41,168 nucleotides of DNA from Candidatus Eiseniibacteriota bacterium. Its GTDB lineage: Bacteria; Eisenbacteria; RBG-16-71-46; CAIMUX01; WJJG01. The stretch lies in NCBI GenBank assembly GCA_023129715.1, contig JAGMBO010000025.1, positions 1 to 41,168 on the forward strand, written 5' to 3'. The translations under genes were made by a program, and so were the position numbers. Below the pieces are notes generated by a model. It saw only the letters and a program-made list of their open reading frames with translations, was not told the origin of the DNA and searched no databases. Positions within the stretch are counted from its first letter, which is position 1. Each line of letters begins with the position of its first letter. Of the stretch, positions 1-41,168 are shown piece by piece.

Positions 1-20
1 CCCCACGGGAGGTGAGGACG

Positions 21-842
21 ATGAGAACTCGTCCGCGCGCCGCTGCGAAGAAGACCCGTACGCGCCGGTCGGCCGAATCTCGCCCCACCCGCCCCCGCCA
101 GACGAGGCCCACGACCGCGAAGAAGAAGCGTGGGGCGAAGCGCCCCTCCTCTGCGGCGAAGAAGGCGGCCCCCGCGGGGCAGCCGCGCAGGAAACGCAGC
201 CCGCGGGGCGCGACGACGAAGACTCCGCGCGCCCCCGCCCGCCCGGCAGCCCGCACACGCACCTCTGCCCGCCCGGCGGCGAGGACACGTGGATCCCGCG
301 CGACCGCGCCCCCTCCCTCCCCGGCCACCGTCGCCCGCATCCGGGAGCTGGAAGGGCGCGTGCGGAGTCTCGAGGCTGAACTCGCCGCCACGCGCCGCGA
401 GGCGAGCGCCCTCGCCGCCCAGAGCCGCCCGGAGAGACCCGACTCCGAGCCGGCTGTGCCTCGTGCGTCTGCGGAGAGCGCCGCATCCTCGGAGGGTGCA
501 CCTTATCCGGGAGCCTCGCAGAAGCTGGAAGAAGAACCCCCCTACGAGAAATACGACGAGGAAGAAGACTTCAGCGACTCCCTCGCCGGACTCGAGCAAC
601 GCCGCCGGGAACTCGATCGTGAGCGGGCCGATCGCGAGTTGGAACTTGGCCACGAACCCTTCTGGATGGTCTGTCCGAAGTGCGGCGAGCACCTCGGCGA
701 CCACGAGTTCGATAACATCAAGACGGAGCGCTGCGACAGCTGCGCCGGCCTCTGGATCGACAAGGGCGAGATCGAGTTGCTGCTGCTCTTCTCCGAGGAG
801 GATCGCGTCCTCGCCTACCGCGCGCGCGGGCTCCTGCAGTAG
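21..842 (+). CDS. Zinc-ribbon (zf-TFIIB type) protein with histone H1-like basic N-terminus
   Basis: About 273 residues. The first ~100 residues are almost only Lys, Arg, Ala, Pro, Ser and Thr with AAKK and KTRTRR clusters, like bacterial histone H1-like tails. A short coiled-coil-like stretch (about 105-135) and an acidic linker follow. The C-terminus is a zf-TFIIB-type zinc ribbon with CPKC (C218, C221) and CDSC (C238, C241), followed by GLWIDKGEIELL, the usual ending of that domain. The ATG at 21 is chosen because GGAGGTG lies at 9-15 with good spacing; an in-frame GTG at 12 has no such site. Zinc binding is well supported. DNA or RNA binding by the basic tail is inference from composition. 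No pathway can be named. The gene is convergent with the CBS-domain gene downstream. Confidence 0.8.
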   Translation: MRTRPRAAAKKTRTRRSAESRPTRPRQTRPTTAKKKRGAKRPSSAAKKAAPAGQPRRKRSPRGATTKTPRAPARPAARTRTSARPAARTRGSRATAPPPSPATVARIRELEGRVRSLEAELAATRREASALAAQSRPERPDSEPAVPRASAESAASSEGAPYPGASQKLEEEPPYEKYDEEEDFSDSLAGLEQRRRELDRERADRELELGHEPFWMVCPKCGEHLGDHEFDNIKTERCDSCAGLWIDKGEIELLLLFSEEDRVLAYRARGLLQ

Positions 843-847
843 GTCCG

Positions 848-1064
848 CTGCCGCCCGAAGAGGGCGCGTAGATCGAACAATACTGCGTGCTTGTAGAGTG
901 GCAGCTGGGTAGGCCCGGAGAGGGCCATTAGGAGGGTCGGGCGGAGTGCGGGTTTGCCGCACGGAGTCCGGCCCGACGTGCTGGCCCGCGGAGGGTCTGC
1001 CCAGCTGCCACTCGAAACCGGCGGCTGGTCCGGTTGCGATCTACGCGCCCTCTTCGGGCGGCAG
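848..1064. repeat. Long nested inverted repeat between convergent genes (terminator-like)
   Basis: Read directly: positions 848-875 and 1037-1064 are a perfect 28-bp inverted repeat. Inside it, 896-909 pairs perfectly with 1000-1013 (14 bp, about 21 if G.U pairs are allowed), 936-942 pairs with 971-977 (7 bp), and 946-951 pairs with 957-962 across a GTTTG loop. The right outer arm contains the last codons and stop (1041-1043) of the CBS gene; the left arm begins 5 bases after the stop of the zinc-ribbon gene. It could serve as a bidirectional terminator, be a relic of a small inverted-repeat element, or come from palindromic duplication. I see no ORF and no transposase. Confidence 0.85.
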
Positions 1065-2306
1065 AGTGATCTTCACCGAGCGGACACCGTAGGGATAGGC
1101 GTCGAGGATCGCGAAGGTCAGCCCGTGCAGCGAGAAGCTCTCCCCGACCCGCGGGATGCGACCGGCGCGCTTGAGGATCAACCCCCCCACCGTATCGCAG
1201 CGCCGCTTCGGCAAGTGTAGCCCCAACTCCTGGTTGATGTCGTCAATGTCAGTCAGCGCCTCGACGATGTAGACGCGCGGCGAGAGCCGGCGGATCTTGT
1301 GGTAGGCACGCTCGTGCTCGTCGGCCAACTCGCCGACGATCTCCTCAACGATGTCCTCGACGGTGACGATTCCCTGGCAGGCGCCGAATTCATCGACGAT
1401 CACGACCATCGGATTGCGCGCCTTCTGCATCTCGACGAGCAGGTGATCGACGCGCTTCGAGTCGGGCACGATCGGCGCCGGACGCAGATAGGCGTCGACG
1501 AGCTCGTTCGGCTCAGGGTCATAGAGCAGGTCGAAGATGTTGAGCACCCCCACAACGCGGTCGCGTTGCTTCTCATAGACGGGAATGCGCGTGTAGCCAT
1601 GCCGGCGAACGAGCGTGCGCCAGACATCGCAGGTCGCTCCGCGCTCGATGCCGATGACGCGGTTCATCGGAATCATCACCTCGCGCGCCACCGTGTCGCG
1701 GAAATCGAGGATCGATTCGAGCATGCGCTTTTCGCGCCGGCCGCTCTCATCGTCGCTCTCGGCCTCACGCACCAGGACCCGCAGCTCCTCGCGGGTCACG
1801 AAGGGATCGCGCCGGCCACGCCCCATCAGGCGCAGCAGACCGAGGACGTAGAAATGCGCGATCCCGGTCAGCGGAAGGAAAAGGTGATGAAGCAGCTCGA
1901 GACCGCGTGAATCACGCATCAGCAGACGACCGGCCCGCGATTTGCCGATCACCTTGGGCACGATCTCGGCGGCCACGACGATGACGATCGTCATCCCGAG
2001 CGTCGAGATCAGCGGCGCCACCCATCCGGCTCCGCCCGCGCGATCAACAAGCCCGGTCGCCACCGCCGCCGCAAACACGTTGAAGCCACTCTGCCCGACC
2101 AGAAACATGATCAACAAGTGCTCGCGACGCTCGAGCAGCCGCACCGCCCGACGGGCGCGCGGCTGGCCGCTGCGGGCCCGCTGGCGTAGGCGAATCCGGT
2201 TGGTCGAGATCAGGGCCATCTCCGCGGCGGAGAAGTAGGCCGACCCGGCCAGCGCCGCCAGGATCAGCGCGCAATGCAGCAGGATGGTGATCAGCCCCGG
2301 GTTCAT
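1041..2306 (-). CDS. CNNM/CorC-type membrane protein with paired CBS domains (second of tandem pair)
   Basis: 421 residues. Domain order: CNNM (DUF21) transmembrane domain about 1-185, with the EIVPK motif at 114-118; a CBS pair about 208-325, including IPVYE and VDEFGACQGIVTVEDIVEEIVGE; and a CorC_HlyC C-terminal domain about 340-414. This family is annotated as hemolysin-like or Mg2+/Co2+ efflux proteins of the inner membrane, and the CBS pair binds nucleotides. The actual substrate is not established by sequence. The ATG at 2306 overlaps the stop of the upstream gene (ATGA, 2303-2306) and has GGGGAGG four bases ahead; the longer reading frame upstream lies inside the neighbour. Co-transcribed with 2303-3565. 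Its stop lies in the right arm of the inverted repeat. Confidence 0.9.
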   Translation of the reverse strand: MNPGLITILLHCALILAALAGSAYFSAAEMALISTNRIRLRQRARSGQPRARRAVRLLERREHLLIMFLVGQSGFNVFAAAVATGLVDRAGGAGWVAPLISTLGMTIVIVVAAEIVPKVIGKSRAGRLLMRDSRGLELLHHLFLPLTGIAHFYVLGLLRLMGRGRRDPFVTREELRVLVREAESDDESGRREKRMLESILDFRDTVAREVMIPMNRVIGIERGATCDVWRTLVRRHGYTRIPVYEKQRDRVVGVLNIFDLLYDPEPNELVDAYLRPAPIVPDSKRVDHLLVEMQKARNPMVVIVDEFGACQGIVTVEDIVEEIVGELADEHERAYHKIRRLSPRVYIVEALTDIDDINQELGLHLPKRRCDTVGGLILKRAGRIPRVGESFSLHGLTFAILDAYPYGVRSVKITLPPEEGA

Positions 2307-3565
2307 CGGGCCTCCCCATCCCGTCGCGGCAGCTCGAGCAACACCTTGCGGACCTGGTGCCGGGCCACCTCCAGGATGTGGAATCGCAGGCCACGCCACT
2401 CGAGGATGCTCCCCGGGCGGGGAATGCGGCCATGCACCTCGCAGAGGAACCCATTGAGGGTGACGGCGGAATCGGCGGGGAGTTCGAGGTGCAACGACTC
2501 GTTCAAATCAGGCAGCGGAATTCGCCCCGGCAGGATGTAGAGCCCTTCCCCCTTCTTGCGAATCGGGGTTTCCTCGAGGTCGAACTCATCGTAGATATCG
2601 CCGACGATCTCCTCGATCAAATCCTCGCGCGTGATCAGGCCGAGCATCTCCCCATACTCGTTGACCACGATGACCATCGCCGTGCGGGCGTGCTGAATGG
2701 CATAGAAAATCCGATCGGCCGGAGCGGCGTCGGGGAAGAAAGCCACCGGGCGCAACAGGTCGCGCAAACCCTTCTCGGGGGCCAGGAGATACTCCTTGGC
2801 CTGGACGAAGCCGATCACATTGTCGGGTTCGTTCTCGTAGACCGGATAGCGCGAGTGGCGCGTCGCGCGCATCTGGCGCACGATCTCTTCGGCCTTCTCA
2901 TCCGCATCAAGGTCGACGACGTCGACCCGCGGCGTCATGATCTGCTCGGCCGTGCGCGCCGGGAACTCGAGGATGTTCTGCACGAAGCGGCTCTCGTTCG
3001 GCGTCATGACCGCCGGCTCATCGTCGGCGTCTTCGAGCACGGCCCGCAGTTCGGCGCGCGAGATCATCTGCGGCGTCACCGGCATTTCGGCCGGGAAGCC
3101 GACCGCGCGCAGGATCAAGGTGGCCAGGCGGTGGAAGGCGAGCGCCAGGGGGCCGATCAGGCGGCAGCTCAAGGCGAGCACCCCGGCGACGGCTCGGGCC
3201 ACGCCGACGGGGAAGTTGACCGCCAGGGTCTTCGGGGTGATCTCCCCGAAGAAGAGCACGACGAGGGTCACGCCGACGAACGAGACCTCGACCGCCCGCG
3301 CGCGATCCTCGATGAGGGTCAGAAAGAAGGCAGTGGTGATCGAGGAGAGGGCGATGTTGACCAGGTTGTTGCCCACCAGCAGCGTGCTCAGGGTGCGCGC
3401 CGGTTCGGCCAGGAGCCCGAGGATCCGCCGCGAGGCCCGGTCGCGGCGCTCCTCCATCTTGTGCAGCTGCAACCGGCTGAGCGAGAAGACCGCCGCCTCG
3501 GTGCCCGAGAAGAAGGCTGAGAGGGCAAGCAGCCCGATCATCAGCCCAAGCAGAACTGTGCCCAC
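2303..3565 (-). CDS. CNNM/CorC-type membrane protein with paired CBS domains (first of tandem pair)
   Basis: 420 residues from the GTG at 3565, chosen because GGGGGAGG precedes it by about six bases; an upstream in-frame GTG (3601) would add 12 residues and has no ribosome site. The N-terminal membrane helix (GTVLLGLMIGLLALSAFFSG) starts the CNNM/DUF21 domain, which has EITPK near residue 155. A CBS pair follows (from IMTPRVDVVDLD to GLITREDLIEEIVGDIYDE), then a CorC_HlyC domain (from GLYILPGRIPLPDLNE). It is a paralogue of the downstream gene, and the two overlap by four bases. Tandem CorC/HlyC paralogues are common and may form hetero-oligomers, but that is inference. Predicted inner-membrane ion transporter or regulator; substrate unknown. 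Confidence 0.9.
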   Translation of the reverse strand: MGTVLLGLMIGLLALSAFFSGTEAAVFSLSRLQLHKMEERRDRASRRILGLLAEPARTLSTLLVGNNLVNIALSSITTAFFLTLIEDRARAVEVSFVGVTLVVLFFGEITPKTLAVNFPVGVARAVAGVLALSCRLIGPLALAFHRLATLILRAVGFPAEMPVTPQMISRAELRAVLEDADDEPAVMTPNESRFVQNILEFPARTAEQIMTPRVDVVDLDADEKAEEIVRQMRATRHSRYPVYENEPDNVIGFVQAKEYLLAPEKGLRDLLRPVAFFPDAAPADRIFYAIQHARTAMVIVVNEYGEMLGLITREDLIEEIVGDIYDEFDLEETPIRKKGEGLYILPGRIPLPDLNESLHLELPADSAVTLNGFLCEVHGRIPRPGSILEWRGLRFHILEVARHQVRKVLLELPRRDGEAR

Positions 3566-3666
3566 GGCACTCCTCCCCCGGCCCTTGGAAGGGCATCCCA
3601 CGGTCCCGGCGGACAGCGCGGCGGCCCATGGCGGCAGTCTCGGCGGGATCGGCCCGCTCCAGCCGC

Positions 3667-3695
3667 AGTCTAGGAATCTGGCCGGGAAGGGTCAA
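3667..3695 (-). promoter_or_regulatory. Candidate sigma-70 promoter for the CBS gene pair
   Basis: On the minus strand: TTGACC (3695-3690), 17-bp spacer, TAGACT (3672-3667). The -10 lies about 100 bases upstream of the GTG at 3565. Five of six and four of six matches to the consensus. Confidence 0.55.
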
Positions 3696-3731
3696 GGCGC
3701 CTGGAGCCGGCACCCTTCGCCGAGCCAATCC

Positions 3732-3761
3732 TTGCGACGCCCGTGGCCGGTGCCGTAGTAT
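3732..3761 (+). promoter_or_regulatory. Candidate sigma-70 promoter for the PpiC-type chaperone
   Basis: TTGCGA (3732-3737), 18-bp spacer, TAGTAT (3756-3761), in the divergent gap and about 130 bases upstream of the ATG at 3895. The hexamers are only moderate matches. Confidence 0.4.
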
Positions 3762-3894
3762 AGCCTGTCTGTGATCCTGCAGGGGTGAACGATCCGCCGG
3801 ATCGTCCGGGCGGCTCGCGGTACTCGCTGCGGCCCCCGCCGGAGCGGCAAGTTGCGTCAGCCCCTGACCAGACCCTGAAGTTGAGGAGCGGGCC

Positions 3895-5712
3895 ATGGCA
3901 GTCTTCGAAGCAATGCGCGAGAAAACCAAGGTGATCCTCTGGATCACCGTCATCGCCTTTGTCGGCTTGATCTTCCTGGCGTGGGGCGCCGATTTCGCCA
4001 CCCGCTCCCAGGGTGGCCCCGAGGCGGGCATCCTGGGCCGCGTCAATGGCGAGCCGATCCAGGCGGACGCGTACAGCCTGATTCTCGAACAGTCCCGCCA
4101 GACCTACGAGCAACAGACCGGCCGCCGGGCCGACGATGCGGCCCACGTGCAATTGCAGGCGACCACCTGGGAACGGATGGTCGACCGCATCTTGATGCAC
4201 CAAACGGCCGAGCGGCATGACATCTTGGTGACCGACCAGGAAATCGCCAACGCCATGCTCTTCAGCCCCCTGCCCCGCTTCCGTTCGGGGGACATCTTCC
4301 GCAACGCGGCGGGGGAATTCGATTTCGCCAGCTACCAGAACTGGCTCGCCGACCCGCGCACCAACACCCTCCCGCTCGAGGCAGAGTATCGTGAGTTGCT
4401 CACCGCGCAGAAACTGCGCCTCCTGATGCTCTCGGCGGTCAAGGTCTCGGGCGAAGAGGTCCGTAGCCGCTGGCTCGAGGAGAACGAGAAGGTCACCATC
4501 GGATACGCGCAGATCCCCTACTACCAGATCAAGACCGAAGACCGCCCCACGGACGAAGATCTCGAAGCCTACATGCGCGCCAATGCCGAGGACTTCGAGC
4601 GGCCCGCCCAGGTAGTCATCGAGTATGTCAAGCTCTCCAAGGTGCCCACGGCCGAGGACACGCTCGAGGCGCGCACGGAAATCGAGGAAGCGCGTAGCGA
4701 GCTCGATCGCGGAGAGGACTTCGCCCTGGTCGTCCAGGCCTACTCCGAGGCCCCCCGCAACCGCTGGGGCGGTGAGGGCGCGATCTACTGGACTGAACAG
4801 GAGCTCTCTCCCGCCAAGGTGCGCACGGCCGCCTTCGAACTCGGGGTGGGGGAGGTCAGTGAGATCATCGAGAGCCGGCGCGGCTTCCACATTGTGCGCG
4901 TGGAAGACCGCACCATCGCGGAAGAGATCGAGAAGGTCAAGATTGCCGAGATCTACATCCCCATCGAGGTCTCCTACGAAACCAACAACGCCCTGCGCGA
5001 CATGGCGCTCGATCTCGTCGACAGCACCGGAACGGCCGGCTTCCGTGAAACCGCTGAGACAGCGGGGCTCGAAGTGCAATCGACCGGGGCCTTCGATCCG
5101 CAAAGCTTCATCCCCGGTTTGGGCAATCTCGCCCCCGCCAAGGACTTCGCCCGCCAGGCCCAGCCGGGCCAGACCAGCCGAGCGATCCTGACGACCGATG
5201 CCTGGTACGTGCTGCACCTCAGCGATCGGATTCCCCCGCAGCTCCCGCAGCTCGACGATATCCGCGGCCTGATTCGCAATCGTTATCAGACCGGGCGGCG
5301 CAAGGTGCTCGGCGAGCAGCGGGCCGAGGCGATCCTGGCGCACTGCCACCAGGGCATGTCCCTCGAAGAGGCCTCCGCCAGCGACAGCCTCGCGGTCTAT
5401 CAGGTTGTCGAGGATGTCGTTCGCCGCGGCCCCATTCGCGGCCTGGGCTACGACCCGCAGCTGAATGTCTTCTGTTTCCGGTCGAACGATGCGGGGCTGA
5501 TCCCGGAAGTGCTCACCGGAAACCAGGCCGTCTTCCTCGTTGAAGTCATGACGCCTCCGAGCTACGACGCCGAGGCCTTCGAGGTCGCCAGGCGTGAGCT
5601 GCGCTCGCGACTCCTGCAGGAGAAGCAGACCCAGGCGGGGAGTGAGTGGATGGCATCGCTTCGCGAGCAGGCGACGATCGAGGACTACCGCCCGGTAATC
5701 GCCGCGCTCTAG
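3895..5712 (+). CDS. Membrane-anchored PpiC-type peptidyl-prolyl isomerase / periplasmic chaperone (PpiD/SurA family)
   Basis: 605 residues. A short cytoplasmic start (MAVFEAMREKTK) precedes one membrane helix at about 13-30, then a SurA_N-like helical region to about 200 and a PpiC-type rotamase domain about 235-338 (WGGEGAIYW, AAFELGVGEVSEIIESRRGF). A second, degenerate rotamase-like region may fill the C-terminus. PpiD-type proteins sit at the inner membrane, face the periplasm and help fold exported proteins. The start is supported by GAGGAG six bases ahead of the ATG. The flippase gene follows almost at once, so the two may share a transcript although the functions differ. A second PpiC-type protein (33768-35018) is a lipoprotein, so the cell has at least two envelope PPIases. 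Confidence 0.88.
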   Translation: MAVFEAMREKTKVILWITVIAFVGLIFLAWGADFATRSQGGPEAGILGRVNGEPIQADAYSLILEQSRQTYEQQTGRRADDAAHVQLQATTWERMVDRILMHQTAERHDILVTDQEIANAMLFSPLPRFRSGDIFRNAAGEFDFASYQNWLADPRTNTLPLEAEYRELLTAQKLRLLMLSAVKVSGEEVRSRWLEENEKVTIGYAQIPYYQIKTEDRPTDEDLEAYMRANAEDFERPAQVVIEYVKLSKVPTAEDTLEARTEIEEARSELDRGEDFALVVQAYSEAPRNRWGGEGAIYWTEQELSPAKVRTAAFELGVGEVSEIIESRRGFHIVRVEDRTIAEEIEKVKIAEIYIPIEVSYETNNALRDMALDLVDSTGTAGFRETAETAGLEVQSTGAFDPQSFIPGLGNLAPAKDFARQAQPGQTSRAILTTDAWYVLHLSDRIPPQLPQLDDIRGLIRNRYQTGRRKVLGEQRAEAILAHCHQGMSLEEASASDSLAVYQVVEDVVRRGPIRGLGYDPQLNVFCFRSNDAGLIPEVLTGNQAVFLVEVMTPPSYDAEAFEVARRELRSRLLQEKQTQAGSEWMASLREQATIEDYRPVIAAL

Positions 5713-5734
5713 CGTGGGCGTGGGGGAAGATCCC

Positions 5735-7075
5735 GTGCCGCGCGATCGACGAGCCCCGGGAGACGCCGGCGGCCTGCTGCTGCGGCGGATCGCGGCCAGC
5801 GCCTTCGCCCGCCATGTCGGGCTGCTCGTCTCTGGCGCGGCCCTGGGCCATGGTCTCACCGCTCTGGCGGCACCCATCCTCGGCCGCCTCTACACCCCTA
5901 CCGAGTTCGGACTTCTGGCGCTCTTCACCGCCCTGGTCGCGATTCTGGCGGAGGCAGCCAGCTGGCGGTATGAACTCGCCATCGTTCTCCCGGCCGATGA
6001 TGAGGACGCCCGGACACTGGTCGCGCTGGCCGGTCTGGTCGTCATCGCCATGGCGCTCGCTTCACTCGCAGCCGTCGCCCTGGCGGGAGACGCTCTCGCG
6101 CGGGTGCTCGAGAGCCCGGCACTCGCTCCCTATCTCTGGTGGCTGCCGCCGGCGCTGCTGGTCATCGGCCTCTACCGTGTGCTCAGTTACTGGGCGACGC
6201 GCAAGCGGGCCTACCGGCGGCTCTCGGCGGCCCAGATCGCCCGGTCGCTCACCGCGGCGACTGTCCAGCTCGCGACGGGTCTGCTGGGATTCCAGGCCGG
6301 CGGATTGATCGGCGGACGCGTCGCCGGGGAGACGGGCGCCCTGGCCGCCCTCGGCGGGCTCTTTTGTCGCCGCGGGGGAAGACCGCCGCTGCCGCACCCC
6401 ATGCGCATCGACAGCCTGCGCCGGCTCGCTCGGGAGTATGCCGACTTCCCCAAGTTCAGTCTCCCCCAAGGCTTCGTCAATGCCGTCTCCCAGAGCATGC
6501 CCGCCTTCCTGCTCGCCTACTTCTTCGATGCGCACATCGTCGGCCTCTATGCGATGGCCCACCGCCTGCTCCACCTGCCGGCGCGTTTCATCGGCCAGGC
6601 GGTGCGCCAGGTCTTCCTGCAGCAGGCGAGCGAGCGGCTCCAGCAGGCCGGGGATCTCCGTCGCCTGCATCTCCAGACCACCCTGGCGCTCGCCGGGCTC
6701 GGGTTCTTCCCTGCGCTGATCGTGCTGCTCTGGGGACCGGAGCTCTTCGCCCTCTTCCTCGGCGACGCCTGGCAGGCCGCAGGAGGCTACGCGCGCTGGA
6801 TGGTGCTCTGGCTCTTCTTCGCCTTCATCAACCCGCCCTCCACCGTGCTGATGCAAGTCCTGCGTCGCCAACAGATCCTGCTGATCTTCGACTTGGCCCT
6901 CTTCGCCTGCCGCACGGGCCTGCTGGTCTACGCCGGGCTGCGCATGTCCGCCGAGACGGCGATCGCCGCTTTCAGCCTCGCCGGGGCGGTCTTCAACGCG
7001 GCCCTGATTGTCGGCATGCTCATCTACGGCCGCCGCGCGCGCCTTTCGGCGCCGGTCGACCCGCAGGCGACTTGA
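5735..7075 (+). CDS. Polysaccharide flippase (Wzx/PST family, MOP superfamily)
   Basis: 446 residues with about 12 hydrophobic segments, starting with GLLVSGAALGHGLTALAAPI. The stretch LYTPTEFGLLALFTAL followed by WRYELAIVLP is typical of WzxC-like lipopolysaccharide and O-antigen flippases. These carry undecaprenyl-linked glycan units across the inner membrane. The GTG at 5735 is chosen because GGGGGAAG lies five bases ahead; an in-frame GTG at 5714, one base after the upstream stop, would add seven residues and has no ribosome site. It heads the glycan cassette with the next three genes. No polymerase (Wzy) or initiating glycosyltransferase is in the window, so the substrate cannot be named. 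Confidence 0.85.
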   Translation: MPRDRRAPGDAGGLLLRRIAASAFARHVGLLVSGAALGHGLTALAAPILGRLYTPTEFGLLALFTALVAILAEAASWRYELAIVLPADDEDARTLVALAGLVVIAMALASLAAVALAGDALARVLESPALAPYLWWLPPALLVIGLYRVLSYWATRKRAYRRLSAAQIARSLTAATVQLATGLLGFQAGGLIGGRVAGETGALAALGGLFCRRGGRPPLPHPMRIDSLRRLAREYADFPKFSLPQGFVNAVSQSMPAFLLAYFFDAHIVGLYAMAHRLLHLPARFIGQAVRQVFLQQASERLQQAGDLRRLHLQTTLALAGLGFFPALIVLLWGPELFALFLGDAWQAAGGYARWMVLWLFFAFINPPSTVLMQVLRRQQILLIFDLALFACRTGLLVYAGLRMSAETAIAAFSLAGAVFNAALIVGMLIYGRRARLSAPVDPQAT

Positions 7076-7100
7076 CAGCGTTTTCACGGCAACCCATAGT
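7072..7100 (+). promoter_or_regulatory. Sigma-70 promoter for the asparagine synthetase-like gene and cassette
   Basis: TTGACA (7072-7077, perfect, overlapping the flippase stop codon), 17-bp spacer, CATAGT (7095-7100). It lies about 105 bases upstream of the ATG at 7206 and suggests that the three downstream genes can be transcribed separately from the flippase. Confidence 0.6.
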
Positions 7101-7205
7101 GAGTCTGGCGTTTACGACTGATGATACCCAAGAGGCCGACGGTCTCGACGCGCCCCCAGGCAACGAGCCTGTCTCGGTGCCGGCGGGGGGCGCGAGGAAA
7201 GCCGG

Positions 7206-8984
7206 ATGCTGCAGATGTGGTTGGCGATCACCCAGGGAGACCCTGGGAAGATCCGGCGCCCCGATCCGGGAGTGAGCGGCCCGGCCCTGATCGCCTACGA
7301 CGGCCCCCTCGGTCCCGCCCATGTTCTGCTCGCCCTCTATCCCGAGACCTTGGCTGCCCGTTCCCTCGTGCGCCACGATGCGCATCTCGAAGTGCGCATC
7401 GGGAAGTGCCATGCCGCCCTCCCCCTTCCGGATGCCTGTGACGACGATGATCCCCGCCTGACGCTCGATGCGACCGGCGGCCGGCTGGAGCTCACCCTGC
7501 CGGTCACCGCCACGATGCAACTCTTCGCGACGGGCACGGGGAAGAGCCTCTACGTCAGCACCGATCCCCGCTGGCTGTACGACCCCACGATGCAGCTCGA
7601 TCCCCGCGGGCTCTATGCGCTTCTCCAATTCGGTACTCTGGTCCCGCCCTATTCCTGCTGGCGCGAGATCCGCCGTCTGCAACCCGGGCACCGCGCGACG
7701 CTCCACTTCGATCCCCCCCTGCTCAAGGAAAGACCCGCGCCCTGCTGGCAGCCCCCCGCCTCCGCGGAGACGCCCCCCCCCACGCCCGAAGAGCAGGAGG
7801 ATCTCGTCGCCGAGGTGCTCGATGCATGCCTGCGCCGGCTCTCTCCCGACTGCCGGCCGGTGGTGCTCTTCAGCGGAGGCGTCGACTCAAGTCTCTTGGC
7901 CGCCCGGGCGGCGGCGCTGGGCTGGAACGACACCCTGCTGGCCAACTACTCCATGGGGCCCGATGACCACGAGGGAAAACTCGCCCGGAAGATCGCCGCG
8001 CATCTCGGTCTGCCCTTCCGGTCGTTGACCGATGATCCCGACGCCTGGGACCAGCCCCTGGAGCGCCTGGCGCGCGACTACCCCCAGCCTCTGGGGGACT
8101 ACTCGCTCGTACCCACCTGGCGACTCGCGCGCCGCGTGCAGGCAGAGGCGGGAACACGCTGCTGTGTCCTCGACGGCACCGGGGCCGACGCCATCTTCCG
8201 CACCTTCCCCAAGCTGGCACGCTGGCAACGCCTCTATCGCCTGCCCCGCCCCGCACGCCTGGTCGCCTCCGGGCTCTACGCTCCCCTGGACGGCTGGCTG
8301 CACGACTCGCGCGCCGGGCGCCGGCTGGGCGCGGCGCGCACCTCGCTTCAGCTCCCTTTCCTGCTCGGCTCGATGATCTCCGAGAACCCGCTGGCCGGCA
8401 TCGCCTACGACTTCCCCGGGCGGCTCCGCCGTGAGGTGCATGCCGCGATCACCGCCGGCATTGCCGCCTGCTTCGCCTTGCCCGGCGAGGCGATGGACTC
8501 ACGCGGACTAGACCTGCGCCACGTCGTCTGCGATCTGACCGGACAGAAGGATGCGCCGCTCTTCTTGGGACAACCCCTCGACATCGCCTATCCCTTCCTC
8601 GTTCCGCCTATTGTCCGCCTCGGGCTCCAGGAAGCGATCCGCTGGCCCGGGGCGGACGAATCGAAGGCGGTGCTCAAGCGGCTCCTCGCCCGTCACCTGC
8701 CGGCTGAGTGGATCTACCGCCCCAAGAGGGGATTCACGCCGCCGATTGCCCGCGGGCTGCGCGCCCCTGGACCTCAGGCGGCACTGCACGAGGTCGTTCT
8801 GGCGGCGAGCAATCCCCTGCGTCCCTTCTTGAAGATGCGCACAATCAGCCGCATGGTGGCAGGCACGGCCGCCGGACGCCCGCTGCCGCACACGACCTAC
8901 AACTTCATCTGGACGCTGCTGGCGACCTCGCTCTGGCTCGATCAATTCGGCCGGCAGCCGCCCGTGGCGCGCGCGCATGAGTGA
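7206..8984 (+). CDS. Asparagine synthetase-like amidotransferase lacking the catalytic Cys of the glutaminase domain
   Basis: 592 residues. The C-terminal half is an asparagine synthase domain with the ATP-pyrophosphatase loop SGGVDSS at 223-229 and DGTGADAIF, equivalent to the DGxGADExF motif. The N-terminal ~190 residues only loosely resemble the class II glutaminase fold: there is no Cys at position 2 (MLQMW). Ammonia-dependent use or loss of glutamine hydrolysis is therefore inferred. AsnB-like proteins in surface-glycan and exosortase clusters are thought to amidate uronic acids or other carboxyl groups. The start ATG has GAGGAAA five bases ahead. A 9-base poly-C tract (7773-7781) lies in the coding sequence. 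It probably acts on a sugar rather than on free aspartate, given the neighbours. Confidence 0.82.
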   Translation: MLQMWLAITQGDPGKIRRPDPGVSGPALIAYDGPLGPAHVLLALYPETLAARSLVRHDAHLEVRIGKCHAALPLPDACDDDDPRLTLDATGGRLELTLPVTATMQLFATGTGKSLYVSTDPRWLYDPTMQLDPRGLYALLQFGTLVPPYSCWREIRRLQPGHRATLHFDPPLLKERPAPCWQPPASAETPPPTPEEQEDLVAEVLDACLRRLSPDCRPVVLFSGGVDSSLLAARAAALGWNDTLLANYSMGPDDHEGKLARKIAAHLGLPFRSLTDDPDAWDQPLERLARDYPQPLGDYSLVPTWRLARRVQAEAGTRCCVLDGTGADAIFRTFPKLARWQRLYRLPRPARLVASGLYAPLDGWLHDSRAGRRLGAARTSLQLPFLLGSMISENPLAGIAYDFPGRLRREVHAAITAGIAACFALPGEAMDSRGLDLRHVVCDLTGQKDAPLFLGQPLDIAYPFLVPPIVRLGLQEAIRWPGADESKAVLKRLLARHLPAEWIYRPKRGFTPPIARGLRAPGPQAALHEVVLAASNPLRPFLKMRTISRMVAGTAAGRPLPHTTYNFIWTLLATSLWLDQFGRQPPVARAHE

Positions 8985-9133
8985 CGGGTCGCAGTGGATC
9001 AGCGGCGGGACGGCCCGCGGGGAAGGCTCAGGAGCCGTGGGACCCGTGGCATCGGCGGGGGGGGTATCGGAGGCGAACGCCCCTTGCCGAGCGCGTGGGG
9101 AGCGGATCAAGGCGCAGGGGAGCTGGAATCGGA

Positions 9134-10198
9134 ATGAACGGGCCGGGTGATCAAGCGGCCCCACGGGAGACCGCCGAGTGGGACGACCGCTATGACGCGC
9201 TCCTCGAGGGCCGCCGGGAAGCGACCTTCTTCCACACCCGCGCCTGGGCGCGCACGGTCACCGCGGCCTTCCCCCAGCTGCGCGACGATGCCCGCATCCT
9301 GACGGCTGGCGGAGAACCCTGCGCACTGCCCCTCTTTCGCTGGCAACGCCTCGGCGGTCTGTTGACCACCTGGCACAGCAGCTTCCCCTTTCTCTACGGA
9401 GGCCCCGTGCCCGCCCGGCCGGCGGCCTGGAAGGCGTTGGATGCGCTGCTGGAACGCGTCGGGGGATCGGTCATCCTGGTGGGCAACCCCTTCGCCGCCC
9501 TCGCACCGCAGGCGGAGCCGGCTTCCGGCCCCCCGGAGGCGAGGGCGATCGGGCAGGGGTGTCCAGAATCGGCCGGGCGGGAGAGCCTGAGTGTTGCGAT
9601 GGCAGCGTCCCTGCAACGGGGCGTGGAAACGACCCACCTGCTCACCCTGCCCACCAGCGTCGAGGCCTACTGGCGCGACGTGCTGACGACGCGCAAGCGC
9701 AACGACATCCGGCGTCTGACCCGCAAGGGGGTTACGGTCGAGATCAGTGAGGCGCCGGCGGATCTCGAGGCGGTCTACCAGCTCTACCAGCGCCGCATGG
9801 CCACCTGGGAACAACGGCCGCAGCTCATCTATCCGCTGAACCTCTACCGGGAGATGATCGCGCGCGGCCAGGGCGCGGCGCGCTGCTACGTCGCCCGCTA
9901 CGAGGAGAAGGTCATCGGCGGCACCTTTGTCATCCGCTGGAACGGCATCGTCCACTACAATGCCGGATACTTCGACGATCGGGCGCGCGCCTTGCGGCCG
10001 AATGTGCTGATCCAGGAGCGGATCATTCGTGATGCCATCGAGGATGGGTTCCGGATCTACGACATGCTTCCCAGCGCGGGATTGGCCAAGGTGGCCGCTT
10101 TCAAGGAATCCTTCGGCGGCCGGCCGGTCCACTTCCCTCGCTGGGAGCGGTTGGGACGCGGGCACCGCTGGCGATCGGCATGGCGGCGCCGGCGGTAG
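9134..10198 (+). CDS. FemAB/GNAT-fold acyltransferase (Acetyltransf_6 type)
   Basis: 354 residues. The N-terminal EWDDRYDALL...ATFFHTRAWA is the common opening of FemAB-like GNAT proteins. The C-terminal half (about 165-335) holds the Acetyltransf_6 domain, with TTRKRNDIRRLTRKG, GGTFVIRWNGIVHYNAGYFDD and FKESFGG. The family transfers acyl or aminoacyl groups from CoA or tRNA to amino sugars or peptidoglycan stems. Next to a sugar aminotransferase, N-acylation of an amino sugar is a reasonable inference. The reading frame is open back to 8981, but the family match begins at the ATG at 9134, with GGGGAG about 11 bases ahead, so the start is moderately sure. The 149-bp gap before it holds only an 8-base G run (9057-9064). 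Confidence 0.8.
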   Translation: MNGPGDQAAPRETAEWDDRYDALLEGRREATFFHTRAWARTVTAAFPQLRDDARILTAGGEPCALPLFRWQRLGGLLTTWHSSFPFLYGGPVPARPAAWKALDALLERVGGSVILVGNPFAALAPQAEPASGPPEARAIGQGCPESAGRESLSVAMAASLQRGVETTHLLTLPTSVEAYWRDVLTTRKRNDIRRLTRKGVTVEISEAPADLEAVYQLYQRRMATWEQRPQLIYPLNLYREMIARGQGAARCYVARYEEKVIGGTFVIRWNGIVHYNAGYFDDRARALRPNVLIQERIIRDAIEDGFRIYDMLPSAGLAKVAAFKESFGGRPVHFPRWERLGRGHRWRSAWRRRR

Positions 10199-10217
10199 GG
10201 AGGGGAGGGTCCCGACG

Positions 10218-11426
10218 ATGCCGACCAGGGATGCGTGGCAGTGGCCCTTGCCGGGCGCGCAGCCGGTGCGCGAGGATTACCTCGTTTTCGGCCGGCCCGA
10301 CATCCGCGAGGAGGAGATCCGCGAAGTGGAGGCAACCCTGCGCTCGGGGTGGCTCGGAACCGGCCCCCGCGTCGCCCGCTTCGAGGAAGCCTTCCGCGAC
10401 TATAGCGGCGCGCGCTTCGCCATGGCGCTCAACTCCTGCACGGCCGGGCTGCATCTCTCGATGATCGCGGTCGGTGTCACCGCGGGTGACGAGGTGATCA
10501 CCTGTCCGATGACCTTTGCCTCGACCGCCAACGCGATTTGCCACCTCGGAGCGACACCCGTGTTTGCCGATTGCGACCGGCGAACGCTGTGCATCGACCC
10601 CGATGACGTCGCCCGCCGGATCACCCCGCGCACCCGGGCGATCGTCCCGATTCACTTCGCCGGACGGGCGGCCGAGATGAACCGCCTGACTGACCTGGCG
10701 CAGGCGCACGGCTTGAAGATCGTCGAGGATGCAGCGCATGCGATCGAGAGCGTTCATCAGGGGCGCAAGATCGGAACCATCGGCGACTGCACGACCTTCA
10801 GCTTCTATGTCACCAAGAACGTCATCACTGGAGAGGGCGGCATGGTGACGACCAACGATCCGGCAATCGCCGACTGGATCAAGGTCGCCGGCCTGCACGG
10901 GCTGACACAGGACGCCTGGAAGCGCTTCTCCGACGAGGGCTACCGTCACTACGAGGTAATCTTCCCCGGCTTCAAGTACAACATGATGGATCTGCAGGCG
11001 GCGATTGGGATCCACCAGCTCGCCCGCATCGAGGCGGGCTGGAAGCGGCGCACACAGATCTGGCAGCGCTACGCGGAGGCCTTCGCCGATCTGCCGCTGG
11101 GGATTCCGCCCGAACCTCCCCCGGGCGACCGGCACGCCCGCCATCTCTTCATCATCCTGTTGCGCATCGAGGAGCTGCGCGCGACGCGGGATCAGGTCCT
11201 GCAGGCGCTGCATGCCGAGGGCATCGGCAGCGGCGTCCACTATCGCGCGCTCCACCAGCATCCCTACTACAGCAAGCGGTTCGGCTTCCGGCCCGACGAC
11301 TACCCCAATGCCGCCTGGGCCGGCGAGCGGACGCTCTCGCTGCCGCTCTCGCCTCGGCTCAGCGACCGAGATGTCGAGGATGTGATCACGGCGGTGCGCA
11401 AGGTGCTGACCGCGGCGGCGCGCTAG
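10218..11426 (+). CDS. DegT/DnrJ/EryC1/StrS-family PLP-dependent sugar aminotransferase
   Basis: 402 residues, normal for the family. It shows GRPDIREEEIREVEATLRSGWLGTGP at the start, the cofactor region LNSCTAGLHL, the VEDAAHAIES aspartate site and the Schiff-base lysine K200 in FYVTKNVITGEGGM. The C-terminal GSGVHYRALHQHPYY segment is also typical. Such enzymes transfer an amino group from glutamate to a nucleotide-linked ketosugar. The ATG at 10218 is preceded by AGGGGAGGG. It is the last gene of the cassette and converges with tatA; a long palindrome separates the two. The exact sugar (for example an ArnB-, PseC- or PglE-like substrate) cannot be told from the sequence. Confidence 0.92.
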   Translation: MPTRDAWQWPLPGAQPVREDYLVFGRPDIREEEIREVEATLRSGWLGTGPRVARFEEAFRDYSGARFAMALNSCTAGLHLSMIAVGVTAGDEVITCPMTFASTANAICHLGATPVFADCDRRTLCIDPDDVARRITPRTRAIVPIHFAGRAAEMNRLTDLAQAHGLKIVEDAAHAIESVHQGRKIGTIGDCTTFSFYVTKNVITGEGGMVTTNDPAIADWIKVAGLHGLTQDAWKRFSDEGYRHYEVIFPGFKYNMMDLQAAIGIHQLARIEAGWKRRTQIWQRYAEAFADLPLGIPPEPPPGDRHARHLFIILLRIEELRATRDQVLQALHAEGIGSGVHYRALHQHPYYSKRFGFRPDDYPNAAWAGERTLSLPLSPRLSDRDVEDVITAVRKVLTAAAR

Positions 11427-11432
11427 AGACTA

Positions 11433-11568
11433 TTGCGCACCAGGTCTTCCGGGGGGAGGTCCCTGAGAGGGTGGGCCGCGAGTTCCGCAGCGAGCGCGCG
11501 AGCGGGAGCGAGGACATGTTCGAGCGGGAGCCCTCTCAGGGACCTCCCCCGAACCAGCGCGAGCGCAA
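11433..11568. repeat. Long palindrome between degT-type gene and tatA
   Basis: Positions 11452-11471 (GGGGGAGGTCCCTGAGAGGG) and 11531-11550 form a perfect 20-bp inverted repeat. Outside it, TTGCGC (11433-11438) pairs with GCGCAA (11563-11568). The 59-base centre is rich in GCGAG and CGAGC motifs and contains the palindrome GGACATGTTC (near-complete dyad ACATGT). It sits between two convergent stops (11426 and 11585), so a bidirectional terminator or a REP/MITE-like element is likely. No T-tract is adjacent to the stem. Confidence 0.8.
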
Positions 11569-11584
11569 CGAGTGTTGGTTGGAT

Positions 11585-11818
11585 CTAGGAGTCCTTGTCA
11601 GTGGGCTTGTCGACGGGTCTGTTCGAGGTGGCCTTCCCGTCTTTCTCCCGATCGTCCTCACGAATCCCCTGTTTGAACTCGGTGATCCCGCGTCCCAAAC
11701 CGCGGGCCAGCTCGGGGATCTTGCGGGCGCCGAAGAGCAGCACCAGAACGAGGACGATGAGTAGGATCTCCGTGGCTCCCAGGGGACCCAGGAGCTGAGC
11801 AACAACCGAGGGCACCAT
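11585..11818 (-). CDS. tatA: Sec-independent translocase subunit TatA/TatE
   Basis: 77 residues. One membrane helix (about 14-30, ATEILLIVLVLVLL), the hinge FGARKIPELARGLG and an amphipathic helix (GRGITEFKQGIRED) are the hallmarks of TatA, followed by a short charged tail. TatA oligomers form the pore of the twin-arginine system that exports folded proteins. The ATG at 11818 has AAGGAGGT ahead; a longer frame upstream has no support. It is the last gene of the folB-to-tatA operon. tatC is 8 kb away on the same strand, and no tatB is seen, so a TatA/C two-part system is inferred. Confidence 0.93.
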   Translation of the reverse strand: MVPSVVAQLLGPLGATEILLIVLVLVLLFGARKIPELARGLGRGITEFKQGIREDDREKDGKATSNRPVDKPTDKDS

Positions 11819-11899
11819 GCCGACCTCCTTGCCGGGACGCGCGGGCTCAGGTGGCGCGTGCAGCGACAACCGAGCTTAGCATAGCCTGGTGGGCGCGGT

Positions 11900-12580
11900 C
11901 TAGCGCGTGCTGTGGCCCGCGGATGCATCCTCGAGCGCATCGGCGAGGTCCTGGCCGAGGATGACGAGGACATCCACCGTCGGCGAGGAGCGCTCCTGCG
12001 AAATCAGCCGTCCGACCCCCCAGCGCTCCCGGAGAAAGGTAACCACCGCCTCCCCCTCGAGACGCTCGGCGGAGCGCCGCACGACGATCGTCTCCCGGTA
12101 GGAATCGGTGTCCGCATTCGAGATGCCGAGCACATCGAACCCGCTTCCGCGGAAGGCCTCTCGCATCCGCGCCGCCAGCCGGGCAACGCCGCAACCGTTG
12201 GCCAGATGCAGTCGGATCGGCGGCGCGGCACCGATCGCCGCGTGTCCCGGGGAGGAACGGAAGGGCGCAATCGGCGGCAACGAGCGCCGGCCGGCGACGC
12301 GATCTCCGGCCTCCCCGAAACCCTCTCCGCCGGCCGGGGCGACCGCCGGTAGGATCTGGGGCCGCCCCCCCCCCCAGCCCTCCTCACCTGTCTGCCCCTC
12401 CTGCACACCACGGGAGGGCAGCAGGCCGAGCAACGAGGCGGCAAAAAGCAACAAGACGACAACCAGCAGGAACTCGAGCACGCCCCGCACGAGCCGTCCC
12501 AGCGAGCGATCCCCCCCGCCGCGCGAGCGCCGAGAGCGCCGTGAACTGGCCCGCGAGGCGGATCGGCGGGCGGCGGTCAT
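11900..12580 (-). CDS. Membrane-anchored LytR_C (LytR C-terminal) domain protein
   Basis: 226 residues. A Ser/Arg-rich cytoplasmic start (1-28) precedes a membrane helix about 30-54, a Pro/Gly-rich linker, and a LytR_C domain about 125-215 (IRLHLANGCGVARLAARMREAF, SYRETIVVRRS, VDVLVILGQDL). The domain occurs at the end of LytR-CpsA-Psr cell-wall ligases and alone in many Gram-negatives, where its role is unknown; an envelope function is likely. The ATG at 12580 overlaps the stop of the GlmU-HIT gene (ATGA, 12577-12580). A run of 11 C on the plus strand (12365-12375; poly-G in the coding strand) lies between the helix and the domain. A one-base slip there would cut off the domain. Confidence 0.8.
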   Translation of the reverse strand: MTAARRSASRASSRRSRRSRGGGDRSLGRLVRGVLEFLLVVVLLLFAASLLGLLPSRGVQEGQTGEEGWGGGRPQILPAVAPAGGEGFGEAGDRVAGRRSLPPIAPFRSSPGHAAIGAAPPIRLHLANGCGVARLAARMREAFRGSGFDVLGISNADTDSYRETIVVRRSAERLEGEAVVTFLRERWGVGRLISQERSSPTVDVLVILGQDLADALEDASAGHSTR

Positions 12581-13746
12581 GACATCACCTCGGAGAGCCG
12601 CTTCCACGCTCGGGCCGGCGTCTCGGGGATAAGCTTCAGGCCGGCGAGCAAGGGCAGGAAGCTGATGTCGCCACCCCAACGGGGCACGAGGTGGAAGGCG
12701 AGGTGTTCTCCGGTGCCGGAATTGCATCCCATATTGAGGGCATCGAAGGGATAGACGGCGCGCAGGGCGCTCTCGCCCCGCCGCACCCAGTGAGCCAACT
12801 CGGCAACCTCCTCCGGGGTCAAGGCGAGCAGCGTCGTCACATGGCGACGGGGAAAGGCGAGCAGATGCCCATTGTTGAACGGCTGGAGAGCCACCTTCAG
12901 CCCAGCCAATTCCCCGCTGCCCAGCAGAAGGTGATCGCCACTCGCCGCACCGGCTGCCCGCGCCACCCGTGCGGCGGCGGCGCAGAGCTCACAGGGAGGG
13001 GCCGGATTGCGCAGGCGGGAGGCATGCACGCGCTCCACTTCGTAGAGTTGTTCGAGGGTATTGACGCCGAGGATCTCGGCGGCATCGCGGAGATGATAAC
13101 TGCCGATCCGGCGGCCGGAGCGGTAGAGCAGGCCGATCACGTCGGTCAGATAGAGCTCGCCGCTCGCATTGGCGGGCTGCAGCTGCCCCAACGCGGGAAA
13201 GAGATCGGCCGCCTCGAAGGCGATGATCCCGGAATTGATCTCCTGAATCGTCTCCTGGCCCGGAGCGAGATCGCGCTGTTCGACGACCCCGGTACAGAGT
13301 CCCGCGGTGTCGCGCACGATGCGCCCGTAGCCCCCCGGGTCCTCGAAACTGGCGGTTAGGATGCTGGCCGCATTGTTCTCCTGGCGGTGGAGCTCGAGCA
13401 GCTCGGCAAGCGTTTCGGAGCGCAGGAGGGGCACATCGCCGTAGACCACGAGCACGGTACCGGAGAAACCCGCGAGGGCTGCCCCGCTCGCGCGCACGGC
13501 ATCCCCCGTACCGCGCTGCTCTCGCTGCAGAACGATCTCCACATCCTCGGTGGCCACCGCCGCTTCGATCTCTGCGGCGCGATGCCCGAGGACGAGCAGG
13601 ACGCGGTCGGGCTGTAGACCCCGCACCGTATCCAACACGTGGGAAAGGAGCGGTCGCCCCGCCATCGGATGGAGGACCTTGGGCAAATCGGGGGGCATGC
13701 GCGTCCCCTTGCCCGCGGCGAGAATGACGACCGCCGGTCCCCTCAT
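12577..13746 (-). CDS. Fusion of GlmU-type UDP-GlcNAc pyrophosphorylase with a HIT domain
   Basis: 389 residues. Residues 1-~235 match the uridylyltransferase half of GlmU: LAAGKGTRMPPDLPKVLH, QRGTGDAV, YGDVPLL (102-108), EINSGIIAF and NASGELYLTDVI. They would make UDP-GlcNAc from UTP and GlcNAc-1-P. The left-handed beta-helix acetyltransferase half of GlmU is absent. Instead, residues ~250-365 are a HIT domain close to the Ap4A-phosphorylase-like group: CELC (252-255), NNGHLLAFPRRHV and HLAFHLVPRWGGD. The histidine triad reads H348-L-A350-F-H352, so the middle, normally nucleophilic His is Ala. The NTase half looks active; the HIT half is predicted not to be catalytic and may only bind nucleotide. 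The gene overlaps panC and the LytR_C gene by four bases each. Confidence 0.85.
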   Translation of the reverse strand: MRGPAVVILAAGKGTRMPPDLPKVLHPMAGRPLLSHVLDTVRGLQPDRVLLVLGHRAAEIEAAVATEDVEIVLQREQRGTGDAVRASGAALAGFSGTVLVVYGDVPLLRSETLAELLELHRQENNAASILTASFEDPGGYGRIVRDTAGLCTGVVEQRDLAPGQETIQEINSGIIAFEAADLFPALGQLQPANASGELYLTDVIGLLYRSGRRIGSYHLRDAAEILGVNTLEQLYEVERVHASRLRNPAPPCELCAAAARVARAAGAASGDHLLLGSGELAGLKVALQPFNNGHLLAFPRRHVTTLLALTPEEVAELAHWVRRGESALRAVYPFDALNMGCNSGTGEHLAFHLVPRWGGDISFLPLLAGLKLIPETPARAWKRLSEVMS

Positions 13747-14756
13747 GCCTTCCCCCTCGGCAGGCGGATCCCCTCGGCCATCCGTCCCCCCGGCACGTTG
13801 ATCAGGATGTTGTCGATCAGGCGCCCCACTCCCAACCGCGCCGCGATCGCGATCAGGGTCCGCCCCTCCAGAACGCGCCGTTCCTCGAGGCTCTCGGGAT
13901 CGACGAGCGCGATGTACTCGATCTCGAACCCGGTGTCCCGGATGATCGCATCGTGCATGCGCGCCCGCAGGCGGTTCGGATCGCGCTCGTTGCCCAGCAG
14001 GATCTCCCGCTGCGCCATGCGCAGGGTCTCGTAGAGACGCGGCGCTTCCCGGCGCTCTTGCTCGGTCAGATACCGATTGCGCGAACTCAGCGCCAGCCCA
14101 TCCTTCTCCCGCACGGTGGGACAGCCGACGACCTTCACGCCGACATTCAAGTCGGCGAGCATGCGTTCCAGGATGATGAGCTGCTGGGCGTCCTTCTGGC
14201 CGAGGTAGAGCCGGTGGGGCTGGACGATGCCGAGCAGCTTCAGGACCACCGTGCAGACCCCGTCGAAGTGGCCCGGCCGTTCGGCCCCGCAGAGGCGCTC
14301 CGCCATCGGCCCGACTCCGACCCGGGTGGTAAACCCCTCCGGATAGAGGTCGGCAACCTCGGGCACGAAGACCGCATCGACTCCCGCCTCGCGCGCGCGA
14401 TCCATGTCCCGCGCCAGATCGCGCGGGTAGCGTCCGTAGTCCTCGCCGGGACCGAATTGCAGCGGGTTGACGAAGATGCTCACTACGACGACGCCATTCT
14501 GGCTGCGCGCCTTGCGCACCAGCGCGAGGTGCCCCGCGTGCAGCGCGCCCATCGTCGGCACGAAACCGATCTTGCGCCCCTGCTCACGCATCTGCATCGA
14601 GAACCGATGCTGGGAGCCCGGGGATTGCAGGCGCTTCATCACGCTGGGGGCGCTCTTGGATCCCCGGGCCTTCCTCTCCCCCGGCGCACTCGCGCCGGAA
14701 GAAGCGTGCTTCGCGCGGGCGGGGACCCGCTTCTTTGGTGAGCTGCCGGTCATCAT
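13743..14756 (-). CDS. panC: Pantothenate synthetase
   Basis: 337 residues. It joins pantoate and beta-alanine with ATP to give pantothenate. Motifs: GFVPTMGALHAGHLALV (HIGH-like ATP site), FVNPLQF, YLGQKDAQQLIIL and REKDGLALSSRNRYL (SSRN). The ATG at 14756 (or the next codon, 14753) is chosen because GGGAGG precedes it; it overlaps the panB stop. This gives a basic Lys/Arg/Ser/Pro-rich N-terminal extension of roughly 40-50 residues compared with the usual ~280-residue enzyme. An internal ATG at the MKRLQSP segment would give normal length but lacks a clear ribosome site. The stop overlaps the next gene start (ATGA). Confidence 0.93.
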   Translation of the reverse strand: MMTGSSPKKRVPARAKHASSGASAPGERKARGSKSAPSVMKRLQSPGSQHRFSMQMREQGRKIGFVPTMGALHAGHLALVRKARSQNGVVVVSIFVNPLQFGPGEDYGRYPRDLARDMDRAREAGVDAVFVPEVADLYPEGFTTRVGVGPMAERLCGAERPGHFDGVCTVVLKLLGIVQPHRLYLGQKDAQQLIILERMLADLNVGVKVVGCPTVREKDGLALSSRNRYLTEQERREAPRLYETLRMAQREILLGNERDPNRLRARMHDAIIRDTGFEIEYIALVDPESLEERRVLEGRTLIAIAARLGVGRLIDNILINVPGGRMAEGIRLPRGKA

Positions 14757-15640
14757 TCGCCTCCCGCTTCTGGCGAACCCGCTCCGCGGGGCGTGGTCCG
14801 CTTCGGATCGCATGCTGGCGTCTTCCCACCAGGTCCATAGCTGTGCTCCGCCGCGGGAAACGTTCCCTCTTGCACCGTCCGCACGTACTCCTCGACCGCG
14901 CCGGTGATCAGATCGGCGCCCTCGAGAAATCGGCGCACAAACCGCGGACGGAACTCGCCGAAGAGCCCCAGCATGTCGTGCAGCACGAGGACTTGGCCGT
15001 CGCACCCAGGTCCGGCACCGATGCCGATCGTCGGAATGCGCAACTGCGCGGTGATCTCCGCAGCCAGCAGCGCCGGAACCGACTCGAGCACGAGGCTGCA
15101 GCAACCGGCCGCCTCGAGCGCCGCCGCATCGCGGCGAATAGTCTCCGCCTCGACCGCCTCCCGTCCCCGCACGCCGTAGCCCCCAAGGGCCAGAACCGAC
15201 TGCGGCGTCAGGCCCAGGTGCCCCATGACCGGGATTCCCGCGGCGACCAGCGCCTCGATGGCCGCCACCGAGCGCGCGCCCCCTTCCAGCTTGACCCCGT
15301 CGGCCCGTCCCGCCCGAACCAGCTCGCCGGCCGCCTCCAGGGCGTGGGCGACACTCGGCTGATAGGTCATGAAGGGCAGGTCGGCGAAGACCAGCCCCCA
15401 GGGACGCGCACGCGTCACCGCGCGGGTGTGGTGGATCATCTCGTCCAGGGTCACCGGCAGGGTGGAATCGTAGCCGAGCACCACTTGGCCGAGGCTGTCT
15501 CCGACGAGCAACACCGGAATCCGGCAGGCGTCGAGAATCCGCGCCATCGTGAAGTCGTAGCAGGTCAGCATCGGGATCTTGCGGCCCGCCTCTTTCCAGG
15601 CTGCCAGCCGGGGCACGGTCATGCGCACGGCAGCGGTCAT
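14753..15640 (-). CDS. panB: 3-methyl-2-oxobutanoate hydroxymethyltransferase (ketopantoate synthase)
   Basis: 295 residues. It adds a hydroxymethyl group from methylenetetrahydrofolate to 2-ketoisovalerate, the first pantothenate step. Motifs: MLTCYDFTMARILD, VGDSLGQVVLGYDSTLPVTLDEM, VKLEGG, PVMGHLGLTPQS and GIGAGPGCDGQVLVLHDMLGL. The conserved core ends at FPAAEHSY; a ~20-residue poorly conserved tail follows. The ATG at 15640 overlaps the upstream kinase stop by four bases. It runs straight into panC, so both enzymes are translated together. The folate cofactor it needs links it to folB and folK in the same operon. Confidence 0.95.
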   Translation of the reverse strand: MTAAVRMTVPRLAAWKEAGRKIPMLTCYDFTMARILDACRIPVLLVGDSLGQVVLGYDSTLPVTLDEMIHHTRAVTRARPWGLVFADLPFMTYQPSVAHALEAAGELVRAGRADGVKLEGGARSVAAIEALVAAGIPVMGHLGLTPQSVLALGGYGVRGREAVEAETIRRDAAALEAAGCCSLVLESVPALLAAEITAQLRIPTIGIGAGPGCDGQVLVLHDMLGLFGEFRPRFVRRFLEGADLITGAVEEYVRTVQEGTFPAAEHSYGPGGKTPACDPKRTTPRGAGSPEAGGE

Positions 15641-16296
15641 CGTTCCTCCATCTCCTGTTGCGCGCGCCGGAAGACCCCCCTGCCCTCCTCCAACGCCAGC
15701 GCCGCCTGCAGGAGTTCCGGCACCAGGCCCGGTTCGGCGATGAAGTCGTTTTCCGCCGCGTGAACGACGAGCACCGGGGCTCCATGGTAGTGATTGAAGA
15801 AGTAGGAGTACGCCTCAGCGAGCGTTTCGAGGTATGCCGGATCCATACTGCGTTCGAAGGGGCGGCCGCGGCGGCTGACCCGCTCGAGAAGCACGTCGAC
15901 GGTCGCCTGCAAGTAGATCACTCGGTCGGGCTTGGGAAGCTTCGCCTCCATCAGCTCGAAGATCTGGTTGTACATTCCCAGTTCTTGATCATCCAGGTTG
16001 ATGTGGGCAAAGATGCGGTCTTTCTCGAACATGTAGTCACTGATCATCGTCTCGCGAAACAGGTCGCGCTGGAGCAGGGCACACTGCTGGCGATAGCGGC
16101 TGAGCAGGAAGAAGATCTGCGTCTGAAACGCATACCCGCGCCGGTCGCGATAGAAGTCACCGAGGAAGGGGTTCTCCTCGACCTGCTCGAGGAGCGCATA
16201 GGCGCCGAGCAACTCGGAGAAGCGCTGCGCCAAGGAGGTCTTGCCGACCCCGATGACGCCTTCGACGGCAATGAAGTGCACCTCTGGAACTGCCAC
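15637..16296 (-). CDS. Deoxynucleoside kinase family protein (dAK/dGK-like)
   Basis: 219 residues, normal for the family. The Walker A P-loop GVIGVGKTS begins near residue 13; YMFEKDRIFAHINL and a Glu/Arg-rich lid region ERVSRRGRPFERSMD are typical of deoxyadenosine/deoxyguanosine kinases. These enzymes phosphorylate purine (sometimes pyrimidine) deoxynucleosides with ATP for salvage. The start is GTG at 16296, seven bases after the folK stop, with G-rich ribosome-site-like sequence ahead; an internal GTG five codons on is an alternative. In many bacteria this gene sits next to folK or panB as here. The substrate preference cannot be read from the sequence. Confidence 0.88.
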   Translation of the reverse strand: MAVPEVHFIAVEGVIGVGKTSLAQRFSELLGAYALLEQVEENPFLGDFYRDRRGYAFQTQIFFLLSRYRQQCALLQRDLFRETMISDYMFEKDRIFAHINLDDQELGMYNQIFELMEAKLPKPDRVIYLQATVDVLLERVSRRGRPFERSMDPAYLETLAEAYSYFFNHYHGAPVLVVHAAENDFIAEPGLVPELLQAALALEEGRGVFRRAQQEMEER

Positions 16297-16302
16297 CCCT
16301 GC

Positions 16303-16896
16303 CTACCCCTCTCCGTGCAGTTCGGCGTCCGCCTCCCGCGCCGCGGCGGATGGCGCCCACGGCCAGACGCTGTCGCGGTCGCAGGCCAAGAGCATCTCGC
16401 GCACGTCCGCCTGGCGCAACGGATGACGCCAGTGGGGCAACAACTCCGCCAGGGGAACGAGGACGAAGGGGCGGTCGTGCAACCGCGGATGGGGCACGGT
16501 CGCCCGGGGCCCCCGATGCACGCGATCACCCCACAGGAGCAGGTCGATATCGATCGTCCGGGCCCCCCATCGGATGGTCCGCTGCCGTCCGAGTCGGTCC
16601 TCGATCTTCAGAAGCGCCGCCAGCATCGTCTCAGGATCGGCCGGGGCAAGCAAGGCAACGACCTGGTTGAGATAGCAGGGTTGTGTGTGGGGGCCGAGCG
16701 GCTCGCTCTCGTAGATTCGCGAGGCGCGCAACACGGTGCCGAAGCGCGTCTCGATTGCCGCTCGTGCGCGGGCGAGATGGCGCGCACGATCCCCCAGGTT
16801 GCTTCCCAGACCTAGCGCGGTCCAGGTCCCAGGCGCCTCGCCGCCGGTGATCCCCTGTGGGCCGCCGCTCGCTTGGGGCTTGGTCAATCCCCCCAC
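16303..16896 (-). CDS. folK: 2-amino-4-hydroxy-6-hydroxymethyldihydropteridine pyrophosphokinase (HPPK)
   Basis: Up to 197 residues. It transfers pyrophosphate from ATP to the pterin alcohol in folate synthesis. Motifs: ALGLGSNLGD, YESEPLG, YLNQVVAL, RWGARTIDIDLLLWGD (metal aspartates) and PHPRLHDRPFVLVPLAEL. The core starts near residue 25, so the ~24 N-terminal residues are variable. The start is uncertain: GTG at 16896 sits directly against a GGGGGA run, while TTG at 16887 has better spacing from it. It follows folB by 36 bases and precedes the kinase by six. Confidence 0.94.
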   Translation of the reverse strand: MGGLTKPQASGGPQGITGGEAPGTWTALGLGSNLGDRARHLARARAAIETRFGTVLRASRIYESEPLGPHTQPCYLNQVVALLAPADPETMLAALLKIEDRLGRQRTIRWGARTIDIDLLLWGDRVHRGPRATVPHPRLHDRPFVLVPLAELLPHWRHPLRQADVREMLLACDRDSVWPWAPSAAAREADAELHGEG

Positions 16897-16932
16897 TCCC
16901 CCGAATCGATCTGTTCCCCGACCGCCGCAGCA

Positions 16933-17298
16933 CTACGCCTCGGGTACCGAGAGCTCGACTTCGACGCAACTCAGGTGTGCATCGAAGGGCAGGCTCAGTT
17001 TGCGCACGCGCACGACCGTACGGGTCACCGGGAAGCGTTCACCGATCGCCACTCCGATCTCGCGTGCCAGTGACTCGATCAGATGATACTTGCGCCGCTC
17101 GCTGACCTCGCGCACGGTTTCGTAGACTCTCTGGTAATCGACGGTCTGCGCCAACTCATCGCTGCGAGCAGCCGCAGAGAGATCGAGGCACAGCTCGACA
17201 TCGAGGGTCACCTTCTGGACCCACTCCTTCTCGAGGTCCCCGACGCCAAGTCGAGGAAACACCGTGATTTCCTTCAGGCGGATGATATCGTTGCCCAT
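16933..17298 (-). CDS. folB: Dihydroneopterin aldolase
   Basis: 121 residues, typical length. It cleaves dihydroneopterin to hydroxymethyl-dihydropterin and glycolaldehyde, the step before FolK. Conserved sites can be matched to the Staphylococcus enzyme: the Glu in GDLEKEW (E22 equivalent), the Tyr in VDYQRVYE (Y54) and the Lys in RVRKLSLP (K100). The usual YGYHG at the substrate site reads FPRLG here, so the side activity on other pterins may differ. ATG at 17298 heads the operon down to tatA. The 63-bp gap to the divergent glycosyltransferase must hold its promoter, but I cannot pick out a convincing pair of boxes. Confidence 0.9.
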   Translation of the reverse strand: MGNDIIRLKEITVFPRLGVGDLEKEWVQKVTLDVELCLDLSAAARSDELAQTVDYQRVYETVREVSERRKYHLIESLAREIGVAIGERFPVTRTVVRVRKLSLPFDAHLSCVEVELSVPEA

Positions 17299-17361
17299 GC
17301 GCTAGACTCTCTCGTGACGCGCCAAAGGTAGGCAAGCGGTTTGGGGCACGCAAGGAGAAAC

Positions 17362-18660
17362 GTGTTGGACGGGCCGGAACACCCGGTGCGCCCTGAGCCG
17401 CGCGGGACACCCCCGGCACGCCCGGGACGCCGGTCGCGCGGCGAGCTCCGCCGGCTGCGCATCTGGCTCGTCAGTCAGTCCTACCTGCCCTACTACGGAG
17501 GCATCACCGAGCATGCCTGGCACCTGACCGCCCACCTCGCCCGCCGCGGCCACGAGGTCCGCCTGATCACCGGCCGCCCGCTGCGCGCCGCGCACCCTGG
17601 TGACGATCCCGACCCGCCCGGTGTGACGATCATGCGCACGGGACGCACCCTCCGCATACCGTCGCACGGGGCGCGCGCCTGCGTCACCCTCGGTCCGCGT
17701 GGGCCCCTTTCCCCGGAGCCGCTTGCGCCACCCGACATCCTCCACCTGCAGTCCCCCCTCGAGCCCTTCTTGCCCCTCTGGGCTCTACACCATCTGCCGG
17801 GGCTGAAGATCGGGACCTTCCACACCGGCGGCAACCGGCCGCATTGGGGCTACCGTTATCTGGCCCGCTGGCTCGAGCGTTCCGCCCGGCGGCTTCAGCT
17901 GCGCCTGGCGATCTCCCGCGAGGCGGCGCGCTTCGTCAGCCGCCACCTCCCGGGGCGCTATCGGGTGATTCCCAACGGAGTGGATCTCGATCGCTTCTCG
18001 GGAATCGCGGGGCAGGGCGGCAAACCCGAGCCGCCGCGGCGCGACCGTGCGCGGGTGCTCTTCGTCGGCCGTCTGGATCCCCGCAAGGGACTCTGGCCCC
18101 TCCTGCGGGCGATGGCGGGAATCGCGGCGGACGGGGTTCGTGGGGCGCCCCCAGCCGAGCTGATCATCGTCGGCGACGGCCCGCTGCGCCCCCAACTCAC
18201 CCGTTACATCAAGGAGCGGGGACTCCCGGTGATCATGGCTGGAGCCGTCCCCCGCGCGCGGCTCGCCTCCTACTACCGCGCCGCCGACCTCTTCGTCGCC
18301 CCCGCGACCGATGGGGAGAGCTGTGGCGTGACGTTGCTCGAGGCGCTGGCGGCGGGCCTCCCGATCGTGGCCAGCGACCTGCCCGGCTATCGTGAGACAC
18401 TGGGCCCCGACCCGGGGGGCCTCTTCTGCACACCCGGCTCGGATCGCAACCTGCACGCCGCCCTCACCGCGCTGCTGACCGACCCGGCTCGCCGCCGCCG
18501 GCTCGCCGCCGCCGGCCGGCGGCGGGCGCAACGCTTCGGCTGGACGAGAATCGCCGCCGAGATCGAGGCGCTCTACTACGAGGCGCTGGCAGAAGCGGAG
18601 GCGAAAGGCCTGGGGTCAGTGGAGTGTGAGCCGCGGGCGAAGTCCCGTCTCAGCTATTGA
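17362..18660 (+). CDS. GT4-family glycosyltransferase (PimA-like)
   Basis: 432 residues with two Rossmann domains (GT-B fold). The N-terminal IWLVSQSYLPYYGGITEHAWHL and GTFHTGG, the linker VIPNGVDLDRF, and C-terminal FVGRLDPRKG, VGDGPLR, and GESCGVTLLEALAAGLPIVAS (EX7E nucleotide-sugar motif) place it in GT4 near the phosphatidylinositol mannosyltransferase group. It is cytosolic or membrane-peripheral and transfers a sugar to a lipid or glycan acceptor. The GTG at 17362 (or the adjacent TTG at 17365) is chosen because AAGGAG sits four to seven bases ahead; a TTG at 17341 lies upstream of that site. Its stop overlaps coaX's stop region by 11 bases, in convergent orientation. Confidence 0.88.
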   Translation: MLDGPEHPVRPEPRGTPPARPGRRSRGELRRLRIWLVSQSYLPYYGGITEHAWHLTAHLARRGHEVRLITGRPLRAAHPGDDPDPPGVTIMRTGRTLRIPSHGARACVTLGPRGPLSPEPLAPPDILHLQSPLEPFLPLWALHHLPGLKIGTFHTGGNRPHWGYRYLARWLERSARRLQLRLAISREAARFVSRHLPGRYRVIPNGVDLDRFSGIAGQGGKPEPPRRDRARVLFVGRLDPRKGLWPLLRAMAGIAADGVRGAPPAELIIVGDGPLRPQLTRYIKERGLPVIMAGAVPRARLASYYRAADLFVAPATDGESCGVTLLEALAAGLPIVASDLPGYRETLGPDPGGLFCTPGSDRNLHAALTALLTDPARRRRLAAAGRRRAQRFGWTRIAAEIEALYYEALAEAEAKGLGSVECEPRAKSRLSY

Positions 18661-18668
18661 GACGGACG
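18642..18668. terminator. Hairpin spanning both convergent stop codons
   Basis: CCGTCTCA (18645-18652), loop GCTAT, TGAGACGG (18658-18665): a perfect 8-bp stem, extended to 10 bp on the outer GTCC/GGAC side with one bulged C. It covers the stops of the glycosyltransferase (18658-18660) and coaX (18650-18652). No T-tract, so Rho-independent termination is unproven. Confidence 0.55.
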
Positions 18669-19462
18669 ATGCGCAACAACCCCCGCAGCGTCAACGCCTC
18701 GTCGACCTCTTGAATGGTCTCCGAGCCCGCCCCGATCAGGGGAGCGAGCCCACCGGTGGCGACAATGCGCGCCGGCCGCCGCAGATCTTCCTCCAGGCGG
18801 CGGACAATTCCATCAATGGTACCGATCGCCCCGTAGTAGACCCCCGATTGCACGCTCTCCTCGGTCGTCCGGCCGATGCGCCGCAGAGGCTGGCGGATCT
18901 CGACCCTCGCCAGCCGCGCCGCCCGGCGAAAGAGCTCGTCGGCCGAGGTGCGGATCCCGGGCGCGATCGCGCCGCCGACGTAGCGCCGCCCGGGGCGCAC
19001 GACATCGAAGGTCGTCGCCGTACCGAGATCGACGACAATGGCCGGGAGCGGGCCTCCGGCGACGGCGGCGGCATTGGCGATGCGGTCGGCGCCGATCGAC
19101 GCCGGATCGGGCACCTCGAGCCGCACCCCCGCCCGGGTGCGGCTCGTGACGACGAGCGGCCGGCGGGCATAGAGGCGCTCGCACATGACCTCGTATTCCT
19201 GTGTCAGAGCCGGAACGACCGAACTGATGACGATGCGTCCGGCACGAGTGACGCGCTGATTGTGTCCCCGGCAGAGCGCGGCGATCAGAACGGCGAGCTC
19301 GTCGCCCGTGCGGGCCACGCCTGAACTGACCCGACGGAAGGTCACCAGCTCTTCACCGGCGAAGATCCCGAGCACGGTCTGCGTATTGCCGATGTCGATG
19401 GCCAGCAGGATATCCCCGGGGGATCGCCCTGCGGACGGTGACTGTGCAACAGAACAATCCAT
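18650..19462 (-). CDS. coaX: Type III pantothenate kinase
   Basis: 270 residues. It phosphorylates pantothenate with ATP, the first step of CoA synthesis proper; type III enzymes need a monovalent cation and are not feedback-inhibited by CoA. Motifs of the ASKHA fold: LLAIDIGNTQTVLGIF, SSVVPALT, GADRIANAAA, VDLGTATTFDVV and GGAIAPGI. The ATG at 19462 is chosen because GGGAGAGA precedes it; an upstream start would extend toward tatC. With panB and panC nearby, three consecutive parts of the CoA route lie within 6 kb. It follows tatC by 26 bases and is probably co-transcribed with it. Confidence 0.95.
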   Translation of the reverse strand: MDCSVAQSPSAGRSPGDILLAIDIGNTQTVLGIFAGEELVTFRRVSSGVARTGDELAVLIAALCRGHNQRVTRAGRIVISSVVPALTQEYEVMCERLYARRPLVVTSRTRAGVRLEVPDPASIGADRIANAAAVAGGPLPAIVVDLGTATTFDVVRPGRRYVGGAIAPGIRTSADELFRRAARLARVEIRQPLRRIGRTTEESVQSGVYYGAIGTIDGIVRRLEEDLRRPARIVATGGLAPLIGAGSETIQEVDEALTLRGLLRIVRLNS

Positions 19463-19488
19463 CGTTTCTCTCCCAGCGGGTCCGGCCC

Positions 19489-20604
19489 TCAAATCGACCA
19501 ATCTCCCTCCGGTGGGTGCAGCGGGCGCGGGCGGCCTTCCTCGTTCGCCGGCTCCTGCTTCTGCTCCGGCGACCCGACCTCACCGGTCACCGACGACGCC
19601 CCCCCCGCGGGGCTCTCGCCGCCCGGGGCGCCCTCATCATCACGATCCTCGGACCCACCGCCCTCGCCCGGGGCGCCCTCATCACGATCTTCGGGCCTGC
19701 CGCCCTCGCCCGGGGTGCCCTCGTCATCACGATCTTCGGGCCTGTCGCCTTCGTCCGGGGCGCCCTCATCATCGCGATCCTCGGGGTCGTCGCCCTCGTC
19801 CGGGGCGCCCTCATCATCACGATCCTCGGGGTCGTCGCCCTCGTCCGGAGTGTCCTCCGCGCCACGCTTGCGCCGATAGATCATCGTCGAGACCCAGATG
19901 CTGACGAAGTAGAGCAAGACGATCGGGACAGCGAGCACGAGCTGAGAAGGACCGTCGCCCGGGGTCACGACCGCCGCCACGATCAGGATCATCACAATCG
20001 CGTGGCGCCATTTCGCCTTGAGCAACTCGGGCGTCACCAGCCCGGCGAGGCTGAGCACGGCGATGACCAGGGGAAGCTGGAAGAGGATCCCACAGGCAAT
20101 CGCCATCTTGACGAAGAAGTCGAAGAGATAGCCCACCGCAATCGCCGGCTGCACTGCCTCGGTGGCGAAGCTCATGAGAATGCGCAGCATGGTAGGAGTC
20201 AGCGCCAGCGCCGAGAAGGCCACGCCGATCAGGAAGAGGGTCGTCGACCAGACGACCAGCGGGATCACCAGGCGCCGCTCGTGCTTCATCAGGCCCGGCA
20301 CGACGAAGCTCCAGATCTGGAAGGAAATGAAAGGCAGTCCGACGGTGAAGGCCATCAGCAGGGCCAGCTTCATCCGCGTCATGAAGGCTTCCAGCGGCTT
20401 GATGAACTGGGCCCGCTCGATGGTATGAGCCACCAGGAAGTCGAGGGTCATGCCCGAGACGAACCAGGCGGCAACGGTCAAGACCAGCAGGATCCCGAGA
20501 CACGAGAGCAACACCGAGCGCAGCTCGTCGAGGTGATCGAGAAACGACATGTCGGCCATGCCCGGCGAGGGGCGCAACCGTGATAGCCAGCGGGGAACCT
20601 GCAT
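19489..20604 (-). CDS. tatC: Sec-independent translocase subunit TatC with acidic repeat tail
   Basis: 371 residues against the usual ~250. Residues 1-245 are a complete TatC with six membrane helices: FLDHLDELRS (the N-terminal signal-binding region), PLEAFMTRMKLALLMA, and P-rich periplasmic turns. From 249 on there is a hydrophilic tail, with five ~15-residue repeats at 253-329 of the type PDEGDDPEDRDDEGA, then a Pro/Glu-rich end. The tail follows the last helix and should be cytoplasmic and disordered. TatC recognises the twin-arginine signal. The start ATG at 20604 has a weak GAAGAAG; an internal ATG 15 codons later is possible. See the repeat entry. Confidence 0.94.
   Translation of the reverse strand: MQVPRWLSRLRPSPGMADMSFLDHLDELRSVLLSCLGILLVLTVAAWFVSGMTLDFLVAHTIERAQFIKPLEAFMTRMKLALLMAFTVGLPFISFQIWSFVVPGLMKHERRLVIPLVVWSTTLFLIGVAFSALALTPTMLRILMSFATEAVQPAIAVGYLFDFFVKMAIACGILFQLPLVIAVLSLAGLVTPELLKAKWRHAIVMILIVAAVVTPGDGPSQLVLAVPIVLLYFVSIWVSTMIYRRKRGAEDTPDEGDDPEDRDDEGAPDEGDDPEDRDDEGAPDEGDRPEDRDDEGTPGEGGRPEDRDEGAPGEGGGSEDRDDEGAPGGESPAGGASSVTGEVGSPEQKQEPANEEGRPRPLHPPEGDWSI
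19618..19848 (-). repeat. Tandem ~45-bp repeats coding the acidic TatC tail
   Basis: Five in-frame copies of about 45 bp (one of 42). The encoded units are PDEGDDPEDRDDEGA, the same again, PDEGDRPEDRDDEGT, PGEGGRPEDRDEGA and PGEGGGSEDRDDEGA. The copies nearest the membrane domain are most alike; the distal ones have drifted, as in a repeat that grows at one side. Confidence 0.9.
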
Positions 20605-20645
20605 TGCGCTTCTTCGTGTCCAGGGCCTGAGTCGAGAACCCGAGG

Positions 20646-20675
20646 AGTCTACGGGATCGAGGTCGGCAGGGGCAA
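20646..20675 (-). promoter_or_regulatory. Candidate promoter for tatC-coaX
   Basis: Minus strand: TTGCCC (20675-20670), 18-bp spacer, TAGACT (20651-20646), about 45 bases upstream of the tatC ATG. The same TAGACT box occurs in the promoter at 3667-3695. Confidence 0.4.
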
Positions 20676-20683
20676 GGCGGCCA

Positions 20684-20713
20684 TTGACAGGCCCCCACCG
20701 CGCGCGGTTCTAT
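20684..20713 (+). promoter_or_regulatory. Candidate promoter for the UPF0173 hydrolase
   Basis: A perfect TTGACA (20684-20689) followed after 18 bp by TTCTAT (20708-20713), a weak -10. About 85 bases upstream of the ATG at 20796. Confidence 0.4.
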
Positions 20714-20795
20714 CGAGGGAGGCCGACTAGACGGCTTGGCACGAATTTCGAGCGTGCGGGGGAGGACAAGCGGACCCCGACAAGGAGGAATGCGG

Positions 20796-21473
20796 ATGCC
20801 CCGGGCAACCTTTCTGGGCCACGCGTGCGTGGCCTTGGCCCACGAGCACCACCGGCTGATCGTCGACCCCTTCCTCAGCGGCAATCCGGTGGCGGCGGCC
20901 CAGCCGGCGGAGATCGATGTCCAGTACATCCTCGTCTCCCATGGCCATGGCGATCATATCGGCGATGCGATCGCGATCGCCCTGCGCACCGGGGCGACGA
21001 TCATCGCCAGCTTCGAGCTGGCAACCCTGTGCGCCGGCGAGGGAGCCAAGACCCACCCGATGCACGTCGGCGGGGCCCACGAGTTCGACTTCGGACGCGT
21101 CAAGTTGACCATTGCCCACCATGGGGGCGGGCATGGCGAGAACGCCTCCCGCTACACCGGTCCGCCGGTCGGCTTCCTGGTGACCCTCGGGGGCAAGACC
21201 CTCTATCATTCAGGGGATACAGGTCTCTTCTACGACATGAAGCTGATCGGCGAGATGAACGACATCGAGCTGGCCTTCCTGCCGATCGGCGACAATTTCA
21301 CCATGGGCATCAACGACGCGGTCAAGGCGGTCGAATTCCTCCATCCGCGCCGGGTCGTCCCGATGCACTACGACACCTTCCCGATCGTCTCGGCCGATCC
21401 GATGGTCTTCGCCCGGCAGGTCAAGGGCGCCGAGGTGGTGGTTCTCAAGCCGGGCGCATCGGTCGAGTTCTGA
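20796..21473 (+). CDS. UPF0173-family metal-dependent hydrolase (metallo-beta-lactamase fold)
   Basis: 225 residues, the usual length of UPF0173 (YtkL-like) proteins. The metal-binding HxHxDH motif is SHGHGDH, with further ligands in IAHHGG, YHSGDTG and the C-terminal PMHYDTFP. The fold is that of metallo-beta-lactamases, but these proteins are not antibiotic-hydrolysing; their substrate is unknown. The ATG at 20796 is seven bases after AAGGAGG, whereas the in-frame ATG at 20790 is too close to it. It is a single-gene unit convergent with smc; a weak 6-bp stem (21499-21504 with 21517-21522) lies in the 61-bp gap. Confidence 0.92.
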   Translation: MPRATFLGHACVALAHEHHRLIVDPFLSGNPVAAAQPAEIDVQYILVSHGHGDHIGDAIAIALRTGATIIASFELATLCAGEGAKTHPMHVGGAHEFDFGRVKLTIAHHGGGHGENASRYTGPPVGFLVTLGGKTLYHSGDTGLFYDMKLIGEMNDIELAFLPIGDNFTMGINDAVKAVEFLHPRRVVPMHYDTFPIVSADPMVFARQVKGAEVVVLKPGASVEF

Positions 21474-21534
21474 AGCCCCTGGCGATCCGGTTCGTGACGC
21501 GGGGTCCGCGGTAGCGCCCCGCCGCGCGGTTGTT

Positions 21535-24500
21535 TCAGCTCGTGCCAGCCACCCCGGCCAGGGCGTGGGTTACCTTCCCATCCTCCGAGACGAGCCGGCC
21601 CGCCTCGAGCCGTACACTGACGATCTTCGAGATCCCCGGCTCCTGCATCGTCACGCCGTAGAGCGTATCGGCGATTTCCATCGTCAGTTTGTTGTGGGTG
21701 ATCACGATGAACTGCGTGCGGTCACAGAAGGCGCGCAGCAAGGTGACGAAGCGCTCGATGTTGGCGTCGTCGAGCGGGGCATCGACCTCGTCGAGAACGC
21801 AGAAGGGGGAAGGCTTGACGAGATAGACGGCAAAGAGCAGCGCCGTTGCCGTCAGGGCCCGCTCTCCACTCGAGAGCAGCCGGATCGTCTCCAACCGCTT
21901 GCCCCGCGGGCGCGCCATGATCTCGATGTCGGCATCGAGGGGATCGTCGCCGCTCAGGCGAATGCGCGCCTCGCCCCCGGGAAAGAGGGTCGTGAACGTG
22001 CGGCCGAAGTTCTCCTGCACTTGGCCAAAGGTCTCCGAGAAGAGGCGCCGAGCCTCGGTGTTGATCCGATCGATGGCCGCGAGCAGCGATTCCTTCGACT
22101 GGACCAGGTCGTCCCGCTGCGCGCGGATGAAGTGCACGTGTTCCCTCTTGCGCTCGTGTTCCTCGATCGCGAGCACATTGACCGGGCCAAGCCGGTCGCG
22201 ATCGCGCCGCAGGCGGGTGAGTTCCTCGCGCGCGATCTCCGGGGTGCGCTCCCCGAGCGTCTCGCGCGGGGCGGTCCAGGCAGACGGGATCTCCGGCGCC
22301 TTCTGCGCCCCGGCATCGTCGTCTTGGTCGGCGGTCACGGCCGGCGGCGGCGCGGCCCGATCGGATCCGATCAAAAGCGCCTGCTCCTCCAGCACCGCCG
22401 GATCTAGGCCATAGTGCTCACCGATGCGTTCGCGCAGCCGCTCTTTCTCGGCATCGATGCGTGCCAACCGAACCTCGTTCTCGCGCAACGCATCCTCGAC
22501 CTCGGAGAGCTTGCGCCGTCGCTGGCGCAGATCCCCCTCGAGTTCCGAGAGACGATTCTCGAAACGCGTTCGCTCTTGAGCCAGGCGGTCGACATCCTCG
22601 CGACGGCCCTCCTTGCGGCGCAGCAGATCCACCTGTTCCCGGTCGAGTTCAGCCAAACGCTGCTTTCCGGCAGCCACGTCGGCTTGCGCCCGGGTACGTT
22701 CGGCCTCCATCGTCTCGATCTCCGCCGACGCCGAATGGATCCGCTCGGCGAGCTGCTCGCTGGCCGTCTGTAGATCGCGGCGGCGCGCCTCCACCGCGAG
22801 CTCCTTCATGCGGCGCTCGGTGAGCAGCGTGCCGAGACGCTCTTTCTCGCTGGTCAACTGTTCGACCCGCTCGGCGGCGTCCGTCAGCTGTTCGGCGGTG
22901 CTGCTCGTCTGCTGGGCGGATTGCTCTCGATCCTGCCGCGATCCGGCCAGCTCGGCCTGCAGGGCCTCGCGTTGCCGCGAGGTGCGCTCGTGCTCCTCCT
23001 TCAAACGGGCGCGCTCGTGATCGATGAGCCGTGCCTCCGCCTCGCGATCGGCAAGCGTGCGCCCCAGGTTCTCGAGCGTCGCGCGCCGTTCATCCGTCTC
23101 CCGCTGCATCGTGGCGATGCGTTCGAGCGACTCGGCCCGCGCGGCGCCGATCTGCTCGCGCTGCTCGCCCAGCTCGCGGCAGCTCTGGGCGACGACTGCG
23201 AGCTGCTCTCCCAGCGCGGCGATCTCCGGCCGACGTTGCCAGAGATGCACCTCCCGCCCCGTGCGGCCCCCGGCACTGAGCCAACCGCTGGCGGCGCACA
23301 CCTCACCCCGTTCTGTAACCCACAGCAAGCCCTGCCGCCGCTCGCCCAGCGGGGGCAGCGCCGCGCGATCGGCGACCGGAACGATCGTGCCGCGCAAGTA
23401 CTCGATCAGCGCCGACAACCGCGCGTGCGGGGCCGTGAGGGCATCCGCGGGCAGACCGCCCTCGGTCTGCACGGCTGGAATCCCATCGAGAGGGAAAAAG
23501 GTCACCTGCCCGAGGCCTTGTTCGCGCAGCCATGCAACCGCTTGCCAGGCAGCATCTTCCGTCTCAACGATCACCCACTCCGTGAATCCCCGGAGCACGG
23601 GCGAGAGGCGCTCGCGCCATGCAGGCGCGATTGTCACTTGCTCGGAGACAACGCCGCAGATCCCCGGCAGCGAATCGGCGCTCGCCAGCAGCCGGGCGAC
23701 ACCTTCCTGGTAGCCCTCGAAGGAAGCCGCCTGCTCATCGAGCAGATGGTGCCGACTCTCGAGGCGCGCCGCCTCCTCCTCCCGTCGCGCCAACCGTCGC
23801 GCCACCTCGGTCAGCTGCTCTTCATGGTCGCGCGCCAGTTCCGCCAGACGCTCGCGCTCCTCCGCCCCGCGCTGCTCCTGCCCCGCCAACTCGGCGTGGC
23901 GGCTGCGCAGGCGGTTCAGCTCCTCCTCCAGCGCAGCAGCTCGCCCGGCGAAGCTGTCGATCTGGCCGGCGAAGTCCGCTTCGGCGCGGGTCAGCTCGGC
24001 GAGACGTGATTCGAGACTCTCGAAACGCTGATCGGAAGCCGAACTGCGGCGGACGATCTCGATCTGCACCTGCTGGAGCTGGGCCAGATGCTCCTTGGCT
24101 GCCTGCAGCTCGCCGGTGATCTCCTTCCAGACACGCTGCGCCTCGGCCGCCTCGGACCGCCGCTCGGCTAGGGCGGCGGCGAGTTCTTCCTCCTGGGGAA
24201 GCAGCGCCTGGCACTGTTGCTGCGCCTTCTCCCGCGCCGCTGCGCGCGCGCCGATTCGCTGCCGGCGATCGACGATGCCGTCTTCGAGATGACGGAGGCG
24301 CTCTTCGAGGACGAGCGCCTCCTCGTGGGCCGCCGAGAGGCGCCCCTCGGCCTCCGTCAATCGTTCCCGCGCGACGGCGATCCGGCGGTCGAGATCGAGC
24401 AGCTCTAGCCGCACCTGCTCCTGCTGTGCCTCGAGCTGATGGGTCTCCGTGCGCCAGGTCTCGCGCTGGCGCCCCTCAACGGTCAACTTGCCCGACTCGC

Positions 24501-25227
24501 CCTGCTCCGCGGCGGCCAGTTCATCCCAGCGCAGCCGCGCCAAGGCCAGGTCGAGGTCGCGGATCCGCTCGGTCAGTCGTCGATACCGCCGGGCCTTGCC
24601 CATCTGGTAGGCAAGCGAGCGCACCTCGCGTTCCTCGATCTCGAGCGCATCCTCCACGCGCACCAGATCCCCCTCGACCGCCTCGATCTTGCGCAGCGTC
24701 TCCCGCCGGCGCTGTTTGTAGCGGGTGATCCCGGAGGCTTCGTCAAGCAGGAACCGACGCGCGGAATCGCGATCGGCGAGCACCTCATCAATCATCTCGC
24801 GCTCGATGACCGCGTACTCGGACGAGCCGAGGCCCGTGTCCATGAAGAGATCGCGAATGTCTCGGAGACGGCACGGAGACTTGTTGATCAGGAACTGGCT
24901 CTCGCCGGAGCGGAAAGCCCGCCGCTGGATCGCCACGTGGCTATACTCGGTCGCCAAGCACTGCTCGCGGTTGTCGAGATGCAGGGCGACCTCCGCCATG
25001 CCCATCGGCTTGGCTTCGCGGGTGCCCTTGAAGATCACGTCATCGAGCTGCTTGCCGCGGAGATTGCGCACATTCTGCTCGCCGAGCGCCCAGCGGATGG
25101 CATCCGAGATATTGCTCTTGCCGCAGCCATTGGGACCGACGACCGCGGTGATCCCGGGAGAGAACCGCAGATGGGTGCGATGGGCGAAGGACTTGAATCC
25201 GAAGAGCTCGAGTTTGTCGAGAAGCAC
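21535..25227 (-). CDS. smc: Chromosome segregation/condensation protein SMC
   Basis: 1230 residues. The N-terminal ATPase head has GFKSFAHRTHLRF and Walker A GPNGCGKSN at 31-39; long coiled coils flank a hinge domain at about 515-640 (ICGVVSEQVTIAPAWRERLSPVLRGF). The C-terminal head carries the signature LSSGERALTA and Walker B FCVLDEVDAPLDDANIERF. In most SMC proteins the signature is LSGGE; here the first Gly is Ser. SMC dimers with ScpA and ScpB compact and align sister chromosomes. The start is GTG at 25227, just after GGAAGGAGAG; a longer frame to 25269 lacks a ribosome site. It is the last gene of the EF-G/selA/SPOR operon, 74 bases after the SPOR gene. Confidence 0.96.
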   Translation of the reverse strand: MLLDKLELFGFKSFAHRTHLRFSPGITAVVGPNGCGKSNISDAIRWALGEQNVRNLRGKQLDDVIFKGTREAKPMGMAEVALHLDNREQCLATEYSHVAIQRRAFRSGESQFLINKSPCRLRDIRDLFMDTGLGSSEYAVIEREMIDEVLADRDSARRFLLDEASGITRYKQRRRETLRKIEAVEGDLVRVEDALEIEEREVRSLAYQMGKARRYRRLTERIRDLDLALARLRWDELAAAEQGESGKLTVEGRQRETWRTETHQLEAQQEQVRLELLDLDRRIAVARERLTEAEGRLSAAHEEALVLEERLRHLEDGIVDRRQRIGARAAAREKAQQQCQALLPQEEELAAALAERRSEAAEAQRVWKEITGELQAAKEHLAQLQQVQIEIVRRSSASDQRFESLESRLAELTRAEADFAGQIDSFAGRAAALEEELNRLRSRHAELAGQEQRGAEERERLAELARDHEEQLTEVARRLARREEEAARLESRHHLLDEQAASFEGYQEGVARLLASADSLPGICGVVSEQVTIAPAWRERLSPVLRGFTEWVIVETEDAAWQAVAWLREQGLGQVTFFPLDGIPAVQTEGGLPADALTAPHARLSALIEYLRGTIVPVADRAALPPLGERRQGLLWVTERGEVCAASGWLSAGGRTGREVHLWQRRPEIAALGEQLAVVAQSCRELGEQREQIGAARAESLERIATMQRETDERRATLENLGRTLADREAEARLIDHERARLKEEHERTSRQREALQAELAGSRQDREQSAQQTSSTAEQLTDAAERVEQLTSEKERLGTLLTERRMKELAVEARRRDLQTASEQLAERIHSASAEIETMEAERTRAQADVAAGKQRLAELDREQVDLLRRKEGRREDVDRLAQERTRFENRLSELEGDLRQRRRKLSEVEDALRENEVRLARIDAEKERLRERIGEHYGLDPAVLEEQALLIGSDRAAPPPAVTADQDDDAGAQKAPEIPSAWTAPRETLGERTPEIAREELTRLRRDRDRLGPVNVLAIEEHERKREHVHFIRAQRDDLVQSKESLLAAIDRINTEARRLFSETFGQVQENFGRTFTTLFPGGEARIRLSGDDPLDADIEIMARPRGKRLETIRLLSSGERALTATALLFAVYLVKPSPFCVLDEVDAPLDDANIERFVTLLRAFCDRTQFIVITHNKLTMEIADTLYGVTMQEPGISKIVSVRLEAGRLVSEDGKVTHALAGVAGTS

Positions 25228-25301
25228 ACTGCTCTCCTTCCCAGCTGCAGTCACCGCGGCGAATTCCAACCGACTCCCCGCGGCGCCCGGCGCCGGCGCG
25301 C

Positions 25302-27023
25302 TCAGCGGGCCGATTCCGTCACCGGTGGCGCGACGGTACGTCCACTGCCGCCGGCGGAGATGACCTGCGCCGAGGCGACCAGACCGGATGCGACCATGCG
25401 GCGCGCCTCGCGCTGCGCTGCTGCCTGTCCGTCGAAATGACCGACGATGACACGGTTCCAGATGCCACGTTGGGAAATGCTGACCGTCACCAGGCGGGCT
25501 TCCTCCCCGGCGGCCGACAGGCGGCGCACTTCGCCGGCGGCGCGGTCGGCACGGGAATAGGATCCGCAGAGGACCGCGAAAGGTCCCCTCGCCTCCGCGA
25601 CCAGGTCGGTGCTCACTGCGTCCCTTGCGGGCGTCTCGGACTGCGCGGGCTCACGCGCCGCGGTGGCACGCGCGGCGGCCGTCGGCGAGGCGGCGGAGGG
25701 CTCGGTCTCGGGCACTATCGCCGCTGCCTCGTCGACTTCCCGGGCGTCCGCCTCGGAAGCGGTCCCGGAAATCTGCTCATCCTCGCGCGCGCTCTCCGAC
25801 CCCTGTGTCGCCGCGTCGGGCAGGATCTCCTCCGCCGGCATCACGGCGGCGGCATCCTCCCCAACCTGCTCGGCGGCAGATCCCGGAGCCGCTCCCGTCA
25901 CCGGTGCCTCCAGCTGGGCCCCATCACGACCGCTTCCAGGCAAGAAAACCTTCGGGAAGATCACCCCCGCCATGATCAGGATCGCGATCGCCGCGATCAA
26001 CCACCAGAACAACGGAATGCCCTTACGAGGCTCGGCTATCCGGCGCATCGTGCCCTCTCCTCTTCCTCTTCTGCGGCTCCGGGGACCGAAGGTGCGGGCC
26101 CACTCGGCCCGGACCGGGATTTCCTCACGTTGCGCCGGTCGAGACGCCTTCAACGTCGCCGGCGACGCGGTCGTTTCGGCGTGGGTGATCGCCGCCCCCT
26201 CCTGCACCGGCGTCTCCCCGGCCGGCGGAGTTGCTTCCCCCGCCTGGGGCGCGGCCGCTCCAGCACGCGCAGCCCTCTTCCGGGCGCGCACTTCGGAACG
26301 CGGCGTCTTCCGGTTCGCAGTCCGGCGCTGGACCCCGCCGGTCGGCTCGGGCGTCTCCGCGGCTGCCTCGCGACCTGCCCAGGCCACGCATCCCGTCAGC
26401 GCATAGCCCGCTTCGCGCAGGCTCGCCACCCGCGCGGCGATCCACTCGGCGGGCAGATCGCGCCAGGGCACGACGAGCACCGTGGCATCGACCTGTGCCG
26501 CCGGCAAGGGGGGACGTTCCTCACGATCCCCGGTGGCGACGAGCAGCGTCGCCGGATCACAAGGACCCGCACCGATCACCCGGCCGGGCCAGCCCAGGAA
26601 AACGCCCTCGACGCCGGCCGGCTGCGCCATCCCGCCATGGGGGAACAACGCCGCGATCTCCGCCGCGTGGGCCTCCGCTTCCAGCGGGCGCCCGCCGAGT
26701 CCCGCCGGCGGCGTTTCCCCGGGACGGACGATCAGCACCGGAGCATGCCCTGCCACGGCGGCCGCTTCCGCGATTCCCACCACGACGGGCAACTCCTCGC
26801 CACCCTGCCCCAGTCCGACAATCCAAATCCGGGTCGCATCCCCACCCAGGAAGCGATAGACGCGCTCGGCGAAGCGTGGATCGGGTGCGAGACCCGCCAG
26901 CCCCTCGGTCACCCGCGGGATGCGAAACTCGGCTGCCAGTTCGCCGAGCAGGGGGAGCCCCAGTTCCTCGGCCGCTTCCGCTGCGCTCGGATAGTACCGG
27001 TCGGGGGACGATCGCGTATTCAT
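25302..27023 (-). CDS. Degenerate BY-kinase/ParA-like domain fused to a membrane helix and SPOR domain
   Basis: 573 residues. Residues ~15-217 follow the plan of the CpsD/Wzc-type tyrosine-kinase (BY-kinase) fold: EELGLPLLGELA, a beta strand RIWIVGLGQGG where Walker A should be, AAAVAGHAPVLIVRPG in place of the VLLVDAD strand, and DATVLVVPWRDLPAEWIAARVASLREAGYALTGCVAW near the end. The P-loop GKS/T is missing, so ATP use is doubtful. A basic, Ala/Pro/Glu-rich linker (220-335), a membrane helix (337-357), an acidic linker and a SPOR domain (~480-558, GPFAVLCGSYSR...IVGHF) follow. SPOR domains bind denuded septal peptidoglycan. The start ATG has GAGGAG inside the end of selA. The BY-kinase kinship is my reading of the pattern, not a search result. 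Confidence 0.72.
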   Translation of the reverse strand: MNTRSSPDRYYPSAAEAAEELGLPLLGELAAEFRIPRVTEGLAGLAPDPRFAERVYRFLGGDATRIWIVGLGQGGEELPVVVGIAEAAAVAGHAPVLIVRPGETPPAGLGGRPLEAEAHAAEIAALFPHGGMAQPAGVEGVFLGWPGRVIGAGPCDPATLLVATGDREERPPLPAAQVDATVLVVPWRDLPAEWIAARVASLREAGYALTGCVAWAGREAAAETPEPTGGVQRRTANRKTPRSEVRARKRAARAGAAAPQAGEATPPAGETPVQEGAAITHAETTASPATLKASRPAQREEIPVRAEWARTFGPRSRRRGRGEGTMRRIAEPRKGIPLFWWLIAAIAILIMAGVIFPKVFLPGSGRDGAQLEAPVTGAAPGSAAEQVGEDAAAVMPAEEILPDAATQGSESAREDEQISGTASEADAREVDEAAAIVPETEPSAASPTAAARATAAREPAQSETPARDAVSTDLVAEARGPFAVLCGSYSRADRAAGEVRRLSAAGEEARLVTVSISQRGIWNRVIVGHFDGQAAAQREARRMVASGLVASAQVISAGGSGRTVAPPVTESAR

Positions 27024-27026
27024 CGA

Positions 27027-28472
27027 CTAGATCTCCTCGGATGCCCCGCGGAACTCCTTCCATCGGTCGGCGAGCAGCCCGGGCAATACCTCCCATTCGT
27101 CCTCGTTGAGCGTGCGTAAATCGAGCACTAGGCGATCTTGCTCCAGGCGGCCGACGACCGCCGGAACGCCCAGTCGTAGGTGCCGGGAGAATCCATCCAG
27201 TGAACCGCTCAGCACCCGCAGCCCCACGCCGACCGAGGGAAGCTGCTCATCGGGCAGCGCGCCGCCGCCGGCCGCCGAGTCGGTGTGCACGACGGTCGCC
27301 TCCACCCCCGGCATCCCTCGCCGCTCCAGCTCATCAATGATCCGTGCGGCGACCGCCTCGAGTTCCGCCACCGGGCGGGTCATCATTCGATAGAGGGGAA
27401 TCCGATCGAGGCCCGCGTTTCCCCGCACATACTCGAGCAGCGTCGCCTCCAGCGTCGCCAGGTGGAGTTTATCGAGACGGACGATCCGAGCCGCAGGATG
27501 CCGACCAACGCGCGCCACCCAAGCGGCCCGTCCGAGGATCAGCCCCGCCTGCGGCCCCCCCAGCAGCTTGTCCCCGCTACAGGTCACCAAGTCGGCTCCC
27601 TGCTCGAGCGCCTCCTGGATACGGGGCTCGCCCCGCAGATAGTCTGACGGATGCTGGGCCAGCGCGCCACTGCCGAGGTCCTCGACAAGCGGAATCCCCC
27701 GCTCATGCGCCAGCGGCGCCAGGGCCCCGCGTTCGACCGCCGCGGTGAATCCCCGCACCACGAAGTTCGAGGGATGGACCTTGAGGATCAGGCCGGTGCG
27801 GTCGTTGAGCGCCGCGGCGTAGTCCTCGACACGGGTGCGGTTGGTCGTGCCGACTTCGCGCAGGATCGCACCGCTGGCCGCCATGATGTCGGGCAGGCGG
27901 AAGCTGCCGCCGATCTCGACCAATTCGCCGCGCGAGACAATCACCTCGCGTCCGGCGGCCAGGGCTTGCAGGACCAAAAAGACCGCGGCGGCGTTATTGT
28001 TCACCGCCATGGCATCCTCGGCGCCGGTCACCCGGCAGAGTAGATCACGGACATCGGCGAGCCGCGAGGTGCGCCGCCCCGTCTCGAGGTTCATTTCCAG
28101 GTTCGAGTACCCAGCCACCACGCGGGCAACGGCATCTTGCGCCGCCGGGCTCAGCGGCGCCCGGCCCAGGTTGGTGTGAATCAGGATCCCGGTGGCATTG
28201 AAGACCCGGCGCAGGGGGGGACGGACCAGATCCGCCGCGGCACGCTGCACGCGCGCGGCCAGCGCCGCCGGTGTGATCTCCGAGGCGGAGAGACCTCCCG
28301 CACGCACTTCCCGCCGCACGTCGGCGAGTGCTTCTCGAATCAGCGCGACCCGCACCTCGTGAGAAAGCCTTTCCCGCAGAGAGGCGAGTTCGGATGTCGC
28401 GAGCAGTGTGGTGACCGATGGAAGGCAACGCAGCAAGGCCGCCACAGGGTGTCCCTCGTCCCCACGGCTCAT
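27027..28472 (-). CDS. selA: L-seryl-tRNA(Sec) selenium transferase
   Basis: 481 residues. It converts Ser-tRNA(Sec) to Sec-tRNA(Sec) with selenophosphate, using PLP. Motifs: [60 protein letters not shown] and the PLP lysine K302 in [13 protein letters not shown]. Full length with an intact active site. The ATG overlaps the EF-G stop by four bases. The usual partner selB is not next to it, nor are selD or a tRNA-Sec in the window. Its presence predicts that this organism makes selenoproteins; none of the genes here shows an in-frame TGA that clearly needs read-through. Confidence 0.95.
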
Positions 28473-30532
28473 GACGCGCCTCCCCCGCTGACCTCATCGA
28501 ACCGATCGAACACCATCGAGTAGGAGGCCCGTCCCTGGGTGATGCTGCGCAGGTCGGTCGCATAGCCGAACATCTGGGCCAGGGGAGCCCTCGCCCGCAG
28601 GATTTGCAGGTCCCCCTGCACTTCGGTGCCGAGCACGCGGCCCCTACGCGCGGCGAGTTGCTGATGCACGGCCCCGACGAATTCCGAGGGGCAGATGATC
28701 TCGAGCCGCATCACCGGCTGGAGCAGGATGGGATGGGCATGGCGGCAGGCATCCCGGAATGCGCTCAGCGCCGCGTTGCGGTAGGCGAGATCGCTGGCAT
28801 GCACTTCGTGCGTCGCGCCGCCCACCAAGTGGACGAGGATGTCGGTGGCCGGATAGCCATAGCGGATCCCCGACTCGGCCCCGCTGCGGGTGACCTCCTC
28901 GATCGCCGGAAGGTATTCGTCGGGAATCGCTCCCGGGGGAAGCGAGCTGCGAAAGACGATCCCCGCTCCGCGCTCCAGCGGTGAGACTGCGATGACCGTC
29001 TGGCCGTAGTGCTCACGCCCCCCGGTCATGCGGGCGAATTCGCCCTCGGCGCGCGCCGTGGTGGTAATCGTCTCCCGGTAGGTTACCTGTGGCTTGCCGA
29101 GCCGGATCTTGAGACCGAACTCGCGCACCAGGCGATCTTCGAGCACTTCGAGATGCAACTCACCCATGCCTTTGATGATCCGCTGGCCGGTGTTCTCGTC
29201 CCAGCGGACTTGAAAGGTCGGGTCGTCGGCCGCGAGATGCGTCAAGGCAAGTTCGATGCGGTCTTCCTCACCCGCGGTGCGCGCCTCGAGTGAAGCCATC
29301 ACCACCGGCTCGGGGAAGTGCATCGACTCGAGAGTGATCGGATTCTGCGGATCGGAGAGGGTGTCCCCGGTGCGCGAAACCTTCAGACCAACGGCAATGC
29401 CGATATCGCCCGCCAGCACCTCTTTGACCCGGCTCTTCTTCTCCCCATGTGCCCGGTAGACGCGCGCCACGCGCTCGCACCGATCCTCGCGGGGATTGTA
29501 GACCGTATCCCCTTCGGCCAGGCGTCCGGAGTAGAGCCGCAGATAGCTGATCCGCCCGCGGCCCCCCTCCCCCGAGGCGGTATGGGTTTTGAACACCAGC
29601 GCTGCCAGTGGCCCCTGCGGATCGACCGGCCGCTGCTCGATCTCGCCGGTGGTGGGATGGCTCCCCGTCGCGGGGGGCACCTCGTGCGGCGCCGGGAGGA
29701 AATCGACGACCCCATCCATCAGCAACTGAACCCCGATGTTGCGCAAGGCCGCTCCGGAGTAGACCGGAACGAAGTGACGGCGCAGCACACCGAGGCGAAT
29801 GCCGCGGCGCAAGTCGTCGGGCGCCAGATCCTCATCCGCAAGGAACCGCTCGATCAACTCCTCGTCCTCGGCGGCGACCGTCTCGAGCAGGTGTTGGCGG
29901 CCCTCGGCCGCCGCAGCCGCCATCTCCACCGGGATCGCCCGACGCGTGAATTCCCGCCCCTGGCTCTCTTGATCCCAGACGACCGCCTCCATCGCCATCA
30001 GATCGACGACGCCGGCAAGTCTCTGCTCCGCGCCGATCGGCAACGTCAACGGCAGGGGCGTCGCCCCGAGGCACGTGCGCATCTGGTCGAGCACACGCTC
30101 GAAGTCAGCGCCGACGCGGTCCATCTTGTTGACGAAGACCATGCAGGGAACGCGGTAGTGCTGGGCCTGGTGCCAGACCATCTCCGATTGCGGCTCGACG
30201 CCGCCCCGGCCACAGAGCACGACGATCACGCCGTCGAGCACGCGCAGCGAGCGCTCCACCTCCGCGGTGAAATCGACGTGCCCCGGTGTGTCAATCAGAT
30301 TGATCTGGTGGCCGCGCCACTCGACGGTGATCGACGCGGCGGTGATCGTGATCCCGCGCTCGCGCTCCTGCACCATCCAGTCGGTGACGGTACTGCCGTC
30401 ATCGACTTCACCCAACCGGTGCGAGGCCCCGCTGTAAAAGAGCATCCGCTCGGTGGTGGTCGTCTTGCCCGCATCGATGTGGGCGATCACCCCGAGATTG
30501 CGGATCAGCTCGAGCCTGTTCTTGCGTGCCAT
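28469..30532 (-). CDS. fusA: Elongation factor G (paralogue type)
   Basis: 687 residues with all five EF-G domains. G motifs: AHIDAGKTT (G1), ERGITIT (G2 region), DTPGHVDF (G3), NKMD (G4). The switch I stretch [24 protein letters not shown] has the VDDGxTVTD form seen in mitochondrial EF-G2 and the spd/EF-G2 bacterial group, rather than the EVHDGAATMDWM of canonical EF-G. It is also away from rpsL, rpsG and tuf. It may therefore be a second EF-G with a special role such as ribosome recycling. That assignment is inference; translocase activity cannot be excluded. The ATG at 30532 has GAGAGGCGG ahead and a strong promoter upstream. It overlaps selA by four bases. Confidence 0.9.
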
Positions 30533-30563
30533 GTCCGCCTCTCAACTTACAGCCTAGCCAGTG

Positions 30564-30591
30564 ATTATGACGCCTCCCCTCGCCTTGTCAA
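30564..30591 (-). promoter_or_regulatory. Strong sigma-70 promoter for the EF-G/selA/SPOR/smc operon
   Basis: Minus strand: TTGACA (30591-30586, perfect), 16-bp spacer, CATAAT (30569-30564). The -10 is about 32 bases from the EF-G ATG. Its -35 overlaps that of the divergent promoter. Confidence 0.7.
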
Positions 30592-30613
30592 GCGGCCGGA
30601 TCCACCGTATACT
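30585..30613 (+). promoter_or_regulatory. Strong sigma-70 promoter for the TonB-family gene
   Basis: TTGTCA (30585-30590), 17-bp spacer, TATACT (30608-30613). The -35 overlaps the EF-G promoter's -35 by five bases on the opposite strand. The leader to the ATG at 30700 is about 80 bases and begins with a CCCC/GGGG short stem. Confidence 0.7.
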
Positions 30614-30699
30614 CCCCAAGGGGTCGGGAGGCAAAGGCTCCCCGCTCCCGGCGGCTCCTGTCAGGCCGCGCGCGCCCCCACGGGCGAAGGGACGAGCGG

Positions 30700-31398
30700 A
30701 TGATTCACGCGGGCCGCCCTTACGGCGAACTCGAGCAAGCCTACCGTAGGCGTTTCTGGAGGGCGATGCTCCTCTCCGCGGGGATTCACGCCCTGCTCAC
30801 CCTGCTTCTTCCACCCAGCTGCATCCCGGCGCCCTTGCGCCCCGAGACTGTCGGCTACCGGAAGACCCAGCGTATCGAAAAGACGCTGGCCCCCGCCGAC
30901 TTCCCCGAGGCGGCGGTTCGCGCCGCGGCCGATCGCCGCCTCCGCGCCGGCGCCCTCGAGTGGGTCGAGTTCGTCTATGACGACGCTCCACGCCCCGCGC
31001 GCCCCAACCGCCCCCGGCCCCAGGTGCGCATCGGAGAGATCGTGCCCTGGCCGGCTACCGAAAAAGTCGTCATTCAACTCGACGAGAACTTCGCGCCGCA
31101 ACCGACGACGTTGCCAAAGTCGAGAACCTCCAACTTCGCCATCCGCCACATGGTGGTTCCCGACTATCCGGAGGCATCCCTGGAGGCCGGCATCGAGGGG
31201 CCTCTGCGATTGAAGGCCCGCGTCGATCCGCAAGGCAGCGTGCAGGAAGTCGTGGTCATCTCGAGCGCCGTCGATGTCTTGTGTGAAATCGCCGCGAAGG
31301 AGGCGCTGTACCAGTGGCGCTTCCACCCACTGACGGTCAATGACCAGGGCATCTGGTTCAGCGTCGTCGTTCCGTTCCGTTTTCAGGTGCGCCGTTAG
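30700..31398 (+). CDS. TonB-family energy transducer (TonB C-terminal domain protein)
   Basis: 232 residues. A cytoplasmic start, a single membrane helix at about 19-37 (FWRAMLLSAGIHALLTLLL), a periplasmic linker that is not the usual Glu-Pro/Lys-Pro repeat, and a TonB C-terminal domain at about 150-230 (VVPDYPEASLEAGIEGPLRLKARVDPQGSVQEVVVIS... QWRFHPL). TonB proteins pass inner-membrane energy to outer-membrane receptors with ExbB and ExbD; neither is in the window. Some TonB-like proteins have other roles, so the partner receptor is unknown. The start has GAAGGGACGAG ahead. Its 3' end overlaps the convergent LpoA-like gene by 41 bases. Confidence 0.8.
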   Translation: MIHAGRPYGELEQAYRRRFWRAMLLSAGIHALLTLLLPPSCIPAPLRPETVGYRKTQRIEKTLAPADFPEAAVRAAADRRLRAGALEWVEFVYDDAPRPARPNRPRPQVRIGEIVPWPATEKVVIQLDENFAPQPTTLPKSRTSNFAIRHMVVPDYPEASLEAGIEGPLRLKARVDPQGSVQEVVVISSAVDVLCEIAAKEALYQWRFHPLTVNDQGIWFSVVVPFRFQVRR

Positions 31399-33157
31399 GC
31401 TCCCACTCCGACCACTCGGCCGCGCCGCGTGGGCGGATCACCTGCTCCTCTTCTCCAGCCTGGAGGTAGAGGATCGGAACTGCCTGGGCGGCGGGAACCG
31501 GAAGCCAGCGCCCCCGTCCTCCGCGTCGGCGCGGGCGCACCGCCTCCTCGAGTTGCACCGTCAACGCCTCGGGACAGTAGGCGCCCGCCTCGACCGCCCT
31601 TCCCACGAGATCGAAAGCCAGCCAGCCCCGCCGCGTGAAGTCGTCGGGCTCGCTGTTGTAGAGCAGGCGATGGCGCTGCGCGAAATCGAGCTCCCCGCGC
31701 CCCGGCACCGGCGCGTAGGCCTCACCGGCGAAGAGGGTCAACAACCCATACTCGGCGGTCACCTGCCGCACGATCTCCTCCCCGAGGGGGGCGGTTCCCA
31801 GGAAGGGGCCCAGAAACCCGCCATGGGCCCAATGGGAGAGCAGGGCGACCATCTCCCGCTCGCCGCCGGGGCAAAACATCGCATCGAAGGAGATGATCGA
31901 GTCGGCCAAGGTCGCCGCGACCATCTCGCTGAAGTCGGTCGTCCCGGGACGGTAGGCGCGCTCGAGGACGATCGTCATGCCGCGCTGGACGGCCTGGCGG
32001 CGGAAGATGCGCACGCGTTCAGCGCTCGCGGGGTCATCCGGCCAGAGGAGGGCGAGCCGGCGCACGCCGAGGCTGTCGGCGGCATACTCGACGACCGTCC
32101 GCAGTTGATCCGTTGGCGCCATGGTGCAGGCATAGGTCCCCGCTCCGAGATGGCGCAGGGTCGTGTCCGTGGCGGCGGGCGAGATCAGCACGGCGTTGCG
32201 CTCCTGAAGGTAGCTTGCCGCCATCAGAGTATTGAGACTGAAAATCTCCCCGATGAAGACGCGCACGCCGGCATGGTAGAGGCGGGCCAGCTCGGCGAGA
32301 CAGCGCCCAGGATCACCCGCCGTGTCGGCGATCTCGATACGCAAGGGAAAGCGCGCGTCCGCATTGTGCGTGCGCCGGGCGAGATCGGCGCCATTGCAGA
32401 GTGAGATGCCGAAGCGCGCGTAGGGCCCATTGAGGGGAGCCAGAACCCCAACGGTGAAGAAATCCTCCGCCAGAGCGGCCGCCGGATCGCCGGCCCAGCC
32501 CATCTGGAAGGGCACAACCAGACCGGGGCAGCGGGCCGCGGCCAGCGCCCAGGCGCGGGCGCTCTCGTGCCCGTGACCGCGGCGCTGTTCCTCCTCGGCA
32601 TAGCGCGGCAAGGCGGGACAGAGCGACGTGTTGCGTGGGTACTTCCAGATCAGATAGGCGGTCTCGGACGGCACCATGCGCCGCGAGAGCAGATCGGCAA
32701 GCACCGTCCCACTCTCCCGCGCGGCCTGCGGTCCCAGGCGGGAGAAGGTCAGCCACCAGTCCGCCGCCGCGAAGTAGCGGCCCTGCCCTTGCATCGCGCG
32801 CGCTAGGAGCCGCACCCAGGAGGCATCATCGATCTCGAGGCGGGCGGATCCCGCCAGCGGCCGCAGAATCTGAAGCGCCTCGGCGAAGTGTCCCAGCTCG
32901 ACCAAGGCGGCGCCGATGATCTGACGCGCCTCGCGCTCGTGCGTCGAGTCGGGGCTCTCGAGCGCCGGGCGAGCGGCGCTGATCGCCTCGGCGTACCGGT
33001 CACGATGGAACGCCCGGCGAGCCTCGTCGAGCGGATCCGCCGCCGTGGCCGCCCCGGGCGCGAGGGCGACGAGGGCCACGAGAGTGACGAGGCCGAAGCC
33101 GAAGAGCCATCCTATCCGGAGCCGCCGAATCCGGAGGCCGGCGATTGCCGTACGCAC
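31358..33157 (-). CDS. LpoA-like periplasmic-binding-fold protein with N-terminal TPR-like region
   Basis: About 599 residues. A signal peptide (basic RTAIAGLRIRRLRIG, hydrophobic core, likely cleavage after ATA near residue 39) is followed by TPR-like helical repeats (ADPLDEARRAFHRDRYAEAI to ~225) and a Peripla_BP-type domain from VGVLAPLNGPYARFG onward, with AVLISPAATD and PLGEEIV motifs. This plan recalls LpoA, the outer-membrane activator of PBP1A, and branched-chain amino-acid binding proteins. No lipobox Cys is seen, so it is likely soluble. The GTG at 33157 suits the signal peptide; a GTG at 33190 would add 11 residues. It ends the rpsF operon. The function (peptidoglycan synthesis control or ligand sensing) is inference. 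Confidence 0.75.
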   Translation of the reverse strand: MRTAIAGLRIRRLRIGWLFGFGLVTLVALVALAPGAATAADPLDEARRAFHRDRYAEAISAARPALESPDSTHEREARQIIGAALVELGHFAEALQILRPLAGSARLEIDDASWVRLLARAMQGQGRYFAAADWWLTFSRLGPQAARESGTVLADLLSRRMVPSETAYLIWKYPRNTSLCPALPRYAEEEQRRGHGHESARAWALAAARCPGLVVPFQMGWAGDPAAALAEDFFTVGVLAPLNGPYARFGISLCNGADLARRTHNADARFPLRIEIADTAGDPGRCLAELARLYHAGVRVFIGEIFSLNTLMAASYLQERNAVLISPAATDTTLRHLGAGTYACTMAPTDQLRTVVEYAADSLGVRRLALLWPDDPASAERVRIFRRQAVQRGMTIVLERAYRPGTTDFSEMVAATLADSIISFDAMFCPGGEREMVALLSHWAHGGFLGPFLGTAPLGEEIVRQVTAEYGLLTLFAGEAYAPVPGRGELDFAQRHRLLYNSEPDDFTRRGWLAFDLVGRAVEAGAYCPEALTVQLEEAVRPRRRGGRGRWLPVPAAQAVPILYLQAGEEEQVIRPRGAAEWSEWEPNGAPENGTERRR

Positions 33158-33222
33158 ACACCACCCCGATCGCTTCGCGCAACTCGGCACCGCCCAATGA
33201 GGCGAGATCCGTGCAAAGCCGC

Positions 33223-33732
33223 TTAGAAGCGGAACTTCCCGAAATCCTTCGGATCGAGCCTCTCGATGAACTCCTTCAAGTCTTCGGCCCGCTGCTCGTC
33301 ACTGGCATCGGCCGCCTCGCTTGTCTCCAGAAGCAGGTTGTCGAGTTCGCTCGAGAAGAGCTTCGCCTCAACGTAGATGCGGGCCTTCGCCTTCAGCGCC
33401 AGGGCGATCGAGTCGCTGGGGCGGGCGTCGATGCAGAGGATCTCGCCCCCATGGTCGAGAAAAATCTTGGCATAAAACGTGTTGTCGAGGAGGTCACAGA
33501 TCTCGACCCGCCGCACCCGGGTCCCGAGGCCCTTGAGGACGCTCTTGAGCAGATCGTGCGTCAGGGGCCGCTGGAACTTGCGCCCGGCCAGCTCCATGGC
33601 GATGACACTCGCCTCCTGGGGACCGATCCAGATGGGCAGCTTCCGTTCACCCGCGGCGTCCTTGAGGATCACCACCGGCACGCGGTTCTTCTGATCCACC
33701 GCCAGGGTCCAGACAACGACCTCGACCAACAC
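33223..33732 (-). CDS. Bifunctional nuclease family protein (BFN/DUF151)
   Basis: 169 residues. Residues 1-~130 match the DUF151 fold: VEVVVWTLAVDQKNRVPVVILKD, LPIWIGPQEASVIAMEL, RPLTHDLLKSVL and IDARPSDSIALALKAKARIYV. Plant members have RNase and DNase activity; bacterial roles are unclear. A Glu/Asp-rich tail follows, partly like a UVR-type motif but too short to call. The start is GTG at 33732 with GAGGAGG four bases ahead. It sits between the PpiC lipoprotein and the LpoA-like gene, in the ribosomal-protein operon. Confidence 0.9.
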   Translation of the reverse strand: MLVEVVVWTLAVDQKNRVPVVILKDAAGERKLPIWIGPQEASVIAMELAGRKFQRPLTHDLLKSVLKGLGTRVRRVEICDLLDNTFYAKIFLDHGGEILCIDARPSDSIALALKAKARIYVEAKLFSSELDNLLLETSEAADASDEQRAEDLKEFIERLDPKDFGKFRF

Positions 33733-33746
33733 GGCTCCTCCTCGCT

Positions 33747-33766
33747 TCGCCGAGGCCCGTCGGCGA
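33747..33766 (-). terminator. Small hairpin between the PpiC lipoprotein and BFN genes
   Basis: TCGCCGA (33747-33753) and TCGGCGA (33760-33766) form a perfect 7-bp stem with a 6-base loop in the 35-bp gap. No T-tract; it may only trim or stabilise the mRNA. Confidence 0.35.
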
Positions 33767-33767
33767 C

Positions 33768-35018
33768 CTAGGGGCCCGTAGAGGGTTGCTCGGACGATGG
33801 CGCGACCTCGGCCGGGGCATGTTCCCCGGAGAAGGTTGCAAGCATCGTGCGTGCCGATTCGGCCAGTTCGTGCCCGGGATGCTGCGCCAAGAAGCGCTCG
33901 AAGGCCTCGCGGGCGCGGGCCCGGTCGTTGAGGGACTCGGCGTACTCGAACCCGATCATGAACAGGGCCTCGGCCTTGCGATCGCCCTCGGGGAAACGGG
34001 AAACGATCTCCTCGTAGAGCGTGATCCGCTGTTGCGGATCCGGACCGCTCTGCGCCGATTCGAAGAGCTCCTCGTCGTTCATCTGCAGGTAGTAGAAACG
34101 CTTCAAGGCGCTCTCGAAGAACTTCACCCCATATGCCTGCTTTAGCGAGTCGATCACATTGCTGTAATGCTCCGCCTGGCGGGAGCCGCCGATCTTCTCC
34201 TGAATGCCGTCGTAGACCTCGGCCAGGGGCTTGGCATACTCGGGGCGCTGCGCCTCGACGCGCAAGATGTGCCAGCCGAGCTCGGTCCGAATCGGATCGG
34301 AGACCGCCATCGGCTCAAGCGCCTGCAGCGCCTCCCCGAGAGCAGGATGCTCGTTGGGCAGGGTCGGCCGCCCCGCGGGCTGATAGCCCGGCATGCGCCC
34401 GCCATGCGGCCCGGACCGCGAATCGACCGAATGGGCCTTGGCCAGCTCGGCGAAGTCGGCCCCGGCGCGAAGCTGCCCGGCCAGGTCGCGCGCCGCGGAT
34501 TCCCGCTCCACCAGGATCTGGCGATACCAGATCTGGGCGGGCACGGTAAACTGGTCGACGTGCTCTTCGTAGTAGATGCGGATCTCTTCCTCGCTGGGCG
34601 ACGCCTCGGCGAGAATCGCCTCCTCCGCGTTCACACTCAAGATGTAGGATCGGGACAATGCCATCATGCGCAGGACGTCCGGATCCCTGTCGATCCCGCG
34701 TTCGCGGGCGTAGCGGATCAGGCAGCGCTCGACGGCGCCCGCCTTGGCGATTTCCTCGACCTGGCGACCGAGGGAGGCCCCCTCCTGCGGCATCTGCGGA
34801 TACTGGAGGCGGATCTTGTGATAGAGCTCGCTGGCGGTGATCGGTTCTCCGGAGACTTCCGCCACGACCAAGTCGCCGCCGGCAAGCTCCGGTGCTGAAA
34901 AGTCGGCCGGCGGGGTGTCGGAATCGGCGCAGCCGAAGGCCAACAGCCAGAGCAGCAGCCCCGCAGGTCCCACGAGCCCGATCTGCGCAATCCATCTGCG
35001 TAGGGAAGACCCCGGCAC
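33768..35018 (-). CDS. PpiC-type peptidyl-prolyl isomerase lipoprotein with C-terminal TPR
   Basis: 416 residues. A lipoprotein signal ends in LLAFGC, with the lipidated Cys at about position 30 and acidic residues (ADSD) after it. A SurA_N-like helical part (VVAEVSGEPITASELYHKI) precedes a PpiC rotamase domain (IWYRQILVERESAARDLAGQLRAGADFAELAKAHSVD... GGRMPGY... RTELGWHILRVE). The C-terminus (about 345-400) has two TPR-like units (YEEIVSRFPEGDRKAEALFMIGF). Predicted periplasmic-facing chaperone for outer-membrane proteins. The GTG at 35018 is chosen for the GGAGGT seven bases ahead. The gene lies 54 bases after rplI. Confidence 0.88.
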   Translation of the reverse strand: MPGSSLRRWIAQIGLVGPAGLLLWLLAFGCADSDTPPADFSAPELAGGDLVVAEVSGEPITASELYHKIRLQYPQMPQEGASLGRQVEEIAKAGAVERCLIRYARERGIDRDPDVLRMMALSRSYILSVNAEEAILAEASPSEEEIRIYYEEHVDQFTVPAQIWYRQILVERESAARDLAGQLRAGADFAELAKAHSVDSRSGPHGGRMPGYQPAGRPTLPNEHPALGEALQALEPMAVSDPIRTELGWHILRVEAQRPEYAKPLAEVYDGIQEKIGGSRQAEHYSNVIDSLKQAYGVKFFESALKRFYYLQMNDEELFESAQSGPDPQQRITLYEEIVSRFPEGDRKAEALFMIGFEYAESLNDRARAREAFERFLAQHPGHELAESARTMLATFSGEHAPAEVAPSSEQPSTGP

Positions 35019-35071
35019 GCGCCATACCTCCTTTGCCCGGAGTCGCGGGGCGTCCCGCGGCCGCCCCCGGA

Positions 35072-35515
35072 CTACTGTTTGGTCACCCAAACCTTGAGAG
35101 GAACAGAGATCTCGGGGTGGAGCTTCACATTGATCTTGTAGACACCGAGGACCCGCAGCGGTTCCTCGAGCTGAATGCGACGCCGTTCGATCTCAAGGCC
35201 CTGGGCATGCAGGGCATCAACGATGTCTTGGGCCGTGACGCTGCCGAAGAGCTTCTCATCCTCCCCGACCTGCGCGGGAATCGTCACACTCGCCGCGGCG
35301 AGTTGCTTGGCCAGACCCTCCGCATGGTGACGCTCCTGCTCACCCCGGCTGCGTCGCACCCGTTCCGCCTCCGAGAACATCTTGGCTCCGGTGCTCGTGG
35401 CCGGTAGCGCCAGTTTCTTGGGCAGCAGAAAGTTGCGCGCGTATCCCCGAGCGACTTGCACGCGTGCGCCCCGCTCGCCCAACCCCGCGACGTTTTCTAA
35501 GAGGATCAGCTCCAT
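35072..35515 (-). CDS. rplI: 50S ribosomal protein L9
   Basis: 147 residues, complete. The N-terminal domain MELILLENVAGLGERGARVQVARGYARNFLLPKKLALPAT is the L9 signature; a long helix and a C-terminal domain (VTIPAQVGEDEKLFGSVTAQDI) follow. L9 binds 23S rRNA and extends from the large subunit, helping frame maintenance. The ATG at 35515 has GGGAGGCGA ahead. Confidence 0.97.
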   Translation of the reverse strand: MELILLENVAGLGERGARVQVARGYARNFLLPKKLALPATSTGAKMFSEAERVRRSRGEQERHHAEGLAKQLAAASVTIPAQVGEDEKLFGSVTAQDIVDALHAQGLEIERRRIQLEEPLRVLGVYKINVKLHPEISVPLKVWVTKQ

Positions 35516-35586
35516 CGACTCGCCTCCCGATGCCGCCGATGCGGGACAGGCGCCCCGCAAGGTCGGATCATCGCCATGGTACCGAA

Positions 35587-35829
35587 CTAGCGATAGCTGT
35601 CATTGACGAACGGAATCAATGCGAGGGCCCGGGCCCGCTTCACCGCCCGGGTGATCTGCGCTTGATGCCGCGAGCAGTTGCCCGAGATCCGCCGGGGCAC
35701 GATCTTGCCACGGTCGGTGATCGCCCGCATCAGACGCTTCTCGTCCTTGTAGTCGACGCGCTCCACCCGATCGAGACAGAGCTTGCACACCTTGCGCCGG
35801 GGTACGCGCGCGGTCTTCTTCTTCGGCAT
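35587..35829 (-). CDS. rpsR: 30S ribosomal protein S18 (zinc-binding type)
   Basis: 80 residues, complete, with the S18 core YKDEKRLMRAITDRGKIVPRRISG. Unlike many S18 proteins it keeps a C-x2-C (C15, C18) and C-x2-H (C52, H55) set, the 'C+' form expected to bind zinc. S18 pairs with S6 on the 30S platform. Usual order rpsF-rpsR-rplI, but ssb, often between rpsF and rpsR, is absent. Confidence 0.97.
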   Translation of the reverse strand: MPKKKTARVPRRKVCKLCLDRVERVDYKDEKRLMRAITDRGKIVPRRISGNCSRHQAQITRAVKRARALALIPFVNDSYR

Positions 35830-35908
35830 CGCCTGCTACTCCTCTCCGCGGAGGTAGCCCCCCGCATCTCGCCATCGCCGGGCGGCCGGGGCGGCCGGCC
35901 GAACGGCG

Positions 35909-36478
35909 CTACTCGGATGTCCCGGAACCGGACGCGGCATCGCCGGCCGCGGATGTCTCTCCAGCCGAGGTCTTCTCGGCGGCCTCCGGTTGCTCGACTG
36001 CCGCCGATTGCTCGACTGCTGCCGGTTGCTCGACTGCTGCCGGTTGCTCCCTCGCGACGGTCTCGCGTTCGGCGGGCCGTTGCTCGTGGGTCTCGCCTCC
36101 TCCATCCCCACCGGCCGGTCCGCGTCCGCCGCGGCGGAAGTGACTCCGCTCGGTGCGCCGGTCCCGGCCGCGGTGCTCGGGCGGATGAGGTTCCCCATCG
36201 CTATGGACCGTCAAGTGACGGAGGACCGACTCGTTGAGCTTGAAGCGCCGATCGAGCTCCTTGAGCACCTCGGGACCCGAGCGGAAACGGATCAGCGTAT
36301 AGATCCCGTCCCTGGTCTTGCGAATCGGATAGGCGAGCTTGCGGCGGCCCCACTTGTAGACCCCGGTCACCTCGCCTTCGGCCCCCTCGATCGTCTGCTT
36401 GACCTTCTCGATCTCTTGTTCGATCCCCGCCTCGTCGACCTGCGGGTGCAGGATGAAGACGGTTTCATACTCTCTCAC
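35909..36478 (-). CDS. rpsF: 30S ribosomal protein S6 with long repetitive tail
   Basis: 189 residues; S6 is usually 95-135. Residues 1-~95 are a normal S6 (YETVFILHPQVDEAGIEQEI, YKWGRRKLAYPIRKTRDGIYTLIRF, ELDRRFKLNESVLRHLTV). Residues 96-140 are basic and Gly-rich, and 144-167 are four EQPAAV-type hexapeptide repeats, then an Ala/Gly/Ser end. The tail should be disordered and solvent-exposed. C-terminal Glu extensions of S6 are known in some bacteria (added after translation in Escherichia coli); an encoded tail of this kind is inferred to resemble them. The gene starts the rpsF-to-LpoA-like operon; a promoter is proposed upstream. Confidence 0.95.
   Translation of the reverse strand: MREYETVFILHPQVDEAGIEQEIEKVKQTIEGAEGEVTGVYKWGRRKLAYPIRKTRDGIYTLIRFRSGPEVLKELDRRFKLNESVLRHLTVHSDGEPHPPEHRGRDRRTERSHFRRGGRGPAGGDGGGETHEQRPAERETVAREQPAAVEQPAAVEQSAAVEQPEAAEKTSAGETSAAGDAASGSGTSE
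35978..36049 (-). repeat. Tandem 18-bp repeats in rpsF
   Basis: Four in-frame 18-bp copies coding EQPAAV, EQPAAV, EQSAAV and EQPEAA (residues 144-167 of S6). The first three are nearly identical in DNA as well. Confidence 0.85.
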
Positions 36479-36553
36479 CGATGACCCCCTTTGGCCTCCA
36501 CCGTCTGCGGCCCGGCGCCGCGGTACGGCCCACCGAGCAGACCCAAAGCTACC

Positions 36554-36584
36554 TATTTAGCCGCATTGGACGGCCGGTTGTCAA
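36554..36584 (-). promoter_or_regulatory. Candidate promoter for the rpsF operon
   Basis: Minus strand: perfect TTGACA (36584-36579) and, 19 bp on, TAAATA (36559-36554) in an AT-rich patch, about 75 bases upstream of the rpsF ATG. It lies in the 142-bp gap after hppA. The long spacer makes the -10 uncertain. Confidence 0.5.
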
Positions 36585-36620
36585 GTCTGGCGACGCGCCC
36601 CCGCTCCCGTTTTCCCGCAA

Positions 36621-38714
36621 CTAGAGCCCCAGCAGCGGCCCGACGAGCTCGTGCAGCCGCAGGATCAACGGGGTAAAGACGAGCGAGACGATCGCCATCA
36701 GCTTCAGCAAGATGTTGATCGACGGGCCCGAGGTGTCCTTGAATGGGTCGCCGACGGTGTCGCCCACGACGGCCGCCTTGTGCGTCTCGGACCCCTTGCC
36801 CCCCAGATTACCCGCCTCGATGAACTTCTTGGCATTGTCCCAGGCCCCACCCGCGTTGGCCAGCATGAGGGCCATCGGGACCCCGGTGATCAGCGAACCG
36901 ATCAGCAGGCCCCCGAGCGTCTGGGGACCGAGAACGATTCCCACGACCAGCGGAATCAGCACCGCCAGGGTCCCCGGCAGGACCATCTGCTTCAGGGCGC
37001 CGCGGGTGGTGATGTCGACACAGCGCGCATATTCGGGCTGCGCCTCGCCCTCCATCAACCCGGGGATCTCGCGGAACTGGCGGCGAACCTCCTCGACGAC
37101 GCGGAAGGCGGCATCCCCCACCGCCCGCGTCGTGTCGGCGGCGAAGAGGAAGGGCACCACGCCGCCGATGAGGAGCCCGACGAGCACGCGGGGATTCACC
37201 ACATCGAGAGTCAGGGCGCTCCCCCTCGCCTGACCGACCGCCTGCATGTAGGCGGTGAAGAGCGCCAGCGCGGTCAGCGCTGCGCTGGCGATGGCAAAGC
37301 CCTTGGCGATCGCCGCCGTCGTATTCCCGGCGGCGTCGAGCGCATCGGTGCGCTGGCGCACCTCGGGGCCCAGGTGGGCCATCTCGGCAATACCGCCGGC
37401 GTTGTCGGCGATCGGGCCGTAGGCGTCGACACTGACGGTCATCGCGGTAATCGCCAGCATGCCGACGGCGGCGAGCGCGATGCCGAAGATGCCGACCAAC
37501 GCGTGCGAGCCGAGAATCGCGATGGCGATGACAATCATGGGCAGCACCGCGCTGCGCAGCCCGATGGCGAACCCGGAGATGATGTTCGTCGCTGCGCCGG
37601 TGCGCGAGCTCTCGGCAATCGCCCGGATCGAACGACCCGAGGTGTAGTACTCGGCGACAAAACCGACGATCATGCCCGCCACCAGCCCGAGGAAGGCCGC
37701 CAGGAAATAGCGCACCCCCATGTTGGGAAAGGCGAGCAGGGTGACGATCAATGCGCCGGCGGCGAAGAGCACGGCCGCAGACATCGTGCCCATACGCAAC
37801 GCGATCTGGGGATTGCCACCCTCGCGCGTGCGCACGGTGAACATCGCCAGCAGCGAGGCGCCGATGCCGATGGCGACCAGCGCCATCACGTAGCCGATCG
37901 CCTCGCTCACCGAGGGCAGACCGGCGGCGGCCACCTTGGGAAAGACCGCCAAGGCGATCACCAACGAGGAGACGACTGAACCGACATAGGACTCGAAGAG
38001 GTCGGCACCCATCCCGGCAACGTCGCCGACGTTGTCGCCGACATTGTCGGCAATCGTGGCGGGGTTGCGCGGATCGTCTTCAGGAATGCCCACCTCGACC
38101 TTGCCGACCAGGTCGGCGCCGACATCGGCCGCCTTGGTATAGATGCCACCCCCGACACGGGCGAAGAGCGCGATCGACGAGGCCCCCATGCTGAAGCCGG
38201 CCACGATGGTGATGGCTTCGGTCATCCCGAAGAGTGAGCTGAAGAAGTAGAAAACCAACGAGAGGGCCAGCAGCCCGAGACCGGCGACGGTGAAACCCAT
38301 CACCGCCCCTCCGGGAAAGGCGACACTGAGCGCCGCATTGAAGCTGTGGCGAGCCGCCTCGGCGGTGCGCGTGTTGGCGCGGGTGGCGATCTTCATGCCG
38401 AAAAAGCCACAGATCATCGAGCTCACCGCGCCCACCAGGTAGGCGATCGCCGTCTTCCAACCGAGCCCTTGGATCTGCGGATCGCTGATCCCCACCGCGA
38501 GCACCACGACCAGGATGGCGATGAAGACGAGCAGCGTCGAGTACTCCCGCCGCAGAAACGCCATCGCCCCCTCGTGCACCGCATCGGAGATGCGCACCAT
38601 CTCTGCGGAGCCAGGATCCTTGCGCAGCACGCGCACCCAGGCGACCAGCGCCGCCACCAGGAGCGAGAGCGCTCCCGCCGCGATCGCGATCAGGGTCGTC
38701 CTTGGAGCATCCAT
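36621..38714 (-). CDS. hppA: Membrane-bound K+-dependent pyrophosphatase (ion pump)
   Basis: 697 residues with about 16 membrane helices. Pyrophosphate-site motifs include GGGIYTKAADVGADLVGKVE, EDDPRNPATIADNVGDNVGDVAGMGADLFESY and the C-terminal DNAGGAWDNAKKFIE-like region. GNTTAA at 463-468 has Ala where K+-independent enzymes have Lys, so it should need K+. The Glu at 241 in DLFESY is in the position seen in Na+-pumping and dual pumps. It is therefore K+-dependent and probably moves Na+ or Na+/H+, though H+ alone cannot be excluded. It conserves energy from biosynthetic pyrophosphate. The ATG at 38714 follows a GAGGGGGGGG site; the ORF further upstream overlaps pth. Confidence 0.95.
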   Translation of the reverse strand: MDAPRTTLIAIAAGALSLLVAALVAWVRVLRKDPGSAEMVRISDAVHEGAMAFLRREYSTLLVFIAILVVVLAVGISDPQIQGLGWKTAIAYLVGAVSSMICGFFGMKIATRANTRTAEAARHSFNAALSVAFPGGAVMGFTVAGLGLLALSLVFYFFSSLFGMTEAITIVAGFSMGASSIALFARVGGGIYTKAADVGADLVGKVEVGIPEDDPRNPATIADNVGDNVGDVAGMGADLFESYVGSVVSSLVIALAVFPKVAAAGLPSVSEAIGYVMALVAIGIGASLLAMFTVRTREGGNPQIALRMGTMSAAVLFAAGALIVTLLAFPNMGVRYFLAAFLGLVAGMIVGFVAEYYTSGRSIRAIAESSRTGAATNIISGFAIGLRSAVLPMIVIAIAILGSHALVGIFGIALAAVGMLAITAMTVSVDAYGPIADNAGGIAEMAHLGPEVRQRTDALDAAGNTTAAIAKGFAIASAALTALALFTAYMQAVGQARGSALTLDVVNPRVLVGLLIGGVVPFLFAADTTRAVGDAAFRVVEEVRRQFREIPGLMEGEAQPEYARCVDITTRGALKQMVLPGTLAVLIPLVVGIVLGPQTLGGLLIGSLITGVPMALMLANAGGAWDNAKKFIEAGNLGGKGSETHKAAVVGDTVGDPFKDTSGPSINILLKLMAIVSLVFTPLILRLHELVGPLLGL

Positions 38715-38739
38715 GCTTGCCCCCCCCTCTGCGAACCCA

Positions 38740-39363
38740 TCAATAGCCCGGTGACGGGCCCGCGTCATCCCGCCCCACTTCACCCGCCGGAGAATCCCAT
38801 GGCACCGCGAGCCCATTGAAGCGGTTCATCGCCGCCGCGAGCCCCGCGGTCAAGAGCACCCGCAGCGCCGCCACCGCGCGGGTGATCATCACATCCATCC
38901 GGCCCCATTCCTCGGGCGAGAAATCGCCCAGGACATGATCGACGGCGCCCGTATCGTCTTCGGGTCGCCCAACGCCGATGCGCATGCGCGCCACCGAGGC
39001 GGGAGCCAGGGCGGCCAGCAGCGACTGCAGCCCCCGATGCCCCCCCGCACCTCCCTCGGGCCGAATGCGCAGCCGCCCGAGGGGCAGATCGATGTCGTCG
39101 AGAACGACCAACAGGTCACGGGGGCCGGCGCCGCTGCGCAGCAAGGCTGCGACGATGTCCCCGCTGCGGTTCATCCAGGTCAGGGGACGGATCAGGCGGT
39201 GCTCCTCCCGGCCCACGCGCACGCGACACTCCTCGGCATCACGCCGCCGACGCCAGGGGGAGCGGCCCCATTGCTCGCGGGCGGCATCCAGCACGAGGAA
39301 CCCCGCATTGTGCCGGGTCCGTTCGTACTCCGCGCCCGGATTGCCGAGTCCCAGAACGATCAC
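38740..39363 (-). CDS. pth: Peptidyl-tRNA hydrolase
   Basis: 207 residues. It frees tRNA from stalled peptidyl-tRNA. Motifs: VLGLGNPGAEYERTRHNAGF (catalytic His in RHNAGF), LTWMNRSG, LVVLDDIDLPLGRLRIR (catalytic Asp) and GGAGGHRGLQSL. The GTG at 39363 is chosen because the conserved start follows at once and AGGA lies nine bases ahead; a GTG at 39390 would add nine residues. The tail after NRFNG is not conserved. It lies between rplY and hppA; ychF, often next, is absent. Confidence 0.95.
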   Translation of the reverse strand: MIVLGLGNPGAEYERTRHNAGFLVLDAAREQWGRSPWRRRRDAEECRVRVGREEHRLIRPLTWMNRSGDIVAALLRSGAGPRDLLVVLDDIDLPLGRLRIRPEGGAGGHRGLQSLLAALAPASVARMRIGVGRPEDDTGAVDHVLGDFSPEEWGRMDVMITRAVAALRVLLTAGLAAAMNRFNGLAVPWDSPAGEVGRDDAGPSPGY

Positions 39364-39450
39364 GCACCTTGATCCTGCGCAACGCCGCACCCGCCGGGGG
39401 CGCGGGACGTTCGGAACCGCGGCACACGGCAGCGGCCCCGCTCCGCCGGT

Positions 39451-40131
39451 CTAGGAGGTGCTTTCGCCTTTCGGCTCGGCAGCCTCACCCTCGGCGGGCT
39501 TCTCCACATCCTCGCCAGCCGCGGCGGCGGCGGCAGCCTCTTCCGCAGCCTCTTCTTCCATGGCTGCAGCGCTGCGGCCATGCACCGCGACGACGACGCG
39601 ATCGGGGGGCGTGATGATCTTCAAGCCCTCCCGCTGGATCTCCGCGGCATGCAGCGACTGCCCCAAATGGAGCGGGGTCACATCGACCTCGATGTAGTCG
39701 GGCGCCTCACCGGGCAGACACTCGATCTCCAGCTCGCGCAGGACATGGTCGAGGAAGCCGCCTTCGTTCTTCACCCCCTCGGCGATCCCGGTCAGGCGCA
39801 CCGCAACCTCGATCTGCACCGGCCGGTCCATCGAGATGTGCAGGAAGTCGACGTGCAGAGCGCGCGAGGTGGCCGGATCGCGCTGGACTTCCTTGATCAG
39901 GACCTTGAGGCCCTCTTCCGGGCCCTGATCAAGCTTCAGATCGATGAGCACGGTCCCCTCGGCCGCCTGCCGCAAGACACCGTCGAACGAACGCGCCTCG
40001 ATGGCGATCAGAACGTTCTCACCGCCCGGCCCGTAAACCACCCCGGGCAAGTAGCCCCCGTCGCGCAGGCGATGCGCCGCGCCCTTACCCTTCTCCTCAC
40101 GGGTTCTCCCCGCTAGTTGCACCAGAGCCAT
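39451..40131 (-). CDS. rplY: 50S ribosomal protein L25 (Ctc/TL5 long form)
   Basis: 226 residues. The N-terminal 5S rRNA-binding domain (LAGRTREEKGKGAAHRLRDGGYLPGVVYG) and the TL5/Ctc second domain (VQIEVAVRLTGIAEGVKNEGGFLDHVLRELEIECLPGEAPDYIEVDVTPL) are complete, followed by a Glu/Ala-rich disordered tail (about 188-226). GGAGGAGG precedes the ATG. In many bacteria rplY sits between prs and pth, as here. Confidence 0.96.
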   Translation of the reverse strand: MALVQLAGRTREEKGKGAAHRLRDGGYLPGVVYGPGGENVLIAIEARSFDGVLRQAAEGTVLIDLKLDQGPEEGLKVLIKEVQRDPATSRALHVDFLHISMDRPVQIEVAVRLTGIAEGVKNEGGFLDHVLRELEIECLPGEAPDYIEVDVTPLHLGQSLHAAEIQREGLKIITPPDRVVVAVHGRSAAAMEEEAAEEAAAAAAAGEDVEKPAEGEAAEPKGESTS

Positions 40132-40166
40132 GGACCCTCAACCTCCTCCGTCGCGTTGTTCCTAAG

Positions 40167-41102
40167 CTAGTTGAACAGGCCGCTGAGCGACCGTTCCTCA
40201 TGGATTCTGACGATCGCCTCGCCGAAGAGATTGCCCACTGAGAGCACGTGCAGGCAATCGCCCAGCTCCTCACCGGCAACCGGGATCGTATCGCTGACCA
40301 GCAACTCCTTCAGCTCCGCCGCCTTCAGGTTCTCGATCGCCGGGCCGGAGAAACAGGGGTGGGTGCATCCGGCATAGACGTCGCGCGCACCTCGCTCGCG
40401 CAGAGCTTTGGCGGCGTTGCGGATCGTGCCCGCGGTGGAGATCAGATCGTCAATCAGGAGCACATTCTTGCCATCGACACTGCCGATGATCTCCATCGTC
40501 TCGGAGGCATCCGCACTCGTCCGTCGTTTGTTGACGACGGCCAGAGAGGCGTCGAGGCGTTTCGAGTAGGCGCGCGCCACCTTGACCGCGCCGACATCGG
40601 GCGCGGCCACGACGAGATTGGGAATCCGCAGCTCGTGAAAATAGCGCGCCAAGACCGGCTGCGCATAGAGATGATCGAAGGGAATGTCGAAGAACCCCTG
40701 GATCTGCGCCGAGTGCAGGTCCATCGTCAGCACGCGGTCGGCACCGGCGATGGTGATCAGATTGGCGACCAGCTTCGCCGAGATCGGCGCGCGCGGCCGG
40801 TCCTTGCGGTCCTGGCGCGCATACCCGAAGTAGGGAATCACCGCGGTCACCCGGTCGGCGGAGGCCCGGCGCGCGGCATCGATCATGATCAGCAGCTCCA
40901 TCAGGTTCTCTGCCGGAGGATGAGTCGGCTGCATGATGAAGACGTCACAGCCGCGGATGTTCTCTTTGACCTGGACATTGATCTCCCCGTCGGAGAAGCG
41001 CCCCACATCGACCTCGCCGAGAGGAACGCCGGCGTGCTTGGCAACGCACCGGGCCAATTCCTGATTGGCGTTGCCCGAGAAGACCCGCAGTGAATCGATC
41101 AT
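40167..41102 (-). CDS. prs: Ribose-phosphate pyrophosphokinase (PRPP synthetase)
   Basis: 311 residues, complete. It makes PRPP from ribose-5-phosphate and ATP for nucleotide, His and Trp synthesis. Motifs: GRFSDGEINVQVKENIRG, YFGYARQDRKDRPRAPISAK (ATP site), TMDLHSAQIQGFF, VVAAPDVGAVKVARAY and the PRPP loop VLLIDDLISTAGT. Class I enzyme. It follows a tRNA-Gln gene by 44 bases and is probably transcribed with it. Confidence 0.97.
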   Translation of the reverse strand: MIDSLRVFSGNANQELARCVAKHAGVPLGEVDVGRFSDGEINVQVKENIRGCDVFIMQPTHPPAENLMELLIMIDAARRASADRVTAVIPYFGYARQDRKDRPRAPISAKLVANLITIAGADRVLTMDLHSAQIQGFFDIPFDHLYAQPVLARYFHELRIPNLVVAAPDVGAVKVARAYSKRLDASLAVVNKRRTSADASETMEIIGSVDGKNVLLIDDLISTAGTIRNAAKALRERGARDVYAGCTHPCFSGPAIENLKAAELKELLVSDTIPVAGEELGDCLHVLSVGNLFGEAIVRIHEERSLSGLFN

Positions 41103-41130
41103 CGCCCTCGACTCTCCCCCTTGCTCACCG

Positions 41131-41144
41131 GCGGCTTCGGCCGC
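41131..41144. other. Small hairpin between tRNA-Gln and prs
   Basis: GCGGC, loop TTCG (CGAA on the transcribed minus strand), GCCGC, starting two bases after the tRNA 3' end. It may help tRNA processing; there is no T-tract. Confidence 0.45.
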
Positions 41145-41146
41145 TG

Positions 41147-41168
41147 CTGGGGCGGGAGGATTCGAACC
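41147..41168 (-). tRNA. tRNA-Gln, 3' part, cut by the window edge
   Basis: Minus-strand sequence GGTTCGAATCC is a T-arm, followed by T-stem and the acceptor strand CGCCCCA, ending with discriminator G73 at 41147. An A72 partner (so a U1-A72 pair) and a G73 discriminator are hallmarks of bacterial tRNA-Gln. The CCA end is not encoded. The position upstream of prs-rplY-pth matches the known order in several groups. The anticodon is outside the window, so the identity is inferred. Confidence 0.8.

Follow-up and report, generated by a model that had tools for sequence, protein, structure and literature searches.

A GlmU-type uridylyltransferase domain fused to a HIT domain that lacks its middle triad histidine in a bacterial order

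Analysis of a 41,168-nucleotide stretch of DNA (the window) revealed a single gene in which a GlmU-type uridylyltransferase domain is followed by a HIT domain that has lost its middle triad histidine, and nine further genomes (MAGs) of the order carry the same open fusion. The HIT half, fused to GlmU-N, would no longer be an enzyme, as judged from the missing nucleophile, phosphate loop and Asn of the MLN motif. We give roughly even weight to the reading in which the uridylyltransferase half makes a UDP-sugar and the pseudo-HIT half is a folded, probably zinc-stapled scaffold at the position of the GlmU beta-helix.

The fusion gene has the following layout.
12577..13746, minus strand: GlmU-N/HIT fusion gene, 389 amino acids, a single ORF with an ATG start
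13063..13746, minus strand: GlmU-type uridylyltransferase domain, residues 1-228, from domain models and invariant columns
12994..13062, minus strand: linker helix, residues 229-251, from the structure model and the alignment of fused proteins
12580..12993, minus strand: pseudo-HIT domain, residues 252-389, from domain models, PDB matches and the fold model

The sequence-only reading had proposed a fusion of a GlmU uridylyltransferase with a HIT domain, and model searches bear this out, both domains lying within the one 389-residue ORF. Residues 4-245 match GlmU models (TIGR01173, 251.7 bits, residues 5-246; PRK14352, 258.5 bits), and a sequence search of the PDB matched the uridylyltransferase half to GlmU 4aaw (2e-58). 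For residues 270-375 the match is to an ATP adenylyltransferase/HIT model (64 bits), the Pfam HIT score of 24.7 bits is above the cut-off of 21.5, and the PDB matches of this half are the Rv2613c-type Ap4A phosphorylases 6af2 and 3ano (about 1e-16 to 2e-18). Assembly error, chance or a one-off mutation was ruled out, with ten MAGs from four families carrying the same open fusion without the middle His; the operon neighbours seen around the other fused genes are the same as in the window. No NCBIfam model among the 25 matches listed spans both halves, and a full-text literature search found no paper on a fusion of GlmU with a HIT domain. The statement that this architecture has no standard annotation thus stands for curated families as well as papers. 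In general, HIT domains fused to other domains and family members that have lost catalysis are known; no description of the pairing with GlmU and its clade-wide loss turned up.

Alignment with 26 diverse GlmU proteins defined 28 invariant columns, and all 28 residues are present in nine of the ten fused proteins, including that of the window; the fused protein of genome G003 has only ten of them. We infer from homology that the product of the uridylyltransferase half is UDP-GlcNAc or a closely related UDP-sugar. The window's genome contains glmS and two glmM-family matches, both under the cut-off. Missing from the window protein is the C-terminal left-handed beta-helix acetyltransferase domain, whose place is occupied by the HIT domain. 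The score against TIGR01173, the model of full-length bifunctional GlmU, is below the curated cut-off of 366.85 bits, and none of the 44 related genomes of the class contained a GlmU match above this cut-off, the uridylyltransferase domain occurring in the class either alone or joined to HIT. Since the class has a GlmU without an acetyltransferase domain, one step of UDP-GlcNAc synthesis there (GlcN-1-P acetyltransferase) is without an assigned protein. Genome G039 (C217) has one split GlmU-like pair, possibly foreign, that spans the C-terminal part. A hexapeptide-repeat protein (L163; G000:C111, about 13283-13735) scored 41.6 bits with the GlmU model and appeared by eye closer to WbpD-kind sugar acyltransferases than to the GlmU C-domain.

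The junction between the two halves is placed as in GlmU itself. In S. aureus GlmU the linker comprises residues 229-251, and the beta-helix acetyltransferase domain, which provides most of the trimer interface, begins at 252 (PMC11947611). The linker of the window protein has the identical span, with the HIT domain starting at 252, and in nine of the ten fused proteins N229 and C252 are spaced 23 residues apart. In a full-length structure model, the first half superposed on GlmU 1g97 at 1.1 A over 241 columns; from residue 268 onward, with no alignment behind the HIT half, pLDDT fell below 50, and the domain orientation is not readable. A model of the HIT half alone, built from a three-row alignment without the nine fused relatives and of modest confidence (pLDDT 75), gave 3ano as the best PDB match (Foldseek E 2.9e-9, TM 0.73 by query length) and also matched the Zn-bound HIT protein 3o0m. 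Both the Pfam HIT score and the 3ano match of the model assign this half to the HIT fold.

Catalytic and nucleotide-contact features are missing from the HIT half at the following sites.
12691..12705, minus strand: broken triad HLAFH, from codon translation, with H348 retained (proposed zinc ligand), A350 at the place of the nucleophile, and H352
12889..12897, minus strand: KVA at the place of the MLN motif, the invariant Asn gone, from the alignment
12706..12717, minus strand: GTGE, at the place where unfused relatives have the AGAG phosphate loop, deleted here, from the alignment

Inspection of the codons confirmed HLAFH with Ala for the middle His, and the window protein therefore lacks the HxHxHxx catalytic triad of the HIT superfamily. 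Nor is the Ala unique among homologues that keep HxHxH, as the middle His is absent clade-wide (Ala in six fused proteins, Gly in two and Val in two), and the third triad position is His in three, Gln in five and Glu in two. All ten fused proteins have lost the Asn of MLN and carry a deletion of three residues in the AGAG phosphate loop, features that do not vary among the 24 tabulated unfused proteins. By sequence comparison, the AGAG loop lies at the position of the Ser altered in the S147Q mutant structure of Rv2613c, which reads AGGS. The score of 64 bits with NF052622, the model of Rv2613c-type Ap4A phosphorylases, is below the curated cut-off of 290. The description of the rest of the HIT domain as well kept holds for the fold, PRWxGD and the CxxC/His/His set, and fails for the MLN Asn and the AGAG loop. 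Because the MLN Asn and the AGAG loop are lost in all ten fused proteins and the third His in seven, canonical nucleotide binding is doubtful, and the proposal of a nucleotide-binding but non-hydrolysing domain is unsupported as stated.

These losses bear directly on the main functional rival, a nucleotide sensor, in which the dead HIT pocket would bind ATP, Ap4A, UTP or UDP-GlcNAc uncut and tune the uridylyltransferase; control of UDP-GlcNAc by sensing is one of several possibilities. An Fhit variant with Asn for the middle His (H96N) still binds substrate tightly and retains its biological function (PMC4074825), a precedent for binding and function without catalysis, and pocket-side N291, N338, G340 and G344 remain in nine or ten of the ten fused proteins. 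In addition to the lost loop, Asn and third His, however, triad positions two (A/G/V) and three (H/Q/E) vary, unlike a retained ligand site, and we regard a sensor as unlikely.

The fusion was present in all ten order genomes with a readable locus, representing four families, out of 11 genomes searched; the eleventh, G010 (68% complete), showed a HIT paralogue only. In the rest of the class, GlmU-N and HIT are separate adjoining genes of the same cluster, in different frames in all 27 pairs read. The cluster recurring in the class is folB-folK-dNK-panB-panC-glmU(N)-HIT-lytR_C-tatA, and its members surround the fusion gene of the window as follows.
16933..17298, minus strand: folB
16303..16896, minus strand: folK
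15637..16296, minus strand: deoxynucleoside kinase
14753..15640, minus strand: panB
13743..14615, minus strand: panC, the pantoate-beta-alanine ligase part of the 13743-15785 ORF and the upstream operon gene
11900..12727, minus strand: LytR_C-domain gene, the downstream neighbour, whose listed ORF shares its first part with the last part of the fusion gene and whose true start may be further downstream
11585..11869, minus strand: tatA

Elsewhere in the window are SelA (L-seryl-tRNA selenium transferase; 27027-28472, minus strand), adjoining an EF-G-like gene (28469-30532), two tandem CNNM/CorC transporter genes with overlapping ORFs (1041-2399 and 2303-3601, minus strand), and a membrane H+-pyrophosphatase (36621-38816, minus strand). 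A search of the window's genome for 16S rRNA found none.

The unfused HIT proteins of the class had an intact triad and AGAG loop in all 32 cases read, a count for which the first 24 unfused proteins (22 from the class and two from elsewhere) came from a search pattern in which HxHxH was already demanded, and ten further class loci were found by a profile without this demand and were all intact. The pattern had missed one of 25 loci, that of G025, where the contig ended; this locus is included in the ten. The class offers a before-and-after series for the conversion of an enzyme into a non-catalytic part, with sister lineages having separate genes and an intact triad and one order having a fused, dead HIT. 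The fused HIT domains form one clade in the tree (support 99/97). HIT paralogues with an intact triad elsewhere in the order genomes form a clade of their own (99/92), which rules out the order's other HIT gene as the source of the fused half. Most simply, the operon neighbours fused once in the ancestor of the order and HIT catalysis was lost, in either order; the comparison of ten fused with 32 unfused proteins does not amount to ten independent losses and possibly reflects a single event.

A scan of the contigs of named genomes that used the single protein as query returned no relative. An alignment-based scan of the named genomes returned, as its best 80 loci, mostly GlmU domains of other phyla, with two cases of unfused, neighbouring GlmU-N and HIT (L073 and L136) and no second fusion, near relatives possibly being missing from this set. 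Viral contigs scanned for HIT rows yielded none. One candidate second fusion, L178 (G027:C61), in which GlmU-N without its end runs in frame into a HIT domain with an intact triad, was set aside and is taken as a deletion or an assembly join.

The features retained by the HIT half include the following.
12982..12993, minus strand: CELC (C252, C255), proposed zinc ligands, in nine of ten fused and 24 of 24 unfused proteins tabulated
12841..12843, minus strand: H302 of PRRH, proposed zinc ligand, from the alignment
12667..12684, minus strand: PRWGGD motif, from the alignment, with PRWxGD in ten of ten fused proteins

In such HIT proteins, CxxC, a His and the first triad His presumably bind zinc, and C252, C255, H302 and H348 together look like a zinc site, as predicted from the residues. 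All four are retained in nine of the ten fused proteins and all four were lost at once in G006, a joint retention and joint loss that fits a metal site rather than catalysis. The G006 protein (L012; G006:C10:171806-172927) is the sole fused member without CxxC, H302 and the first triad His. Present in all ten fused proteins are N291, Y332, G340, G344 and PE, in addition to PRWxGD.

A scaffold role appears to fit best, since the HIT half has lost its catalytic features and several of those for nucleotide contact but retains the fold, the metal-type ligands and the linker length. The pseudo-HIT tail would be a folded scaffold for dimerisation or partner docking, held by a zinc staple of CxxC/His/His and placed where GlmU bears its trimerising beta-helix acetyltransferase domain. 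More tentatively, and with less than even confidence, we suggest that throughout the order the dead zinc-stapled HIT has replaced the missing beta-helix domain as a structural (oligomerising or docking) part; if so, fusion to an operon neighbour turned an enzyme into a scaffold across a bacterial order. HIT proteins form two-fold dimers rather than trimers, which counts against a scaffold that replaces a trimer domain. The modest confidence of the HIT model and the greater divergence of the fused than of the unfused HIT also speak against a scaffold.

Mean identity is 38% for the fused HIT versus 50% for its GlmU-N, compared with 54% for the unfused HIT versus 57% for GlmU-N. Nei-Gojobori (NG86) dN/dS for the window versus G002, near saturation and thus rough, was 0.30 in the HIT half and 0.29 in the GlmU half, and for the window versus G002, G004 and G001 the HIT-half values, equally rough, were about 0.30-0.31, close to the GlmU half. 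The fused HIT half is still under purifying selection (rough dN/dS about 0.3); partial relaxation is real, yet the domain is constrained, that is, relaxed but not free. Faster evolution of the fused half, and the absence from G006 of all four putative zinc ligands, would be expected of a passive relict, a HIT half without a role of its own that persists through a needed enzyme and contributes at most to folding stability. The dN/dS values argue against a relict, as do the ten open frames in four families without truncation, the near-fixed linker length, the invariance of PRWxGD, N291 and PE, and the better conservation of the HIT half than of the degenerate GlmU half in G003. We consider a relict improbable, slightly more so than a sensor.

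The G003 protein (L008; G003:C487:5586-6737) is a fused protein in which 18 of the 28 invariant uridylyltransferase residues are gone. No other GlmU was found in this 87%-complete genome, and panC was likewise not found; L008 may thus be a pseudoenzyme in both halves, or else a copy that accompanies an intact gene missing from the assembly. For G003 versus G001, dN/dS was 0.18 in the HIT half and 0.39 in the GlmU half. Because the HIT half is here better conserved than the degenerate uridylyltransferase half, the HIT tail may matter on its own.

A HIT half that has become an enzyme of another kind by using other residues might explain why P299, G293 and S343 vary less among the fused proteins than among their unfused relatives. 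Such new chemistry is nonetheless very improbable, as no conserved substitute nucleophile is found near the triad and position 350 is A, G or V.

Comparison with known systems places the pseudo-HIT scaffold reading in context. Among solved structures, Rv2613c-type Ap4A phosphorylases (3ano, 6af2) come closest to the HIT half by both sequence and fold and share PRWGGD, whereas the window HIT lacks the nucleophile, the phosphate loop (S147 site) and the MLN Asn, has CxxC, and is joined to GlmU-N. Zn-bound HIT proteins (3o0m, M. smegmatis) match in fold, and the fusion has the CxxC/His/His set, although its zinc is predicted from these residues and its triad is broken. Fhit H96N illustrates that a non-catalytic function can outlive loss of the middle His, but it is an engineered single change that binds substrate tightly, and such binding is doubtful for the fused HIT. 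In Nit-Fhit (1ems), a HIT domain is likewise joined to an unrelated enzyme, the partner there being a nitrilase-like domain. Finally, the window protein shares with GlmU the N-terminal uridylyltransferase domain, its full set of invariant residues, the close superposition on 1g97 and the linker helix, but where GlmU has a left-handed beta-helix acetyltransferase domain, the window protein has HIT.
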